Origin: an uncultured Bacteroidales bacterium
Lineage (GTDB): Bacteria; Bacteroidota; Bacteroidia; Bacteroidales; F082
Length of the DNA stretch: 64,000 nucleotides
Direction of reading: 5' to 3'
NCBI GenBank assembly: GCA_900317055.1
Contig: ONFF01000001.1
Location: forward strand, 1-64,000
Part shown: one piece after another, positions 1-64,000 of the stretch
How the letters are laid out: each line of letters opens with the position of its first letter
Position numbering within the stretch: position 1 is the first letter of the stretch
Notes under the pieces: model-generated
Database searches by the model: none
What the model saw: only the letters and a program-made list of their open reading frames with translations
Told to the model about the DNA's origin: nothing
Made by a program: the position numbers and the translations under genes

Positions 1-1535
1 CCGTAGCAATCAGCGTGCAGGTCTCGAAGTGGTTGTAGGTACCTGCACCGTTTACGCTACCGCCTACTGTCGGGTTGGCCGAAGCCGTGATTTCGTAGCC
101 GTTGACCGTGAAGTTGGCGATGTAGGCCGCGCTACCGGAGACGGTGAAGTTGATGGTCGGGTTGGTGCCAACCACCGTGCCGTTCAAGGTCCAGTTGGTG
201 AAGGTGTAGCCCTCGTTGGCCGTGGCTGTCAAGGTGCAGGTCTGTCCGTAGTCGTACGGGCCCGCGCCAGTGATTGTTCCAGCGCCAGTGGGGTTGGTCG
301 AGGCGGTGATGGCGTAGCTGTTGAGCTGGAAGTTGGCGACTAGTGTTCTCGGACCTTCAACCATGAAGCTGATAGTCGGGCTGGTGGATACAACGTTTCC
401 GTTCTCGGTCCAGTTGATGAAGGTGTATCCCGTGCTTTCCGTAGCAATCAGCGTGCAGGTCTCGAAGTGGTTGTAGGTACCTGCACCGTTTACGCTACCG
501 CCTACTGTCGGGTTGGCCGAAGCCGTGATTTCGTAGCTGTAGCCTGTGCTCTCCGTAGCAATCAGCGTGCAGGTCTCGAAGTGGTCGTAGGTGCCGCCGC
601 CCGTCACGCTACCGCCTGCGCTCGGGTTGGCCGAAGCGGTGATTTCGTAGCCGTTGACCGTGAAGTTGGCGATGTAGGCCGCGCTACCGGAGACGGTGAA
701 GCTGATGGTCGGGTTGGTGCCAACCACCGTGCCGTTTAAGGTCCAGTTGGTGAAGGTGTAGCCCTCGTTGGCCGTGGCTGTCAAGGTGCAGGTCTGTCCG
801 TAGTCGTACGGCCCCGCGCCGGTGATTGTACCTGCGCCGGTGGGGTTGGCGGAGACGGTGATCTCGTAGCCGTTGACCGTGAAGTTGGCGACGTAGGCCG
901 CGCTACCGGAGACGGTGAAGCTGATGGTCGGGTTGGTGCCAACCACCGTGCCGTTCAAGGTCCAGTTGGCGAAGGTGTAGCCCTCGTTGGCCGTGGCTGT
1001 CAAGGTGCAGGTCTGTCCGTAGTCGTACGGGCCCGCGCCAGTGATTGTACCCGCGCCGGTGGGGTTGGTCGAGACGGTGATCTCGTAGCCGTTGACCGTG
1101 AAGTTGGCGATGTAGGCCGCGCTACCGGAGACGGTGAAGCTGATGGTCGGGTTGGTGCCAACCACCGTGCCGTTCAAGGTCCAGTTGGTGAAGGTGTAGC
1201 CCTCGTTGGCCGTTGCCGTAAGGGTGATGTTTTGTCCATGGTTGTAAGTGCCGCCGCCTGTGACGGTTCCGCCTTCGACCGGGTTGGCCGAGGCAGTGAC
1301 CATGTAGCTGTTGAGCGTGAAGTTGGCCGCGTAAGCACCTGACTCAGTGACATTGAAAGTATAGGTGGCATTATTGGAAACCACTGTGCCGTCATTTTTA
1401 GTCCAGTTGGTAAAGGTGTAGCCAGTGTTGGCTGTTGCAGTCAATGTGCAGCTTGCACCTTGCATATAAGTGCCTCCGCCGCTCACGTTACCACCAGTGG
1501 CAGGGTTGGCCGAAGCCGTGATGGTGTAGTACACA
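1..1535 (-). repeat. Tandem 219-bp coding repeats (InlB-like, 73 aa) with one shortened unit
   Basis: The same landmark bases recur at 713, 932 and 1151, exactly 219 bp apart. A second landmark recurs at 3 and 441, two units apart, and again at 555, only 114 bp further. That unit is therefore shortened by exactly 105 bp (35 codons), with the frame kept. About 107 bp after positions 1 and 439 are identical, so the array is young or homogenised. Confidence 0.9.
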
Positions 1536-4500
1536 GCGTCGGTTGTGGTGAAGAAAACAGGTTGACTCCAATCGGTGGTAATGATGTCTTGTTGGCCCGC
1601 CTCACATTCACCTTGAACACGCACGCCATACATGGTGAGCGGGGTCAAATCAGTAAAGATGATTGTCGCATCCTCCATTGAAACAAGGCTCTCCCATTCA
1701 ATTTCTTTAGTGAAACGTATATTGTCTACGGCGAAGTAGTCGCCAGTTGGATCAACAGACCCGTCTTTGGTGTATGACCATGTGAAGGTGTGCGGGCCTG
1801 CCGTGACATCAAAGCTGTAATGGTTCCATCCCATAATGTTTTCACCGGCAATGAGTACCCTCGTGGTATCAATGTAGAAATCACAGTGGTCCCAATAGCT
1901 CGATGTACCTTCACCCTTGCATTCGGCATCAAAATCGATGAAGCCGTCATAGGGGTAAGTCATGGTGACCGAAATTGCGGAAGTTGAACTGCTAACACCA
2001 GCATTGCCACTTTGCATGTGGCCGTCCACGATGGTCCAAGGATATGTGGCATCGTTGGTCCAATCTGTAGGGATGTCATTGGCAAAGGTCTCGTAGAGCA
2101 AATTGTTAGGATTGGGAATGCCTAATTGCACAGTGTAGATATCGTTATAGCCAGTCCAACTAACTGTGGCTGTAGAATATGTTATGTCAGTCACTTCTAT
2201 GTTCCATGGCGTTGGGCAAGCTTCTAAGGTGGTGAATTCAATGATTTCGCTCATTAGGGTTTCATCTGGAACCCCATCCTCAATACCGCATGAAGGAACT
2301 ACATACACCTCGTAGGAGGTGCTGGGCTGGAGGTATGTAAGTGTGAATGGGTTCTCGGTGACCTGGATAGTGTCGAATGGAATGTATGTGGGAGATGGAT
2401 TCATATCCCGATAGAAGATGTACCACGACTCGGAAGTACCCAGCTCAGTCCAGTTGATGGTGGCAAAGTTGGGACCGACCTCGGAAGCAGTGAGTTGTGT
2501 CGGAGGCATGCAGTCGCCAATAAAGTTGGCAATAAACTCGATTCCATCCTGTTGCCCTCCTCCTCCCATAAGGTTTGCATAGAAATCATCCCATACAAAA
2601 GTGAAAAGGGTATCAGAAGATAATGACACATACTCATCACCATTCCATACAGTCCAGTTGACAAATTCATAGCCAACAGAAGGCGAGGCATGGAGAGTGA
2701 CCGTATCGCCATAATAGAAAATGGGGTCATGCTCAAAAAATCCAGCTGAACCGCCATTTTGGGGGTAACTGTTGACCCACGCGTAGTATGTCATTGCCCA
2801 GAATTTGGCTACTAGGTTGGTATTTTCAGTGACCTCGAAACTATAGATCGAGTCATAGCTCACCGAAGTGCCGTTCTTGAGCCAAGAATCGAAGTAGAAG
2901 TGGGCGTTTGGTACGGCGGTCACCGTGCAGGTATCGCCTGACAAGAATTCTCCACCGCCTAAAACCGTGCCCGCATTGGCAGGATTGGCACTAACCGAGA
3001 CGGTGTAGTATCCAAGCGTGGTGAAGTGTATGGGCTCGCTCCATCCAGTAATAGTAGGTCGTGGACTGCCGAGCCCACAAACGCCCATAACATGCACGTA
3101 ATACTCAGTCACCGGATCCAGACTGGTGAAAGTGTATGACGGATTCTCAACGGAAATAGAATTGTCCCACTCATATTCGTTAATACCAACCACCACATTG
3201 TCGACGGCAAAATAGTCGCCATCGGGATCCACGGAATGGTCCTTGGTGTAGGACCAAGTGAAGGTGTGCTCGCCTGCCGCGACATCGAAGCTGTAGTGGT
3301 TCCATCCGCTTACTTGAGCACCATAGGCGAACTGTTCAATACTATCGATGGAGAAGATGCACTTGTCATACAAGTATGACCCCGTGCCTTCGCCCCTGCA
3401 CTCGGCATCAAATTGAATGGTACCAGCGTCATATAAGTACATCGAGAGCGTGACGGAAGACGTCGAGTTTTCAACGCCCGCGTTGTTGCTTTGCATGTGG
3501 CCGTCAACGATTATCCAAGGATAGGTGGGACTGATTTGCCAGTCGTTGTTGTTGGGAAACCCGTTGTCAAAACTCTCGTTCAGCAGGATTTCGCTATTAT
3601 CACTGAGAGTGCCCAATTGCACTTCATAAACTTCGTTGTAGTCGGACCAAGTCACCGTAGCCTCGGTGTCAGTGATGTTGGCCACCGCCACGTTCTGAGG
3701 TGTCGGGCAAAATTCGAGTGTGGTGAAAGTTATGGTGTTGCTCATCAAACTGTTGTCTGGGTCGTCATCCACAACGCCGCAAGAAGGAATCACATACGCC
3801 TCATAAGTGGTGTAGGGATTGAGACCGGTGAGCGTGTATGGGTTCTCGAAGACCTCGATAGACTCCTCCTCAGGGCCTGTCGTACCATAAGTCTGAACAT
3901 AATAGTAGATATACCACGACTCGGAATTGCCAACCTCAGTCCAGCTGAGGGTGGCGAAACTGGGACCGACCTCATTGGCGGTGAACTGTACCGGAGGCAC
4001 ACAGCCATACTTGAAGGTGGTCTTGGGCAGGAAATCGCGCTGAGTGAATGAAACAATAGCGAGTGAGGTGCTATTGTAACCAGCGCCGCTGGCACCAGTA
4101 ACAGTTTCTCCATAAAAATAAACAAACTGGAAGGTGCCCTTAGTCGTGTTGTAGATTCCGACGAGCAGGTTACCGCCATTATAGGTGTAAGGTGTACTGA
4201 ATGTGATTTCCAATTCAGAAGGACTTGTGGTGGGGGCAGTAAGTGAGCCCTCAAACACAATAGTAGCCCCTTCAATGCCTGAATAGTCACTGAGTGTTTC
4301 GGAAGCGACTTCTTTCAGAAACACTTGTTGGGTAGTGTTCCATCCGTTCAGTGAATTGCCAAGGCCCGAAATGTAGAATTTCATGCTGGTAATCATACTG
4401 CCAGTCATGTCGGCAAGCTCACTTGCAGGGAACACGAACTCGCTCTTTGTGAAATCATCGAAGTAGCCTCCGTACATAGGAATAAAACCATTAGTGTCCG

Positions 4501-4594
4501 TACCATCGTGTACGGTCAGTTCATCTGCTCTCGCTGCGCCCATGAAGGCGAAGCATAGAAGCATCATCAATGAAAGTAAAGTCTTTTTGTTCAT
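1..4594 (-). CDS. Giant secreted multidomain adhesin-like protein (C-terminus beyond window)
   Basis: The frame is open from the ATG at 4594 to the window edge, giving at least 1531 codons; the C-terminus is missing. A signal peptide (about residues 1-23, MNKKTLLSLMMLLCFAFMGA) is followed by a beta-rich region. Then comes a module of two FN3-like domains (from about 196 and 294), a cleaved-adhesin/choice-of-anchor-J-like domain (about 335-468) and InlB-like repeats. A second copy of the module follows (FN3 from about 694 and 793, adhesin-like about 830-965). From about residue 1020 onward there are tandem 73-residue repeats (ITASANP..GGTVTGGGTY, GYTFTNWT) of the divergent InlB B-repeat type. 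Family knowledge suggests a surface or secreted adhesin, probably carried by the T9SS, but the sorting domain would lie outside the window. No substrate can be inferred. Confidence 0.85.
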   Translation of the reverse strand, partial: MNKKTLLSLMMLLCFAFMGAARADELTVHDGTDTNGFIPMYGGYFDDFTKSEFVFPASELADMTGSMITSMKFYISGLGNSLNGWNTTQQVFLKEVASETLSDYSGIEGATIVFEGSLTAPTTSPSELEITFSTPYTYNGGNLLVGIYNTTKGTFQFVYFYGETVTGASGAGYNSTSLAIVSFTQRDFLPKTTFKYGCVPPVQFTANEVGPSFATLSWTEVGNSESWYIYYYVQTYGTTGPEEESIEVFENPYTLTGLNPYTTYEAYVIPSCGVVDDDPDNSLMSNTITFTTLEFCPTPQNVAVANITDTEATVTWSDYNEVYEVQLGTLSDNSEILLNESFDNGFPNNNDWQISPTYPWIIVDGHMQSNNAGVENSTSSVTLSMYLYDAGTIQFDAECRGEGTGSYLYDKCIFSIDSIEQFAYGAQVSGWNHYSFDVAAGEHTFTWSYTKDHSVDPDGDYFAVDNVVVGINEYEWDNSISVENPSYTFTSLDPVTEYYVHVMGVCGLGSPRPTITGWSEPIHFTTLGYYTVSVSANPANAGTVLGGGEFLSGDTCTVTAVPNAHFYFDSWLKNGTSVSYDSIYSFEVTENTNLVAKFWAMTYYAWVNSYPQNGGSAGFFEHDPIFYYGDTVTLHASPSVGYEFVNWTVWNGDEYVSLSSDTLFTFVWDDFYANLMGGGGQQDGIEFIANFIGDCMPPTQLTASEVGPNFATINWTELGTSESWYIFYRDMNPSPTYIPFDTIQVTENPFTLTYLQPSTSYEVYVVPSCGIEDGVPDETLMSEIIEFTTLEACPTPWNIEVTDITYSTATVSWTGYNDIYTVQLGIPNPNNLLYETFANDIPTDWTNDATYPWTIVDGHMQSGNAGVSSSTSAISVTMTYPYDGFIDFDAECKGEGTSSYWDHCDFYIDTTRVLIAGENIMGWNHYSFDVTAGPHTFTWSYTKDGSVDPTGDYFAVDNIRFTKEIEWESLVSMEDATIIFTDLTPLTMYGVRVQGECEAGQQDIITTDWSQPVFFTTTDAVYYTITASANPATGGNVSGGGTYMQGASCTLTATANTGYTFTNWTKNDGTVVSNNATYTFNVTESGAYAANFTLNSYMVTASANPVEGGTVTGGGTYNHGQNITLTATANEGYTFTNWTLNGTVVGTNPTISFTVSGSAAYIANFTVNGYEITVSTNPTGAGTITGAGPYDYGQTCTLTATANEGYTFANWTLNGTVVGTNPTISFTVSGSAAYVANFTVNGYEITVSANPTGAGTITGAGPYDYGQTCTLTATANEGYTFTNWTLNGTVVGTNPTISFTVSGSAAYIANFTVNGYEITASANPSAGGSVTGGGTYDHFETCTLIATESTGYSYEITASANPTVGGSVNGAGTYNHFETCTLIATESTGYTFINWTENGNVVSTSPTISFMVEGPRTLVANFQLNSYAITASTNPTGAGTITGAGPYDYGQTCTLTATANEGYTFTNWTLNGTVVGTNPTINFTVSGSAAYIANFTVNGYEITASANPTVGGSVNGAGTYNHFETCTLIAT

Positions 4595-4786
4595 ATGCTT
4601 TGATTTTTTTTTGATTTGTATTATTTGTCCATTTTCGTTTTACTTGTCGCTTTATAAAGGCAAGATTTATCATAATGGCGACAAAAATATAGAATAAAAC
4701 CTAAAATGCAAAGAAAAAAAGCAGGTAAATAAAAAAAACGCCACAGAAACTTGTGGCAAAAATGCTGTTTTTCTCCAAATTATCCC

Positions 4787-4794
4787 TACATTTG
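4787..4794 (+). promoter_or_regulatory. -7 promoter box for the YitT gene
   Basis: TACATTTG matches the Bacteroidetes TAnnTTTG consensus 20 bp upstream of the start codon. A T-rich stretch near 4766-4772 could be the -33 region, but it is not a clean TTTG. The rest of the 220-bp gap from 4595 is AT-rich with no other recognisable feature. Confidence 0.55.
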
Positions 4795-4814
4795 CATTCT
4801 CAAACTATCTGAAA

Positions 4815-5735
4815 ATGAAAGCCAACAAGAAAACCGTTTGGGCCGAGGTGAAACGTTATGTTATCATCACTCTGGCCTTGTTTGTGATGGCCTTCGGCTG
4901 GACGGCCTTCCTCATCCCCAACCATGTGTTGGGCGGTGGCGTCAGTGGTATCGCCACCTTGATTTTCTATGCCACAGGCATCTCGACGGGTATCTCCGTG
5001 TTCGTCATTAATGCCATTTTGGTACTCATCTCTCTTAAGGTGTTGGGTCCTTCCTTCGGCATCAAGACGGTGTATTCCATTATCGTGGCATCGCTGTTCA
5101 TGTCCTTATTGCAGCATTACATCACCGAGCCGATGTTGCTGTATCAAACGGATCCCGGTGCGATGGGAGCCATGAAACCTTTTGTTGAAGAGAAAATCTT
5201 GGCGGCCATACTCGGTGGCGGCTTGGCAGGTTTGGCCATTGGCGTGGCCTTTACCCAAGGCGGCAGCACGGGAGGCACCGACATCATTGCAATGATGATT
5301 TGCAAATACCGCAATGTCTCTCAGGGTAGGGTCATCTTGCTTATAGATATTGTGATTATCTCTTGCTCCTATTTCGTCATCGAGAACGACAAGATTCAAG
5401 CTATCATCTATGGCTTCATCGTAATGGGGGTGTGCAGCTATTGCATCGACCTGGTGCTGACGGGTAACAAACAAACCGTACAAGCATTCATCTTCACTTC
5501 CGAACCTGAGAAAGTGGCCGACCGTGTCACCAATGAAATGCAACGTGGCGTGACGGTCATCAACGGCACAGGATGGTACACCAAGCGCGAAGGCCCTATC
5601 CTGATGGTGGTGGCCCATAAGCGCGAGTCGCAGCAAATACTTAGGATTGTAAAAGACGAAGACCCCAAGGCTTTCATGACGATGAACACCGTGATGGGAG
5701 CTTACGGCAAGGGATTTGAGCAGATTAGAAAGTGA
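4815..5735 (+). CDS. YitT family membrane protein (DUF2179 C-terminal domain)
   Basis: This 306-residue protein has about five to six hydrophobic segments in its first 215 residues, including a glycine-rich segment ILAAILGGGLAGLAIGVAF followed by GGSTGGTDIIA, the typical YitT signature. The soluble C-terminal part (about 220-306), with QRGVTVINGTGWYT and a final NTVMGAYGKGFEQI, matches the DUF2179 ligand-binding-like domain. Length and architecture are normal for the family. The transported substrate, if any, is unknown for most members. It stands alone with its own promoter and ends in a palindromic element followed by a strong hairpin terminator. Confidence 0.9.
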   Translation: MKANKKTVWAEVKRYVIITLALFVMAFGWTAFLIPNHVLGGGVSGIATLIFYATGISTGISVFVINAILVLISLKVLGPSFGIKTVYSIIVASLFMSLLQHYITEPMLLYQTDPGAMGAMKPFVEEKILAAILGGGLAGLAIGVAFTQGGSTGGTDIIAMMICKYRNVSQGRVILLIDIVIISCSYFVIENDKIQAIIYGFIVMGVCSYCIDLVLTGNKQTVQAFIFTSEPEKVADRVTNEMQRGVTVINGTGWYTKREGPILMVVAHKRESQQILRIVKDEDPKAFMTMNTVMGAYGKGFEQIRK

Positions 5736-5835
5736 CTATGGCCGATAGCCTAAGGCTTATGGCTCGCTTCACCAAAAAGTTCTGATTTCACATCTTGGGT
5801 GAAGCGAGCCATCGGCTATGGGCCATAAGCCATAG
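5736..5835. repeat. Palindromic intergenic element, family A copy 1
   Basis: This ~100-bp inverted repeat starts with CTATGGCC and ends with GGCCATAAGCCATAG. It has inner arms GGCTCGCTTCACC and GGTGAAGCGAGCC. Related copies lie at 30812-30914 and 57028-57106. It begins immediately after the yitT stop codon. Confidence 0.8.
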
Positions 5836-5836
5836 T

Positions 5837-5872
5837 AAAAAAGGGAAAGCTTCAATAAGCTTTCCCTTTTTT
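5837..5872. terminator. Bidirectional rho-independent terminator
   Basis: AAAGGGAAAGCTT and AAGCTTTCCCTTT form a perfect stem, flanked by an A-run on the left and a T-run on the right. It can serve both yitT (+) and the convergent protease gene ending at 5892 (-). Confidence 0.85.
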
Positions 5873-5891
5873 CATTCTTGAAAACCAAAGA

Positions 5892-7121
5892 TTACTTGAT
5901 GCCGAGTTTCTTGGCGATGTCCTTCGGCAGGGCATCCTTGTGCACCACGATGTTCAAGGTCTTGTAGCGAACGAAAGCCTTGCTGACATACCAAACGCCT
6001 TTGTACTGGCCGGCTTCGCCCCAGCTGTTCTTCACGATGAAGTACTCGTTGCCGATTTGATCCTTGGCAGTGCCGTAGATGAGCATGCCGTGGTCGTCAC
6101 CAGTCTCGTAGTTGTCGTAAGCAATCTGACGCTCCTTCTGGGTGACCCATTTTTGTGGAGTGGGACTGTTTTGGGCTTCCTTCTTACGGTCGGCGGCACT
6201 CATGCCCAGCCAGTGGGCCATGTCGCTGCCTTGGAGGTCACGACCTTTGGCTTCGAGGTCGGGGAGGACGGCCACACCGGCCATCTTGCCACGGAGCCAG
6301 CCAGCTTCGCTGACATCGGAACCCCAAGCAATCGGATAGCCTTTGTCGATGGCGTTGTCCATCACCTGCATGAACTCATCGATGGGAAGGTTCCAAGCCT
6401 GACCCCAGCGCCAGTTGTCCTGCACTTCGATGACGAAGGGCTCATAGAAAGGATGGTGCGTGAATGAAGTCAGGTTGATGTAATCGTCCATGTTGAGGCC
6501 AGTGGATTCGGCGAAGCTCATGGGCGTGTACTTTTTACCTTTGTAGGTGAACTCGGTCGGAGGCACACCAAGGTAGGCATCGTAAATGCCAGCCAAGCCC
6601 TTCTTCCACAGCGGGTTGCCATCCTTGTCCATCTGAATCTTGCGGCTCTTGATGACACCTTCCACGTATGGGTCAGTGACAGCGGAGAGCTCGGTGAAGT
6701 TCGACAAGGAGTCACCGTGCATGGCACCGGCGGGCATTAGCTCGTCGGGGACGAGGCCGTAATGTCTGATGGCATACAATACATCACCGAAAGAACCGCC
6801 TTGCGAGAAGGACACGTCGCCGTGGGTACGGACAGCGGCTTCAGCGCGGTCTAAGTAGGTCTTGTAAACGATGTACATCTCGGAGAAGTCGTATTCGGGC
6901 TTGCCCATACGGAGCAACTCGGCCTCAAAGAAAGCCAGTGAGCTGTAGCACCAGCAAGTACCAGCTTGGTTCTGGTCTTTGACGGAGGTGACGGGGAGTT
7001 CCTTAATGGTGGTGAACTTGAAGCCTTCTTCTTCCTTGGCTTCTTCCTTAGGCTTCGGTTGGGCAACGACGCTGATGCTGAGCATCAAAGCGGTTGCAGT
7101 AAGTAAATGCTTGAATTTCAT
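5892..7121 (-). CDS. Secreted C1B (bleomycin hydrolase-like) cysteine peptidase
   Basis: This 409-residue protein has an N-terminal signal peptide ending near AQ21, so it is exported, unlike the cytosolic PepC/bleomycin hydrolases. The papain-like catalytic elements are in order: QAGTCWCYS with Cys56, DDHGMLIYG with the histidine, and VKNSWG with the asparagine. An acidic/lysine-rich stretch (about 22-33) follows the signal peptide. No T9SS sorting domain is present, so a periplasmic location is likely. It is a paralogue of the next gene upstream and may be the last gene of a three-protease run. The substrate range is unknown; aminopeptidase or endopeptidase activity is possible. Confidence 0.88.
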   Translation of the reverse strand: MKFKHLLTATALMLSISVVAQPKPKEEAKEEEGFKFTTIKELPVTSVKDQNQAGTCWCYSSLAFFEAELLRMGKPEYDFSEMYIVYKTYLDRAEAAVRTHGDVSFSQGGSFGDVLYAIRHYGLVPDELMPAGAMHGDSLSNFTELSAVTDPYVEGVIKSRKIQMDKDGNPLWKKGLAGIYDAYLGVPPTEFTYKGKKYTPMSFAESTGLNMDDYINLTSFTHHPFYEPFVIEVQDNWRWGQAWNLPIDEFMQVMDNAIDKGYPIAWGSDVSEAGWLRGKMAGVAVLPDLEAKGRDLQGSDMAHWLGMSAADRKKEAQNSPTPQKWVTQKERQIAYDNYETGDDHGMLIYGTAKDQIGNEYFIVKNSWGEAGQYKGVWYVSKAFVRYKTLNIVVHKDALPKDIAKKLGIK

Positions 7122-7173
7122 AATGATATTTATTTGTTGATTGATTTGTTGAAGATTTTCTTATTTGTCGGCG

Positions 7174-7229
7174 TTTCGACAGGCTCAACGACCTTGGCTT
7201 TTACGCGAAGGTCCTTGAGCTTGTCGAAG
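7174..7229. repeat. Palindromic element, family F (TCGACAGGCTCAACGACC type)
   Basis: Arm 7174-7195 and arm 7208-7229 are inverted repeats of 22 bp with few mismatches (AAGGTCCTTGAGCTTGTCGA against the complement of TCGACAGGCTCAACGACCTT). It lies between two protease paralogues. Related sequence occurs inside waaA (40671-40718) and at the end of the LptF/G gene (58353-58378). Confidence 0.75.
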
Positions 7230-7264
7230 GGCTGGTTTATGGCCGCAAAAGTATGGAAACTTTA

Positions 7265-8404
7265 TCAAAGTCCCAAATCTTTCTTCATTGCCTTCGAAAG
7301 GGCGTCTTTGTGGAGCGTGAAGAAGATGGTGTATTGGCGCAGGTATTGCTCTGAGCAGTACCAATAGCCTTTATAAGGTCCTCTGTCGCCCCATGAGTTC
7401 TTGATCTTATAGTATTTGTTGCCGTTTTGGTCCTTGGCGATACCAACAACGAGCATGCTATGGTCGTCACCTGCATCCCAGTTGTCGTAGGCTCTCTGGT
7501 GGTCTTCGTCGGTCACCTTCTTTTCGGCGACAATCTTTTTCCAAAGTTGCTCGCTTTCAGGGTCTTCAGGGACGATGCCAATACCGGTCTTTCCAGAGAA
7601 GCCCTTGTTGCTGACATCCTGTGCCCAGCCGAGGGTGTAGCCATGCTCAAGGGCATAGTCTACGGCTTCCATCAGCTTGTCGAGCGGCATGTTGTAGGCA
7701 GGTGTCCAAGTCCAGTTGTCGGGGATTTCGACCATACAGGGCTTGTTGTATTCCTCGCTGGTGAAGGAACAGATTTCAACATAGTTGGCGGGATCGATAC
7801 GATATTTTTCCGCAAACGATTTGGGCGTGTATTTCTTGCCATCAACCGTAAACTCTTCTGGTGCTTTGCCAAGATAGGCATCCAAAACGCCTTGCACGGC
7901 CTTGGGGCCTGCGGGGGAGATTTTCTTGTTGCCGTTTTTGATGATGGCACGAGCCACCGAGCTGATGACTTCATTCATCTCGGCATGCATGTGGCGTTCC
8001 TCACCGATGACCTTGCCGCTGTAGTCGGCCTCAGGCATCATGCCGTATTTGTCAATCATGTAAAGCACATCGCACACCTCGCCGCCTTGGCTGAGGGTGT
8101 TGTTGCCATGCATGCGGATGAATTTCGCCACCTTCTCCGTCCAAGCGTTGCGGACGACAAACATCTCCGAGAGGTTGAACTCTTTTCCGTAGATACGCTG
8201 GATTTCCGCCTCGACGAAGCCAATGCCGGCAAAGCACCAGCACGTGCCGGAGCTGCCTTGGTTGTCGACGGGCGTGTGCTTCACGTTGACGGTTTCCGTA
8301 ATCTGATAGACGGGTTCTTCTTTTTCTTTGGCTTCTTGGGCGATGAGGGAGGTGCCCATGACTGACAGCAGTGTAATAGCTGCCACCTTTAGGAATTTGT
8401 TCAT
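7265..8404 (-). CDS. Secreted C1B (bleomycin hydrolase-like) cysteine peptidase, second paralogue
   Basis: This 379-residue protein has a signal peptide (about 1-22, cleavage near LIAQ). The catalytic elements are SSGTCWCFAG (Cys55), GDDHSMLVVG (His) and IKNSWGDRG (Asn). It shares its architecture with the 5892-7121 gene, including the extra Cys two residues after the catalytic one. It has no sorting domain and is therefore probably periplasmic. It begins only 20 bp after the stop of the C10 protease upstream, which suggests co-transcription. The start is the ATG directly before the signal peptide. Confidence 0.88.
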   Translation of the reverse strand: MNKFLKVAAITLLSVMGTSLIAQEAKEKEEPVYQITETVNVKHTPVDNQGSSGTCWCFAGIGFVEAEIQRIYGKEFNLSEMFVVRNAWTEKVAKFIRMHGNNTLSQGGEVCDVLYMIDKYGMMPEADYSGKVIGEERHMHAEMNEVISSVARAIIKNGNKKISPAGPKAVQGVLDAYLGKAPEEFTVDGKKYTPKSFAEKYRIDPANYVEICSFTSEEYNKPCMVEIPDNWTWTPAYNMPLDKLMEAVDYALEHGYTLGWAQDVSNKGFSGKTGIGIVPEDPESEQLWKKIVAEKKVTDEDHQRAYDNWDAGDDHSMLVVGIAKDQNGNKYYKIKNSWGDRGPYKGYWYCSEQYLRQYTIFFTLHKDALSKAMKKDLGL

Positions 8405-8424
8405 ATCAATGTGTTTTGTTGTCT

Positions 8425-11196
8425 TTATAATTTCACGATTTTAGTGGTTGTGCAGCCCTGTTCGGTTGCAGCCTCGATGAAATAGCATCCTTGGGGTTGA
8501 GCCGAAAGGTCAATGGTGATGTTGTCTTCGAGCGCTGTTTGGCAAACCACGGTTTGTCCCATTATGTTGAAAACTCTGATTTGACGAAGTCCGTCGGCTT
8601 CGATGGTGACGGTGTTCTTGGTCGGGTTGGGGTAAATGCTAATGTTTTGGTCGGCATTGTTTTCGTTAACATCCGTGGTCCAATCCACATACACGACATT
8701 GGAAGGGTTGGATTCGAGATGGGCGGTGTATCCTGTGATGGTGTAATTGTATGTTTCACCAATAGTAGAGGTATAATCGACGAAAGCATGTCCTGTTACG
8801 CCATGGGCAATGTGTTCTCCGTTGCGGTAGACATTGTAGCCTTCCGCCAATGTGCCTTCTTCCCATTCTAGGATGACACGGCCTTCATGGATGATGAAGT
8901 CGAGGTGCTGCGGGATGATGGTCTTGTTGAATTCCACAAAGTTCAGCTCGGGATGTCCTGCTGCAGTAGCATACCCTGACTCGCAATGGGTCTCTTGATA
9001 GTAGGCTGCGCAAGTATATTCGTAGAGGCCATCGGGCTGAGCGGAGAGGTTGTCTGTATAATTGGTGTTTGAAGTCAGCTTGATGCGCTTGAACTCTCCG
9101 CCTTTGGGACGGCGATACACCATGTATCCAGCAACGGACTCGTCTTCAGGGGCATCCCATGTGAGTTTGGCTTTTCCAGGGGTGGTAGCTTCCACTCGTA
9201 AGTTAGTCGGGATAATGCAAGGCGATTCGGGATGATAGCTGCAAGTATTCGAAGGAAGAACCTCACCGCTGAGGGTGAAGGCAGTGACATGATAAGTGTG
9301 GAAAGTTGCTCTAGTGTCATCATCTACGAAGCTGTTTTCTTCGGTCATAGCGTAAAGTAAACCATCGCGAAATACTAAGTAATTGATACTGTTTTCGACA
9401 GGATCCCAAGTCAAGGTCACTTGGTCGTCCAAGATGGTGGCTGTCAAGTGTGTGCCTTCTGTTTCTCCGTCCTTGTCGTCGCATGTGTTATTAATAATGT
9501 AGAACAATCCGTTTTGGATTTCGGAGGAAGAACCGTGGAAATGGGCTTTGAGTGAGCCGTTGCCGTTCTTAACCTTGAAACGGAAGTCTTCGATGGCTTG
9601 ATCGGGTTTCATCCATTGGATCTCGATGTGGCCAAGTGGTAAGGTGATGGTACGAGTGTCCTCGGCAGATTCGAGTGAAAGGTGGGCAACCTCATCGCCA
9701 GCACTGTTGACGAAGGAAAGTGCTCCACCATTCCATCCTTGCGAACTGGAGGAAGTCATTTCAACTGTCCATTGGCATGTGGGCCCTAAAAGGATGTTTT
9801 TCACCGTGGCGGTCAAACCCATGGCATTGTGGACAACAGCGTAAACGCAATAATCCACCATTCTGGGAAGATAATGGTCGGTATAGCTCATCTCAGCTCC
9901 AGGAACCACATTGTCTTCGGTATAGATGATTTTGCCGTTGCGGGTAATGACAATTTGATCGATATTGGTAAGGTCTTGCATGTGAATGTCTTGGGTGGGA
10001 TTGGTCCATGTCAGGGTGGCGGCATAGTCGAAGTCGCCGCTGGGGCTGACAGCGAGGTTTTCGGGTTGCAAGGGCATGTATTCATAGACATCAGAAGGCA
10101 CATAGTTGAACACGGCTTGGGCCCAGCCTGCATAATCGATTTCATCGATGACGAAATAACCGTCGCTGCTGCCGCCCCAACCCCAGTTGAAGTGGAAAAG
10201 GTCGCTGTCATCGTAACCATCGCATACGAAAGCATGGCCGCCACTGTTACTGAAACCAGAATAATAGACAGGCCAACCAATGTCGTGTGATTCCTTCAGC
10301 ATGTTCTGCCAATTAAGCAGTGAGTACCCCTCACGCCACCTGAGGTCAGCATGGCTCGAGTAGGAAAAATAATCCTTAATTGCATCTGGCACATCCCATG
10401 AGTTGGCACCGCTGCCGCTGGGTGAGAACTGCATTTCGACAGACACACCACAATGATACATAAACAATGCTACAGCCTCAATCTCTTGCTGTGAGGCTCC
10501 ATTGAGTCGGTCGGGCATGTGCTCCCAATCGTATGTGGTCTCGCCGAAATTGGCCGACTGTGTTCCATAGCCAGGGCAGTAATAGGAATAGCTTCCCGTG
10601 CCTTGCAATGGGTGGTTCCAGCGCTTCATTACCTGACTCATGGCCGTGGCTACGCAGCCTGCATAGCAACGGTTGCCTGGACCTCCGTTGGATTCGGGAG
10701 CGTACAGGTTGTAGGGAGAGTCTTGGTTCCACTTGGTGGTGCAGATGTAGTCGACGGCACGGCCTCCGTTGCGCGAAAGCAGACGACCCGTAGTGGCTAC
10801 GCTTTGCCATTCCTCTTCGGTGTCGTCGAAGAGGACGACATTGCGGCTGGTGCGGGCTTCGATGATTTTGTCCAAGTAAAACATCAACTCGGGCGATGGG
10901 TTCTCTGTCTCAAACGGGCCTTCGTCGGAATAGCCCACGATGGGACGAAAACGGTCGTCGGCTGAAACGATGACGAAACCACCTTCACCCACGTTGAAGG
11001 CATAGAAACAGGTTTCGCCACGGCTTGACAAGCCTGTGTAAACCAGCTGTAAATCGCTACCTCTCAGATTGCTGTCGAAGTTGGCTTGGGCAAATCTCTG
11101 CCCGATAGTCTTAGCTCTTGCCGCGTCGATGGGACGGGCGCTCAGTGTAGTCATGCTCAAAAGCACGACGAGGCTTAATAGTAGGGATTTCTTCAT
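8425..11196 (-). CDS. Secreted C10 (streptopain-like) cysteine protease with FN3 domains and T9SS sorting domain
   Basis: This 923-residue protein begins with a signal peptide (to about residue 20). A Spi-type inhibitory propeptide follows (about 22-145, including GGFVIVSADDRFRPIVGYS). The C10 catalytic domain has CYAGCVATAMSQVM with Cys181, GGHAFVCDGYD with His321, and FNWGWGG around 336-342. Several FN3-like domains fill about 375-830. The C-terminus (ISIYPNPTKNTVTIE to the end) is a T9SS type A sorting domain, so the protein should be exported across the outer membrane and probably surface-attached. C10 zymogens are normally activated by cleavage of the propeptide. It is first in a run with two C1B peptidases. 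Confidence 0.92.
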   Translation of the reverse strand: MKKSLLLSLVVLLSMTTLSARPIDAARAKTIGQRFAQANFDSNLRGSDLQLVYTGLSSRGETCFYAFNVGEGGFVIVSADDRFRPIVGYSDEGPFETENPSPELMFYLDKIIEARTSRNVVLFDDTEEEWQSVATTGRLLSRNGGRAVDYICTTKWNQDSPYNLYAPESNGGPGNRCYAGCVATAMSQVMKRWNHPLQGTGSYSYYCPGYGTQSANFGETTYDWEHMPDRLNGASQQEIEAVALFMYHCGVSVEMQFSPSGSGANSWDVPDAIKDYFSYSSHADLRWREGYSLLNWQNMLKESHDIGWPVYYSGFSNSGGHAFVCDGYDDSDLFHFNWGWGGSSDGYFVIDEIDYAGWAQAVFNYVPSDVYEYMPLQPENLAVSPSGDFDYAATLTWTNPTQDIHMQDLTNIDQIVITRNGKIIYTEDNVVPGAEMSYTDHYLPRMVDYCVYAVVHNAMGLTATVKNILLGPTCQWTVEMTSSSSQGWNGGALSFVNSAGDEVAHLSLESAEDTRTITLPLGHIEIQWMKPDQAIEDFRFKVKNGNGSLKAHFHGSSSEIQNGLFYIINNTCDDKDGETEGTHLTATILDDQVTLTWDPVENSINYLVFRDGLLYAMTEENSFVDDDTRATFHTYHVTAFTLSGEVLPSNTCSYHPESPCIIPTNLRVEATTPGKAKLTWDAPEDESVAGYMVYRRPKGGEFKRIKLTSNTNYTDNLSAQPDGLYEYTCAAYYQETHCESGYATAAGHPELNFVEFNKTIIPQHLDFIIHEGRVILEWEEGTLAEGYNVYRNGEHIAHGVTGHAFVDYTSTIGETYNYTITGYTAHLESNPSNVVYVDWTTDVNENNADQNISIYPNPTKNTVTIEADGLRQIRVFNIMGQTVVCQTALEDNITIDLSAQPQGCYFIEAATEQGCTTTKIVKL

Positions 11197-11239
11197 GACT
11201 TTTAGTATTTATTTGTTTGTGTTTCTTAGAAAAGGGCTT

Positions 11240-11247
11240 CAAAAATA
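11240..11247 (-). promoter_or_regulatory. -7 promoter box for the C10 protease run
   Basis: Read on the minus strand, TATTTTTG matches TAnnTTTG. It lies about 44 bp upstream of the protease start codon and is the only clear promoter before the three-protease run. Confidence 0.5.
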
Positions 11248-11300
11248 GGAATAAAAGCGAAATGTGCACTCAAAAAAGACTCGAAATCTTGATTTTTTCC

Positions 11301-11825
11301 TCACAAAGAGATGACTTCGTCCATTTTGATGTCCAAAGGCTCGGTAGGCACTTCTTCAACAAGTTGAAAATCAAAGCAAATCCCGATGCGCTTCACATTC
11401 AGATGCTGACAGAGGAATCGGTCGTAGTAGCCTTTGCCGCGACCGATACGATTGCCCTTGCGGTCGAAGGCCACTCCAGGGACGACAATCAGGTCAAAAT
11501 CACCTTGATAGGGCTCGTTCTGAGGCTCAAGGATGTTGAAGTCGCCCACGACAAAGTCGGTGTCCTTGGCATATTCCACGGGGATGATGTCGTCGCCGAC
11601 CACGGTAGGGAGTATAATGGTCTTTTTCAGGTGCCATTTCTCGAGGAAGGTTTGGGTCTGCACCTCATCGGGTAAGGCGCTGTATAACATGATTCTCTCG
11701 GCTTTGATGAAGTCGGGATGTTGTTCCAGTTTGGCTAAAATCTTCTCGGATTGTTCAAGAAGCTGCTCTTTGGTGTGCTGTTTTTTCAAAGCCTTGATGT
11801 GGGCGCGTAGTTCTTTTTTCTCCAT
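11301..11825 (-). CDS. 5-formyltetrahydrofolate cyclo-ligase
   Basis: This 174-residue cytosolic protein has the family hallmarks. The N-terminus MEKKELRAHIKALKK is the usual basic helix, VVPGVAFDRKGNRIGRGKGYYDRFL is the ATP/substrate signature, and RIGICFDFQ follows. The enzyme converts 5-formyl-THF to 5,10-methenyl-THF using ATP and returns folate to one-carbon metabolism. Length is normal for the family. It starts 11 bp after the stop of the esterase gene upstream and is probably co-transcribed with it. Confidence 0.92.
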   Translation of the reverse strand: MEKKELRAHIKALKKQHTKEQLLEQSEKILAKLEQHPDFIKAERIMLYSALPDEVQTQTFLEKWHLKKTIILPTVVGDDIIPVEYAKDTDFVVGDFNILEPQNEPYQGDFDLIVVPGVAFDRKGNRIGRGKGYYDRFLCQHLNVKRIGICFDFQLVEEVPTEPLDIKMDEVISL

Positions 11826-11836
11826 GTTGTTTGTAG

Positions 11837-13429
11837 CTAATTGAAGGTTTGGGTCGTGTTAAGTCCGAGGCCGTAGGGTAGTAGGGTGGATACGGTGATG
11901 CTGTGTTGTGGGGCATTGCCAATCCATGCTACCTCGATGCTGTTGCCATTGGAATCGAGGATGACGCCTCCATCTACTTTCCAACTAGCCTGCAGAGGGT
12001 ATGGCTTGAGGTAATAATGGTCGTTTTCCTCTACGATCTCGGGTTTTTGGGGCGTAACGATGTCGTAGAAAAAGTCTGACATCATTTCTTGGATGACGAA
12101 GAAGTTATCGTTAAGGACTTTGGTGCTTGGATTAACATGGGGTGAGTGTTTGTAACCGCCAAAAGTGACCAAATGCGCTTTATGCCCCAACTTGATAGCA
12201 CGGTCGACGATGCATGAGGACCCATACATCTTGTCGACCAGCATGGTTTTCAGCAAACCTGCAATGCCGAAGGGATAGTCATAACCGTATGGTACGATGT
12301 CGTCGGCATCGCCATGGAAGGCGAGAATGGGAATGTTGCGGTCATGCATTAGGGATGTGTCGGGCATGGCGCCCCACATGTCGATGATGCCTTTAATTCG
12401 GAAGTTGGTCCTGATGGCATTGCCACAGGTGTCGATGTTGCCAAGGTCAGGGCGCAAGAGAGTGCCGTGGGTGTATTCGGGTCTTGTTTCATTAGTCATG
12501 AAGGCGAGATTGAGCGCAGTGATGGCTCCTGCACTGGCGCCGCCCACAAAGATCATGGTGGTGTCGATGCCATATTCTTCTTGGTGTGACACCAAGAAAC
12601 GCATCGCGGCGTGGGCATCTTGCACTGCGCGGTAGCCCGCCCGTCCAATACTGGCCATTGTGGGCAGGAAACCTATCCTATAGTCGATGGTGGCAGCTAC
12701 ATAACCCATAGAAGCCAAATGTCGGCACCATTGCGTGATGGATTTGTCGTCTTTCGAACCGAAATAGAAGGCCCCACCGTGAACGAGCATGACCAAAGGT
12801 CGTTTTTGTAAGGTGTCGCCTTGTGGTCGAAAAACATCAAGATGCAAATCCAATTGGGTCTCGCTTATGGCGCTTCCCATTTGGAAAATCTTATCGGAAA
12901 CAGCGGTTTCGTCGCCCAATTTCGACCAGAATCCCGAGACTTTGGCGTATGGAATGTCGTACAGCTCTTCCACCGCGAACAAAGTGTCTTGATAGCGGTT
13001 GTTTTCAAAGTCGTGGAAAACGGGTGTTTCGTGCAGGTTGAATTGGAAGTGGGCTGTCTTGAACAAGCTCAAACGGGCGTAACCTATCGCATGTTGGCTG
13101 TCCATTGATTTGATGCGTGGTCGGAAGACTTCTTTTTCGCTCTCATAATAAAGGATGGCTTTACGGCCTTTGGCTTCCAATTTGAAGGGTAGGGTGTCGG
13201 TCATGTCCTCTTCCAAGGCCATATAATGCCCATTGATGTGCAGGCTGTCGCTATGCTCAATGAACACTAGGAATTCTTTGTCGTCGACTGTACTGGAGAA
13301 AACGGCTGGGGTCTCAATGACGGGGAAAAAGACTTTTTTCAGAAACTGGTGTGGGTTAGGAAGACCGTCGTTGCCAAAAAGATTGACAGCCAATAGGGAA
13401 AGAATTATGGTGGTGATAAAACGGCGCAT
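11837..13429 (-). CDS. Secreted alpha/beta-hydrolase (esterase/lipase-like)
   Basis: This 530-residue protein has a signal peptide (about 1-20). A beta-rich N-terminal region of about 190 residues precedes a carboxylesterase-type hydrolase domain. That domain carries the oxyanion-hole motif LVHGGAFYFGSKDD, the nucleophile elbow GGASAGA, AFHGDADDIVPYGYD holding the likely acid, and GGYKHSPH holding the likely histidine. An extension of about 80 residues (HYYLKPYPLQASWKVDG) follows but no convincing T9SS signature. The substrate could be an acetylated glycan or other ester; nothing in the sequence decides this. It is divergent from the GH16-GH20 gene. Confidence 0.8.
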   Translation of the reverse strand: MRRFITTIILSLLAVNLFGNDGLPNPHQFLKKVFFPVIETPAVFSSTVDDKEFLVFIEHSDSLHINGHYMALEEDMTDTLPFKLEAKGRKAILYYESEKEVFRPRIKSMDSQHAIGYARLSLFKTAHFQFNLHETPVFHDFENNRYQDTLFAVEELYDIPYAKVSGFWSKLGDETAVSDKIFQMGSAISETQLDLHLDVFRPQGDTLQKRPLVMLVHGGAFYFGSKDDKSITQWCRHLASMGYVAATIDYRIGFLPTMASIGRAGYRAVQDAHAAMRFLVSHQEEYGIDTTMIFVGGASAGAITALNLAFMTNETRPEYTHGTLLRPDLGNIDTCGNAIRTNFRIKGIIDMWGAMPDTSLMHDRNIPILAFHGDADDIVPYGYDYPFGIAGLLKTMLVDKMYGSSCIVDRAIKLGHKAHLVTFGGYKHSPHVNPSTKVLNDNFFVIQEMMSDFFYDIVTPQKPEIVEENDHYYLKPYPLQASWKVDGGVILDSNGNSIEVAWIGNAPQHSITVSTLLPYGLGLNTTQTFN

Positions 13430-13449
13430 GGAATTATGTTATTTAGCTG

Positions 13450-13457
13450 CAAAAATA
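13450..13457 (-). promoter_or_regulatory. -7 promoter box for the esterase-folate ligase pair
   Basis: TATTTTTG on the minus strand lies 21 bp upstream of the esterase ATG and fits TAnnTTTG. Confidence 0.5.
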
Positions 13458-13534
13458 GTAAATTAAGGTGAATTTTGTCAAGTCAAATGGAATAAATTCG
13501 TATTTTTACGGCGAATAGTTGAAAAACGAATAAA

Positions 13535-16105
13535 ATGATGAAACGCTCGTTTGTTTTTTCTTTGCTGTTTTTTGCGATTCTTGGAAACTTATCTGCCCAA
13601 GAGCACCGGCGTTATGCCTTGATTTGGCACGATGAGTTCGATTCTGGGATTTTGGACAGCAAGGTATGGTCAAAGATATATCGCAGCAAAGCCGATTGGG
13701 CCATCCACATGTCGTCGCACGATACGCTATATGCTTTCGACGATGGCGACCTCGTGTTGCGCGGCATGGTGAATGACTTTCTGCCTAATGACAAGGCGCC
13801 GTTTCTTACTGGGGGAGTGTGGGGCCGATATAAAAAGTCTTTCGGCTTCGGAAGGGTTGAGATACGGGCCAAGTTTGATGTGGCGCAAGGTTTTTGGCCT
13901 GCCATTTGGATGATGCCTGATGCCAACCAAAGTATAAATTGGCCTCATGGTGGCGAAATTGACATCATGGAGCATTTTAGGGACAATCCCTATATCAATC
14001 ATACGGTTCATAGCTATTACACCGTTAATTTGAACAAACGCTACCGTCCAACACATGTGGCATATCCGAAATATAATGAAGGAGAATACAACACCTACGC
14101 CATGGAGCGTTTTCAAGACAGCCTCGTGTTTTTTCTCAACGGGAAACGGACATTCAACTATCCCCGTTTCCGAAAGGGTGAGAACGGCCAGTTTCCTTTT
14201 AGCCAACATGACTATTATCTGATCCTTGATGCACAATTGGGTCGCGACCGTTCACCTTACATTGACACAACCAAACTACCAGTGGAACTACGCATAGATT
14301 ATGTGCGCTATTATGAATTGGACACCAAGACGGATGTGATTCCGGAACCGAAAGAGTTTAAGCAGTTGGGCACAAAAAGGAAAAGACTGAGAAAGGTGGT
14401 TTACGATGCCAATACCCATTTCGATAATCCCGATGAATACCGCTTGGTGGTGAAATGTGGCAAGGCGACCATTTCGGGCAATCCCTATTGGGCGCAAAGC
14501 ACTTTGGCACAGTTGGTGGATGAAGATTGTCGCATTTCCGATCTGGAAGTTCACGACTGGGCTTCATATCCTTTCCGAGGCTTCATGCACGACACGGGGC
14601 GCAACTACCAGCCCATCAGTAAGTTGAAGGAAACACTCGATTTGATGAGTTTCTACAAGTTGAACTATTTTCATTGGCACTTGACCGATTATCCTGCATG
14701 GCGCATCGAGTGTAGGGTTTATCCGCAACTCAATGATCCTCAATATCAAAGGCCAGGTCGCGACGAGGGTAAGTTTTACACATACGATGAAATCCGAGAG
14801 GTGATAGCCTATGCTAAAGAACGGGGAATCACTGTAGTGCCTGAAATTGACATGCCTGGGCATTCCACCTATTTCAAGAATGCTTTTGGCTTTACGATGA
14901 ACTCTGAACAGGGCCGAAAGGTGTTGGAAAAATGTCTTGAAGAGTTCTTCACCGAAATCCCGAAAAGCGACTGTCCCTACTTCCATATCGGTTCTGATGA
15001 AGTCCATATCGAAGACCCGAAAGGCTTCATGCAATGGATTGAAAACTTGATGGAAAAGTATGACCGCCAGCCTATCGCATGGGATCCTGGTCTGCCAGCC
15101 TCCGACAAAGTGATTCGTCAGATATGGAACGAGGCGGAAGGCTCCAATGCGGCGGCTTCAAACAAAGCGGGGAAATATCTCGATTCCTTTGTGGGTTATT
15201 TGAACTATTACGACCCGATGCTGTTCACAAGCCGTTGTTTCCTGCACACCGCCGCAGCGCAAACCGTTCCCGACACGACCAAGGCTTTGGGAGGCATCCT
15301 CTGCCTTTGGAACGATGTGCGTGTGGATAACAAGGAGAACATCTCGTTGCACAACGGCATGATTAACGGCGTGATGGCTTTTGCAGAGCGTTTTTGGAAC
15401 GGCGGCAATGCCGGAACCATCAAAAACGAGAACCTTCCACCTGGTCCTTTGACTACGGCAGGCTCGCGTTTGGCCAATTTCGAGGAAAAGATGGCTATAC
15501 ACCGCGATCGTTTCCATCAAGACAAAATGAGTTGGATAGCCAATTCACAGATGGAATGGGATGTGCAGATTGATGATAACAAGTCTTTTTTGGCCTACGG
15601 TGGCGCGGTCGATTTGGATGCTTTTTGTCAGGCGCATCATATAATAATAGGTGAACAGGCCTTGGCAAAAGCGCAAACGGTCATTATGGCCGACCAAGAC
15701 ATGGATGTTGAGGTGTGGTTGGGCTTTTGCACGCCAGCACGTTCCAACCGTAATGGTTATGGCATTGGAGAGCAAGGTCATTGGGAAGGCGGTTGCCAAT
15801 GCTTTGTGAACGGCAAAGAGGTGTTGCCGCCAAAGCTATGGAAAGAACCAGGAAAGTACGCGTACCATTTCAACACCTGGGGCAAGCCCGAAGAGGAAGA
15901 ACCTTACACTGATGAACAGCTCTATTGGATGCGGCAACCCGTTCAGATTCATTTGAATAAGGGAGAAAACCAAGTGGAGATCCAGGTGCCGAAGACCTAT
16001 CAAGGGTTACGATGGAGTTTTGGGTTTATTCCTGTTAGGACGCAGGCTGATGGAACGGTGACCGAAGTCTCAGGCATCCATTATAAAAACATTTCCGACA
16101 AGTGA
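13535..16105 (+). CDS. GH16-GH20 fusion: endo-glycosidase plus beta-N-acetylhexosaminidase
   Basis: This 856-residue secreted protein has a signal peptide to about residue 21. Residues about 28-262 form a GH16 domain with the catalytic motif EIDIME (Glu141, Asp143, Glu146) and the flanking WPAIWMMP. Residues about 275-340 resemble the small GH20b domain. They are followed by a GH20 barrel with YFHWHLTDYPAWRIE, VVPEIDMPGHS and the catalytic pair Asp488-Glu489 in HIGSDEVH. A C-terminal beta-rich region (about 690-856) completes it. GH16 enzymes cut internal beta-galactan, poly-LacNAc or glucan bonds, and GH20 removes terminal GlcNAc or GalNAc. Together this suggests host glycan (mucin or keratan-type) breakdown, which is inference. 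No frameshift separates the halves. Confidence 0.87.
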   Translation: MMKRSFVFSLLFFAILGNLSAQEHRRYALIWHDEFDSGILDSKVWSKIYRSKADWAIHMSSHDTLYAFDDGDLVLRGMVNDFLPNDKAPFLTGGVWGRYKKSFGFGRVEIRAKFDVAQGFWPAIWMMPDANQSINWPHGGEIDIMEHFRDNPYINHTVHSYYTVNLNKRYRPTHVAYPKYNEGEYNTYAMERFQDSLVFFLNGKRTFNYPRFRKGENGQFPFSQHDYYLILDAQLGRDRSPYIDTTKLPVELRIDYVRYYELDTKTDVIPEPKEFKQLGTKRKRLRKVVYDANTHFDNPDEYRLVVKCGKATISGNPYWAQSTLAQLVDEDCRISDLEVHDWASYPFRGFMHDTGRNYQPISKLKETLDLMSFYKLNYFHWHLTDYPAWRIECRVYPQLNDPQYQRPGRDEGKFYTYDEIREVIAYAKERGITVVPEIDMPGHSTYFKNAFGFTMNSEQGRKVLEKCLEEFFTEIPKSDCPYFHIGSDEVHIEDPKGFMQWIENLMEKYDRQPIAWDPGLPASDKVIRQIWNEAEGSNAAASNKAGKYLDSFVGYLNYYDPMLFTSRCFLHTAAAQTVPDTTKALGGILCLWNDVRVDNKENISLHNGMINGVMAFAERFWNGGNAGTIKNENLPPGPLTTAGSRLANFEEKMAIHRDRFHQDKMSWIANSQMEWDVQIDDNKSFLAYGGAVDLDAFCQAHHIIIGEQALAKAQTVIMADQDMDVEVWLGFCTPARSNRNGYGIGEQGHWEGGCQCFVNGKEVLPPKLWKEPGKYAYHFNTWGKPEEEEPYTDEQLYWMRQPVQIHLNKGENQVEIQVPKTYQGLRWSFGFIPVRTQADGTVTEVSGIHYKNISDK

Positions 16106-16112
16106 CAAAAAA

Positions 16113-16155
16113 GACGATGACCACAACTGTGATTAACGCAATCGTGGCCATCGTC
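16113..16155. repeat. Inverted repeat between convergent genes
   Basis: GACGATGACCAC and GTGGCCATCGTC form a 12-bp stem with one mismatch around a 19-bp loop. It lies between the convergent GH16-GH20 and VWA lipoprotein genes. It has no T-run, so terminator function is uncertain. Confidence 0.5.
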
Positions 16156-16175
16156 AATGGTCATGGTCAAATGGA

Positions 16176-17285
16176 TTATCTTCCGTTGTAATTTCCGCTC
16201 AAAGTCTCGATGAAACCGTTGGCGGCGGTCTTCATGTTGACGAAGTCGCTGCCCAAAGAGCTGGAGCAGTCAAGCACGAGCATAATCATTGCGCTCTTGT
16301 ACTCGTTGACGGTTTGCGTATTGCCCGAAGGCGTAAATTCACTGTTGTATTGCCACTGCGATGTCGACTCCAGCCAGTTCCATTGTTTCACATAGTCGGT
16401 GCTGATTTGCGTACCGTTCAGGTCGGTGAGGTTTTGGAACAAGAACAGGTCGAAGATGCCTTCGGTTGAGGCAGTAACGGCAACGCCCGACATGCAATCT
16501 AATCCAACATACTGAATGTCAGTCAACTGACCCCTGTTACCATTGCGGATATAAGTACCTTCAATATAACATTGTGATTCGCTGACATCGGACACATTGT
16601 CGAAGGTGAAGCGAATTCTGGTGTTGGGCTCTTGTGCCGGCAGTTTAAGCGTGACATTGTAGAAGGTGCTTTGGTTGTAAAGCTGTTGGGCGATTTGTGC
16701 AAATTTGTCAGAGGCTTCGTTCATATTGCTGACCTCAAAGACATTGTGGATGGGATCGCTCGACAGTTTGTTCAGACTGTTACGGAAACCCTCGATGTCG
16801 CTCACATCAGAACCACGCACGCCGATGGAATAGGCAGAAATGTTGGAACCACCAATGAGTTCGTTATTGATTCTCGAATTGACGGCGGCCAAGTATTCGC
16901 TGCCCGAGTTGTAGCTTTCGGAAAGCACATAAGAACCTTGGTCGAGGCCATCGGTGAAGGTCACCACGGAGACATTGATGAGGTTTTCCGGGATTTTGGC
17001 TGCGGCCAAACTGTTGAGGCCCGTGTTGACGGCATGGTATAGGATGGTACCGTTCTGCATCGAAAGCCCGTCAACAAAATTCTCGAAGTTATGCTTCGTA
17101 TCCTGGTTGAGCAGGCCGAGCGGCATGGTGTAAAGCTCGCTGTTGAAGCCTACAATGCCCAAATAAAGGCCTTCCTTGGCTGGAGTGTTGTCTTCTGCTT
17201 TGGGCTTTCTGCAACTGGTGAAGGTGGTGAGGGTGACAACAAGTGCCAAAACAGCCACCGATAAGATGTGTTTTTTCATATTCAT
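16176..17285 (-). CDS. Lipoprotein with an apparently circularly permuted VWA domain
   Basis: This 369-residue protein starts with a signal peptide ending in a lipobox-like FTSC (Cys25). Residues about 39-205 read like the back part of a VWA domain: LGIVGFNSELYTMPLGLL (strand 2), NGTILYHAV with MIDAS Thr80, and VVTFTDGLDQGS with MIDAS Asp112. The front part normally comes first, a hydrophobic strand with DxSxS and helix 1. Here it lies at the very end, MIMLVLDCSSSLG (Asp339, Ser341, Ser343). About 120 beta-rich residues join the two. This is consistent with a circular permutation. A truncated tandem VWA is the alternative. Function is unknown; metal-dependent protein binding at the cell surface is plausible. 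Confidence 0.75.
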   Translation of the reverse strand: MNMKKHILSVAVLALVVTLTTFTSCRKPKAEDNTPAKEGLYLGIVGFNSELYTMPLGLLNQDTKHNFENFVDGLSMQNGTILYHAVNTGLNSLAAAKIPENLINVSVVTFTDGLDQGSYVLSESYNSGSEYLAAVNSRINNELIGGSNISAYSIGVRGSDVSDIEGFRNSLNKLSSDPIHNVFEVSNMNEASDKFAQIAQQLYNQSTFYNVTLKLPAQEPNTRIRFTFDNVSDVSESQCYIEGTYIRNGNRGQLTDIQYVGLDCMSGVAVTASTEGIFDLFLFQNLTDLNGTQISTDYVKQWNWLESTSQWQYNSEFTPSGNTQTVNEYKSAMIMLVLDCSSSLGSDFVNMKTAANGFIETLSGNYNGR

Positions 17286-17360
17286 TAGTCTTTAATCTGT
17301 TCTATAACGCAAAGGCATCAATTAAATTGTGTGAAACTCTAAACACTAAACACTAAACTC

Positions 17361-17609
17361 TCAACTTTCTAATGCCTGTCGGATGGCACGGCACAGCTGG
17401 TCGGGACAGGAGGTGTTCTTGAATCCGCAGCGAATGCCTTCCAAGCGTTGAAGCACATCCTCTACTTTCATGCCTTCCACCAAAGCGCTGACGCCTTGTG
17501 TGTTACCATTGCAGCCACCATAGAACTGCACATTCTTCAAGATGCCGTCCTCGATTTCAAACTCAATGGCTTGGCTGCATGTGCCTTGAGTGCGGTAGGT
17601 GTATTTCAT
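17361..17609 (-). CDS. TSCPD domain protein (TIGR03905-like)
   Basis: This 82-residue protein contains the motif NTSCPDQLCRAI near its end and paired cysteines (GTCSQ, GGCNGN, IRCGF), which are the hallmark of the small TSCPD family. The cysteines may bind metal. TSCPD domains also occur at the end of some vitamin B12-dependent ribonucleotide reductases, but the function of the free-standing form is not established. The ATG at 17609 is followed by MKYTYRTQGTCS, the usual start of the family. Confidence 0.85.
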   Translation of the reverse strand: MKYTYRTQGTCSQAIEFEIEDGILKNVQFYGGCNGNTQGVSALVEGMKVEDVLQRLEGIRCGFKNTSCPDQLCRAIRQALES

Positions 17610-17650
17610 TGGATTATTTATTGGCTTTAACTATGTTGAATACTGCGTAT

Positions 17651-17721
17651 TTCAGCATTCAGCAATCAGCTTTCAGCCGCTCATTACCAAGCTGATAGCT
17701 GACTGCTGATGGCTGATAGCT
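17651..17721. repeat. Palindromic intergenic element, family B-like
   Basis: The left arm holds TTCAGCATTCAGCAATCAGC and the right arm GCTGATAGCTGACTGCTGAT, giving an imperfect inverted repeat. It resembles the elements at 18557-18642 and 30058-30172. It fills the gap between the TSCPD and thioesterase genes. Confidence 0.6.
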
Positions 17722-17751
17722 ATTTTACCTTATATATCAAACTTTCATATT

Positions 17752-18132
17752 CTAGAATTTACTCATAAACTTCTCGCTGTCAACCACAAACCTTTCATGG
17801 ATACCTTCGCCAACCAGTGTCTCGCCCTCGAAGCATTTCACCTCAAAGACCAAACGGCGGCGGTCCACTTCGGTGATTTCTGCTTCGCAGCGAATGGTGG
17901 AGCCTACAGGGCTGGCTTTCAAGTGCTTGATGTTGACCGCGATACCCACAGTGGTGTTGCCTTCACCGATTTTGTCGGCGACACTTTCGAGGCAGGTTTT
18001 CTCCATGAGGGCAATCATGGCGGGGGTGGCAAAGACCTCCAACGCCCCCGAGCCGTAAACGGCAGCGGTATCCTTATGCTCCACCACCAGCGTCACGCTG
18101 TTGTGGAGCCCTTTCAGTGCATTGTATTCCAT
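17752..18132 (-). CDS. Hotdog-fold thioesterase (FlK-like family)
   Basis: This 126-residue cytosolic protein has the pattern of the fluoroacetyl-CoA thioesterase-like hotdog family: FATPAMIALMEKTC for the central helix, GNTTVGIAVNIKHLKASPVG for the strand and turn with the conserved His/Lys, and a C-terminal RFVVD strand. Its ATG overlaps the stop codon of the OsmC gene by one base (TAATG), implying translational coupling. The family usually hydrolyses small acyl-CoA thioesters, but the substrate here is unknown. Confidence 0.85.
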   Translation of the reverse strand: MEYNALKGLHNSVTLVVEHKDTAAVYGSGALEVFATPAMIALMEKTCLESVADKIGEGNTTVGIAVNIKHLKASPVGSTIRCEAEITEVDRRRLVFEVKCFEGETLVGEGIHERFVVDSEKFMSKF

Positions 18133-18542
18133 TAGGCTTGGAAGTTCATGGTGATGTTAACGATGACATCGGGATGCAGCGAGCGGCCCACGGGGCAGCT
18201 TTCGGCTGCGGCCCACAGCAGGGCTTTCTGTTTCTCGGTGTATTCCTTTGCAGGGAAGTTGAACACGATGTCGATCTGCCCGATGCGGCGCGGGTCGGCG
18301 TTCATGGTCTTCTTCACCGTGTAGGTGGTACCGTCGATGTCGAACTTGTGGCCTTGTGCGCTGATGCCCATGATGGTCATCATGCAGCCGGCGAGGGCTG
18401 CGCAGGCGAGGTCGGTGGGCGAGAAGGCTTCGCCTTTGCCGTGGTTATCGGTGGGTGCGTCGGTGAGGATGGTGTTGCCCGACTGCACATGGGTCATCTC
18501 ATTGCGGAGATTGCCTTTGTATGTTCCTTTAATGGTTACCAT
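18132..18542 (-). CDS. OsmC/Ohr family protein
   Basis: The gene encodes 136 residues from the ATG at 18542 (MVTIKGTYKGNL). A longer frame reaching back to 18617 only translates repeat-element sequence and is rejected. Typical features are SPTDLACAALAGCMMTIMG carrying the first redox cysteine region and AAESCPVGRSLHPD carrying the second cysteine, the pair that reduces organic hydroperoxides in this family. Its neighbour, the thioesterase, overlaps the stop codon. Whether it acts as peroxidase or in stress adaptation cannot be told from sequence. Confidence 0.88.
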   Translation of the reverse strand: MVTIKGTYKGNLRNEMTHVQSGNTILTDAPTDNHGKGEAFSPTDLACAALAGCMMTIMGISAQGHKFDIDGTTYTVKKTMNADPRRIGQIDIVFNFPAKEYTEKQKALLWAAAESCPVGRSLHPDVIVNITMNFQA

Positions 18543-18556
18543 ATTGTGTCTTATTA

Positions 18557-18642
18557 ATTCGGAATGCTGAATGAGGAATGCTGAATGAGGACTAAGCCCA
18601 GCAGCGCATCGCGACATTCAGCATTCAGCATTCATAATTCAA
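18557..18642. repeat. Palindromic intergenic element, family B copy 1
   Basis: The arms carry GGAATGCTGAATGAGGAATG on the left and CATTCAGCATTCAGCATTC on the right, around a core AAGCCCAGCAGCGCATCGCG. The same arms and a matching core recur at 30058-30172. It sits between deoC and osmC, directly at the 5' end of osmC. Confidence 0.75.
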
Positions 18643-18648
18643 CATTTA

Positions 18649-19491
18649 TCATTTGTTTATTTGTTCCAAGATAAGTCCAGCGAGGCGGCTTGTGCCAACG
18701 CGGAAGAGGTTTGGGTTGAGCCATTGTTCGCCGAGGATGTTTTTCACCAAATAATAATAGGTGAGGGCATCTTCAGGTGTTTTCATGCCACCGGCGGGCT
18801 TGAAGCCGACCTTCTTGCCCGTGGCCTCGTAGTATTCCTTGATGGTGTCGATCATGACGATGGCGGCCAAAGGGGTGGCGGCCACCGGCACCTTACCCGT
18901 TGAGGTCTTGATGAAGTCGGCACCGGCGAGGATGGCCAATTCACTGGCTTTGCGGATGTTTTCAACCGTTTTCAGTTCGCCCGTCTCAAGGATGACTTTC
19001 AGTTTGGCCTTGTTGCCGCATGTTTCCTTGATGGTCTTGATTTCGTTGAAGACCTCATCGTAACGACCAGCGAGGAAAGTGCCGCGAGAGATGACCATGT
19101 CGACCTCATCGGCACCTTCATTGACGCAGTATTCCACTTCCTTGACTTTTAGGTCGAACGGCATCTGTCCCGAGGGGAAGCAGCAGGCCACCGTGGCTAC
19201 ACGGATGCCGCTGCCAGCGAGCTGTTGTTTGGCCTGACGGATGAAAGGACTGTAGATGCAGATGGCTGGTACGCTGAGGTGCGGTTTTTGCTTCGGGAAA
19301 GCCAAGGCTTTTTCGCAGAAGTCCTTGATCTTAGCTTCGTTGTCGAAGGCTTCCAAGGTGGTGAAATCGATGCTTTGGAAGATGGTGCGCAGAGCTTCCT
19401 TTTCGTGACCTTTTTTCTTCTCTTCGTTGAGAATCAACGCGATGCGCTCATTGAGCGCAGCTTCGCTATGGTTGTAGGGTTTGAATTTCAT
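18649..19491 (-). CDS. deoC: Deoxyribose-phosphate aldolase
   Basis: This 280-residue class I aldolase splits 2-deoxyribose-5-phosphate into acetaldehyde and glyceraldehyde-3-phosphate in deoxynucleoside catabolism. The Schiff-base lysine is in DFIKTSTGK (Lys195). Further signatures are KLKVILETGEL, GADEVDMVISRG and GFKPAGGMKTPEDAL. The 50-residue N-terminal extension is as in other Bacteroidetes DeoC proteins. It has its own promoter and no other nucleoside catabolic gene nearby. Confidence 0.95.
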   Translation of the reverse strand: MKFKPYNHSEAALNERIALILNEEKKKGHEKEALRTIFQSIDFTTLEAFDNEAKIKDFCEKALAFPKQKPHLSVPAICIYSPFIRQAKQQLAGSGIRVATVACCFPSGQMPFDLKVKEVEYCVNEGADEVDMVISRGTFLAGRYDEVFNEIKTIKETCGNKAKLKVILETGELKTVENIRKASELAILAGADFIKTSTGKVPVAATPLAAIVMIDTIKEYYEATGKKVGFKPAGGMKTPEDALTYYYLVKNILGEQWLNPNLFRVGTSRLAGLILEQINK

Positions 19492-19508
19492 AAAAATAGA
19501 ATTTTAGG

Positions 19509-19516
19509 CAAAGGTA
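19509..19516 (-). promoter_or_regulatory. -7 promoter box for deoC
   Basis: On the minus strand TACCTTTG is an exact TAnnTTTG match 18 bp before the ATG, predicting a very short leader. Confidence 0.55.
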
Positions 19517-19538
19517 GTGCTTTTTCTTGAAACAAGTC

Positions 19539-20663
19539 TTATTTTCTTAGCCACAATCCAAAAAACCGATCATACACGCTGTATCCGTCCTCGTCTTCGG
19601 CAACAAGTTCTTTGTCGATGAGGACACGGAGAGCGCTTCTTACGGTGCTGGCTGGTCCAGGTTGGTGTTTTTGCAGAAACTCTTGACTTCCGATTTCTCT
19701 TACTTTCCCCTCATGGGCGATGGCTTTAATGAGTGCCAACTGATTGGATGTAAGTAGCTTGCAGTAGGTTCTGAACGACTCTTTGTATTCTTCTAAAATG
19801 TCATCCACGGTTGAGGCTAAGGCTTGTTTGTCGATTAGGCGCATCCCGTATTGGTAAAGCCGGTTCAGTATGCATTGGATATACCAAGTGTGGCCATAAA
19901 CGGTGGTGTACAATTCATGGAAGGTTTCTTGTGGTAACATCTGCTTATTGCACTCAAAATGGCGTTGGGCAAACTCCAAATAAGTGTCTTCGGGGATTTC
20001 GTATAAGGGGAGCATTTGCGTGCTTTGGAAAAACGGACGGTTGGCAGTCATGAACATTTCCGTCATTATATGCTTTTGGCTACCCGCAAAAATGAAGTTG
20101 ACATTGGTAAGATGCTGTATGTGGCTACGCAGCAGAGCCTCCATCTTTGGCTCGGGATAGTCGGTGATGACTTGAAACTCATCGAATGCAACATAACACG
20201 GCAGTTTCGACTTTTCCAACCAGCCGAAAATCTCGTCCAACGAAGCTTCTGCTTCAGTCGGCTTGATGTCAAGGCTGATTTGTGGTGCACCCGTTGATGG
20301 TTCGGCGGACAGAACAGGTCGCAGCGACTTGAACCACGATAAGATTTCTTTCCAAACGCGTCCCGAAGGCATCCCAATTTGCTTCAATACGACCTTGCCG
20401 AAAGCTTGTACCAAGTCAGCGAGGCAAGTGGTTTGATCCAAGTCGACGTAAAAGCAATTTGCTTCTTTTGGGTCAATTTTTCCAAAAATATGCTTGATTA
20501 ACCCCGTTTTTCCCATTCTTCTTGGGCTAATTAGGGTTACATTTCGACCATTTTTGAGTGCTTCTATAAGTCGTTTTGTCTCGTTTTCTCGGTCACAGAA
20601 GTAGTCGCTTCCAAGATAGGCAAGTACGGAGAATGGGTTGAAATCTTTTGTTTTACCAGACAT
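19539..20663 (-). CDS. AAA ATPase (ATPase_2 / archaeal-type NTPase family)
   Basis: This 374-residue protein has a Walker A motif in ISPRRMGKTGLIKH (about 45-58) and a Walker B-like strand in LPCYVAFDEFQVI (DEF). A sensor-like NFIFAGSQKHIM follows. A winged-helix-like C-terminus (about 290-374) contains a REIGSQEFLQKHQPG..TVRSALRVLIDKELV pattern. Such NTPases occur in many copies in Bacteroidales and archaea. Their roles are largely unknown. It stands alone with a distinctive leader carrying palindromic iterons (20704-20733). Confidence 0.85.
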   Translation of the reverse strand: MSGKTKDFNPFSVLAYLGSDYFCDRENETKRLIEALKNGRNVTLISPRRMGKTGLIKHIFGKIDPKEANCFYVDLDQTTCLADLVQAFGKVVLKQIGMPSGRVWKEILSWFKSLRPVLSAEPSTGAPQISLDIKPTEAEASLDEIFGWLEKSKLPCYVAFDEFQVITDYPEPKMEALLRSHIQHLTNVNFIFAGSQKHIMTEMFMTANRPFFQSTQMLPLYEIPEDTYLEFAQRHFECNKQMLPQETFHELYTTVYGHTWYIQCILNRLYQYGMRLIDKQALASTVDDILEEYKESFRTYCKLLTSNQLALIKAIAHEGKVREIGSQEFLQKHQPGPASTVRSALRVLIDKELVAEDEDGYSVYDRFFGLWLRK

Positions 20664-20703
20664 TATGTCTAAATTTTAAACGATAATTTTGCATTTGATT
20701 ACC

Positions 20704-20733
20704 GCGAAAATTTCGCGACGAAAATTTCGCGAC
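20704..20733. promoter_or_regulatory. Tandem 14-bp palindromic iterons in the AAA ATPase leader
   Basis: CGAAAATTTCGCGAC occurs at 20705-20719 and again at 20719-20733, a 14-bp period, each copy being palindromic (GCGAAAATTTCGC). They lie between the -7 box and the start codon of the ATPase gene. This layout suits an operator or a paired RNA/DNA-binding site; the binder is unknown. Confidence 0.6.
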
Positions 20734-20746
20734 AACTTTTTCGTTG

Positions 20747-20754
20747 CAAAAGTA
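20747..20754 (-). promoter_or_regulatory. -7 promoter box for the AAA ATPase gene
   Basis: On the minus strand TACTTTTG matches TAnnTTTG about 84 bp before the ATG. Transcription would begin just upstream of the palindromic iterons. Confidence 0.5.
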
Positions 20755-20764
20755 GACTTTTTTT

Positions 20765-22720
20765 TCAAGTTAGCAAGTACTCCAAGAAAATTTTCATTCT
20801 CCACTTCCACTGGTTTTTGGCATTGGCCGGGACATTGATTTGGTCGTCCGCGGGGTTTGTCGACCAATTCTTTTCGTCCAAGTCCAGCAGGTCTTGCAAA
20901 GGATAGATGTTCCACTTTGAGGGACTGTCCAAGTGTTTTTCCATTATCTTTTTGAGCGTCTTGGCGGTGACTTTGCGGTCGTCGAGGTCGAGGCTGTCGA
21001 GGAACTGGCGGGTGTGCACGCGGTCTTCGGCCAACCAGCCACGCAGGGTGGACATGTCGTGGGTGCCGGTGGTGTAGACACAGTTTTCGGGTAGGTCTTC
21101 GGTCTGCACAAACTGATGGCCGAACACCTTGGGCATTCGCTGCACTTCTAAGCTCATGATGCCCAATTCTTGCATCACTTCAGGCACGCATGCTGGAATC
21201 ATGCCGAGGTCTTCGCCACAGGCAATCATCTTTGTTGCGTTGATTAAGGCAGGTAACTTCTCTAAGGCTTTCTGTTTCCAAAACTCGTTGTGGCGATGGA
21301 AATAGAAATCCTCGTAGAGGGCGTCGATGGCGCTTTTCTGTTCCTCGCTGAGCGCTTGATAGACTTTGGTCTTTTGTAAATCAATGCGCGGGATGTACTT
21401 GTCTTTCTCGTTGGGTGCAGGGATGAAAAGGGTGTTAAGGCCTTTCTTCAAGTGTTTGCTTTTGATGAAATGGAAGCCTTGGCCTTTAATTTCTTCTATG
21501 CTCAAGGGTAGGGCAGGAGAGAAGTGTCCCAGTAGTCCCGACTTGGCCGTCTTTGGAATTTCCCAGATGCGGAAGAAACCTAAGATATGGTCGATGCGGT
21601 AGGCGTCGAAATAACGCGCCATCACTTGCAGGCGGCGTTGCCACCAAGCGTAGCCGTCTTTGGCCATCGCTTCCCAGTTGTAGGACGGGAAGCCCCAGTT
21701 TTGTCCCTCGGCGGCGAAGTCATCGGGCGGTGCACCCACTTGTACATCGAGGTTGAATAAATCGGGATGCGATTTCACATCCACTCCTGATGGATTTACT
21801 CCTATGGGGATGTCACCTTTCAGCAGCAAGCCCTTGTCGTGCAAAGCTTTGACGGCCTCGCGCAGCTGTTTGTCGCAGTGGTATTGCAGGAAGAGGTGAA
21901 TCTCCGTGCCGTTGCCGTCGCGCTCCGAGCAATATTGGGCATAGTCGAGTAGCCAGTCATCGTTTTCTTTGACAAACTGTTTGAATTCGGTGGCTTCTTT
22001 CAAAGTATCCCATTGCTGCTCAAAAGCGATTTGGAAGTATTTCCATTTGGCTTTCAGTACCTTGGGATAATTGATGAATTCCTCCTTGTTGAGCATTGTC
22101 CGCATCCGCTTGAAAGCGGTGCTATTTATTGCTTTTCCTTTCATGTCATTCCCTTGGGAATCTATGGAAGGAAAAGCAATGCCCTCCAACTTTTCTATGT
22201 TCAAATAAATCGGGTTCAGCGCAAAAGCCGAAATGGCATTATAAGGATAGGAATCGTGCCAATCGTAATGTGCAGTGGTGTCGTTAATGGGCAGGATTTG
22301 GATGATTTTCATGTCGTTAGCCACGCACCAATCGCCTAGTTTCGGTAAGTCAGCATATTCGCCTATGCCGAAATCGTTTTCCGTGCGCAGGCTGAACAGC
22401 GGCACGGCCACACCTTTCATGGTCTGCCTTTCGGTGAGGCCAAACCAATCCCAAACGCGGTCTTTTCCCTCGGGTAAAATGCGGTTGGGACCGCCCTCCC
22501 AACGGATTTGGTCGTTTTCACGGATGAAATATTTGTATTCCGTGGTCGGTAGAGACGCACGACCGTGCGTCTCTACGGAAACGGACCAAATCCCAGGCCC
22601 CACATATTCCATCGGAACGGCCTTGTTTGGATTCCAATTGCCTAATTCTGGGGTGTTTCCCGTGAGGAACAATTCCTCGCCCCAGCGGCTGTCGTATCGT
22701 AATCTGAATAGGGTTTTCAT
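20765..22720 (-). CDS. malQ: 4-alpha-glucanotransferase (GH77) with N-terminal CBM20
   Basis: This 651-residue enzyme moves alpha-1,4-glucan segments during maltodextrin and starch use. Residues about 1-95 form a starch-binding CBM20 domain (ELFLTGNTPELGNWNPNKA, EYKYF, IRWEGGPNR). The GH77 domain carries DAYRIDHILGFFRIWEIP (nucleophile Asp), IACGEDLGMIP (acid/base Glu) and TGTHDMSTLRGW. No signal peptide is visible, so it is cytosolic. Codons 49-58 are encoded by a 28-bp palindromic element (22549-22576), an apparent in-frame insertion in the CBM20. A second short palindrome lies at 22147-22162. Confidence 0.93.
   Translation of the reverse strand: MKTLFRLRYDSRWGEELFLTGNTPELGNWNPNKAVPMEYVGPGIWSVSVETHGRASLPTTEYKYFIRENDQIRWEGGPNRILPEGKDRVWDWFGLTERQTMKGVAVPLFSLRTENDFGIGEYADLPKLGDWCVANDMKIIQILPINDTTAHYDWHDSYPYNAISAFALNPIYLNIEKLEGIAFPSIDSQGNDMKGKAINSTAFKRMRTMLNKEEFINYPKVLKAKWKYFQIAFEQQWDTLKEATEFKQFVKENDDWLLDYAQYCSERDGNGTEIHLFLQYHCDKQLREAVKALHDKGLLLKGDIPIGVNPSGVDVKSHPDLFNLDVQVGAPPDDFAAEGQNWGFPSYNWEAMAKDGYAWWQRRLQVMARYFDAYRIDHILGFFRIWEIPKTAKSGLLGHFSPALPLSIEEIKGQGFHFIKSKHLKKGLNTLFIPAPNEKDKYIPRIDLQKTKVYQALSEEQKSAIDALYEDFYFHRHNEFWKQKALEKLPALINATKMIACGEDLGMIPACVPEVMQELGIMSLEVQRMPKVFGHQFVQTEDLPENCVYTTGTHDMSTLRGWLAEDRVHTRQFLDSLDLDDRKVTAKTLKKIMEKHLDSPSKWNIYPLQDLLDLDEKNWSTNPADDQINVPANAKNQWKWRMKIFLEYLLT
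22549..22576. repeat. Palindromic element, family E, inside malQ
   Basis: A 28-bp near-perfect palindrome beginning GTAGAGACGCACG and ending CGTGCGTCTCTAC. It is read in frame as VETHGRASL. An intergenic palindrome of the same length and the same outer nine bases lies at 31478-31505. Confidence 0.85.
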
Positions 22721-22724
22721 GCCG

Positions 22725-22732
22725 CAAAATTA
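22725..22732 (-). promoter_or_regulatory. -7 promoter box for malQ
   Basis: TAATTTTG on the minus strand ends only 5 bp before the malQ ATG. If used, transcription would start at or next to the start codon, giving a nearly leaderless mRNA. Confidence 0.4.
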
Positions 22733-22743
22733 TGAATTTATTT

Positions 22744-22830
22744 CACGCAGAAATCGCAGAAAACGCAGAAGCGCAAAGCGATGCAAAACAGCGTCCATAA
22801 GGCTTCCCATAGTTCTGCGTATTCTGCGTG
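22744..22830. repeat. Palindromic intergenic element, family C copy 1
   Basis: The left arm CACGCAGAAATCGCAG and the right arm TTCTGCGTATTCTGCGTG are inverted repeats around a core with GCGCAAAGCGATGCAAAA. The same arms and a similar core occur at 29331-29462. Confidence 0.75.
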
Positions 22831-22859
22831 CTACAATATCGTATTTTGCGTGGGAAAGA

Positions 22860-24323
22860 TCACTCGATTTTCACCCGACTAATCACCCCTCGGTTGCTCC
22901 CAGAATCGAAAAACACGCTGTAGGCATAACCGCCATGCACTTTGAATACCCTAGGATAAATCTTCTTGCTGGCCTTTTGTCCCATGCCGACTGTGCCTGC
23001 TTCGGGGTTGTAGAGGCCGATGTAACTCATCCCGTCTTCCACAAAAAGACCGTAAGTTTTGCCCGTGGCTTTGTCGGTGAGGAACTCGTTTTTGAAGAAT
23101 TGTTCTCCCGAAGTGATTTTCAGTTGTTGTCTTCTAGCAATTTTGAAGTCTGTGCCGATTTCCACGATTTCACGGTTGTCGAGGCCGACAAATTGAAGCA
23201 TGCCGTTGATTTTCAAGGGGACAATCTGGAATTCATTTTTGGCCATCATGGAGCAATACCATTGTATCATTCCAAGCAATGTCGGGGTTTCTGCCAAACG
23301 AACCAGATTTCCGTCCCAAGTTCCTTCGTTGATGAGGTCAATGCCAGGGCTTCCTCGTTCCGCTTTTTTGATGTTCATGGAAGTTATGCTTTCTCCTTCG
23401 CGCACTGGATTCCTGTCCCCGTTCTCTTCGTAGATGGACTCGAGGGTGAAGTTTTCCGCCATCGCCTGATGGTATTCGTTTTGTATCTTCATCCATTGCG
23501 ACTGGCATGCACGATAGCCGAGGGTGTCAATGAAACTGCATAAATATTGGGGCTTTTCCATGGAGCCGTCTTTCTTCATGTAAAGGAAGTCCTGGCTCTT
23601 GCCGTGGTTGAACTTGAGCCAATAAAGGCCACGGTCGTGAACGATGGTCCTTACGATGTATGCCCCGTTGTACTCGCAAACGATTTTGAGGAGTTTGTTG
23701 CGGTAGTCATCGCGCGAGAAGGTGGAAATGGGCAGAATACCTTGTTTTTCATCCAGATACACTTGCAGACAACTGTCTTGCCCGACAAGAATGAGGTCGT
23801 CGAAAGCGTCAATGTGGAGTTTTTCAAACAGTTGGTCGAAGTCCTTGTGGGCTTGTTCAATGCCTTCGGTGTCGAGGACGACCATCGATGAAGTCTTGGG
23901 CTTGTTCTCCAAAAGGTAGATTTTTCCGCCCAAAAACGCGATGTCGGCGATATTGCGGTTGGAAGCAGAGCGGTAAAAGTCTTTGCTTGCCGAAACGCCA
24001 ACTTCCTGAAGGTCGTAACTCATCTTGTGCATACGGAAACTGATATTGATGGAATCGCGCTGCAACTGTCTTGGCGTGAGGCTCACCACCGTATCCTGAT
24101 AGCCGATGCAGGAATAATAAAGGTTGACGGTCTCCGAGCGGTCGAAAAGCGGCAGTTCGTAATGCCCTTTGGCATCGGTGCTGGTGCCGTAGGGCGTGTT
24201 CACGATGCTGATGTTCACGTTCTCCACGCCGAGGTTGCCGTAAACGGTGGTTTTGGTTTGGGCAAAGAGGGTAGGGATGCCAAAAATGGAAAGTAGTACA
24301 GCCAATGTAAGTGTTCTTTTCAT
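22860..24323 (-). CDS. Secreted protein: carboxypeptidase-regulatory-like domain plus beta-propeller-like region
   Basis: This 487-residue protein has a signal peptide ending near FAQ22. Residues about 25-97 look like a CarboxypepD-regulatory domain (YGNLGVENVNISIVNTPYG, STDAKGHYELPLF). The rest, about 100-487, consists of repeated beta strands as in six-bladed beta-propellers (IADIAFLGGKIYLLEN, GLFVEDGMSYIGLYN). It resembles the 27073-28338 protein in layout. No catalytic motif or sorting domain is seen. Function is unknown; such proteins are often surface or periplasmic binding proteins. Confidence 0.7.
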   Translation of the reverse strand: MKRTLTLAVLLSIFGIPTLFAQTKTTVYGNLGVENVNISIVNTPYGTSTDAKGHYELPLFDRSETVNLYYSCIGYQDTVVSLTPRQLQRDSINISFRMHKMSYDLQEVGVSASKDFYRSASNRNIADIAFLGGKIYLLENKPKTSSMVVLDTEGIEQAHKDFDQLFEKLHIDAFDDLILVGQDSCLQVYLDEKQGILPISTFSRDDYRNKLLKIVCEYNGAYIVRTIVHDRGLYWLKFNHGKSQDFLYMKKDGSMEKPQYLCSFIDTLGYRACQSQWMKIQNEYHQAMAENFTLESIYEENGDRNPVREGESITSMNIKKAERGSPGIDLINEGTWDGNLVRLAETPTLLGMIQWYCSMMAKNEFQIVPLKINGMLQFVGLDNREIVEIGTDFKIARRQQLKITSGEQFFKNEFLTDKATGKTYGLFVEDGMSYIGLYNPEAGTVGMGQKASKKIYPRVFKVHGGYAYSVFFDSGSNRGVISRVKIE

Positions 24324-24340
24324 AGATTGTTGTTTTTGTG

Positions 24341-24358
24341 GATTCCTCGTGGGAATCT
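24341..24358. repeat. Short hairpin resembling a family D end
   Basis: GATTCC and GGAATC surround TCGTGG, the same hairpin that ends the ~130-bp family D elements at 33295, 46488 and 49657. Only the terminal hairpin is present here. Confidence 0.45.
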
Positions 24359-24363
24359 AATAT

Positions 24364-25602
24364 TTATCTTTCAATTTCATGCGCCTTATGGTTTTCGTTG
24401 ATGAAAAAGACCCCGTCTAAAGCCCGTGCCCATTTTCCCGGCTTGCAGTCGCCAAAAACAATGCTGTTGAAAACCATGTCAGCCCAATCCTTCTTTTGGC
24501 TCAAATCGCAGAAGCCGTATTCCATCCCGCGCTGGTTCAACCGAAACTCCATCGATGTCGAGTCCGGCATAATAGCCGTGCTGTCATTCGCATAGAAAAA
24601 GCCCGTGCTGCCGTCACCCGAAGTAAAAGCCAAGGAATACACTTGTCCCGGGAAAGCGTTTTCAAGATGCTCACCCAAGAGTACAAACTTTTTGTACAAA
24701 TCAGGCTCTGGCTCTTTCCCATACATGATTTGGTCAATTTTTTTGGCACCGTGAAAGTTGGCAGTCCAAATGATGACCTTCCTATCGGGGAAACGGTTCA
24801 AGTACCATTCCACGTTTTCAGCCATCTGTCGGTCTCGTATGTTGATACCTGCATTGACGGCATCCCAGTCCGTAAATCCAAGTCTTAACTGTCCCAAAAA
24901 TGCCAAGGCGTTGTCAATGGTCATGTCAAGGATGGCCTTCTTCTCCAAATCGGTTTCCTCTTCCAATGCTTTTCGGGCTTGGTTCATTTTCGAATCAAAG
25001 TAATCCAATTCGTTATGCGTCAAAGTGGTATCCATGCCCATTATGCGGTCATGAATAGCCATCAGGGAATCAAACGCACTTCCTCCCAACACGTTTGAAA
25101 CACTTGGTGAGGAAGCCAATAAATAAGGGATGAGGAAATAGTCACCAAGGGAAGGATTGCAGTCCATTCCCCAATACCTCACCTTGCCGCTACGCATGGC
25201 TTCCACCAAAGGAGCGGCTTCTTTTGTCTGGCTCCACAAGCCATACCAGGCATTGGCAACATCAAGATAGTTGCTGTCAATGCACAACGGCGGCAAAACA
25301 CCCTGTAATACAGCGCCATCAAGGAACCCCATACCTTCCAACACGACATCATATTCATTGTTCGCGTTGAGAAATTCAATCAGTTTTGACTTGATTTCAA
25401 AGGTCTTACCGTCGGCATGACCGGCTTCACCTAAAATCACAATGCGCTTGTCTTTGACAGCGGCTTTAATGGGTGCAAAGCTGGCTTGTTCGTCCGAAAA
25501 AGCCAGGAATTTGTCGGCGACTTGCTGCTCATTCGTTTTTGTCTCACAAGATATAAAAAGAGCGAGAACTGATACAATTGTAAAAAAGAACGCTTTTTTC
25601 AT
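24364..25602 (-). CDS. Erythromycin esterase-like lipoprotein
   Basis: This 412-residue protein has a lipoprotein-type signal (LFISC, Cys19). Its core matches the erythromycin esterase superfamily: RIVILGEAGHADGKTFEIKS near residue 54, YDVVLEGMGF with the conserved Glu, RDRQMAENVEWYLNR, and VIIWTANFHGAKK with the conserved His. Most members of this family are not macrolide resistance enzymes, and nothing here argues for resistance. The protein would be membrane-anchored and extracytoplasmic. The neighbour 25756-26982 has a distantly similar fold. Confidence 0.82.
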   Translation of the reverse strand: MKKAFFFTIVSVLALFISCETKTNEQQVADKFLAFSDEQASFAPIKAAVKDKRIVILGEAGHADGKTFEIKSKLIEFLNANNEYDVVLEGMGFLDGAVLQGVLPPLCIDSNYLDVANAWYGLWSQTKEAAPLVEAMRSGKVRYWGMDCNPSLGDYFLIPYLLASSPSVSNVLGGSAFDSLMAIHDRIMGMDTTLTHNELDYFDSKMNQARKALEEETDLEKKAILDMTIDNALAFLGQLRLGFTDWDAVNAGINIRDRQMAENVEWYLNRFPDRKVIIWTANFHGAKKIDQIMYGKEPEPDLYKKFVLLGEHLENAFPGQVYSLAFTSGDGSTGFFYANDSTAIMPDSTSMEFRLNQRGMEYGFCDLSQKKDWADMVFNSIVFGDCKPGKWARALDGVFFINENHKAHEIER

Positions 25603-25628
25603 GGTGAATATTTGTTAGTTTAGTGTCG

Positions 25629-25636
25629 CAAAACTA
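25629..25636 (-). promoter_or_regulatory. -7 promoter box for the EreA-like gene
   Basis: TAGTTTTG on the minus strand, an exact TAnnTTTG match 27 bp before the ATG. Confidence 0.5.
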
Positions 25637-25755
25637 TAATAATTATTAGTGGAGAAAACATCATTAGATGTAGGATAGAGACATTTGTTGAGGTGTTGAT
25701 TTAAAAAGTGTTGATAATCATTGTGTTATAAAATAATTGGTAGAGACTTTTAGGG

Positions 25756-26982
25756 TTATTTCACCTCAATGGTAACATACCGATACTCTTTCCCGTCATC
25801 AAACCGCAGTAGATACTCGCCTTTGTAGAGTGCCAATTTGAATTCCTTCTCGTCCTTGCCGTACATATATTGGTCGATGGGGACGCATTGCTCGCCCTCC
25901 GATTTCAGGAACGCGCTCACGCAGCCTTTTGGGAAGCCGTTTTCGTCGATGAAGCGGCGGTCGAGGGTGAAAAGCACCTTGCCGTTGTAGAGTTTCCAGT
26001 CGGGGATGTTGTCTTCGATGAAGCGCGTGCGCGGCAGGCAGCAGGTGGCATCCATACCCGAACCGCAAGGGAAGATATGTTTCACCGTGTCATAAAGAAG
26101 GATAGGCTCGCGGTTAGGCATCGCATCAATCAAGTCGTAATAAACCGTCTGCAAGGAATCGGTTTCGCTGTATGGGTCGTCGAAGAATGTGCATTGCATC
26201 GTGAACGGGTCGATGCCGGATTGTTCCTTGAAATATCTGCCCATCGTGTACCATCCGTTGCGGTCGGCGATATGCCCGAAGCCGCCTAAAAGCAGGAATT
26301 TTGCTTCAGGGTCTTGGCTGATGATTCTTTCGACAAGGTTTTTGGCTTCGTTCACCTCACGATCAACGCCGAAGCCGTCGCCTTCGTAAGGCACGAGTGT
26401 ATAGCCCAAATTGAGCGCGGTCCTGAGCATATCGCCATAGACAGGCTCGTCGCTGTAGAACCCTGTTTCGCTCAACAGCACCGAGCGCCTCTCGTTGAGC
26501 AAGGAATCCTTTGCAAACAGGGTCTCGGCGGCGAGATAACGGTAGCCGTTTTCATAGCATTTCTCTAACCAACTGATAACGAAAGCCCTACTATGTGGGT
26601 TGAAGTGCCTCTCGTTCATCATAATGACGCGGTTGTTCGCGATGGTGCTGTCCATTATTTCCGACAAGGGGATGGCTTTCACATCCTTATAACTATTCTT
26701 GAATCTCATATTGTCGAGGAATTGTGTCCCACAGGCCTCGGCTTCGCGCCTTGCCTCCTTGTATCGTCCAACGCGGGAATACAAGATGGCTAACAGGTCG
26801 TGATAGGAATGTTCAAACTTCGAGCCGATAAAGGTGCTGTCCATATCGAGCAGTTTGATGATCGAGCGATAGCCGTAGCCATCTTCTTTAGCCACTTGGT
26901 AAGGATTGGGCTGTTCGTTTTGCGCCACGGCGCTTTGAAAAGTTAATGCTGACAAAAGCAATAGAAAGTAAATTTTCTTCAT
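25756..26982 (-). CDS. Secreted protein with EreA/ChaN (TIKI superfamily)-like core
   Basis: The start is the ATG at 26982 (MKKIYFLLLLSALTFQSAVA), which opens a clean signal peptide. A longer frame from 27042 adds 20 residues with no function. The 408-residue protein carries NRVIMMNERHFNPHSRAFV, GYRYLAAETLF and AKFLLLGGFGHIADRNGWY. These match the Glu/His pattern of the ChaN and erythromycin esterase families, although overall similarity is low. A C-terminal region of about 120 residues is unassigned. Function is unknown. It lies between an EreA-like lipoprotein and a propeller protein. Confidence 0.6.
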   Translation of the reverse strand: MKKIYFLLLLSALTFQSAVAQNEQPNPYQVAKEDGYGYRSIIKLLDMDSTFIGSKFEHSYHDLLAILYSRVGRYKEARREAEACGTQFLDNMRFKNSYKDVKAIPLSEIMDSTIANNRVIMMNERHFNPHSRAFVISWLEKCYENGYRYLAAETLFAKDSLLNERRSVLLSETGFYSDEPVYGDMLRTALNLGYTLVPYEGDGFGVDREVNEAKNLVERIISQDPEAKFLLLGGFGHIADRNGWYTMGRYFKEQSGIDPFTMQCTFFDDPYSETDSLQTVYYDLIDAMPNREPILLYDTVKHIFPCGSGMDATCCLPRTRFIEDNIPDWKLYNGKVLFTLDRRFIDENGFPKGCVSAFLKSEGEQCVPIDQYMYGKDEKEFKLALYKGEYLLRFDDGKEYRYVTIEVK

Positions 26983-27072
26983 AGAATGTGATTTTTGAGG
27001 ATTTAACTGGGTATAATATGAGTTAAATACTACAAAAATCATACCGATTTTGATAAATAACTAATCAAAATA

Positions 27073-28338
27073 TCAGTCTATTCTTACCTGATACAATGCC
27101 TTCCGGTGGTTGATACCCGTCGGATAAATGAAATACAAAACGCCGTCGTGAATCCTCATATTCTGAGCGAAGGGATAGCCGCTGAGGTCCATCACGGAGG
27201 TGGCCGTTCCGGTTTTCAGGTCGATGCGCTTCAAGGTATAGATGCCATCGTTGACGAAGAAGGTGTAGAATTCCTTCCTTGCTGTGTCATACATCATTTT
27301 CTGTTTCCAGCGGCGGTCGAGTTCCATCTTGCCATTCCATTTGCGGTATTCGTGGAAGGTGAGGGGATAACGCTCCAATTCATTGCCCACGGCATCAAAG
27401 ACAATAGTCTCGCGGTCAGTATAAGCAAAGAGGTAAAACTTGTTGTCGATGGCGTAAATCGGGTTATAGATAGGGTCGGCAACCCAAAAGTTAGCACCGA
27501 TTCCTCTAGTATGTAACAGTAACCAAATGTCATCACGGGCTTCTTCATCCACAATGTAATGGAGCAATTTGGGTTCTTCTTCACTGCCCAAACGATGGCG
27601 ATAATAGCCCATTTCCTTGTTGTAATAGAAATAACGTCCTGTGATGAAAACACTGTCGGAGGCGGCCACGATGGTGGAGAACTTATCGTAGAAGGTCTTC
27701 CGCGGCATGGAATGATAGAAATTCATCTGACCTTTCTTCCCGTTTCCGTACTCAATGAATCCGACTTGACTGGCTTGGTAGTCATTGATGGCATAGATGT
27801 CGCCGAAAGCATCCTTGGTAAGATACTTGTATCGCGATGAAATCGGCATTTCGTGCAGTGTGTCTCCATCAAATGAGAGGTGGAGTAAGGCTGAGTGACG
27901 ACGGCGATAGACAATCATATAGATGCCGTCTTCACGGAGGGTGTAATCGAGGACAGTCATTACGGGATTGTCGAAAGCTATATGGGGCGCATTGGCGGTC
28001 ACTTCCACTTCAAGCAACTCATGGTTTTTGGTTTTCATCTTGACCGTTAAGTTCTTGCCGTTAATGTCTTTCTCTTTGATGGTGTAATAGGTCGGCTCAA
28101 AGACCATGTGCGCAAAACGGAGTTTCAAGCCTGTTTGGGCATAGCCGTATGTGAAACGCCCCTGCTCGTCAGTGACTGAAACGAGTAGTGAGTCGTGGGC
28201 GTAGACGCTCACATTCTCAATGGCTTTGCCGTTCTCGTCTTTGCAGTAACCTTGGATAATTTGCCGTTCTTGTGCTGTGCCATGAGAAATGAAACCCAAG
28301 ACGAAAAGCATTAAGAATAGTAGAGTAGTCTTTTTCAT
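27073..28338 (-). CDS. Secreted protein: carboxypeptidase-regulatory-like domain plus beta-propeller-like region
   Basis: This 421-residue protein has a signal peptide ending near TAQ23. Residues about 27-102 form a CarboxypepD-regulatory-like domain (IIQGYCKDENGKAIENVSVY, SVTDEQGRFTYGY). The remainder shows repeated four-stranded blade patterns (FGDIYAINDYQASQVGFIEY, VLYFIYPTG). It has the same layout as the 22860-24323 protein. No T9SS domain is present. Substrate and function cannot be inferred. Confidence 0.7.
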   Translation of the reverse strand: MKKTTLLFLMLFVLGFISHGTAQERQIIQGYCKDENGKAIENVSVYAHDSLLVSVTDEQGRFTYGYAQTGLKLRFAHMVFEPTYYTIKEKDINGKNLTVKMKTKNHELLEVEVTANAPHIAFDNPVMTVLDYTLREDGIYMIVYRRRHSALLHLSFDGDTLHEMPISSRYKYLTKDAFGDIYAINDYQASQVGFIEYGNGKKGQMNFYHSMPRKTFYDKFSTIVAASDSVFITGRYFYYNKEMGYYRHRLGSEEEPKLLHYIVDEEARDDIWLLLHTRGIGANFWVADPIYNPIYAIDNKFYLFAYTDRETIVFDAVGNELERYPLTFHEYRKWNGKMELDRRWKQKMMYDTARKEFYTFFVNDGIYTLKRIDLKTGTATSVMDLSGYPFAQNMRIHDGVLYFIYPTGINHRKALYQVRID

Positions 28339-28382
28339 AGTTCATGAGCTTCTAGAGTTATTGTTCGTTGGATTTGATAGGG

Positions 28383-28390
28383 CAAATATA
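28383..28390 (-). promoter_or_regulatory. -7 promoter box for the propeller protein gene
   Basis: TATATTTG on the minus strand, 45 bp before the ATG at 28338. The 227-bp divergent gap is very AT-rich, and a second box lies at 28545 on the other strand. Confidence 0.5.
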
Positions 28391-28544
28391 TGACATTTTT
28401 TAATTCAAATGCAAATATTTATACTTTAATTTAATTTTTTCTTTTTTAATAGTAAAAGCAACTAAACAGAAATTGAGGATTCGCTGACATAATATTAATG
28501 AAAAAATCGTGTTCAATTAATGGCAATTATATGTTTAAATACTT

Positions 28545-28552
28545 TATTTTTG
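28545..28552 (+). promoter_or_regulatory. -7 promoter box for the acyltransferase gene
   Basis: TATTTTTG, an exact TAnnTTTG match 13 bp before the ATG at 28566, predicting a very short leader. Confidence 0.5.
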
Positions 28553-28565
28553 CCCAATCAAACCG

Positions 28566-29312
28566 ATGCCCATGACCGCTTTCGATTTCTTCAATATCCT
28601 CTGCTCGATTCCGAAGACGCTGCGCTTCAACCTGCATTATTTTCCGTTGAAAACGGCTTTGAAGCTGCCTGTGGTGGTGTCGCATCGCACTTATTTGCGC
28701 GAGCTGCATGGCAAGGTGGAACTTCCCGAAAAGGTGGAAAGGGCAATGGTGAAAATCGGTTTCGGCGATGTGGGACATTATGATCGAAAGCGCTCACGCG
28801 GCATCTGGCAGGTGAGCGGCACGGTCAGCTTCGACGGCAAGGCCAGCATCGGACATGGCTCGAAGATTTCGGTGCGCGGAAATTTGTGTCTAGGCGATGG
28901 CTTTAACATGACGGCAGAGAGCACCATTGTTTGCGCCAAGGAAATCCGTTTCGGCAACGACTGCCTGCTGAGCTGGGACATCCTCGTGATGGACACCGAT
29001 GAGCATCCTATTTTTAGACACGAGACTAATAGACGCGAGACGCGGGACTCTAGTTCTGTCCCGTGTCCCGAAGTCCCGTGTCCCGTGTCAAATAATTCGG
29101 AAAACGAACGCATCAATCCCGACAAGGCCATTCAGGTTGGCGACCATGTCTGGATTGGATGCAAATGTGTGTTGCTGAAAGGTGCCGAAGTGCCTAATAA
29201 CACAGTCGTAGCAGCAGGCACACTGCTGACCTTATCTTTCAGCGGCGAGCATCAAGTCATTGGCGGCAACCCACCAACAGTCCTCAAGCACGACATCCGC
29301 TGGGAACATTGA
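28566..29312 (+). CDS. Left-handed beta-helix (hexapeptide) acyltransferase
   Basis: This 248-residue cytosolic protein has hexapeptide-repeat segments IGHGSKISVRGNLCLGDGF and VGDHVWIGCKCVLLKGAEVP. The active-site-like MDTDEHPIF and a final VIGGNPPTVLKHDI are typical of sugar O-acetyltransferases such as those of capsule or O-antigen synthesis. Normal relatives run from DEHPIF directly to RINPDK. Here about 25 extra residues (151-175, rich in Arg, Ser, Pro, Cys) are encoded by a repeat element. The insertion falls in a loop between coils, so the fold may survive. The acceptor is unknown. Confidence 0.83.
   Translation: MPMTAFDFFNILCSIPKTLRFNLHYFPLKTALKLPVVVSHRTYLRELHGKVELPEKVERAMVKIGFGDVGHYDRKRSRGIWQVSGTVSFDGKASIGHGSKISVRGNLCLGDGFNMTAESTIVCAKEIRFGNDCLLSWDILVMDTDEHPIFRHETNRRETRDSSSVPCPEVPCPVSNNSENERINPDKAIQVGDHVWIGCKCVLLKGAEVPNNTVVAAGTLLTLSFSGEHQVIGGNPPTVLKHDIRWEH
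29017..29089. repeat. Imperfect inverted repeat inserted in the acyltransferase gene (family G)
   Basis: The left arm begins GACACGAGAC and holds GACGCGGGACT. The right arm GTCCCGTGTCCCG, repeated, ends with CCCGTGTC. The 73-bp block keeps the reading frame and encodes low-complexity residues absent from relatives. Confidence 0.7.
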
Positions 29313-29330
29313 ATTTCACGCGTATTTATC

Positions 29331-29462
29331 TCACGCAGAAAACAATATTTAGCACGCAGAATCCGCAGAATTATATGAATCGCGAAGCGACGCAAAATTT
29401 ATGTCCGGTAGGCTTCTGCGATTTCTGCGGATTAACTTCGTTGAATCTGCGGATTCTGCGTG
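29331..29462. repeat. Palindromic intergenic element, family C copy 2
   Basis: It starts CACGCAGAAAACAATATTTA, has internal CACGCAGAATCCGCAG, and ends GGATTCTGCGTG. The core GCGAAGCGACGCAAAATTT parallels copy 1 at 22744-22830. It fills the gap between the convergent acyltransferase and adk genes and may act as a transcription stop. Confidence 0.75.
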
Positions 29463-29469
29463 AAAAAAA

Positions 29470-30039
29470 TCACAAAGCGTCAATGACGGTGCAGAGGTTC
29501 TCGAAGATTTGCGGGATCTCGCCCACGCCATTCACGGCATGCAGGTTGTCCTTGCCTTGATAGAAGTCGAGCACAGGGCGCGTCTTGGCCTCATATTCCA
29601 CAAAGCGGTGCTTGATGGAGTCGAGGTTGTCGTCAGCGCGACCGCTGGTCTTGCCGCGTTCAAGCATACGCTCGATGAGGAGTTCCTCAGGCACTTCGAG
29701 GCTTAACACGCCGGTCAGCGACATGCCGAACTTCTCCATCATCTCATCCAAGATCTCGGCTTGGCGCACGGTGCGTGGATAGCCGTCGAAGAGGAAACCG
29801 GCCGAGTCCATGTTCTCGGAGAGCTTCTTCTCGATGATCTTGGCCACGATTTCATCGGAAACGAGGTTGCCCTGACTGATGATTTCTTTCACTTGAAGAC
29901 CTAATTCGCTCTCGGCTGCGATTTCCTCGCGGAGGATTTCACCGGTGGAGATATAGGTCAGGTTATATTTCTCACGAAGGAACTGCGATTGCGTTCCCTT
30001 GCCTGCCCCGGGAGGGCCAAAGAGTACGATGTTTAGCAT
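29470..30039 (-). CDS. adk: Adenylate kinase
   Basis: This 189-residue enzyme (ATP + AMP to 2 ADP) has the P-loop LFGPPGAGKGTQ at its start, the AMP-binding YISTGEILREEI, FLFDGYPRTVRQAE and LERGKTSGRADDN. It is the short form without a zinc lid, the usual length in Bacteroidetes. It lies downstream of hpt on the same strand, separated by a 130-bp palindromic element, with purE divergent, so purine genes are grouped here. Confidence 0.96.
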   Translation of the reverse strand: MLNIVLFGPPGAGKGTQSQFLREKYNLTYISTGEILREEIAAESELGLQVKEIISQGNLVSDEIVAKIIEKKLSENMDSAGFLFDGYPRTVRQAEILDEMMEKFGMSLTGVLSLEVPEELLIERMLERGKTSGRADDNLDSIKHRFVEYEAKTRPVLDFYQGKDNLHAVNGVGEIPQIFENLCTVIDAL

Positions 30040-30057
30040 GATAATGTTGTTTTAATT

Positions 30058-30172
30058 ATGAATGCTGAATTATGAATGCTGAAATCGCAGATTCGACGAA
30101 GTCAATGGCGCAATGCGACGCTGGGCTTCGCCCTTCATTCAGCATTCCTCATTCCTCATTCAGCATTATTAT
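30058..30172. repeat. Palindromic intergenic element, family B copy 2
   Basis: The left arm has ATGAATGCTGAATTATGAAT, the right arm CATTCAGCATTCCTCATTCC, and the core CGCAATGCGACGCTGGGCTT. The core matches copy 1 (18557-18642) in reverse complement (AAGCCCAGCAGCGCATCGCG). It separates hpt from adk. Confidence 0.75.
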
Positions 30173-30705
30173 TCAATAATTTTATAAATATCCGGCAGAT
30201 TTCTCCCCTGTTGGTCATAATCCAATCCATAGCCCACGATGAACTCGTTGCCGATGTCCATGCCTTTATAGTCGATGGGGTAGGTGTACTGGAAGTTATT
30301 CGGCTTGAAGAACAGCGTGGCGATGCGCACGTCGGCAGCTTTCAAGTCGCGGAGTTTCTGGGTGGTGTAGCGCAAGGTGTGGCCCGTGTCGACGATGTCC
30401 TCCACGATGACCACATGGCGGCCGTTCAAGGGGTGGTCCAAGCCGATGAGCTCACGGACGACATTGGTGGTCTCCGTGCCAGCGTATGATGACAGCTTGA
30501 CAAAGCTGATCTCGCATGGGATAGTCAGCCGTTTGAAAAGCTCGGAGGCGAACATGAAGGCGCCGTTGAGCACTACAAGAAACAACGGATTCATGCCTTC
30601 CAAGTCTCGATTGATTTGGTCGGCCACATTTTGGATGTTAGCTTCGATTTTTTCTTGAGGGATGTAAAGCCCAAATTCCTTGTCTAAAACTTTTACTGTT
30701 TTCAT
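30169..30705 (-). CDS. hpt: Hypoxanthine phosphoribosyltransferase
   Basis: The start is the ATG at 30705 (MKTVKVLDKEFGLYIPQEKI), giving 178 residues. A longer frame from 30750 is rejected because its extra residues precede the promoter-proximal region. The PRPP-binding motif HVVIVEDIVDTGHTLRY, the early SFVKLSSYAG and the C-terminal VGYGLDYDQQGRNLP are diagnostic. The enzyme salvages hypoxanthine and guanine to IMP and GMP. Confidence 0.94.
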   Translation of the reverse strand: MKTVKVLDKEFGLYIPQEKIEANIQNVADQINRDLEGMNPLFLVVLNGAFMFASELFKRLTIPCEISFVKLSSYAGTETTNVVRELIGLDHPLNGRHVVIVEDIVDTGHTLRYTTQKLRDLKAADVRIATLFFKPNNFQYTYPIDYKGMDIGNEFIVGYGLDYDQQGRNLPDIYKIIE

Positions 30706-30749
30706 TTTCAAAGGATTGATGTTTTCTTGCCAATATGGGAAAGGCGACA

Positions 30750-30757
30750 CAAATATA
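30750..30757 (-). promoter_or_regulatory. -7 promoter box for hpt-adk
   Basis: TATATTTG on the minus strand, about 45 bp before the hpt ATG. Confidence 0.5.
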
Positions 30758-30797
30758 CAAAATGCTTCTATTGGGTCAACCGCATTGGGAAAAAAAC

Positions 30798-30805
30798 TAT
30801 TTTTG
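30798..30805 (+). promoter_or_regulatory. Possible -7 promoter box for purE
   Basis: TATTTTTG lies 150 bp before the purE ATG, with a family A palindrome (30812-30914) between. If used, the palindrome would be transcribed in the purE leader. Confidence 0.35.
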
Positions 30806-30811
30806 CGTCAA

Positions 30812-30914
30812 AACTATGGCCTATGGCGAATGGCCCATGGCTCGCTTAGGCCAAAGGCTCAGGCTTGACCTTTTGGGTGAAGCGAGCCATAGTCATAGGC
30901 CATAAGCCATCGGC
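30812..30914. repeat. Palindromic intergenic element, family A copy 2
   Basis: It begins CTATGGCCTATGGCGAATGG, carries GGCTCGCTTAGGCC and GGGTGAAGCGAGCCATAG, and ends with GGCCATAAGCCATCGGCC. It matches the copies at 5736 and 57028. Confidence 0.8.
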
Positions 30915-30954
30915 CAACTGAACAACTGAACAACTAAATAACTGAATAACTGAT

Positions 30955-31461
30955 ATGACTCCAATAGTAAGCATCATCATGGGAAGCACTTCCGACCTTC
31001 CCGTTCTCGAAAAAGCCGCGCAGTTCTTCGACGAGATGGAAATCCCGTTCGAGATGAACGCCCTCAGTGCGCACCGCACGCCGCAAGAGGTTGAAACCTT
31101 CGCCCGCGAAGCCCAAGGCCGCGGCATCAAAGTGATTATAGCCGCTGCTGGCATGGCTGCCGCACTGCCAGGTGTGATTGCCGCCAACACGACATTACCC
31201 GTCATCGGCGTGCCCGTGAAAGGCATGCTTGATGGCCTCGACGCCATGCTGTCTATCATCCAGATGCCTCCTGGCATTCCTGTGGCCACGATGGGCGTGA
31301 ATGGTGCCCTCAATGCAGCCATTCTTGCAGCCGAGATGCTGGCTTTAGGCGACCCACAAATCGCTGCCAAAGTGGCGAACTATAAGGAAAACCTGAAGAA
31401 CAAGATCACCAAAGCTAATGCTGAACTGAAAGAGGTGCAGTACAAGTTCAAGACAAACTGA
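30955..31461 (+). CDS. purE: N5-carboxyaminoimidazole ribonucleotide mutase
   Basis: This 168-residue PurE converts N5-CAIR to CAIR in de novo purine synthesis. Signatures are SIIMGSTSDLPVLEKA at the start, SAHRTPQEV, IIAAAGMAAALPGVIA and GLDAMLSIIQMPPGIPVAT. The class I (mutase) form with SAHRTP is consistent with a bacterial pathway using PurK. The gene is followed directly by a 28-bp palindrome. Confidence 0.96.
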   Translation: MTPIVSIIMGSTSDLPVLEKAAQFFDEMEIPFEMNALSAHRTPQEVETFAREAQGRGIKVIIAAAGMAAALPGVIAANTTLPVIGVPVKGMLDGLDAMLSIIQMPPGIPVATMGVNGALNAAILAAEMLALGDPQIAAKVANYKENLKNKITKANAELKEVQYKFKTN

Positions 31462-31477
31462 TTTGGTGATGAAAATA

Positions 31478-31505
31478 GTAGAGACGGTGCATGCACCGTC
31501 TCTAC
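31478..31505. repeat. 28-bp perfect palindrome, family E (intergenic copy)
   Basis: It begins GTAGAGACGGTGCA and ends TGCACCGTCTCTAC, a perfect 28-bp palindrome. Outer bases and total length equal those of the copy inside malQ (22549-22576). It is located 17 bp after the purE stop. Confidence 0.85.
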
Positions 31506-31545
31506 AACTCAACTAAAACCAAATCATTATGAAAAAAGCCTAACT

Positions 31546-33054
31546 TTATTCTTTCAATATCTTTTCGTGGTAGCTTGTCCCCTCTTTCATGGTGACGTGT
31601 AACAGGTACATCCCGGAGGGCATCGCGCTCATGTCGATGCTTTCCAGACCGTTTGATTTGGTGCCGACCAAACGGCCTGCAAGGTCATACAGTTCAACGC
31701 TCTCGGGCTCGGAGCCGTCGTCGAAGCGGAGGGTCAGCTGGTCTTTCACGGGGTTGGGGTATATGATGAAGGGGCAATCTTTATTTGTCATTTCGGATGT
31801 GTTGTCATAATCGTCATGCAGAATGATGAATGAGGCGCAGTACCGCATGCTTTTCCTAACGAGGCCGCCTATCGCGATGTCACCGTTTTTCAGCAAAGTC
31901 ATCCAACTCATTCCATAATAATACCCAAACATGTGATTTATGGGAGTTGTATAGTTCCAAATCAAGTTTAGGTCGCTGTCCAACCTGGCTAACACCAATT
32001 TGTTTTGGCTATAATTGACATAGAGCTGATAAATGGTGTTGTCCTCTGTACATATAGTTTGAAGCGGGAAACAGTCGTTGGCTCCGAACAGAGGAGAAGT
32101 GTCTAACGGGTTGTGGTCCATGTCGTATTTGGCCACGCCGACTCCAGAAGTGTTCTGTGGAATCCTGGTGATTTGTGTCGTGATCAAATAGGCGTTTTCA
32201 TCAGTCAAGGTAGTGATGTGTTCGGCATTGGCTCCGTCAAAGGCGATGCCTTCGCTGTATTGGTCATACAATCGTCTTCCGATGAGGTTGAAATCGGCAT
32301 CGAAAAAGTAACCGAAAATGGGATAGGCTCCCGATGTAGGTTTGAATCCTCCCAATTTGTAATAAACCAATGGTGATTCGCTGAAAACTCCAAACCCCAT
32401 CTCTGAATAAACCAATGTGGTGTCCGTATCAGGTTGTGGAGGTAGTATTTCATAATTGGGAGCGAATAATTCTGTGGTTTCACGGGCAGTTATGATCGTT
32501 CCATCGAGTCCCACGCGTCTGAGATGGTGCACATTATCGGTCCAGAAGGAAATGATGATGTTGTTTTGCGGATCGATGAACCAAGGATCCCATGTGGCAT
32601 AATACACAGAAGGGTCGACATTACAAAGCGGAACAGTAATGTCGTTGTTGATGTTGAGGTTGGCATCGATGAAAACCATTCTAAGGTTTACGGTATAGAG
32701 GCTGTCGATTTCATTGAAAGTCCAATAGTCTTCTGTAAGAATATAGGAATTGGAGGCCGTAGGGTTTTGTAATAAATAACTATAGTCTGCTGATCCATCT
32801 ATGATAAGGGAATCAAGCACCTCGCCTTCGGGCGTGGTTTTGTAAAGCAGATGCTGCCAATCTTCGTATGTGTTTGGGGTATACATCAAGGTTCTGAAAA
32901 GTAAAGTGCCGTCTTTGTTTTCAAAGAGGTTGCATTCAGCAAAGTTCTTGTCCGGCTTTCGGAATGTGAAATCGTTGACAATTTCCTGTCCGTAAGAGGT
33001 GATGCAGGCGGCCATCAGCAGGCTAGTGATGAGGGAGTAGAGCTTAGTTTTCAT
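31546..33054 (-). CDS. T9SS-secreted protein of unknown function
   Basis: This 502-residue protein has a signal peptide (ends near SYGQ). A beta-propeller-like body (about 25-425) follows, with repeated hydrophobic strands such as GTLLFRTLMY, NNIIISFWTD and NKLVLARLDSDLNLIW. It ends in a T9SS type A sorting domain starting PFIIYPNPVKDQLTLRF, with GRLVGTKSNG and MPSGMYLLHV. It should be exported through the outer membrane. No catalytic motif is recognisable. Confidence 0.8.
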   Translation of the reverse strand: MKTKLYSLITSLLMAACITSYGQEIVNDFTFRKPDKNFAECNLFENKDGTLLFRTLMYTPNTYEDWQHLLYKTTPEGEVLDSLIIDGSADYSYLLQNPTASNSYILTEDYWTFNEIDSLYTVNLRMVFIDANLNINNDITVPLCNVDPSVYYATWDPWFIDPQNNIIISFWTDNVHHLRRVGLDGTIITARETTELFAPNYEILPPQPDTDTTLVYSEMGFGVFSESPLVYYKLGGFKPTSGAYPIFGYFFDADFNLIGRRLYDQYSEGIAFDGANAEHITTLTDENAYLITTQITRIPQNTSGVGVAKYDMDHNPLDTSPLFGANDCFPLQTICTEDNTIYQLYVNYSQNKLVLARLDSDLNLIWNYTTPINHMFGYYYGMSWMTLLKNGDIAIGGLVRKSMRYCASFIILHDDYDNTSEMTNKDCPFIIYPNPVKDQLTLRFDDGSEPESVELYDLAGRLVGTKSNGLESIDMSAMPSGMYLLHVTMKEGTSYHEKILKE

Positions 33055-33131
33055 GGTGTTTGATTATTTGTTAGTTAATATTTTAAGATTTATATTTCCG
33101 TTTAAATATGCTTTTATTCCATTTCACATTG

Positions 33132-33139
33132 CAAAAATA
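33132..33139 (-). promoter_or_regulatory. -7 promoter box for the T9SS protein gene
   Basis: TATTTTTG on the minus strand, about 78 bp before the ATG at 33054. Confidence 0.45.
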
Positions 33140-33294
33140 CAATCTGAGAAATTTTTGTCAAGCTTTTTTTTCAACTATTTTTCGTCACATAGGATAAGTA
33201 GCTATGTGTCAGCGGAGAAAAAAGCTGCTATTTTGGAAAAACTGTAATTTAAAATAGAAAATTCCGTTTTAAAATGGAATTTTCCGCTTTAATA

Positions 33295-33424
33295 AGATTC
33301 CATTCGGGAATGGCAAAATGGATTGTTTTGTAATCTGCGGAGGGTTGTGAAGTTTACGCTTTGTAGGCTCTACCTGTCGTAGCTTGTCAATTTATGATTG
33401 GACTCCATTCTCAATGGGAATCTC
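33295..33424. repeat. Palindromic intergenic element, family D copy 1
   Basis: It starts AGATTCCATTCGGGAATGG and ends ACTCCATTCTCAATGGGAAT. Length (130 bp) and hairpin ends match the elements at 46488 and 49657, but the middle is different. Confidence 0.7.
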
Positions 33425-34663
33425 TTAATTACCTTCAAAAATAATTTGACTCAATTGCTTCTTGTCGAAGACCTGATTGGCCACTGCAAGGATATCGTCG
33501 GCTGTGACGGCCTCCACCTTTTGTATAATGTCGTCCATGTATTCGATGGGCTCGCCCATGATGAGCGAACGGGTGACGCTCAGCAATTCGTTCATGCCGC
33601 TCTCATAGCTCAAGGCAACCTGCCCGATGAGCTGCTGCTTGGCATGATGTAGTTGCAAAGTGCCCAACTTTTGCGTGCATAGCTTATCCAATTCCTTGTG
33701 CACCAATTCAATGGCTTTTTCCAATGAGTCGGGGTCGACACCCATGTAGACATTAATGAGACCGACATCGGAGTAGGCGGTGTATTGTGACTCGATGCTA
33801 TAGGCGAAGCCGTATTTTTCGCGGATGTTCAAGCCAAGGCGTGAACTCATGGCGGGCCCTCCAAGCACATTATTGAGCATCACGACAGGCATCTTCAGCG
33901 GACTGCAAAACTCGGGTGCGATACCGCCTATAATGCAGTGGCTCAGATGGTTGTTGCGCTTATCGGAACGGTTCTCAGGTGTGTAGCCTTTGAAGGTTTC
34001 GCGTTTCTTATTTATAATATGTGCAGGTTGGTCACCGAAATAAGTCATGGCCATTTTCACGAACTCCTTGAAGCTGATGTCGCCGATGCTGGCCAATATC
34101 ATCTGGTCGGTACTGTAGTTGTGCGCCATGAAATCGAGGATGTCCTGACGATGAAATCCTTTTACCAATTCCGTGGTACCCAGAATGTTGCGCGCCAATG
34201 AATGCCCTTTAAAGACCATCTCCTCAAACAAGTCGTAAATCTCATCTGAGGGAGAGTCGAGATAGGAGTTGATCTCGTCCAAGATGACTTCCTTTTCCTT
34301 GGCCAGCTCGTTTTCGGGGAAGGTGGAACGGAAGGCGATGTCGGCAAAGAGGTCGAGGCTGCGCTTGTAGTGTTGCTTGAGGAAGGTGGCTTGGATGCAG
34401 GTCTCTTCCTTGGTGGTGAAAGCATTGAGGTCGCCGCCCACATTGTCGAGGCAACTCAGGATGTGATAAGCCTTGCGGTTTTGCGTGCCTTTGAAGATGG
34501 TGTGTTCCACGAAATGGGCGAGGCCGTTCTCGTGAGCCAGCTCATCACGAGTACCAGTTTCCACCATCAGCACCAAGTGGGCGATTTCGCCTTGTTTTTC
34601 CTTATGTATCAGCCGAATGCCGTTTGGAAGGACGGTTTCGTTGTATTTGTTTTCCTGCATCAC
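33425..34663 (-). CDS. M16 family zinc metallopeptidase (insulinase-like)
   Basis: This 412-residue protein carries the inverted zinc motif HFVEH (His50, Glu53, His54), followed by the downstream Glu in EVILDEINSYLDSPSDE. The C-terminal non-catalytic half has LGLNIREKYGFAYSIESQYTAY, typical of processing-peptidase-like single-unit M16B proteins. No signal peptide is seen; members act in the cytosol or as part of periplasmic pairs. The start may be either of the two adjacent ATGs. Divergent promoters are shared with the S8 protease gene. Confidence 0.92.
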   Translation of the reverse strand: MMQENKYNETVLPNGIRLIHKEKQGEIAHLVLMVETGTRDELAHENGLAHFVEHTIFKGTQNRKAYHILSCLDNVGGDLNAFTTKEETCIQATFLKQHYKRSLDLFADIAFRSTFPENELAKEKEVILDEINSYLDSPSDEIYDLFEEMVFKGHSLARNILGTTELVKGFHRQDILDFMAHNYSTDQMILASIGDISFKEFVKMAMTYFGDQPAHIINKKRETFKGYTPENRSDKRNNHLSHCIIGGIAPEFCSPLKMPVVMLNNVLGGPAMSSRLGLNIREKYGFAYSIESQYTAYSDVGLINVYMGVDPDSLEKAIELVHKELDKLCTQKLGTLQLHHAKQQLIGQVALSYESGMNELLSVTRSLIMGEPIEYMDDIIQKVEAVTADDILAVANQVFDKKQLSQIIFEGN

Positions 34664-34678
34664 TTAAAAATTGGGCTG

Positions 34679-34686
34679 CAAAGATA
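34679..34686 (-). promoter_or_regulatory. -7 promoter box for the M16 peptidase gene
   Basis: TATCTTTG on the minus strand, 16 bp before the ATG at 34663. Confidence 0.5.
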
Positions 34687-34706
34687 CGACAATAAGAAAA
34701 CATTTC

Positions 34707-34714
34707 TAACTTTG
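34707..34714 (+). promoter_or_regulatory. -7 promoter box for the S8 protease gene
   Basis: TAACTTTG on the plus strand, 22 bp before the ATG at 34736. It is divergent to the M16 promoter, the two boxes being only about 20 bp apart. Confidence 0.55.
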
Positions 34715-34735
34715 CGGCTTTAAAATCAATTCAAT

Positions 34736-37700
34736 ATGAAAAAACTACTATTCCTATTTTTTGCGATGCTGCTCTGTGTGAGCGGCTTTGCACAAGCTAT
34801 CATTGATCCTGTGTTGGGCGAAGAGATGAATCGCCGCAACGATGCCGAACAAATCAAGGTAATTGTGATTATGAAGTCGCAATATGACCGTACGCAACTC
34901 AACCGTCGCGCCAATTACTTTGCCACGCGTGCCGAACGCCGCGAGTTTGTGGTCAACGAGTTGAAAGACTTTGCTGCCAGCACGCAGTATGACCTTCGCC
35001 GTTCGCTCACTGAAATGGAACGCAACGGTTTAGTGACGGAACCCACCGTTTTGTGGATGGCGAATGCCTTGTATTTTGATGCCACAAAAGCGGCCATCCA
35101 AGACCTTGCCCGTCGCAACGACATTGAAATCATCGGTTTTGCCATGGAGCATAACTGGATTCCTGATGGCGAAGAACCTCAACCTGCCTCTGCCACACGC
35201 GAAATCACTCAAAATATCACCAAGGTAGGTGCCGATCAAGTGTGGGAACTGGGCTATACGGGCGAGGGTGTTGTAGTCGCCGTTATCGACACGGGTGTCA
35301 ACTACAACCATGTCGACTTGGCCGACCACCTTTGGGAAGGCGGCCCCGACTTCCCAAATCATGGTTACGATGTGTTTAACCACGATAACGACCCCATGGA
35401 CGACCAAGGCCATGGCTCGCATTGTGCAGGCACGGTGTGTGGCGATGGCTCGGGCCCTTCTCAAACAGGTATGGCTCCTGATGCCACGCTGATGTGTGTC
35501 AAGTGTTTGGGTAGTGATGGTAATGGTGGTGCCCAAAGTATCTCCGGTGGCATTCAATGGGCCGTTGAGCATGGCTGCGATATGTTTAGCATGTCGCTAG
35601 GTATACCGAATTCGAGTATTTCCGAACGCACCTTGTTGCGTAACACTTGTGTAGCCGCATTGGATGCCGGTGTGGTGGCTGCCATCGCTGCAGGTAATGA
35701 AGGCGATAGCCAAGGCCAGTATCCCATTCCGAACAATGTGCGTGTTCCAGGCAGCTGTCCTCCTCCTTATATGGACGATATTCAAGGCGAGAATCCTGGC
35801 GATTTGAGTTGCTCGGTGTGCATCGGAGCCGTCGATTACAACGATGCAGCAGCCTATTTCACCTCGCATGGTCCTGTCACTTGGACGAACACTACATTTG
35901 CCGACTATCCTTACAACCCTGGCATTGGACTTATCCGACCTGATGTTTGCGCCCCAGGTGTCAACATCAAATCTATCGATTATTCCACCAACAGTGGCTA
36001 CACCAGCATGAGCGGCACTTCAATGGCAACGCCTTGTGCGGCTGGTTGCATGGCCCTGATGCTGAGCAAGGACATCAATCTGATGCCCGCTGAAGTGTGT
36101 CGCATCCTCGAAGAGACGGCTGTACCATTGTCGTCAGGTAAGACCAATATCTATGGCTTTGGTCGTATCAATGTGTTGGCCGCAGTCGAAGCCATTCAAC
36201 TGGGTGCCATCAGATATAACGCATTTGAAATCAACGACCCCGCCGGTAATAACAACCATAAACTCAATCCAGGTGAATCGGCCACCATGGCACTTACCCT
36301 CGATAATGTGAGCGATGAAGCCGTGAACAATGTCTCTGTCATTCTCTCAACAGACAATCCGAATGTCACCATCACTGACAACGAAGCCCAGTTCCCGAAC
36401 TTCGCACCCAACCAGACGCATACAGTATTAGATGCTTTTGCTTTCTCGGTCAACGATCAAGTGGTGGCCAAGCAGAAGATAAAGTTTAATGCAGAGGTGA
36501 TGGTCAATGGTGAGCCGTTGTCACGGTTTACCATTAATGTTATGGTTTATGACCATTTGCTGCAATTTGGTGCCTATGCGGTGCTGAATGACGATGATGA
36601 CAACGGACTCCTCGATCCGGGTGAGACCGCAGACCTTCGCATTATGGTCGACAATGTAGGAAACGAATTGGCGCAGATGGTTGTGGGTACATTATCCACT
36701 GATTTTAACTACATTACCCTGAACGAAACAGAGAAAAGCTTCAGCACGATTGGCGCGAATCTGATGGGATACGCCGATTACAGCGTCACCCTTGCCCCTG
36801 ACACTCCTGAAGGTTTTGTGATTCCGCTCACCCTCACTCTTGTGGATGCTAACGGTAGGGCTACTGAACTGACTTTCAATTACAAGAATTCGTGTAATGT
36901 CATTTTCAGTTTGCATGCTTATTTCGGTTTTGGGTGGCATGGCAACTCTTTGAGTGTGAGCTATTCCGATGGCACACCTTCGGAGCAAATGGCTATCAAC
37001 AACGGTTCTTCGGCCACCTATACTCGTGAACTGAGTTCGGGATCAACCATCACATTGACCTGGAATAACGGCCAGTGGCCTCAAGATTGCAGTTTCGAAG
37101 TGACCTACGACGACGGCACGGTCATTTTCCAGAATAGCGGTGGCTTTAGTGGCTCGCGCACCTTCACCATCAATTGTGCAGGTGGTAGCGGCACTGCGGA
37201 ATTCTGCGCCCCGATTCGCAACTTGACCTATGATGAGGATGTGAACGCTGTGGTGTTGACTTGGGAAGCACCCCTGAATGGTAATCCATCGGAATACGAA
37301 ATCTATCGCGAGACCGAGTTGCTCGGGACCACTACGGCATTGACTTATACTGATAGCTCAGTCGAAGAAGGAGTATATAATTACTGCGTTTATGCTGCCT
37401 ACAACGGCTGCCAAAGCGAGTTTGTTTGTGCTGAAGTGGAGGTGTCGCACTGCGCATCTTTGCAGAATCTTGATTATACTTTGAACGATGACTTGTTGCT
37501 CACTCTTACTTGGGAAGCTCCCGAAGACCCGACAGGACTGGTTGAATATCAGGTTTATTTGGATGGCGAACAACTAGCCTCTACCAACGAGTTGACCTAC
37601 GCTTTCACCATTACTGAAGGCGAGCATGACATCGCTGTGAATGCGGTCTTCGAAAGCTGTGAGAAAGACGAACATGTCGCTGTGTGCGTCGTAGGTGCTG

Positions 37701-38869
37701 TGGATAATTTGCATTATCTTGGAGACGGCGCAAGTGCCATCATAGCTTGGGAGCCGATGGAGGGCGTTAGTGGATACGAGGTTTATCTCGATGGTGAGTT
37801 GGCCGCTACGGTCGAAGAGCCCGCTTTTACCGCTTTCCTTGTGTCTGGTTTGACGGTTGCGACGGTCAAGCCTGTCGTTGATGGCTGCTATGCTGTCGGC
37901 GCTAGCATTGAGATGTGCTATTGTAACCCAGTTACGGATTTGGCTTTTGTTGGTCTCAGCGAGGACGGAATGATTTCTTTCGCTTGGAATCCTGTCGCTG
38001 ACGCGGAATCATATAGGGTGTATTGCAATGATGTACGGTATGATACCGAGGATACTTCTATTGCATTTGAGGCTGTTGTCGGTGAGAATACAATCACGGT
38101 AGTTGCCGTGTCCGTCTATGGCTGCGCCTCTGAATATATTAGCTTGACGCAAAATGTCTGTGCCGCAGTGGATGGTTTCGACTATTCCTTCGATGGCAAT
38201 GTGGTCACGGTGACCTGGAACGGCGATGCCGACTTCTATGAGGTTCGTTTGGACGGCTTGGATGCTGAAATCGTGGGAACTCATACCTATACGGCCACTT
38301 TGGAGGGCGAACACAACATTAAGGTGGTTCCTGTCTATACGGATTGTATCGCCTTGATGGCACAATTTGACTTTAAGGTCAACAACACCGCTCCCGAAAT
38401 CCGTTTCACCGATGTGCGCGAAGGCGTGATGGCCACAGCTTGGAATGCCGTTGAAGGTGCCATTGCCTATAACCTCTATCGCGATGGCGAGATGATTGCT
38501 GAGAACCTCACAGGAACAAGCTATAACGACACCGAAATGGCCATCAACGCGCAACACTGCTATGCTGTTCAGTCGGTGTTCGAGAAAGGTGTTTCCGACA
38601 AGTCGGCTGAGGTTTGCGCCAACTACTTTGCGGGTATTGGTGAGGACGACAGCAAGGTCAGCATCTTCCCCAATCCTACTTCCGACCAGGTGACCATCGA
38701 ATGCATCGGCATGACGCTGATTGAGGTCTATTCCGTTGAGGGTAAGCTAGTGCAGCGTGTCCAAGCGGAGGGCGATACCTATCAGTTGGTTGGTCTCGAA
38801 AGCGGTGTCTACACGCTTCGTATCCGCAAGGGCGATGAGACCTTTGTCCGCCGTGTGGTGAAGATGTAA
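34736..38869 (+). CDS. Secreted S8 subtilisin-like protease with FN3 domains and T9SS sorting domain
   Basis: This 1377-residue protein has a signal peptide (to about 20) and an inhibitor-I9-like prodomain (about 25-150). The S8 catalytic domain has VAVIDTGVNYNHVDL (Asp185), GHGSHCAGTV (His226), the oxyanion region AAIAAGNEGD and SGTSMATPCAAG (Ser429). Beta-sandwich domains follow (about 500-745), then about six FN3-like repeats each with the pattern LTWEAP..G..EYEIYRE (about 815-1300). The C-terminus SIFPNPTSDQVTIE..VYTLRIRKGDE is a T9SS type A sorting domain. It is probably a surface protease acting on host or dietary protein. Confidence 0.93.
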   Translation: MKKLLFLFFAMLLCVSGFAQAIIDPVLGEEMNRRNDAEQIKVIVIMKSQYDRTQLNRRANYFATRAERREFVVNELKDFAASTQYDLRRSLTEMERNGLVTEPTVLWMANALYFDATKAAIQDLARRNDIEIIGFAMEHNWIPDGEEPQPASATREITQNITKVGADQVWELGYTGEGVVVAVIDTGVNYNHVDLADHLWEGGPDFPNHGYDVFNHDNDPMDDQGHGSHCAGTVCGDGSGPSQTGMAPDATLMCVKCLGSDGNGGAQSISGGIQWAVEHGCDMFSMSLGIPNSSISERTLLRNTCVAALDAGVVAAIAAGNEGDSQGQYPIPNNVRVPGSCPPPYMDDIQGENPGDLSCSVCIGAVDYNDAAAYFTSHGPVTWTNTTFADYPYNPGIGLIRPDVCAPGVNIKSIDYSTNSGYTSMSGTSMATPCAAGCMALMLSKDINLMPAEVCRILEETAVPLSSGKTNIYGFGRINVLAAVEAIQLGAIRYNAFEINDPAGNNNHKLNPGESATMALTLDNVSDEAVNNVSVILSTDNPNVTITDNEAQFPNFAPNQTHTVLDAFAFSVNDQVVAKQKIKFNAEVMVNGEPLSRFTINVMVYDHLLQFGAYAVLNDDDDNGLLDPGETADLRIMVDNVGNELAQMVVGTLSTDFNYITLNETEKSFSTIGANLMGYADYSVTLAPDTPEGFVIPLTLTLVDANGRATELTFNYKNSCNVIFSLHAYFGFGWHGNSLSVSYSDGTPSEQMAINNGSSATYTRELSSGSTITLTWNNGQWPQDCSFEVTYDDGTVIFQNSGGFSGSRTFTINCAGGSGTAEFCAPIRNLTYDEDVNAVVLTWEAPLNGNPSEYEIYRETELLGTTTALTYTDSSVEEGVYNYCVYAAYNGCQSEFVCAEVEVSHCASLQNLDYTLNDDLLLTLTWEAPEDPTGLVEYQVYLDGEQLASTNELTYAFTITEGEHDIAVNAVFESCEKDEHVAVCVVGAVDNLHYLGDGASAIIAWEPMEGVSGYEVYLDGELAATVEEPAFTAFLVSGLTVATVKPVVDGCYAVGASIEMCYCNPVTDLAFVGLSEDGMISFAWNPVADAESYRVYCNDVRYDTEDTSIAFEAVVGENTITVVAVSVYGCASEYISLTQNVCAAVDGFDYSFDGNVVTVTWNGDADFYEVRLDGLDAEIVGTHTYTATLEGEHNIKVVPVYTDCIALMAQFDFKVNNTAPEIRFTDVREGVMATAWNAVEGAIAYNLYRDGEMIAENLTGTSYNDTEMAINAQHCYAVQSVFEKGVSDKSAEVCANYFAGIGEDDSKVSIFPNPTSDQVTIECIGMTLIEVYSVEGKLVQRVQAEGDTYQLVGLESGVYTLRIRKGDETFVRRVVKM

Positions 38870-38891
38870 TTATGTTTTTGGATTGAAAATC

Positions 38892-38921
38892 AAGGTCGCT
38901 TCGCATGAAGCGGCCTTTTTT
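38892..38921 (+). terminator. Rho-independent terminator after the S8 protease gene
   Basis: AAGGTCGCTTC and GAAGCGGCCTT form a stem around GCAT, followed by a T-run. Confidence 0.75.
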
Positions 38922-38923
38922 CT

Positions 38924-38931
38924 TATTTTTG
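38924..38931 (+). promoter_or_regulatory. -7 promoter box for the barrel protein-waaA operon
   Basis: TATTTTTG, 53 bp before the ATG at 38985 and directly after the preceding terminator. Confidence 0.45.
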
Positions 38932-38984
38932 CAGATTCAATACTAAAGCAAGTCTTTAATCCGTTAATTTGAAAAAAGGTAAGC

Positions 38985-39794
38985 ATGCGCAAGTTTTTTA
39001 TTCCCTTATTCCTGTTTTTATGCATTTCGCTCTCGGCGCAGATGCCTAAAGACATCATGAAAGACCCCATTCCTGTGGCCATGTTTCAGGCGACCTATGC
39101 TTTTCAAGTCCCTGGTCTCGATACCAAGGCTCTGTATGGTGTCAACCACGATGTGGGAGGTGGTTTTGCCTATAAAACGGAATCTGGATGGTTGTTTGCG
39201 ATCAACGGTGACTATATCTATGGTCCCAAGGTCAAAATAGAGCGTCTGGAGCTTTTTGGTGAGGGCATCACTAACGATGTAGGAGAAATCATCGGCAGTG
39301 GAGGCAATTTTACGCTTTTGGAGCTCAATCAGCGAGGCTTCCATATCCAAGGTGAGGTAGGCAAGTTGTTTCCCTTCGGCTCCAATCCCAATAGTGGTTT
39401 CTTCGTGCAAGGCGGCCTCGGCTATCTCAAAAACCGTATCCGCATCGATTACCAACAGTCCTCACTCAACACACCTTTGCCGGTCGACAAGGACTATCGT
39501 TTTGGCTACGACCGCATGCGTGGCGGTCCCGCTGTCCATCTTGAGGCAGGCTATCTGTTGCTCAACGACACTCGTCTGCTCAATTTGTCGGTTGCCCTTG
39601 AGGTGACCTACGCACGTACGCGTGACCTTCGCGACTACGACTTCCGCGTGTTCACCAATTCTGAGACGGGTGTGATGGAGCCTGTAGGCTACACCGACCC
39701 AAACAAGCGTTACAATGACCTTTATTACGGCATCCGCGTCACATGGTGCATCCCAATCTACGAACGCAAGCCGCAGGATTTCTATTATAATTAA
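38985..39794 (+). CDS. Predicted outer-membrane beta-barrel protein
   Basis: This 269-residue protein has a signal peptide ending near LSAQ19. The mature part is a series of alternating amphipathic strands rich in Gly, Tyr and Phe (VGGGFAYKTESGWLFAINGDY, GFFVQGGLGYLKNRI, HLEAGYLLLND). It ends in an aromatic residue pattern common in outer-membrane barrels. No known family is recognised. It is five bases upstream of waaA and probably co-transcribed, hinting at a role in envelope or LPS biology. Confidence 0.65.
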   Translation: MRKFFIPLFLFLCISLSAQMPKDIMKDPIPVAMFQATYAFQVPGLDTKALYGVNHDVGGGFAYKTESGWLFAINGDYIYGPKVKIERLELFGEGITNDVGEIIGSGGNFTLLELNQRGFHIQGEVGKLFPFGSNPNSGFFVQGGLGYLKNRIRIDYQQSSLNTPLPVDKDYRFGYDRMRGGPAVHLEAGYLLLNDTRLLNLSVALEVTYARTRDLRDYDFRVFTNSETGVMEPVGYTDPNKRYNDLYYGIRVTWCIPIYERKPQDFYYN

Positions 39795-39799
39795 TATAG

Positions 39800-41086
39800 G
39801 TGTCGGTCTTATATACTATAGGTATTCTGTTGTATGCCCTCGGTGTGAAAATAGCCGCTTTGTTCGGCAATGCCAAGGCCATGCAATGGGTGAAAGGACG
39901 CAATCATCAGTTGGCTGAGCCTGTGGCTCAGCCAACTGATGATTGGATTTGGTTCCACGCCGCCTCGTTGGGCGAGTTCGAACAAGGTCGTCCCGTTATT
40001 GAGGCACTGAAAAAAGAGTGCCCCCAATACAAGATTCTTCTTTCGTTTTTCTCGCCTTCGGGCTATGAAATCCGCAAGGACTATCCTTTGGCCGATGAGG
40101 TGCTCTATCTGCCTTCCGACACACCTGGTCATGCCGTCCGATGGGTGCAACGCCATCATTTTGTGGCGGCTTTTTTCATTAAGTACGAGTTTTGGTTCAA
40201 CTATATGCAGGCATTGAAGGATGCTGGTATTCCTTTGTTCTACATTTCGCTTATACTGAAGCCCGATTCCTATTTCTTTCGTTGGTATGGCACCTGGTTT
40301 TTCCGTCAATTGAAGAATGTGACGCATTTCTTCGTGCAGGATGACACCACGGCCCAATTACTTCAATCCAACGGCTTGACGAATGTCACCGTGTGTGGCG
40401 ACACGCGTTTCGACCGTGTGGCGGCCATAGCCCAGCAGGTCAAGCCTTTTCCCGAGGTGGAACAGTTCATCGGCGGTCGCCAATGCATCATCGCGGGTAG
40501 CACTTGGCCGCCCGACGAGAAACTGTTGGTGGACTTCTACCAGAATATGCCCGAAGAGTATTGTCTCATCATCGCTCCTCATGACATCTCCGAGTCGCAT
40601 GTGGCCCAAATCAAGGCCTTGTTCCCCGATAGCCAACTGTACACAGAACTCAATCCAGATCGGCCACCAAGGTCCCTGAGCCTGCGGTCCCTGAGGCCAA
40701 TCGAAGGGTCGAAGGGCCGACTCTCCAGGATATTAATCATCAACACGATTGGTATCTTATCGCAATTGTATCAATATGCTCGGTTTGTGTACATCGGCGG
40801 TGGCTTCGGGGTGAACATCCACAATATCCAGGAGCCGGTCACATTTGGTTGTCCTGTAGTGTTTGGTCCCAAATACAAAAGCTTCAAGGAAGCCGTCGAC
40901 TTGGTTGGACTGGAAGGGGCTTACTCCATAGAGAATGCAGAGGCATTGGAGTCAATCTTTGGACGGTTGATGCAAGATGAAACTTTTTACGCTAAGGCTT
41001 CCGAAACCTGCCGAAACTACCTTAATTCCCAAGTGGGTGCCACGGAAAACATCATAAAAGGCTTTAAAAAAGCACTTTTTTCATAA
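39800..41086 (+). CDS. waaA: 3-deoxy-D-manno-octulosonic-acid (Kdo) transferase
   Basis: This 428-residue inner-membrane-associated GT30 enzyme adds Kdo to lipid A precursor. The start is a GTG at 39800, five bases after the upstream stop. An N-terminal membrane segment (ILLYALGVKIAALF) precedes WFHAASLGEFEQGRPVIEAL with the catalytic Glu. Further motifs are FIKYEFWFNYMQAL, IIAGSTWPPDE, YIGGGFGVNIHNIQEPV and FGPKYKSFKEA. Residues about 288-310 (PDRPPRSLSLRSLRP and following) are an extra loop encoded by a repeat element; relatives go directly to the LIID strand. Confidence 0.93.
   Translation: MSVLYTIGILLYALGVKIAALFGNAKAMQWVKGRNHQLAEPVAQPTDDWIWFHAASLGEFEQGRPVIEALKKECPQYKILLSFFSPSGYEIRKDYPLADEVLYLPSDTPGHAVRWVQRHHFVAAFFIKYEFWFNYMQALKDAGIPLFYISLILKPDSYFFRWYGTWFFRQLKNVTHFFVQDDTTAQLLQSNGLTNVTVCGDTRFDRVAAIAQQVKPFPEVEQFIGGRQCIIAGSTWPPDEKLLVDFYQNMPEEYCLIIAPHDISESHVAQIKALFPDSQLYTELNPDRPPRSLSLRSLRPIEGSKGRLSRILIINTIGILSQLYQYARFVYIGGGFGVNIHNIQEPVTFGCPVVFGPKYKSFKEAVDLVGLEGAYSIENAEALESIFGRLMQDETFYAKASETCRNYLNSQVGATENIIKGFKKALFS
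40671..40718. repeat. Family F-like repeat inserted in waaA
   Basis: GGTCCCTGAGCCTGCGGTCC followed by GAGGCCAATCGAAGG and GTCGAAGGGCC reads as shuffled pieces of the element at 7174-7229. It keeps the reading frame. Confidence 0.6.
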
Positions 41087-41172
41087 AAAAAGCGACTTTA
41101 TTTTGGATTGTTGATTTTATTGCCTAATTTTGAAGGCTAATTTCTCGTTGAAATTCAGCTGAATAAAAAACA

Positions 41173-42168
41173 ATGCCTATGCAAGACAATCCACAGACGC
41201 TCCAACTCCCTCGCATTGGACTCAGCCAAGGCGACTTCAACGGCATCAGTTATGAGGTTATGCTGAAGACCTTTTCTGATGCGCGCATGTTCGAAACTTT
41301 CACTCCTGTCTTGTATGGACAATCGAAGGCGTTTTCCTATTACAAGAAGAATTTCGGCATGGAAAGCCCCAACTATGCCTTGACGCGCGATGTAAGGCAG
41401 GCTGGCGACAGGAAGTTCAACATCATTAACATCGTGGAAAACGAATTGAAAATCGAGCCAGGGACTCCTTCCGATAGTTCGGCCGAGATGTCGGTGCTTT
41501 CGATGAAAAGGGCTGCCGACGACCTTCAAAATGGTCTCCTCGATGCCTTGGTGATGGCTCCCGACAATCCTTTGGTAGCGAAGAGCAATCGCGATTTTCT
41601 GCTGTCGTTCCATAAGGAAGCTGACCCCTTGCAGGTGTTGGTGTGTGGACAGCTTCGTATCGCTTTGGCCACGGGCGATATGCCGCTGCGTGCGGCACTT
41701 GATCAAATTGACATTCGTTTTCTCGTTTCTAAGCTTGATACCTTGGCGCAGGCCTTGAAAACGGATTTCGGCATCAGCTCACCGAAGATTGCCGTCATGG
41801 GCGTGAATCCACATTCGGGCTCGATGACTATGGGCGATGACGAGAAGGTGGTGAAAGCGGTCGGCGATGCGCAGGCAAAGGGTGTCTTTGCCTTTGGCCC
41901 ATTCTCGGCTTCGCAGCTGTTTGCAGCGGGCTGGTGGAAGAAATACGATGCCGTGATGGCCATGCACTATGAGCAAGGCGTGTTCCCGATGAAGTTCCTG
42001 TCGACGGAAGGGTATGCCTATTATTGGGCGGGCTTGCCCGTGGTATGTGCCGCCCCGCTGCACGGCCCTGCTTATGACATCGCTAACCAAAACCAGGCTG
42101 TTCCCGACTCTTACCGTAAAGCGGTATTCCTAGCCGCGGATGTGGTCAATCACCGCAGAGAGCAATAA
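41173..42168 (+). CDS. PdxA-like dehydrogenase family protein, divergent at metal ligands
   Basis: This 331-residue protein aligns over its whole length with 4-hydroxythreonine-4-phosphate dehydrogenase: IGLSQGDFNGISYEVMLKTF at the start, GVNPHSG (His213), and LPVVCAAPLHGPAYDIA at the end. The normal metal ligand in T-H-x-P-L-R is Asp169 (TGDMPLR). The usual YHDQG is HYEQG (265-269), and the PGHTE substrate motif is missing. It may have altered metal use, another substrate, or reduced activity. If it is the only PdxA it should still serve pyridoxal phosphate synthesis. It is followed by a strong terminator. Confidence 0.75.
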   Translation: MPMQDNPQTLQLPRIGLSQGDFNGISYEVMLKTFSDARMFETFTPVLYGQSKAFSYYKKNFGMESPNYALTRDVRQAGDRKFNIINIVENELKIEPGTPSDSSAEMSVLSMKRAADDLQNGLLDALVMAPDNPLVAKSNRDFLLSFHKEADPLQVLVCGQLRIALATGDMPLRAALDQIDIRFLVSKLDTLAQALKTDFGISSPKIAVMGVNPHSGSMTMGDDEKVVKAVGDAQAKGVFAFGPFSASQLFAAGWWKKYDAVMAMHYEQGVFPMKFLSTEGYAYYWAGLPVVCAAPLHGPAYDIANQNQAVPDSYRKAVFLAADVVNHRREQ

Positions 42169-42169
42169 A

Positions 42170-42197
42170 AAAAGGAGACCTGAAAGTCTCCTTTTTT
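42170..42197. terminator. Bidirectional terminator after the pdxA-like gene
   Basis: AAAGGAGAC and GTCTCCTTT form a stem around CTGAAA, with A- and T-runs. A near copy is at 44331-44361. Confidence 0.85.
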
Positions 42198-42217
42198 ATT
42201 GACTTAAGTGGGAATTC

Positions 42218-44206
42218 TTACTTCACCACGAACTTGATGGTCTTGTTGAAACCATTGGCGCTGATGGTGCAGAAGTAGATGCCACTCTTGAGGTCGAGGC
42301 TGATGGCGTTTTCACCCATCTTCAGGCTCTTGTTGAACTGCTTCACAGTCTGGCCAACGAGGTTGACGATGCTGATGTTAGCTTCGACATCCTGAGATGA
42401 CTTCACGACCACATAGTCGGTGGCGGGGTTGGGATAAAGGCCGTAGACCACATCCTTGGCATCATAGTTATCAGGAACCGACAAAGGTGTAGAAAGCTTG
42501 ATGGCATGGATAATGTTTTCAGAGGCAATGCTTTGACCGTCATTCCAGTACAGACCAATCAGGTCATCGGTTTGAAAACCGAACCAGAACTCCAGTGGGG
42601 AGCGGGTGTTGGGGACACTCACGGTGAAGAGATTGTCGGAATAGAGGAACATGAAGTTGATTTCTTCGTCGGTGAGGTCGTCAACAACTTGCTCCCAGTA
42701 ACCTTCGTCAACATTTCGGTAGCTCATATAGATGCTTCTGTAGTAGCGAGTGCCATTGTCATCGAGTCGTCTGACGCAAGGCGACGAGAAGGCGCAGGCA
42801 AGATTGCCGTGGGTATCGCACGAAAATGCTGGATGGCCTGAAATCCCGTAGAAAAGCTGATAATAATCGGATTCGTTGTAGAAAAGGTCATCATTCCACT
42901 CAATGCCTTCATACATCGGGAGGTAACCAATCCATTTGGTTGAGTCGGGGCGCATTTGGACATAGCCCGGTTCATTCGGGATAGGCCACCAGAGACGAGC
43001 GGCATGGTGTGGATTGGGATTTGCAAAGTGCTCCTCAAATGGAGTACCGATATACTCCTCGTGATAGGTGTCTGCGATGGGACCTTCATAGGTGTCGTTC
43101 CAATAAAGGATACCATCGACTGAACGACCAGACCAAACGGAATATTGACCCGGCTCGTTGTCTGCGGTATGCATCATTTCAAAGGTGTTGAGGGCTACGT
43201 GAACTACGTCATGGTTGTCGATGACGATGGCACCATTCATGGGTCTAAACAGTGTGTCTGTGTACATGGCTTCATCCAAATCGATTCCTTCGTACGGGTC
43301 TTCCCAAACTCTTCTTGATTCCCAGGTCAGACCATCATCGGTTGATTTGCACATCCAGACGCTGTTGGTCAAAGAACCTGTGTAAAGGATAGCCACAGTA
43401 TGGCCGTTGGCTGCCAAGGCGTAGTCATCGCCTGAGAAGGCACCTGATTCATAACCAACATCAGCAAGGGGACCGTAACTAATTTCCCAGTTCTCGGCAT
43501 CTTCCGAACGAAGATAGACCTGGTGGTTGTACACTTCATCGCTGCTGACTTGGTATTGGATGTCGCCGACGACATGGATGATGTTATGGTTGTCACCGGA
43601 TGTGATCACTCTCGGCCAGGTGGCCACTTCATTGTAAGGATAGCCTTCAGGGCTAGTTGGGAGTTCGCCTCTGAACACCCATTCGCCTTCACCGGCGACC
43701 TCTCTGGTCCAGCAACGCATGGGCGTGTGTGAGATGAGGATTTCGCCTCTATCGCCCCACTGGGCTATGGTAGGCCAACCCGTTCTCATGGGTTCTACAC
43801 GTTCTTCAGGCATATCACTCCATTCGTCCGTTTCAGCATTGTAGAAGGCGTAACCCGTACCACGGTCAGGAGCCGACTGGTTGGCTTGGTGTGAGAGTGT
43901 AGCGACTATACCGACCGAGCCATTATCCAACTCATACATACGGTTGGAACAGAAATGGTTGGACTGAAGGTCATACGTGGTCAGCATGGTTTCCCAGTCT
44001 GACATATCATTATACCTGTTGACGACGACACTCTTGGCGGTTTGGGGAGCGAAATTGGTAGCTGCGGGGGTAACTGTTTCTTTACCCACTGCAACCTTCT
44101 TGGCGCTTGCCGTGGATTGACGAGCGTCATTCTTGGCAACACGCTGTTGTGCAAAAGCACTGAAGCCTAAAGCAAGGCTTAATGATAGTAGTAATACTTT
44201 TTTCAT
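42218..44206 (-). CDS. T9SS-secreted protein of unknown function, tandem paralogue 1
   Basis: This 662-residue protein has a signal peptide (ends near FAQQ) and a Lys/Ala-rich linker. A long body looks like a sialidase/BNR-type propeller (WPTIAQWGDRGEILISH, WPRVITSGDNHNIIHV, VWMCKSTDDGLTWESRRVW). The C-terminal T9SS type A sorting domain starts YGLYPNPATDYVVV. The body motif STDDGLTW resembles an Asp-box, but no glycosidase catalytic residues can be named. It is about three-quarters identical by eye to the next gene, and the last ~190 bp are nearly identical. Confidence 0.8.
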   Translation of the reverse strand: MKKVLLLSLSLALGFSAFAQQRVAKNDARQSTASAKKVAVGKETVTPAATNFAPQTAKSVVVNRYNDMSDWETMLTTYDLQSNHFCSNRMYELDNGSVGIVATLSHQANQSAPDRGTGYAFYNAETDEWSDMPEERVEPMRTGWPTIAQWGDRGEILISHTPMRCWTREVAGEGEWVFRGELPTSPEGYPYNEVATWPRVITSGDNHNIIHVVGDIQYQVSSDEVYNHQVYLRSEDAENWEISYGPLADVGYESGAFSGDDYALAANGHTVAILYTGSLTNSVWMCKSTDDGLTWESRRVWEDPYEGIDLDEAMYTDTLFRPMNGAIVIDNHDVVHVALNTFEMMHTADNEPGQYSVWSGRSVDGILYWNDTYEGPIADTYHEEYIGTPFEEHFANPNPHHAARLWWPIPNEPGYVQMRPDSTKWIGYLPMYEGIEWNDDLFYNESDYYQLFYGISGHPAFSCDTHGNLACAFSSPCVRRLDDNGTRYYRSIYMSYRNVDEGYWEQVVDDLTDEEINFMFLYSDNLFTVSVPNTRSPLEFWFGFQTDDLIGLYWNDGQSIASENIIHAIKLSTPLSVPDNYDAKDVVYGLYPNPATDYVVVKSSQDVEANISIVNLVGQTVKQFNKSLKMGENAISLDLKSGIYFCTISANGFNKTIKFVVK

Positions 44207-44260
44207 TTTCTTGTGTTTTTAATGGTTAGTAATGGTGATAATTAGTCTCTGTTTGAAATG

Positions 44261-44268
44261 CAAAAATA
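44261..44268 (-). promoter_or_regulatory. -7 promoter box for tandem paralogue 1
   Basis: TATTTTTG on the minus strand, 55 bp before the ATG at 44206. Confidence 0.5.
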
Positions 44269-44330
44269 AAAAAAATCGATGATTGCCAACGAAGAAGTGC
44301 TATTTTTTTCGCTTTTGGGTAAAGACAATA

Positions 44331-44361
44331 AAAAAAGGAGACTCGAAAGTCTCCTTTTTTT
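44331..44361. terminator. Terminator of tandem paralogue 2
   Basis: AAAGGAGAC and GTCTCCTTT around TCGAAA with flanking A- and T-runs. It is almost the same as the terminator at 42170-42197, so the duplication includes it. Confidence 0.85.
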
Positions 44362-44381
44362 ATTGACCTAAACGGGAATTC

Positions 44382-46343
44382 TTACTTCACCACGAACTTG
44401 ATGGTCTTGTTGAAACCATTGGCGCTGATGGTGCAGAAGTAGATGCCGCTCTTGAGGTCGATGCTGATGGAGTTTTCACCAGTCTTCAGGCTCTTGTTGA
44501 ACTGCTTCACAGTCTGGCCAACGAGGTTGACGATGCTGATGTTAGCTTCAACATCCTGAGATGACTTCACGACCACATAGTCGGTAGCAGGGTTAGGATA
44601 GATGTTATAAACAACATCCTTGGCCTCGTAGTTTTCAGGCACGCTCACATATTCATCTTCAGCGTCGATTCTCATGGCATGGATGATGTTTTCTGAAGCT
44701 TGGGTTTGAGCGGCGCCAGAGCCCCAGTACAAACCAATCAGGTCGTCACTTTGGAAACCAACCCAGAACTCACCGGGCTTATAGGTGTTGGGTGCAGAAA
44801 GGGTGAAGAGGTTGTCGGAGTAGAGGAACATGAAGTTGACTTCTTCGTCGCAGAGGTCTTCTACATCTTGCTCCCAATAGCCCTTGTCAACATTGTAGTA
44901 GCTGGTATAGATGCTTCTGTAGTAGTAGGTGCCATTGTCGTCAAGACGTCTGACGCAAGGTGACGAGAAGGCGCAGCAAATGTTACCATAAGGGTCGCAA
45001 GAAAGGGCCGGATGACCTGAAGCACTATAGAATCTTGGATGATAGTCGTCTCCGTTATAGAATTTGTCGTTGTCCCATTCATAGCCTTCGTACATCGGGA
45101 TGTAACCAATCCATTTGGTTGAGTCGGCGTGCATTCTGACATAGCCGGGTTCCTCCGGGATAGGCCACCACAGACGGGCAGCGTGGTGCGGGTTGCCATC
45201 TTCTGATTGGACAGGACCTTCTTGGGTGTCGTTCCAATAGAGAATGCCGTCAACCATACGGCCATAGAAATAGCTGTAGTAACCAGGCTCGGTGTCTGCC
45301 CAGTGAGCCATCTCAAGAACATTGAGGGCAACGTGAACAACACCACCATTGTCGATGACGACGGCACCGCTCATAGGTCTGTACAGAGTGTCGGAATAAA
45401 CCAAATTCGGATCATCCAGGCTGATGCCTTCGTATGGGTCTTCCCAAACTCTTCTTGCATTCCAGGTCAAACCGTCGTCGGTTGATTTGAACATCCAGAC
45501 GCTATTGGTCATAGAACCTGTGTAAAGAATAGCCACATTGTGACCATTGGCTGCAATGGCGTAGTCTTCGGCTGAGAAGCCGCCAGTTGATTCAAAACCA
45601 ACTTGCTCAAGAGGGCTGTAGGTAATGGTCCAGTTTTCGGCATCTTCCGAACGGAGATACACTTGATAGTGCTCGGTGGCATCGGTACCACTGTGCTGGA
45701 TGTCGCCAATCACGTGGATGATGTTGTGGTTGTCACCAGAAGTGGCAACTCTCGGCCATGAAGCATCGTCAGCATAGGGGAAACCTTCAGGGCTAATCGG
45801 GAGCTCGCCTCTGTAAACCCATTCGCCTTCGCCGGCAACCTCTCTGGTCCAGCAGCGCATAGGAGCGTGCGAAATGAGGATTTCACCTCTGTCGCCATAA
45901 GGAGCGATGGTGGGCCAACCTGTTCTCATGGATTCGACGCGTTCTTCAGGCATGTCCATCCATTCTTCCGTTTCACCATTGAAGAAGTTGTAGCCCGTAC
46001 CACGGTCAGAGGCCGATTGGTTGGGTTCGTGTGAGAATGTAGCAACAATAGCGGCCGAACCATTCTCCATAGCGTACATACGGTTGGAGCAGAAATGGTT
46101 GGACTGCAGGTCGTACATGGTCATCATGGTTTCGCCGTCTAAAACATCATCGTACCTGTTGACGACAACACTCTTAGCGGTTTGAGGAGCGAAATTGGTT
46201 GCAGGGTTGATTTTCTCGTTACCCATAGAAACCTTTTCGGCTTTCGCTTGGGCAGAACGGATGTCGTTCTTAGCAACACGCTGTTGCGCAAATGCGCTGA
46301 AGCCTAAAGCAAGGCTCAATGAAAGTAGTAATACTTTTCTCAT
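44382..46343 (-). CDS. T9SS-secreted protein of unknown function, tandem paralogue 2
   Basis: This 653-residue protein has the same plan as the 42218-44206 protein: signal peptide, propeller-like body with VWMFKSTDDGLTWNARRVW and SSPCVRRLDDNG, and the sorting domain YNIYPNPATDYVVV. It lacks the short insert that paralogue 1 carries near its WNDTYEGP segment (a YHEEYIGTPFEEHF stretch). Each copy has its own promoter and terminator, so they can be expressed separately. Family and substrate are unknown. Confidence 0.8.
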   Translation of the reverse strand: MRKVLLLSLSLALGFSAFAQQRVAKNDIRSAQAKAEKVSMGNEKINPATNFAPQTAKSVVVNRYDDVLDGETMMTMYDLQSNHFCSNRMYAMENGSAAIVATFSHEPNQSASDRGTGYNFFNGETEEWMDMPEERVESMRTGWPTIAPYGDRGEILISHAPMRCWTREVAGEGEWVYRGELPISPEGFPYADDASWPRVATSGDNHNIIHVIGDIQHSGTDATEHYQVYLRSEDAENWTITYSPLEQVGFESTGGFSAEDYAIAANGHNVAILYTGSMTNSVWMFKSTDDGLTWNARRVWEDPYEGISLDDPNLVYSDTLYRPMSGAVVIDNGGVVHVALNVLEMAHWADTEPGYYSYFYGRMVDGILYWNDTQEGPVQSEDGNPHHAARLWWPIPEEPGYVRMHADSTKWIGYIPMYEGYEWDNDKFYNGDDYHPRFYSASGHPALSCDPYGNICCAFSSPCVRRLDDNGTYYYRSIYTSYYNVDKGYWEQDVEDLCDEEVNFMFLYSDNLFTLSAPNTYKPGEFWVGFQSDDLIGLYWGSGAAQTQASENIIHAMRIDAEDEYVSVPENYEAKDVVYNIYPNPATDYVVVKSSQDVEANISIVNLVGQTVKQFNKSLKTGENSISIDLKSGIYFCTISANGFNKTIKFVVK

Positions 46344-46397
46344 TTTTTTGTGTTTTTAATGGTTAGTTATTACGATAATTAGTCTCTAATTGGGCTG

Positions 46398-46405
46398 CAA
46401 ATATA
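46398..46405 (-). promoter_or_regulatory. -7 promoter box for tandem paralogue 2
   Basis: TATATTTG on the minus strand, 55 bp before the ATG at 46343, the same spacing as in paralogue 1. Confidence 0.5.
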
Positions 46406-46487
46406 ATCATTTTTGGAATAGTAAAGGCTAGAACGGCATTTTTTTTGATTTTTTTCGATTCATGCGATGGTAGTTCTTTGGGTTGTT

Positions 46488-46616
46488 GAGATTCCCGAAG
46501 GGAATGGAGCTCCCCACTTCCGTTTCCAGCGGCGGCATATGCCATTTACAACTCGAGAGCGTTACCTGCCGCCGTGAGTTACAATACAATCGATAATCCA
46601 TTCCCAAAGGAATCTC
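46488..46616. repeat. Palindromic intergenic element, family D copy 2
   Basis: A 129-bp inverted repeat starting GAGATTCCCGAAGGGAATGG and ending CCATTCCCAAAGGAATCTC, with inner arms AGCGGCGG and CCGCCG. It lies just upstream of the GH92 gene; a copy of equal length follows the gene. Confidence 0.8.
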
Positions 46617-46686
46617 AAAAAAACTTCTTTTCTTGTAAAACGAATAGTTTTTATTCCTACTTTTACACCCTCAAAAACTTTATCCA

Positions 46687-49656
46687 ATGAAAAAGCTATT
46701 TCTACCCTTGATGCTGCTCTGCCTCGCAGCTTGCAGCACTGAACACAAGGCCGATTATGTCACCGACCCAGCCAGCTATGTCGATCCCTTTATCGGAACG
46801 GGCGGCCATGGCCATACTTTCCCAGGTGCCACAGTGCCTTTCGGCATGGTGCAGTTCAGCCCCGACACCCGCATGAACGACTGGGACGGCTGCTCGGGCT
46901 ACCACACCTCCGACAACACCATCCTCGGTTTCAGCACCACCCACCTCAGTGGCACGGGCTGCTCCGATTACGGCGATTTTAGGTTTATGCCCATCGTGGG
47001 CGAGGTGAAGCTCGACAAAGGTGATGAAAGCAATACTGCTTCGGGCTACCGCTCAGCATTCCAACATGAGAATGAAGATGCCAAGGCAGGCTACTACGCT
47101 GTGCTTTTGGACGACTATAATACTAAGGTGGAACTCACCACTGGCGACCGCGTGGGCATGATGCGCTGCGCTTTCCCGAAAGGAGCGGATGCCCACATGT
47201 TCCTCGATATGGTTGAAGGTGTCAACGATGAGTTTGTGTATGAAGCCAACCTCAAGGTGGAAGGTGAGAACGCCATCAGCGGTTTCCGTCGCACCAGAGA
47301 TTGGGCCAACGATCAATATCTCTATTTCTATGCCGAGTTCTCGAAGCCGTTCAAGGATTATTCTTTCTTCGACAATGGTGAAAAGGTGGTTGCGGATACT
47401 GCTGCAAGCGATAAGTTGAAGGCATGTTTTGATTTTGATACTGCGGAAGGTGAGCAAATTGTCATGCGTATCGCCATTTCTGCCGTTGATGTGGAAGGAG
47501 CAAAGAACAACTTGAAAGCCGAACTCGCCGAGAACGACTTCGACTTCGAAGCCTTGAAGCAAAAAGCCTACGACAAATGGAACAAGGAGATGAAACGCTA
47601 CGAGGTGGCCGACAACAACGAGGCCAACAAGACGGTGTTCTACTCCGCACTCTATCACTGCATGGTTGCCCCCAACCTTTATAGCGATGCCGATGGCCGC
47701 TATCGTGCCCACGACCTGAAAGTCTATAAGTCGGAAAGACCTGTATATACGGTCTTCTCGCTGTGGGATACCTTCCGCAGCCTGCATCCGCTCTTCAGCC
47801 TGATGCAGCGCGAACGCACCCTCGATTTCATCAACACCTTTATTAATAAGTACGAGACCAACCCGCACCACATGCTGCCCATTTGGGAACTGGCCGCCAA
47901 CGAGACCTACTGCATGATTGGCAACCACGCTATTCCTGTTATCACCGATGCCTATTTTGCTGGTATCCGTGACTTTGATGCCGAAAAAGCTCTCGAAGCC
48001 ATGGTCAACTCATCGAAAGACGATTTCCGTGGCATGGGTGCTTACATGAAATATGGCTACATCCCGATTGAGGTAGAGGGTGAAGCCGTTTCCAAGACCT
48101 TGGAATATGCATACGACGACTGGTGTGTGGCCCGCATGGCTGAGGCTTTGGGCAAAACCGACATTGCCAAGGAATTCTATGCCCGCGCACAGAACTATAA
48201 GAACATCTACAACCCCGAGAACCAGTTCTTCCAAGGCCGCCGCAATGGTGGCTGGATCCGTCCTTTCGACCCCGCACAAGTGAATTTCACCTTGACAGAG
48301 GCCAATTCCTACCAATATGGCTTCTTTGTGCCTCAGGATGTGAACGGCCACATCGACTTGATGGGAGGCAGTGTTGACTATGGGGCCAAACTCGACGGAC
48401 TCTTCAATGCACCTGAAAACCTCACTGGACGGGCACAACCTGATATCACGGGCCTTATCGGACAATATGCCCACGGCAACGAACCGAGCCACAATACCGT
48501 GTATATGTACAATTTCGTTGGCCAACCGACCAAGACGCAACACTATGTGAAGAAGGTGATGGACGACTTCTACACCGACCGCCGCGACGGCTATGCTGGC
48601 AATGAGGACTGTGGCCAGATGTCGGCTTGGGGCGTTTTCTCTGCCATGGGCTTCTATCCTGCCACACCTGGTTCGGGCTATTATGTGCTTGGACTTCCGC
48701 GTTTCCAAAAGGTTAGGTTGACGATGGAAAACGGTAAACAGTTTGAGGTGGTGGCCAAGAATTTGAGTGCCAAGAGTTGCTATGTGAAATCGGTGAAACT
48801 GAACGGCAATCCGTTGGAACGCAGCTACATCACTTTTGAGGAAGTGTTCAATGGTGGTGTCTTAGAGTTTACAATGACCGATCAGTCCAATTCCACTTGG
48901 GCCACACAACCCGAGAATTGCCCCGTAATGCGCATCCCGGGCGAGAGCATTGTCATCGTCCCCACCATCAACACCAATTCCGACACCTTCTTCGACAGCC
49001 TGATGATCAGCATGAGCCATCCTGTGGAAGGCGTGAAGATTTACTATACTATGGATGGCAGCGACCCCAAGGAAAACGGATTGTTGTTTGAACAGCCGAT
49101 TTGCCTCAAGGACAACGCCACCGTGCGTGTTGCGGCCAAGCAGGAAGAGCGTTGGAGCAACGAAATTGATGCTCAATATTACAAGATAGATGCGCGTCAT
49201 TCGGTGAAGTTGGAGCATAAGTACAACGAACAATATGAGGCGGGCGGCCTCAAGGCTTTGATTGACCATCAGCGTGGTGGCGAGAATTTCCGCACCGGCT
49301 CGTGGCAAGGCTACTATGGCGTCGACCTCATCGCCACCGTTGACTTGGGTCGCACAAAGAAAATCAACCGATTGGCAGGCAGCTTCTTGCAGGAAATCTA
49401 CTCTTGGATTTGGATGCCTACCGAAGTGGAATACTTTATCAGCGATGATGGTAGGAACTTCCGTAGCGTTGGCAAGGTGAAGAACGAGGTGCCGATAGAT
49501 GCTGACGGCGCTTTCATTCAGGAGATGGAGGTGCGCCCACGCACCAATGCCCGCTATGTGAAGATGGTGGCCAAGACCATTGGCACCTGCCCCGAAGGCC
49601 ATGTCGGCGCTGGGCAGAAGGCTTGGATCTTCTGTGATGAACTGGTGATAGAGTAG
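46687..49656 (+). CDS. GH92 alpha-mannosidase lipoprotein
   Basis: This 989-residue protein has a lipobox CLAAC (Cys16). The GH92 N-terminal domain starts SYVDPFIGTGGHGHTFPGA. The catalytic (alpha/alpha)6 barrel holds YSALYHCMVAPNLYSD, VFSLWDTFRSLHPLFSL, GNEPSHNTVYMYNFVGQP and NEDCGQMSAWGVFSAMGFYP. A chitobiase C-terminal-like domain (about 765-840, YYTMDGSDP) and an F5/8 discoidin-like domain (about 865-989) follow. GH92 enzymes are Ca-dependent exo-mannosidases acting on N-glycans or fungal mannans. It is probably exposed at the outer membrane or periplasm. It is flanked by two 129-bp palindromes. Confidence 0.94.
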   Translation: MKKLFLPLMLLCLAACSTEHKADYVTDPASYVDPFIGTGGHGHTFPGATVPFGMVQFSPDTRMNDWDGCSGYHTSDNTILGFSTTHLSGTGCSDYGDFRFMPIVGEVKLDKGDESNTASGYRSAFQHENEDAKAGYYAVLLDDYNTKVELTTGDRVGMMRCAFPKGADAHMFLDMVEGVNDEFVYEANLKVEGENAISGFRRTRDWANDQYLYFYAEFSKPFKDYSFFDNGEKVVADTAASDKLKACFDFDTAEGEQIVMRIAISAVDVEGAKNNLKAELAENDFDFEALKQKAYDKWNKEMKRYEVADNNEANKTVFYSALYHCMVAPNLYSDADGRYRAHDLKVYKSERPVYTVFSLWDTFRSLHPLFSLMQRERTLDFINTFINKYETNPHHMLPIWELAANETYCMIGNHAIPVITDAYFAGIRDFDAEKALEAMVNSSKDDFRGMGAYMKYGYIPIEVEGEAVSKTLEYAYDDWCVARMAEALGKTDIAKEFYARAQNYKNIYNPENQFFQGRRNGGWIRPFDPAQVNFTLTEANSYQYGFFVPQDVNGHIDLMGGSVDYGAKLDGLFNAPENLTGRAQPDITGLIGQYAHGNEPSHNTVYMYNFVGQPTKTQHYVKKVMDDFYTDRRDGYAGNEDCGQMSAWGVFSAMGFYPATPGSGYYVLGLPRFQKVRLTMENGKQFEVVAKNLSAKSCYVKSVKLNGNPLERSYITFEEVFNGGVLEFTMTDQSNSTWATQPENCPVMRIPGESIVIVPTINTNSDTFFDSLMISMSHPVEGVKIYYTMDGSDPKENGLLFEQPICLKDNATVRVAAKQEERWSNEIDAQYYKIDARHSVKLEHKYNEQYEAGGLKALIDHQRGGENFRTGSWQGYYGVDLIATVDLGRTKKINRLAGSFLQEIYSWIWMPTEVEYFISDDGRNFRSVGKVKNEVPIDADGAFIQEMEVRPRTNARYVKMVAKTIGTCPEGHVGAGQKAWIFCDELVIE

Positions 49657-49785
49657 GAGATTCCCTTCGGGAATGGAGTTTATGTTAAGTGTTTCAAGCG
49701 GCGGTAATAACAGTTACTGACTTTCATACAGGTTCAACCGCCGCTGGGAACTAAAAGATTTACTCCATTCCCCGCAGGGGAATCT
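49657..49785. repeat. Palindromic intergenic element, family D copy 3
   Basis: A 129-bp inverted repeat beginning GAGATTCCCTTCGGGAATGG directly after the GH92 stop and ending ACTCCATTCCCCGCAGGGGA. The inner arms AAGCGGCGG and CCGCCGCT match those of copy 2. Confidence 0.8.
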
Positions 49786-49835
49786 TAATCATTAAATTTT
49801 GAATCTTTTAATTTTAAATCTTTAAATCGAATTAT

Positions 49836-51053
49836 ATGAAAGAATCCATCGTAATTCTCGCCGGCGGCGGTCCGGCACCTGGAATCAACACGGTCATCAG
49901 CACTGTGGCAAAAACTTTCCTCAAGGACGGTTATCGTGTACTCGGCCTTAACGAGGGCTACAAAAACCTCTTCCAACCTAACCCCGATGTGGTCGAAATG
50001 GACTTCCTCTATGCCGATGCCATCCTCAAACAAGGTGGTTCGGCCTTGAAGATGAGCCGCTATAAACCAAAGAACGAGGAGTTTAATACCGAGTTCTTTG
50101 TCAAGAATAACATCAAGCTGTTGGTCACCATCGGTGGCGATGACACTGCTTCGACGGCCAACCGTATCTCGAAGTTCTTGGCCAACAGTGGCTTCCCCAT
50201 CCAGAACATCCATGTGCCCAAGACCATCGACAACGACCTTCCGTTGCCCGAAGGCAGCCCAACCTTTGGCTATTATTCCGCTAAGGACGCCGCTGTGCAT
50301 TTGGTGCAGACCATCTATGAAGATGCCCGCACCAGTGGCAACTGGTTCGTTGTCTCGGCCATGGGTCGCGAGGCGGGTCACTTGGCTTTCGGTATGACTT
50401 CGGCCTGCCACTGCCCGATGGTGGTTATCCCTGAGATGTTCAACAAGACGGAAGTCACCTTTGACGCCATCATCAAGCTGGTGGTCAGCTCCATCGTGAA
50501 GCGCAAGCTGTTGGGTGTCAACTATGGTGTGGTCATCATCAGCGAGGGTGTGTTCCACTTCATGAGCGATGAGGAAATTGAGAAGTCGGGTGTGGCATTC
50601 ACTTACGACGAACATGGCCATCCCGAGTTGGGTAATGTCAGTAAGGCTCACATCTTCAACCTCTTGCTGCAACAAAGACTGAAGGCTTTGGGCATCAATG
50701 TGAAGAGCCGTCCCGTTGAAATCGGTTACGGTATCCGTTGCGTCGAGCCCAATGGCTACGACCTGACCTATTGTTCCTTGCTGGGCTACGGTGTGAAGAA
50801 ACTTTTCGACAAAGGTGTGAGTGGTGCCATGGTCACTGCCAATCCGAAGGGAGAGATTGAACCGCTCTATCTGAAGGATGTCGAGGACGAGAACGGCAAG
50901 ATCAAGCCGCGTTTGGTGAACCTGAACGGCCCGAAGGCCGAGTTGATTTTCAATGACGGTTTGCAATACATTATGCCAGTCGACTATATCCCGGCAAAGG
51001 CTTATTTGCCCAATCCTGAGGAATACGATTTCAAGAAGATTTTGAAATGGTAA
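49836..51053 (+). CDS. 6-phosphofructokinase, pyrophosphate-type signature
   Basis: This 405-residue enzyme phosphorylates fructose-6-phosphate. The phosphate-donor region reads GGDDTAS (100-106) with Asp103 in place of the Gly of GGDGS in ATP enzymes. The catalytic loop reads PKTIDND (128-134) with Lys129 where ATP enzymes have Gly. Both changes are known determinants of PPi use, so a PPi-dependent, reversible enzyme is inferred. AMGREAGHLAFG and the C-terminal GYGIRCVEPNGYDL fit the long-chain group. It is cytosolic, in its own transcription unit. Confidence 0.88.
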   Translation: MKESIVILAGGGPAPGINTVISTVAKTFLKDGYRVLGLNEGYKNLFQPNPDVVEMDFLYADAILKQGGSALKMSRYKPKNEEFNTEFFVKNNIKLLVTIGGDDTASTANRISKFLANSGFPIQNIHVPKTIDNDLPLPEGSPTFGYYSAKDAAVHLVQTIYEDARTSGNWFVVSAMGREAGHLAFGMTSACHCPMVVIPEMFNKTEVTFDAIIKLVVSSIVKRKLLGVNYGVVIISEGVFHFMSDEEIEKSGVAFTYDEHGHPELGNVSKAHIFNLLLQQRLKALGINVKSRPVEIGYGIRCVEPNGYDLTYCSLLGYGVKKLFDKGVSGAMVTANPKGEIEPLYLKDVEDENGKIKPRLVNLNGPKAELIFNDGLQYIMPVDYIPAKAYLPNPEEYDFKKILKW

Positions 51054-51057
51054 TTTG

Positions 51058-51132
51058 TTGTAGGGCTGTCGTATCATGTCAGCCGCTGTTTGGCAAACAG
51101 TCAGCGGCTGCCACGGTGTGACAGCCCTACAA
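51058..51132. repeat. Nested palindromic intergenic element (family H)
   Basis: Outer arms TTGTAGGGCTGTC and GACAGCCCTACAA enclose inner arms AGCCGCTGTTTG and CAAACAGTCAGCGGCT. It lies directly after the phosphofructokinase gene; no second copy is seen in this window. Confidence 0.75.
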
Positions 51133-51142
51133 ACCCAAAACA

Positions 51143-51172
51143 GAAAGCCGCCCCGAAACCGAGGCGGCTTTC
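51143..51172. terminator. Bidirectional rho-independent terminator
   Basis: AAAGCCGCC and GGCGGCTTT form a stem around CCGAAACCGA, flanked by short A and T runs. It lies between the convergent phosphofructokinase and C10 protease genes. Confidence 0.8.
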
Positions 51173-51194
51173 TTCATGTATTAAAACAAAACTT

Positions 51195-53558
51195 TTATTT
51201 GCGTAAATTGACCTTCTGCACCATCACTCCGCTTTCGCCCTCAATGCGAACGAGATACATACCTGATTCGAAGCGGCTCAGGTCGAGGACAATGCTACCT
51301 TCGGCAGTCACTTCTTGCAGTTTTTGTCCCAAGAGGTTGCTCACAGTGATGTGCATCGTGCCTTGGCCTTCAATGTTGAGTAGACCGTTGGTTGGGTTGG
51401 GGTAGACATCGATGTTTTTATCGGTATTCTCTTCGATATCGGTGATCCAGAACCCCACATCCCACCATTCCGATTCGCATTGCTCTTCTCCACGGATATA
51501 AACGCAGTTGACAGAGTAGTAGACGAATTCGCTTTGAATCAAATCGTATGTATTGTCGAAGTACTCGTAGCTATTGTTGCCATCGTAAGGGATTTCAGCG
51601 ACGAGTACCTCGTCCTTGTAAGCTCCTGTTGAGCGAAGCACTTTGAAGTGATGCAGGTTGGCTGTGATGTCGGGGCGATCCCATGAGATATAGGCACCAT
51701 ACTCTTCGTCATCGTGCCATTGGTATTCGCCTTGCAGGTTCTGCACGGGATAACAGGTCAACGGACCTTCTTCGCAGTTGTTTTCATAAGTCATGAAGAT
51801 GCCGTCTTCGAGATCGGCAGAGTTGTAAAGCTCATTGCCTGCATAGTCGAGGATGCTGAAAGAACACTCAAAGTCAGTGTCGTGCTCTTCGTAGGCATGA
51901 TACCAACCGTGGTTCCAGATGAAGTTAAGGTTGCCACGCAGCAAAGGCAGGTCGACGACTAAATCTGAGCCTTGCGTCATGGTGATTATGGCGATGCGTT
52001 GGCCGCTTTCAGAGGTCACGCTGATGGCGGCACCTTTCCACCCGTCGCCACCGTCGTCGTGGAGTTGGAAGACGACATTGCACTTCTCGCCCACAAGGAC
52101 GCTGCGGTAGGTGGTTCGGCTGATGCCTGCCTCGTTGGTCACAAAGATGGCGTATTCATAAAGGCCGGGTTCAAGGCTGTTGTCCTCGTAGGTCATTTCA
52201 GCACCCACTTCGGCACCGGTCAGTTCGGCTATGACCTCAAAATTGCGGCGGATGGTGACGGAAGTGATGTCGGTCAAGACATTGCCGTTGAGGTCGAGGG
52301 TGGGATTGGTCCAATTGAGTTGCACACCATTGAAATTGGTGTTTTCAAGGGCTTGCATATTGGCCACGCTATCGGGACGGCTATAGTAAACATCGCCTTG
52401 GGGGACGATATGACCTGTGAAGCCATTGAAAACATTGAATGCATAACGAGTTGTGTTGAGTGCACCAATGGGGCACCAGGCATTGTCGCGACCACTCCAA
52501 CCCCAGTTGAAGTGGAAGTAATCGTTCTCATCGTAGCCGTCGCATACGAAGGCATGTCCTCCGGCACCGCTATCATCAGAACCGCTATAGTAGAGAGGCA
52601 ACAGCTCGTCCAAGCCACCGTCTTTCAGCATCTGGGCCCATTGTTCATTGGTGTAGCCACCCCAACCCCAATAGCTGTAGTTGGTAATATGGTCGTCACA
52701 ATTATAGCGGAAGTGGTTGCGTAAGACAGGAGGCACATCGTCGGAATATGCGCCACTGCCTTGGCCGCTATACTGCATGTCGACTGCGATTCCGAGGTGG
52801 TGCAGCAACTGGGCAATATGGAAATATTCTTCTTCTGTGCTGGTCGAATCCAAGGTGTTTGGCATTAGCTCGAAGTGGTACTCGGTTTCGCCGAAGTTGG
52901 CGCTCTGTTGGGCATAGCCTTGGGGGTAGTAGGAGTGTGAGCCCACACCTTGGGCAGGCCAATCCCAATACTTCATCACCATGCCCATGGCTGTGGCAAC
53001 GCAACCAGCGTACACATGACCGCCATTGCCTTCAGGGTCTTCAGGGCATTGACTGTTCCAAGGGAAGTTTTGGTTCCAGAGGGTTTGGCATAACGGACCC
53101 ACCACAGCGCGGGTCTGCTCACCACGGTTGAGGCTGCCAGTCTTGGACACAGCGTCCCACTCAGCGACAATGTCAGGCGTGGCGGTGAGGTTGTGCTCAC
53201 GAATGTATTGGATTTCCTCGCGGAAGCCGTCCAAGGTGAATTGGAAACCTTCCGACATGTTTTGCGGGTCAAACTGTCCCGTGGTGGAGTAGGCGAGGAT
53301 GGGCTTCACGCGGTCGTCTGCTGCCACGATGACAAAGCCTTCACCGTTGCTGACATTGAAGACGTAATAGTCGTTGGCGTCGCGGTTGGCGGCGACAGAG
53401 GCCAGATTCAGTTGGATGTCAGCGGTTTTTTGGCTGACGGCAGTGGTGCTCAAGAATTTGGCACCTAGTTTTTGTGCCTTCTGTTGGCTTACGGGGCCGG
53501 CCAACAAGTTGCCCATAGTAAGGGCGACAAGGCATAGGGTTAAAATGGTTTTTCTCAT
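51195..53558 (-). CDS. Secreted C10 (streptopain-like) cysteine protease with T9SS sorting domain, second copy
   Basis: This 787-residue protein has a signal peptide to about residue 20 and a Spi-like propeptide (about 22-150, GEGFVIVAADDRVKPILAYS). The C10 domain has HVYAGCVATAMGMVM (Cys186), GGHAFVCDGYDENDY (His335) and FNWGWSG. FN3-like and beta-sandwich domains follow (about 390-700), then a C-terminal T9SS type A sorting domain (IDVYPNPTNGLLNIE). It shares the plan of the 8425-11196 protease but is shorter and 40 kb away. It is a secreted protease, probably activated by propeptide cleavage. Confidence 0.92.
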   Translation of the reverse strand: MRKTILTLCLVALTMGNLLAGPVSQQKAQKLGAKFLSTTAVSQKTADIQLNLASVAANRDANDYYVFNVSNGEGFVIVAADDRVKPILAYSTTGQFDPQNMSEGFQFTLDGFREEIQYIREHNLTATPDIVAEWDAVSKTGSLNRGEQTRAVVGPLCQTLWNQNFPWNSQCPEDPEGNGGHVYAGCVATAMGMVMKYWDWPAQGVGSHSYYPQGYAQQSANFGETEYHFELMPNTLDSTSTEEEYFHIAQLLHHLGIAVDMQYSGQGSGAYSDDVPPVLRNHFRYNCDDHITNYSYWGWGGYTNEQWAQMLKDGGLDELLPLYYSGSDDSGAGGHAFVCDGYDENDYFHFNWGWSGRDNAWCPIGALNTTRYAFNVFNGFTGHIVPQGDVYYSRPDSVANMQALENTNFNGVQLNWTNPTLDLNGNVLTDITSVTIRRNFEVIAELTGAEVGAEMTYEDNSLEPGLYEYAIFVTNEAGISRTTYRSVLVGEKCNVVFQLHDDGGDGWKGAAISVTSESGQRIAIITMTQGSDLVVDLPLLRGNLNFIWNHGWYHAYEEHDTDFECSFSILDYAGNELYNSADLEDGIFMTYENNCEEGPLTCYPVQNLQGEYQWHDDEEYGAYISWDRPDITANLHHFKVLRSTGAYKDEVLVAEIPYDGNNSYEYFDNTYDLIQSEFVYYSVNCVYIRGEEQCESEWWDVGFWITDIEENTDKNIDVYPNPTNGLLNIEGQGTMHITVSNLLGQKLQEVTAEGSIVLDLSRFESGMYLVRIEGESGVMVQKVNLRK

Positions 53559-53647
53559 TGTTTCAACTATTGTTTGTTTGACTACTATAGACTGTTTTAT
53601 TATTAGGTGCTAAGCAGTATGAGGTAATAACGTATTGTTGCAAACTT

Positions 53648-54052
53648 TTATAGCCCTTCGCTGAACGCTATGGCAAAGAGGGTGAAATAGAGAATCCAGA
53701 AAGGAATCATCACGATGCTGAGAATGAGTCCCACCTTGGAAGTGATGCGTCCAGCATTGAGCATGCCTTCTCCGGTATATGTATCGGGGTTGGCAGCAAT
53801 GGCGTCGTAGCCTTCATAAGCCTTTCTTTTTCCGATGGCAGACAAAATGAAGCCAGGGATAATCAGAGAACTGAAGTTGATTGAGAGAATGCCAAGTACC
53901 AATGAGGCGACGGCAGTAGGAGCGAGAAGTTTGGCTTGCTGTTTGGCTGGTTTTGCCGGTTTGAGAGGCGCAGAACATTGAGGACAGACTTCTTCTGTTT
54001 TGTCAACCAAAGTCCCGCAATAGGGACATGTGGTTTTTGTATCTTCGTTCAT
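53648..54052 (-). CDS. Zinc-ribbon membrane protein (DUF4190-like)
   Basis: This 134-residue protein begins with a double zinc-ribbon half, CPYCGTLVDKTEEVCPQCSAP (C9/C12 and C23/C26). A Lys/Ala/Pro linker and two membrane segments follow (TAVASLVLGILSINFSSLII and VGLILSIVMIPFWILYFTL). The plan matches small zinc-ribbon plus DUF4190 proteins of unknown role. It lies 19 bp downstream of ettA and is likely co-transcribed. Confidence 0.75.
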   Translation of the reverse strand: MNEDTKTTCPYCGTLVDKTEEVCPQCSAPLKPAKPAKQQAKLLAPTAVASLVLGILSINFSSLIIPGFILSAIGKRKAYEGYDAIAANPDTYTGEGMLNAGRITSKVGLILSIVMIPFWILYFTLFAIAFSEGL

Positions 54053-54071
54053 GGTATTGCTGTTTTTTGGG

Positions 54072-55748
54072 TTATTCTTTCAGCTTTTTGTATCTGAAAC
54101 GTTTAGGTTCGACATTACCAAGACGTTTCATCTTGTTCTCTTCGTATTCGGAGTAAGAGCCTTCGAAGAAATACACTTGTGAATTGCCCTCGAAAGCGAG
54201 GATATGGGTGGCCACACGGTCGAGGAACCAACGGTCGTGGCTGATGATAACAGCGCAGCCCGCGAAATTCTCAAGGCCTTCTTCCAAAGCACGAAGGGTG
54301 TTCACGTCGATGTCGTTGGTGGGTTCGTCCAAGAGGAGCACATTGGCTTCCTGCTTCAAGGTGAGGGCAAGATGCATGCGGTTGCGTTCACCGCCCGACA
54401 GCACGCCAGCCTTCTTCTGCTGGTCGTTGCCACCGAAGTTGAAGCGCGAGACATAGGCACGCGAGTTCATGCTGCGTTTGCCCAACTGGATGAGTTCGTT
54501 CCCGCCGCTGATGACTTCCCAAACCGTCTTTTCAGGGTCGATGTCAGCGTGCTGTTGGTCGACATAGCCGATCTTCACGGTCTCACCGACTTCGAAAGTA
54601 CCAGAATCGGGTTGTTCCAAGCCCATGATGAGGCGGAATAGGGTGGTTTTGCCTGCACCGTTGGGACCGATAACACCCACGATGCCGCCTTGCGGGAGGC
54701 TGAAGTTCAAGTTCTCAAACAAGAGCTTGTCACCATAGGCTTTTGTAACATCATGTGCTTCAATGACTTTTGTACCCAAACGGTCACCATTAGGGATGTA
54801 GATTTCGAGTTTCTCTTCTTTTTCCTTCACATCCTCGTTGAGCATCTTCTCATACGATTCCAAACGGGCCTTGCCTTTGGCATGACGAGCCTTCGGAGCC
54901 ATGCGCACCCACTCCAACTCTCTTTCAAGGGTCTTGCGGCGCTTGCTTTCGGTCTTCTCCTCCATGGCAAGGCGGGCGGTCTTCTGGTCGAGCCACGAGG
55001 AGTAGTTGCCCTTCCATGGGATACCTTCACCGCGGTCGAGTTCAAGGATCCATCCGGCCACATGATCGAGGAAGTAACGGTCGTGGGTGACGGCGATGAC
55101 GGTGCCCTTGTATTGCTGCAAGTGGCTCTCCAGCCATTGGATGCTTTCGGCATCGAGGTGGTTGGTGGGCTCGTCGAGGAGCAAGATGTCAGGCTCTTGT
55201 AACAGCAGACGGCAGAGTGCCACGCGGCGACGCTCACCTCCCGAGAGGTTACGCACGGGTGTGTCACCATCGGGGCAGTTAAGGGCGTCCATGGCGCGTT
55301 CCAGCTTGCTGTCAAGTTCCCAGGCATCGTGTTGTTCGATGAGCTCGGTGAGTTCGCCTTGGCGGGCAATCAGCTTGTCGAAGTCGGCATCGGGTTCGGC
55401 GAACTTGTTATTGATTTCCTCGTATTCCTTGAGGATGTCGACAATCTCCTGAACGCCTTCCTCCACTACTTGTTTCACCGTTTTATTGTCGTCTAATTGT
55501 GGCTCCTGGTCAAGCATTCCGACCGAATAACCAGGCGAGAAGACCACTTCGCCGTTATAGGATTTCTCCTTGCCAGCGATGATGCGCAGTAGGGTTGATT
55601 TTCCTGCTCCGTTCAGGCCTATGATGCCGATTTTGGCGCCATAGAAGAAGGAGAGGTAGATGTCTTTCAATATTTGTCTTGACGGCGGGATGATTTTGCT
55701 CACGCCTACCATCGAGAAGATGATTTTTTTGTCGTCTACTTGTGCCAT
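54072..55748 (-). CDS. ettA: ABC-F protein, energy-dependent translational throttle EttA
   Basis: This 558-residue protein has two ABC ATPase domains: GLNGAGKSTLLRI and LSGGERRRVALCR, then GPNGAGKTTLFRL and LSGGERNRMHLAL, each with LLLDEPTN. The linker and arm region between them (EWVRMAPKARHAKGKARLESYE) is that of EttA, which binds the ribosome E site and gates the first elongation steps according to the ADP/ATP ratio. It is cytosolic, and its length is close to the E. coli protein. Co-transcription with the zinc-ribbon protein is likely. Confidence 0.93.
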   Translation of the reverse strand: MAQVDDKKIIFSMVGVSKIIPPSRQILKDIYLSFFYGAKIGIIGLNGAGKSTLLRIIAGKEKSYNGEVVFSPGYSVGMLDQEPQLDDNKTVKQVVEEGVQEIVDILKEYEEINNKFAEPDADFDKLIARQGELTELIEQHDAWELDSKLERAMDALNCPDGDTPVRNLSGGERRRVALCRLLLQEPDILLLDEPTNHLDAESIQWLESHLQQYKGTVIAVTHDRYFLDHVAGWILELDRGEGIPWKGNYSSWLDQKTARLAMEEKTESKRRKTLERELEWVRMAPKARHAKGKARLESYEKMLNEDVKEKEEKLEIYIPNGDRLGTKVIEAHDVTKAYGDKLLFENLNFSLPQGGIVGVIGPNGAGKTTLFRLIMGLEQPDSGTFEVGETVKIGYVDQQHADIDPEKTVWEVISGGNELIQLGKRSMNSRAYVSRFNFGGNDQQKKAGVLSGGERNRMHLALTLKQEANVLLLDEPTNDIDVNTLRALEEGLENFAGCAVIISHDRWFLDRVATHILAFEGNSQVYFFEGSYSEYEENKMKRLGNVEPKRFRYKKLKE

Positions 55749-55801
55749 ATTCTGTTGTGTTTGTTTTGCTTATTGCGCAGGGATTGAAATCCCTGCTTGA
55801 T

Positions 55802-56986
55802 TTAGGGTCGTCCTTTTAGGACTTTTTGCATCTCGTGTTCTAAAATGGCTGTCGCCTTTCCCCAATCATAGACGCGATTTGTGAAATCAAATCCCGCTTG
55901 GGCAAGGCGTTCTGCCTTTTCCTTGTCGGTCAAGAGGGTGATGATATGTTGTGCCATTTCTTCGGCATTGCTGCCGACTAGGATTTCTTCATTAGGCTTT
56001 GCGCCAAGCGATGCATTGGCCAAGGGCGAGGTGATGGCAGGCAGGCGCATCGACATGGCTTCCAACAATTTGTTTTGCAGACCAGTACCAATGCGCATGG
56101 GGGCGATGAAAACGCGACTTTGCGCGTAGGCATCGCGGATGTCGTCGAGCCAGCCGCTGACGATAATGCGCTCCGAGGCGGCTTTCTTCACTTTCGGGTC
56201 GGGAGTGGCACCGGCGATGTAGAGCTTCACCTCAGGCATTGTTTTCCACACGATGGGTAAAATCTCGTTAGCCAAATATTCCACTGCATTTACATTGGGC
56301 GGATAACTCATGTTGCCCGTGAAGACAAGGTCATATTGCTTTTCGCGTTTTTGGGGCTTGAAATAGTCGTGGTCGACGCCATTAGGGATGATGAGGATCT
56401 CGTCGCGGCGTTCGTGTGGGAACAAGTCTCGGTCGGGCTCGCTGATGATCGATTTTACATCAAAATTATCAAATAAGGCAGCCTCATAGCGTTTCAGACG
56501 ATGATACTCCATATTGTAAATTGGTCGTGTGACGCATGAAGCTATATCGGCGCGGCGTTTCATGCCGTATGAGAAGATGTCTTGATAATCAATGGCTTTA
56601 GGAAGTTTTTTGTAACGGATATATTCTGCCACGCGGAGCAACTGGCCATAAAGCATGTCAGGCTTGTGTTTGGCAATCAAGGCATCGATTTTTCTTGCGG
56701 CCTTGCGGTTGTAGAAATAACCGCACTGTAAGGGCAAACCCTTAAAGAAGGCACGGATAAGTCCCAAAAGGATTTGTAGCTTCTTGATTCTGATGAAGTT
56801 GATGGACTGGCAATAGGGTTGCAAGGCATGAAAGGCATCTTGTTCGCTGACTTTTGGGTCGTCGTTCAATGCACAAAGGACGATTTCATTGTGCTTGGCA
56901 AGCTGCTTTATCTGGTTGAATGCCCGTAGTTTATCGCCTTTTTCAAGCGGATAGGGAATGCGGGGCAAAAGGACAAAAATCTTCAT
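55802..56986 (-). CDS. GT4 family glycosyltransferase (TIGR03087-like)
   Basis: This 394-residue GT-B protein starts MKIFVLLPRIPYPLEKGDKL, typical of sugar transferases in exopolysaccharide clusters. The C-terminal donor-binding half has LVFTGNMSYPPNVNAVEYL, VSGWLDDIRDAYAQSRVFI, and PMRIGTGLQNKLLEAMSM with the EX7E-type glutamate. It is cytosolic or membrane-associated. A second GT4 follows upstream, then an LptF/G permease. The sugar and acceptor are unknown. Confidence 0.85.
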   Translation of the reverse strand: MKIFVLLPRIPYPLEKGDKLRAFNQIKQLAKHNEIVLCALNDDPKVSEQDAFHALQPYCQSINFIRIKKLQILLGLIRAFFKGLPLQCGYFYNRKAARKIDALIAKHKPDMLYGQLLRVAEYIRYKKLPKAIDYQDIFSYGMKRRADIASCVTRPIYNMEYHRLKRYEAALFDNFDVKSIISEPDRDLFPHERRDEILIIPNGVDHDYFKPQKREKQYDLVFTGNMSYPPNVNAVEYLANEILPIVWKTMPEVKLYIAGATPDPKVKKAASERIIVSGWLDDIRDAYAQSRVFIAPMRIGTGLQNKLLEAMSMRLPAITSPLANASLGAKPNEEILVGSNAEEMAQHIITLLTDKEKAERLAQAGFDFTNRVYDWGKATAILEHEMQKVLKGRP

Positions 56987-57005
56987 CTCATCGAGAATTA
57001 GGGAG

Positions 57006-57013
57006 CAAAGATA
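57006..57013 (-). promoter_or_regulatory. -7 promoter box for the GT4 gene at 56986
   Basis: TATCTTTG on the minus strand, 20 bp before the ATG. Confidence 0.5.
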
Positions 57014-57027
57014 GTGTTTTTTTTAAA

Positions 57028-57106
57028 ACTATGGCCAATGGCTAATGACTATGGCCGCTTTTGTTATTAGGAAGCGGCCATAGTCATAGGCCATAAGCCA
57101 TAGTCA
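57028..57106. repeat. Palindromic intergenic element, family A copy 3
   Basis: A shorter copy starting CTATGGCCAATGGCTAATGA and ending GGCCATAAGCCATAG, with inner arms ATGGCCGCTT and AAGCGGCCAT. It lies between the two glycosyltransferase genes. Confidence 0.8.
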
Positions 57107-57107
57107 C

Positions 57108-58325
57108 TCACAGAAAACTAATTTTACTTCCCGGCTTAATCTGTTCATAGAACATCAATAAGCGGGCGATGATTTTGCGGTTGTCGTAGGTCTCTTCCAC
57201 CAATTTCCTTGAGGCTTGGCCAATCTTAACGGCTGTCTGTGGGTTTTCGTTGAGGCTGCGGATGGCCTCCACCATTTTGGCTTTGTTCTCAGCGATGATG
57301 ATGTTGACATCCTCGTCGTAGAGGATACCTTCGGCACCCACACGGGTGGTGATGACGGTCTTGCCCAAAGCCATCGACTCTATGATTTTGATGCGGATAC
57401 CGCTGCCCGATAGCAGAGGAACGATGGCTACATCGTTGTTGCTGACAAACTCCTTGGCGTCAGGCACTTCGCCGATGACATCGACATGTGGATTATTCAA
57501 AGAAGTGAGCCATTCGGGCATGGAACGGCCAGCCAAATGGTATACAAAATTGGGCACCTTTTCAATGGTCTTGGGCAGCACCTCGTCGATGAACCAACGA
57601 ATGCCTTCCTCGTTGGGCATCCAATTCATGGAGCCGATGTGGTAGAACTTAGGTTTGCCATCAATCTCGGATTTGGGCGTAAACTGCTCGGGATAAACAC
57701 CATAAGGGATGTCGATGATGGGCTTGGAGCAGTATTTTCTGAAAAATGCGGCATCCTTGCGAGTGATGGCGGCGATGCCGTCGACGGTCTCAAGGGCAGA
57801 TAACTCATACTCCTTCAAGGTTTTGGCCAAGTGATTGATATACCATCGTTTGGCGAAGAATTTCGTCTCCTTGGCGATGCGTTCCCAGATTTTGTGCTCT
57901 ACATTATGGGCACGCAACACGATCATCGCCTTGCTGTGTTTGCGGATGGTCTCCACATAAGGAGCCATGTAGAGCATTTCCAGCTGAACCACATCAAACT
58001 GTCCTTTTTCAAGTACTTCTGTCAGTTTGTCCTTAAACTCCTTGGAGATGAAACGCTCCACATGGTAGGATTTTTTGGTAAACAGATTTAGAAAGGCGTT
58101 CAAGGGGTTGACGGTCAGGTCGACATCGATGAGTTCGATACCTGTTTTTTTCTTGTATTCTTCAGGAATGTCGCTTTCCTTGACATGGTATTTCTCGCTG
58201 TTGATAGCCAGAATCTTGACCTGATGCCCTGCTTCGAGGAGTCCGCTGATGATGCTGTTCATCGCCATGGGACCGCCTTCGGAGGCTGGATAGGGAGGCT
58301 TGTTGCAGAGTAGAAGTATCCTCAT
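57108..58325 (-). CDS. GT4 family glycosyltransferase
   Basis: The start is the ATG at 58325 (MRILLLCNKPPYPASEGG), 405 residues. The frame extends to 58511, but those codons overlap the LptF/G gene and are not conserved in character. The C-terminal half carries FYHIGSMNWMPNEEGIRWFI, VDVIGEVPDAKEFVSNNDVA and PLLSGSGIRIKIIESMALGK with the conserved Glu. It starts 11 bp after the LptF/G stop, implying one transcript. The substrate is unknown; an envelope polysaccharide is likely from the neighbours. Confidence 0.85.
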   Translation of the reverse strand: MRILLLCNKPPYPASEGGPMAMNSIISGLLEAGHQVKILAINSEKYHVKESDIPEEYKKKTGIELIDVDLTVNPLNAFLNLFTKKSYHVERFISKEFKDKLTEVLEKGQFDVVQLEMLYMAPYVETIRKHSKAMIVLRAHNVEHKIWERIAKETKFFAKRWYINHLAKTLKEYELSALETVDGIAAITRKDAAFFRKYCSKPIIDIPYGVYPEQFTPKSEIDGKPKFYHIGSMNWMPNEEGIRWFIDEVLPKTIEKVPNFVYHLAGRSMPEWLTSLNNPHVDVIGEVPDAKEFVSNNDVAIVPLLSGSGIRIKIIESMALGKTVITTRVGAEGILYDEDVNIIIAENKAKMVEAIRSLNENPQTAVKIGQASRKLVEETYDNRKIIARLLMFYEQIKPGSKISFL

Positions 58326-58336
58326 GATGTAGTGGT

Positions 58337-59836
58337 TTAGACTATTGGTTTCGGCCCTTCGACGGGCCCAGGGACCTTGGCATCTGTTTTTTTCTTGAAG
58401 AGTTTTTGCAAGGCTTTCTTCCAGCTGTCGCCATCGAAGAGGGCGGCATCGGTGGTGGCCTTGAAGGTGAAGAAAAGTCCGACGGGCAACAGCACAAGTG
58501 ATGAGAACCACACACCAAGGAACATGTTGAGGTCGCCGAAAACAGCCATGCGCTCCGCGATGGTGGAAATGAGATGGTAGATGATGAAGAACACCACGGA
58601 GATGACCACAGGCAGTCCCAGTCCGCCCTTACGAATGATGCTACCCAATGGTGCCCCAATGAAGAAGAAGATCAAGCAGGCGATGCTCAGCGTGAACTTC
58701 TTGTGCCATTCCTTCTTGTGCTTATTGATATTCTCGGTTTGCGATTTGAAGTCGATTTTGTTGAAAGCGGCATTGTCTTTGGCGTTTTGCGCACTTGCGT
58801 AGGCCAGGTTGATGATGTCGGAGCGTGCCTCGCCCTCGTAACGGTCGAGCAGCGGCCAACTCAACGGGATGCAGGTGTCGGCAGTAATACTGTCTGGAAT
58901 GGGTTGTGCATTTCGCTTGGGTGGAAGGTCTGAGTGTAGGCTGTTATAATTGCTCCAGCGCCGAGAGAAGCCTTGCGCGAAAGCCTCTTGTTTGCCCGCG
59001 AAACGGTGTTGGAGTGAGTCAAGCGAGGTGGAGAGCTGGCGGATGTTCATCATCTGTTGGTACGATTTGTACATGTCCTCATCCGAGCGGGTCATGTCGA
59101 AAGAAGCCAAACTGAATTTGAGTTGCTCCTGCTTGAACGACATACGCTCAAAGGGTCTAGTTTCCTTAAAGTTGTCGGGGGTGAGGTCAGTGTAGTTGTA
59201 GCCGTTGTATAAGGTAAAGATGATGTTACGTTGGTTGGGACTCATCGACATCATGCCCGAGTCGGCGGAGATGATTTTGGTGTTGCCTTGTCGGTCGGTA
59301 TGGTCATAGATTTTCACGCCATAGATATGGCTGCCGTCCTTGCCTTTTTTCTCCACGTAAATGACGTAGTTGTCGATGTCCTTGTAAAACACCCCTTCCT
59401 TAATATTGAAGGCTAGTTTTTGTCGCTGTACATCAGTGAGCAAGGTGCGCCATTTGAGGGTGGCGATAGGGATGATGCTGTTGGATATGAAGAAAGCCAA
59501 TACGCTGATAATCAATGAGAAATTCAATAAAGGCCGCATCACTTTCCACATGGAGATGCCGGAAGCTTTCATGGCCACAAGCTCGTAGTGTTCGCCAAGG
59601 TTACCGAAACACATCAACAGGGCAAGAAGCAAGGCCAAAGGCAATGACATAGGAATGGCCGTGATGGAGGTATAAAACAGAAGCTCAGCCAATATTTTAA
59701 TTTCCAGTCCTTTTCCAACCAAATCATCGACATAGAGCCATACGAATTGCATCACCCATACGAACACCACGATGAAGAAGGTGAGGAAAAAGGTGCCCAA
59801 AAATGATTTGGTGATATACTGGTAGAGTTTTTTCAT
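58337..59836 (-). CDS. LptF/LptG family lipopolysaccharide export permease
   Basis: The start is the ATG at 59836 (MKKLYQYITKSFLGTFFLTF), 499 residues; an upstream ATG adds 12 residues only. Three N-terminal membrane segments, a periplasmic beta-jellyroll region (about 130-370) and three C-terminal membrane segments (FTLSIACLIFFFIGAPLGSI with the family GAPLG motif) fit YjgP/YjgQ. The protein would form the inner-membrane part of the Lpt machine. Whether LptF or LptG cannot be told. Its last codons (VPGPVEGPK) are encoded by a family F repeat. Confidence 0.9.
   Translation of the reverse strand: MKKLYQYITKSFLGTFFLTFFIVVFVWVMQFVWLYVDDLVGKGLEIKILAELLFYTSITAIPMSLPLALLLALLMCFGNLGEHYELVAMKASGISMWKVMRPLLNFSLIISVLAFFISNSIIPIATLKWRTLLTDVQRQKLAFNIKEGVFYKDIDNYVIYVEKKGKDGSHIYGVKIYDHTDRQGNTKIISADSGMMSMSPNQRNIIFTLYNGYNYTDLTPDNFKETRPFERMSFKQEQLKFSLASFDMTRSDEDMYKSYQQMMNIRQLSTSLDSLQHRFAGKQEAFAQGFSRRWSNYNSLHSDLPPKRNAQPIPDSITADTCIPLSWPLLDRYEGEARSDIINLAYASAQNAKDNAAFNKIDFKSQTENINKHKKEWHKKFTLSIACLIFFFIGAPLGSIIRKGGLGLPVVISVVFFIIYHLISTIAERMAVFGDLNMFLGVWFSSLVLLPVGLFFTFKATTDAALFDGDSWKKALQKLFKKKTDAKVPGPVEGPKPIV
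58353..58378. repeat. Family F repeat at the 3' end of the LptF/G gene
   Basis: GGCCCTTCGACGGGCCCAGG followed by GACCTT matches the arm type of the intergenic element at 7174-7229. It is translated as VPGPVEGPK, ending five codons before the stop. Confidence 0.65.
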
Positions 59837-59852
59837 TTTAAATAAAACGCTG

Positions 59853-59860
59853 CAAAGGTA
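59853..59860 (-). promoter_or_regulatory. -7 promoter box for the LptF/G-GT4 unit
   Basis: TACCTTTG on the minus strand, an exact TAnnTTTG match 17 bp before the chosen ATG at 59836. This supports that start over the upstream one at 59872. Confidence 0.55.
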
Positions 59861-59900
59861 GAAAAATTTCACCCTTTGAAGAGAGCATGGGGTATTTTTC

Positions 59901-59908
59901 TATATTTG
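59901..59908 (+). promoter_or_regulatory. -7 promoter box for the PAS protein gene
   Basis: TATATTTG, with TTTG at 59875-59878 as a plausible -33 element 22 bp upstream. The ATG lies 20 bp downstream. Confidence 0.6.
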
Positions 59909-59927
59909 CAGCAAAAATACACGCATT

Positions 59928-60284
59928 ATGAACCAACTTGATTATTTGAAAGGCCTCAACATGGCCATTACCATCAGCGCCAAAGACGGCGAAATCCTTT
60001 ACCAAAACGACAGCAGCATTGAAGTGAACGGCGATGCCCGTGGCCGCGACCTGATGAAATGCCACAATGAGCGTTCGCAGCAAATCATCCGTCATCTCTT
60101 GGATGATGCCGCCACCAATGTCTACACGATTTCGAAGAAAGGCAAGAAGAAACTCATCTACCAAACGCCTTGGTATGAAGATGATGAAAAAAAGGTCGTT
60201 GGTGGACTTATAGAGTTTTCCATCATCTTGCCTGATGACATGCCGCATTACGACCGTGACCAACCCAAACCATCCAACAGCTAA
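59928..60284 (+). CDS. Small single PAS-like domain protein
   Basis: This 118-residue protein consists of one PAS-like fold: an opening MNMAITISAKDGEILYQND-type strand (residues about 10-26), GRDLMKCHNERSQQIIRHLL as the conserved helix, TISKKGKKKLIYQTPWYEDD and VGGLIEFSIILPDD. It resembles the C-terminal PAS part of DUF438 proteins. No output domain is fused, so it may bind a small ligand and act through partners. It is 20 bp upstream of the YARHG protein gene. Confidence 0.7.
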   Translation: MNQLDYLKGLNMAITISAKDGEILYQNDSSIEVNGDARGRDLMKCHNERSQQIIRHLLDDAATNVYTISKKGKKKLIYQTPWYEDDEKKVVGGLIEFSIILPDDMPHYDRDQPKPSNS

Positions 60285-60304
60285 ACCTTAATTCCCCAAT
60301 AGTT

Positions 60305-61441
60305 ATGAAAAAAGCTTTCATTCTTTTATTGATGCTCATTTCGTTCATCGGAGCGAAGGCTAATGATGGAGTATACTATACTTCAGGTAACCAGCTCATT
60401 CCGATCACCGAAACTGAGATTTCGGTCAGGAAGGAGATTCTTGACATCACAAAACGAAATGATCAAATCCAAGTCCATGTCTATTATGAGTTCTATAATC
60501 CTGGCAATGAAAAGACGCTATTGGTTGGTTTCGAAGCCCTGCCTCCTGGTGGTGTCTGGGAAACGACAGAAGAGGAGTATAGAAAATTGACCAACCATCC
60601 GAATATCCATGACTTTACGGTAACAATCAATGGAGGGCGTCTGGACTATCAGGTGTCTCATGTCGAGAACGATGAAAACTATTTTCATAATGGGAAGTTT
60701 GATGAGCTCTCCAAACAAAGGGAACTTGAATTGGGACGGAAGATGGACTACAGTGAAGGAATTCCTTATTTGTTTGTTTATCATTTCAACGCCTCTTTCA
60801 AGAAAGGCTTGAACATTGTTGAGCACACTTATACTTTTGATGCATCGGAGTCGGTGATGGAAGAGTATTGCTTCAACTATGTTTTGACAGCCGCCAACCG
60901 TTGGGCAAATCACCAGATTGATGACTTTACATTGAATGTCAACATGGGTGATAGAGAGTCTTTTGTTATTAGACCTACTTTTTTCACGAGCGCTAATGAA
61001 TGGGTTATCAAAGGCGTAGGAAGGGTTTCTTATTCGAATGAATGGGAAAGTGACGCCCCCATGTTCCATATGCGTCAAGGTGGTGTCTCTTTTCATAAGA
61101 AAAACTTTCATCCTGAGGGAGAACTCAGCATTAGCAAGTTTTATGCTTGGTTAACGATGATGTATGATGAAGACAAATCCAGTGAGAATGCGATGGGCTC
61201 CGTAAAGCGGCAATATTACAGCTGGAAGCCTTTTCATTTCGAAGATTTTTCCCTGACGAAACAGGAAAAGCGTATCCTGCGTAACCTGCCTTTCGCTTAT
61301 CGTGGTCATGTATTCAAAGACAAGGGATTGCGTCAATTCTTCGAATCGACGAAATGGTATGTGCCCGATCCTGAATACAAGGACGATATGAGTGACATGA
61401 GTCAGGAAGAAAGGGAATGGGTCGAGTTCTGGTCTAAATAA
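60305..61441 (+). CDS. Secreted protein with C-terminal YARHG domain
   Basis: This 378-residue protein has a signal peptide (to about AKA19). Residues about 20-300 form a beta-rich body resembling DUF4424 (EISVRKEILDITKRNDQIQV, VYYEFYNPGNEKTLLVGFEA). The C-terminal 70 residues fit the YARHG extracellular domain: LPFAYRGHVFKDKGLRQFFE and TKWYVPDPEY. YARHG domains are found in bacterial cell-wall or surface proteins and have no settled function. It is probably co-transcribed with the PAS protein. Confidence 0.75.
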   Translation: MKKAFILLLMLISFIGAKANDGVYYTSGNQLIPITETEISVRKEILDITKRNDQIQVHVYYEFYNPGNEKTLLVGFEALPPGGVWETTEEEYRKLTNHPNIHDFTVTINGGRLDYQVSHVENDENYFHNGKFDELSKQRELELGRKMDYSEGIPYLFVYHFNASFKKGLNIVEHTYTFDASESVMEEYCFNYVLTAANRWANHQIDDFTLNVNMGDRESFVIRPTFFTSANEWVIKGVGRVSYSNEWESDAPMFHMRQGGVSFHKKNFHPEGELSISKFYAWLTMMYDEDKSSENAMGSVKRQYYSWKPFHFEDFSLTKQEKRILRNLPFAYRGHVFKDKGLRQFFESTKWYVPDPEYKDDMSDMSQEEREWVEFWSK

Positions 61442-61473
61442 AACCAGCTTAATTGTCTACAAAAGAAATAAAT

Positions 61474-61510
61474 GTAAAAGGAGCGGTGCTGCAAGCATCG
61501 CTCCATTTAC
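61474..61510. repeat. 37-bp intergenic palindrome
   Basis: GTAAAAGGAGCGGTGCT and AGCATCGCTCCATTTAC pair around GCA. It has no T-run, so it is more like the small palindromic elements (compare 31478-31505) than a classic terminator. It lies between the convergent YARHG and ackA genes. Confidence 0.7.
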
Positions 61511-61556
61511 ATAAATAATTTGTGTAAGATTTGTTTCTAAAACCCACAAAATCAAT

Positions 61557-62762
61557 TTATTTCGTCACCAAGTTGTAGGTGTCCTGAGCAATGACGAACT
61601 CTTCGTCGGTAGGATACACCACCACCGTGACTTTCGAGTTGGGCGTAGAGATGACGCCGGCGTCGCCAATGATTTCCTTGTTCATCGTGGGGTCAAACTC
61701 GATGCCGAGGCCTTCCATGTTTTCGAGGATGGCTTCGCGCATGAACCAGGCGTTCTCGCCGATGCCGCCAGTCATCACGATGACATCGGCACCGTTCATC
61801 ACGGCCATGTAGGCTCCAATGTATTTCTTCACACGATGGGCGAACATGTTGAAAGCATAGGTGCAGCGTTCGTCGCCTTCTTCCTTGGCGGCACGCACAT
61901 CACGCATGTCTTGTTTGCCTCCCGTGATGCCCACGAGGCCTGACTTCTTGTTAACCAAAGTGTTCATCTCCTTGGTCGTATAGCCTTCCTTGTCCATGAT
62001 GTACATGAAAGCACCCACATCGAGGTCACCAGTGCGGCTACCCATCACGAGGCCCTCAACAGGAGTGAAGCCCATGGAGGTTTCCACCGACTTGCCGTAT
62101 TCGACGGCGGCGATGGAGGCACCACTGCCAAGGTGACAGGTCACGATCTTTGATTGTTTCCAGTCTTTGCCCACGAAAGCAGCGGCTTTTTCGGCAACAT
62201 ACTTATGGCTTGTGCCGTGGAAGCCGTAACGACGCACGCGGTACTTGTCATAATACTCAAAAGGAACAGCGTAGAGGTAAGCCTCGGGCGGCATGGTGCT
62301 GTGGAACGAAGTGTCGAACACGGCAGCCATCGGGATGCCGGGGAGCACTTCTTCCATGGCGTGGATGCCTTGCAAGCTGCCAGGGTTGTGTAAAGGTGCA
62401 AGGTCAGTGAGAGATTGGATACCTTCAATGACCTTCTTGTCGATAAGGACGCTCTTGGGGAATAATTCTCCGCCGTGGGCCACGCGGTGACCGACAGCGT
62501 CGATTTCCTTCAGGTCCTTGATGACACCCATCTTCGGGTCAACCAAAGCCTTCAACACCAACTTGATGCCTTCGGTGTGGTTCGGGATGGGGAGTTGTTC
62601 GTAGTATTTCTCGCCGTTGTATTTGTGGGTGAATTCACCCATTTCGAGACCAATGCGCTCCAGCAGACCTTTGGCCAGCAGGCGCGATGAATTGGCGTTT
62701 TCCATTTCCAACAATTGGTATTTGATGGAGGAACTGCCGCAGTTTAAGACTAATATTTTCAT
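61557..62762 (-). CDS. ackA: Acetate kinase
   Basis: The start is the ATG at 62762 (MKILVLNCGSSSIKYQLLEM), 401 residues. The longer frame to 62894 reads through a palindromic repeat and is rejected. Motifs are NCGSSSIKYQ, VGHRVAHGGE with the catalytic His region, FDTSFHSTMPPEAYLYAVP, GFHGTSHKYV, CHLGSGAS and GGIGENAW. It makes ATP and acetate from acetyl phosphate. With pta directly upstream it forms the acetate-producing overflow pathway. Confidence 0.96.
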   Translation of the reverse strand: MKILVLNCGSSSIKYQLLEMENANSSRLLAKGLLERIGLEMGEFTHKYNGEKYYEQLPIPNHTEGIKLVLKALVDPKMGVIKDLKEIDAVGHRVAHGGELFPKSVLIDKKVIEGIQSLTDLAPLHNPGSLQGIHAMEEVLPGIPMAAVFDTSFHSTMPPEAYLYAVPFEYYDKYRVRRYGFHGTSHKYVAEKAAAFVGKDWKQSKIVTCHLGSGASIAAVEYGKSVETSMGFTPVEGLVMGSRTGDLDVGAFMYIMDKEGYTTKEMNTLVNKKSGLVGITGGKQDMRDVRAAKEEGDERCTYAFNMFAHRVKKYIGAYMAVMNGADVIVMTGGIGENAWFMREAILENMEGLGIEFDPTMNKEIIGDAGVISTPNSKVTVVVYPTDEEFVIAQDTYNLVTK

Positions 62763-62813
62763 GTTGAATTGTTGATTGTTTAATAAATGAATTGGGAATG
62801 ACAAATCTTGCTC

Positions 62814-62913
62814 TTTAACCCTCATGGCGGATGCGCCTCCGCCATCTCCCATCCGCGGAGATGTATCCTTACGGCTTGGGAGATAGCGGGTCAAGCCCGC
62901 TATGAGGGTTAAA
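62814..62913. repeat. 100-bp nested palindrome between pta and ackA (family I)
   Basis: Outer arms TTTAACCCTCATGGCGG and AGCGGGTTTGAG-like sequence ending CGCTATGAGGGTTAAA are inverted. Inside are ATGGCGGATGCGCCTCCGCC and GATAGCGGGTCAAGCCCGCT hairpins. It lies within the pta-ackA spacer. Confidence 0.75.
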
Positions 62914-62928
62914 GGTGGCTACTTGTCC

Positions 62929-63942
62929 TTATTTCTGTTTTTGTGCGATTGCTTGGTTACAGGTGATAGCGACCAGTTTATACACATCGTCAATCGAGCA
63001 GCCACGACTGAGGTCGTTGCAGGGCTTGGCGAGGCCTTGCAGCACAGGGCCGACGGCTTCGGCTCCTGCCAAACGCTGGACGAGCTTGTAGGCGATGTTA
63101 CCCACTTCGAGGCAGGGGAACACGAGGGTGTTAGCCTTGCCGGCGACAGGGCTACCTGGAGCCTTGCTCGAACCCACCGAAGGCACGATGGCGGCATCGG
63201 CTTGCAGCTCACCGTCGAGGATGAGGTCGGGACGGCGCTCCTTGGCGATGCGTGTGGCTTCGATGACTTTATCTACGACTTCATGCTTGGCGCTGCCCTT
63301 GGTGGAGAAGCTCAGGATGGCGGTGATGGGGTCGATCTTGGCGATAGCCTTGGCGGTGTCGGCAGTGCAGATGGCGATTTCGGCCAATTGCTCAGCTGTC
63401 GGCATGGGTGTGACGGCACAGTCGGCGAAGACCATGCGGCCGTTGGTGCCGTAGGGGCATCCTTCGGGCAGGAACATCGTGAAAGCACCGCTGACGCAGG
63501 TCACGCCAGGCACGGTTTTGATGATTTGCAGGGCAGGACGGAGCATGTCGCCCGTGGTGCTACGGGCACCGCTGACGAGACCGTCGGCCTCACCAGCCTT
63601 GACCATCAGGATGCCGAGATACATGAAGTTCTGGGCCAGTTCGTCAGCTTGTTCGGGGGTCATGCCCTTGGCTTTACGGAGTTCGTAAAGCAAATCTGCA
63701 TATTTCTGCTTGTCGGGGTTGTTCTTTGGATCGATGATACGGGCCTTGCCGATGTTCTGGAGACCAAATTCTGCAGTCATTTCCTTGATCTTCTCAGCGG
63801 GACCGATGAGGATGATGTCGGCGACACCGTCAGCCAAAAGGCGGTCGGCGGCTTTCAGGGTACGGGGCTCGTCGCCCTCGGGGAGCACAATGCGCTGCTT
63901 GTTAGCTTGGGCATTGGCAATGATTTCTTGCATTAAATCCAT
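62929..63942 (-). CDS. pta: Phosphate acetyltransferase
   Basis: This 337-residue short-form Pta interconverts acetyl-CoA and acetyl phosphate. Motifs are RIVLPEGDEPRTLKAADRLL at the start, ADGLVSGARSTTGDMLRPAL, VFADCAVTPMP, ILSFSTKGSA and DAAIVPSVGSSKAPGSPVAG. The N-terminal regulatory domain of long Pta proteins is absent, as in other Bacteroidetes. It is upstream of ackA with only a palindromic spacer between. The last 58 bases of the window hold no further feature. Confidence 0.95.
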   Translation of the reverse strand: MDLMQEIIANAQANKQRIVLPEGDEPRTLKAADRLLADGVADIILIGPAEKIKEMTAEFGLQNIGKARIIDPKNNPDKQKYADLLYELRKAKGMTPEQADELAQNFMYLGILMVKAGEADGLVSGARSTTGDMLRPALQIIKTVPGVTCVSGAFTMFLPEGCPYGTNGRMVFADCAVTPMPTAEQLAEIAICTADTAKAIAKIDPITAILSFSTKGSAKHEVVDKVIEATRIAKERRPDLILDGELQADAAIVPSVGSSKAPGSPVAGKANTLVFPCLEVGNIAYKLVQRLAGAEAVGPVLQGLAKPCNDLSRGCSIDDVYKLVAITCNQAIAQKQK

Positions 63943-64000
63943 ATTCAGTTGTTTAATTGTTGATTGATTATTGTTTAATTGATGATTTCAGAAATTAGAC

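Follow-up and report, generated by a model that had tools for sequence, protein, structure and literature searches.

A lipoprotein gene of an uncultured Bacteroidales bacterium probably encodes a naturally circularly permuted VWA domain

VWA domains are spread throughout all life, and in the integrin beta subunit and in pilus adhesins the VWA domain is an insert. The VWA domains closest in architecture to the one described here are the integrin β I-like domain, which lies in the hybrid domain, and those of SpaC, RrgA, GBS104 and Mfa5. All of these were found among the structural matches of our protein, and they likewise carry a VWA domain with a MIDAS beside β domains. The nesting is different: there the VWA domain is inserted, whereas here the β segments are inserted in the VWA domain. 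Compared with the ordinary VWA or integrin I domain (PF00092), the present protein differs in that β1-α1 is C-terminal. Natural permutation of an α/β fold has been described for circularly permuted GTPases such as cpRAS, but in a different fold (PMC2430557), and the accessible part of that paper describes VWA as a neighbouring domain, not as a permuted one. In the accessible parts of four further papers, either other permutations or VWA proteins not termed permuted were found (PMC7824862, PMC9503650, PMC8195603 and PMC7911831), and another was without mention of Willebrand, VWA, integrin or Rossmann (PMC12667903). No permuted VWA domain was found in the literature searched, which left most subscription papers outside, so that this absence is not proof. 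The combination of FISUMP with von Willebrand likewise returned nothing in that literature.

The window (the whole analysed stretch of 64,000 nucleotides) carries the gene at 16176..17285 on the minus strand, encoding 369 amino acids from the ATG at 17285 to the stop at 16178-16176. The plus strand of this interval is interrupted by stops, while the reverse strand is a single ORF. The protein starts with a lipoprotein signal peptide (residues 1–24) and the lipobox Cys25 (17211..17285; codon 17213-17211), the lipobox motif being FTSC. Cys25 was invariant in a 22-row alignment, and the signal peptide and lipobox of a bacterial lipoprotein were thus both present, the signal and the motif being judged by eye. 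No clear surface-export signal was seen by eye after Cys25. The second part of the VWA domain, β2 to α6, follows at residues 38–207 (16665..17174, minus), with the MIDAS Thr80 in NGT (17046..17048) and the MIDAS Asp112 in TFTDGLD (16950..16952). The first part, β1-α1, lies at residues 328–366 (16188..16304, minus), as placed by the normal-order profile, the family model and the structure model. It contains the MIDAS motif DxSxS as DCSSS (Asp339–Ser343; 16257..16271), with a helix predicted directly after it. The original prediction had placed the DxSxS strand and first helix at the C-terminus and the Thr and Asp in the N-terminal half after the lipobox, joined by a β-rich link of about 120 residues; this order and the link, residues 208–327, were both borne out.

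The Pfam VWA model PF00092 matched the protein in two stretches with 32.3 bits against a cut-off of 23.8, the best stretch being residues 38–193 on profile positions 36–170. VWA_2 aligned residues 334–365 with profile positions 1–38, at 15.7 below its cut-off of 27. The profile match and the MIDAS DxSxS, Thr and Asp of a VWA domain are therefore present, but the order β1 to α6 is not; because β2..α6 come before β1-α1, the protein was filed as a permuted VWA variant. NCBIfam held no family for it. Among other candidates, Glyco_hydro_2_N (E 0.063) was under its cut-off, and ribosomal S3 in the PDB sequence search gave weak matches alone (best E 0.018), judged to be chance. In Pfam scans, the VWA cut-off was passed by one of seven permuted relatives; three others gave sub-cut-off VWA matches, and L056, L059 and L064 had no VWA match at E 0.01. 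All three normal-order relatives scanned passed it, which indicates that linear profiles cope badly with permuted VWA proteins.

Relatives with the normal order were found in Bacteroidota (L069–L080 and L120–L125). By profile they have the same βN, VWA and βC, but arranged as βN, β1-α1, β2..α6 and βC. Three of them (L074, L124 and L125) are lipoproteins by eye, like the window protein, and the others carry an extra C-terminal β-rich segment that by eye resembles an outer-membrane barrel; Pfam gave no outer-membrane barrel match in L072 or L120. Two further normal-order relatives, L119 (G558) and L131 (G707:C120), were divided between two ORFs.

A profile built from 12 normal-order proteins alone matched the window gene as two separate pieces whose order is exchanged, with E values of 2e-26 and 7e-20, the latter for profile positions 2–137 (βN plus β1-α1) on the C-terminal part. 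The family model gave an i-Evalue of 6e-24 for this part, a model that includes the window protein itself. When the permuted family was aligned by hhalign with an 18-sequence normal-order profile, two pieces of 191 and 128 columns were obtained (scores 252 and 165), whereas the same profile doubled gave a single path that covered 319 columns without a break (score 408, E 7.3e-54). The membrane-type template on its own, doubled, gave 319 columns (E 1.7e-53), and the lipoprotein-type template gave 277 columns doubled (E 2.2e-18) and shorter pieces of 141 and 83 columns undoubled. Normal-order families compared with each other, in two doubled and one single comparison, were collinear without a rotated path. 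By hhalign, βC (residues 208–231; 16593..16664, minus) corresponded to the piece after the VWA domain in the normal-order relatives, and βN (residues 239–327; 16305..16571, minus) to the piece before it, both also with the membrane-type template; the aligned stretches were residues 208–229 and those from 240 onward. The old termini are joined at about residues 232–238, and the rotated unit is the whole βN-VWA-βC, beyond the VWA domain alone.

The order was further examined with two piece models. Counting duplicates, 91 ORFs had the β2-α6 piece ahead of β1-α1, and 24 had the reverse order. As these models were built from the permuted family, they are evidence of order and not independent evidence of homology. 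Among the permuted rows listed, the two pieces were separated by 119–133 residues where the β segment was present and by 1–3 where it was not, and the gap was 2–6 residues in the 24 normal-order rows (18 unique ORFs), some of which share genomes with permuted forms. Circular permutation was therefore strongly supported by the normal-order-only profile, the doubled-template test with its controls, and the normal-order relatives in the same genomes. Order, homology and conservation are the demonstrated parts of the case, and the window gene very probably encodes a naturally circularly permuted VWA lipoprotein.

The structure models were predicted from a shallow alignment of 22 rows with 77–98% identity (21 of the 24 orthologue loci plus the window protein; L002, L020 and L024 were left out). 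The first AlphaFold model of the full chain (pLDDT 66, pTM 0.52) was poorer than the second, whose best prediction had pLDDT 70 and pTM 0.55 and whose other four had pLDDT 52–66. In the first, residues 332–338 formed a strand and 342–363 a helix. In the second, residues 36–204 superposed on residues 175–333 of the integrin alpha1 I domain with an rmsd of 2.6 over 149 residues, at a pLDDT of 50–75 in the VWA part; this integrin I-domain comparison (VIA) was limited to the chains ranked by Foldseek. Beta-amylase and a C3 convertase chain, the single Foldseek match below E 0.001 for each model, both had low TM and were rejected. Residues about 214–313 of the second model formed one confident β block (block pLDDT 82–95). 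Since βC and βN lie in one block, the parent VWA domain was presumably an insert in one β domain, and here the β domain is the insert.

The parent mature chain would thus have run βN, β1, α1, β2 to α6 and βC, with the VWA domain between two β segments. Its old ends would have been fused through a few residues, and the chain reopened in the α1-β2 loop. The product is a lipid anchor on the Cys followed by β2 to α6, βC, βN, β1 and α1, in which the β segments lie inside the VWA domain and both connections between VWA and β segments, α6-βC and βN-β1, are retained. The C-terminal β1-α1 would be expected to fold back, so that both the central sheet and the metal site become complete. Alternatively, β1-α1 might complete the VWA domain of another molecule, so that swapped dimers or chains linked head to tail would arise. 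Donor-strand lipoprotein pili are known from Bacteroidales, and the 120-residue segment does leave β1-α1 at a free chain end. However, both connections are as in the normal-order relatives, in which they are intramolecular by virtue of the order, the link is just 1–3 residues in two forms without the β segment, and in many longer relatives the chain runs on past α1. Swapping was accordingly considered improbable.

The protein is most likely a lipid-anchored module of the cell surface or envelope whose binding would depend on metal. Asp339, Ser343, Thr80 and Asp112 were invariant in all 63 permuted rows with the β segment and in all 18 normal-order rows, while residue 341 was Ser in 51 and Thr in 12 of the permuted rows; these counts are of unique rows (63 permuted with the β segment, two permuted without it and 18 normal-order). 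This invariance, save Ser/Thr at 341, speaks against a permuted fold that no longer works with metal and is a mere scaffold or spacer. In favour of a scaffold, L065–L068 lost MIDAS residues, as judged by eye in these rows, which missed the piece-model thresholds. For the window protein, such a role seems slightly less credible still than swapping. Metal is nevertheless not needed by every permuted member, since L065–L068 lost these residues and L064 is without the MIDAS Thr.

The likely route to the permuted form would be a tandem duplication, in which the first copy lost βN-β1-α1 after the lipobox and the second gained a stop after α1. That the gene is instead what is left of a two-VWA protein after truncation or mis-assembly, with its N- and C-terminal pieces from different VWA domains, would suit such a duplication and the existence of longer homologues, but is very hard to credit given that none of the 91 permuted ORFs held a second copy of either piece (nor did any of the 24 normal-order ORFs; E 0.01, duplicates included), that 23 full-length orthologues occur in other assemblies, that selection was purifying in all eight orthologues compared, and that the start codon is only 75 bases from the upstream gene. 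The original prediction had named longer homologues carrying two full VWA domains as a counter-finding, and these were looked for: ORFs of 492–917 aa exist, but none of the 91 permuted ORFs classified had a second copy of a VWA piece. The other counter-finding it named, a model with the C-terminal DxSxS lying apart from the N-terminal fold, was covered in part, by a model whose confidence in the VWA part is middling.

For a single, permuted VWA domain, a further consequence can tentatively be proposed, though we regard it as less likely than not. The rearrangement may have turned an integrin-beta-like nest inside out, placing the anchor and the added domains on the α1-β2 loop and rewiring the integrin-type coupling. 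If so, the α1-β2 loop, and not α6 with the β domain, would transmit force or ligand binding from the metal site to the anchor.

A scan of genome contigs gave 24 orthologue loci with 77–98% identity, of which 23 were full length and one was a fragment of 87 residues. The permuted order was kept in the 23 full-length orthologues and in the fragment, all from other assemblies. Their titles name uncultured or metagenome-assembled Bacteroidales, Bacteroidia or Salinivirgaceae, and several mention ruminant gut. The dN/dS values were 0.03–0.12 in the eight loci compared out of 24, and the gene is under purifying selection in all eight.

Within the same family, 48 of 149 genomes matched, sorted on fetched ORFs, or on the match range where unfetched, with G140:C110 and the stop-bearing G121:C43 piece left unsorted. 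A permuted form containing the β segment was present in 37 of these genomes, only permuted forms without it in four (G067, G079, G087 and G127), a fragment ending after α1 in one (G133), and normal-order forms only in six. Both orders occurred together in six genomes (G087, G110, G111, G125, G127 and G144). In the same order, 15 of 295 genomes matched, six with permuted forms (G000, G014, G374, G718, G727 and G773) and nine with normal-order or partly covered ones. At class level, three of 395 genomes matched the permuted profile, two of them permuted and both from the same order. At phylum level, five of 345 genomes matched; one was that of the window itself, and the other four gave weak and only partial matches. 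In viral contigs, none of eight pattern matches was a relative. Permuted forms thus appear to span five families of a single order (f1, f4, f110, f155 and f165), in samples that leave room for others. Several paralogues attach further domains at the new C-terminus, after α1. FGE-sulfatase-like (L099), Big_2 (L117) and Fn3 (L059) domains passed the Pfam cut-off, Fn3 in L064 and Lcl_C/FISUMP in L116 were below it, and other long relatives had FISUMP-like tails by eye only.

In a maximum-likelihood tree of the VWA pieces rearranged to the unpermuted order (71 of 92 rows, near-copies removed; L067 absent), the normal-order rows formed one side of a branch (90/99), a support under the tool's star threshold and with some rows on long branches. 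One change of order was obtained in 88% of 200 bootstrap trees, in keeping with a permutation that arose once. The rows without the β segment fell into two separate positions: L130 grouped next to L118, and L064, L065, L066 and L068 lay inside the genus of the window protein, which suggests two later losses of the segment. L130 (G727:C104) is a 307-aa ORF with a permuted VWA domain, a gap of 3 and an intact MIDAS; it lies 3.3 kb from L118, a permuted form with the β segment. L064 has a gap of 1, so that in both L130 and L064 β2-α6 is followed at once by β1. In L064–L068, long C-terminal regions follow the permuted VWA domain without the β segment. As unpermuted relatives still exist, this natural permutation offers a before-and-after series for a widespread fold. 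Given a likely single origin, subsequent domain fusions and members that dropped the β segment, the connections needed for metal binding and domain coupling become directly testable.

Upstream of the permuted gene on the same strand are genes for TSCPD, thioesterase, OsmC-like and DeoC proteins, and at least three of these four were present in 21 of the 24 orthologue loci. L010, L017 and L018 had none of them, L010 and L018 having fewer than 350 bases before the gene. The conserved neighbourhood suggests that within the genus the gene was passed on for the most part vertically; it gives no clue to function. An AAA/ATPase_2-like gene (19539-20663, minus) lies between DeoC and the 4-alpha-glucanotransferase gene; among the 24 loci it was clear only in L021, with a short piece in L016, and in several loci DeoC adjoins the glucanotransferase gene without it. 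After the permuted gene follows a convergent gene, an ORF of 856 aa at 13535-16105 (plus) that unites GH16-like and GH20 domains. This fused ORF was near full length in seven orthologue loci, and others held its N- or C-terminal part only, some at locus ends. In addition, the window encodes a Peptidase C10 with a Spi-type inhibitor propeptide and a Por secretion tail (8425-11196, minus), which is likely a type IX secretion substrate.
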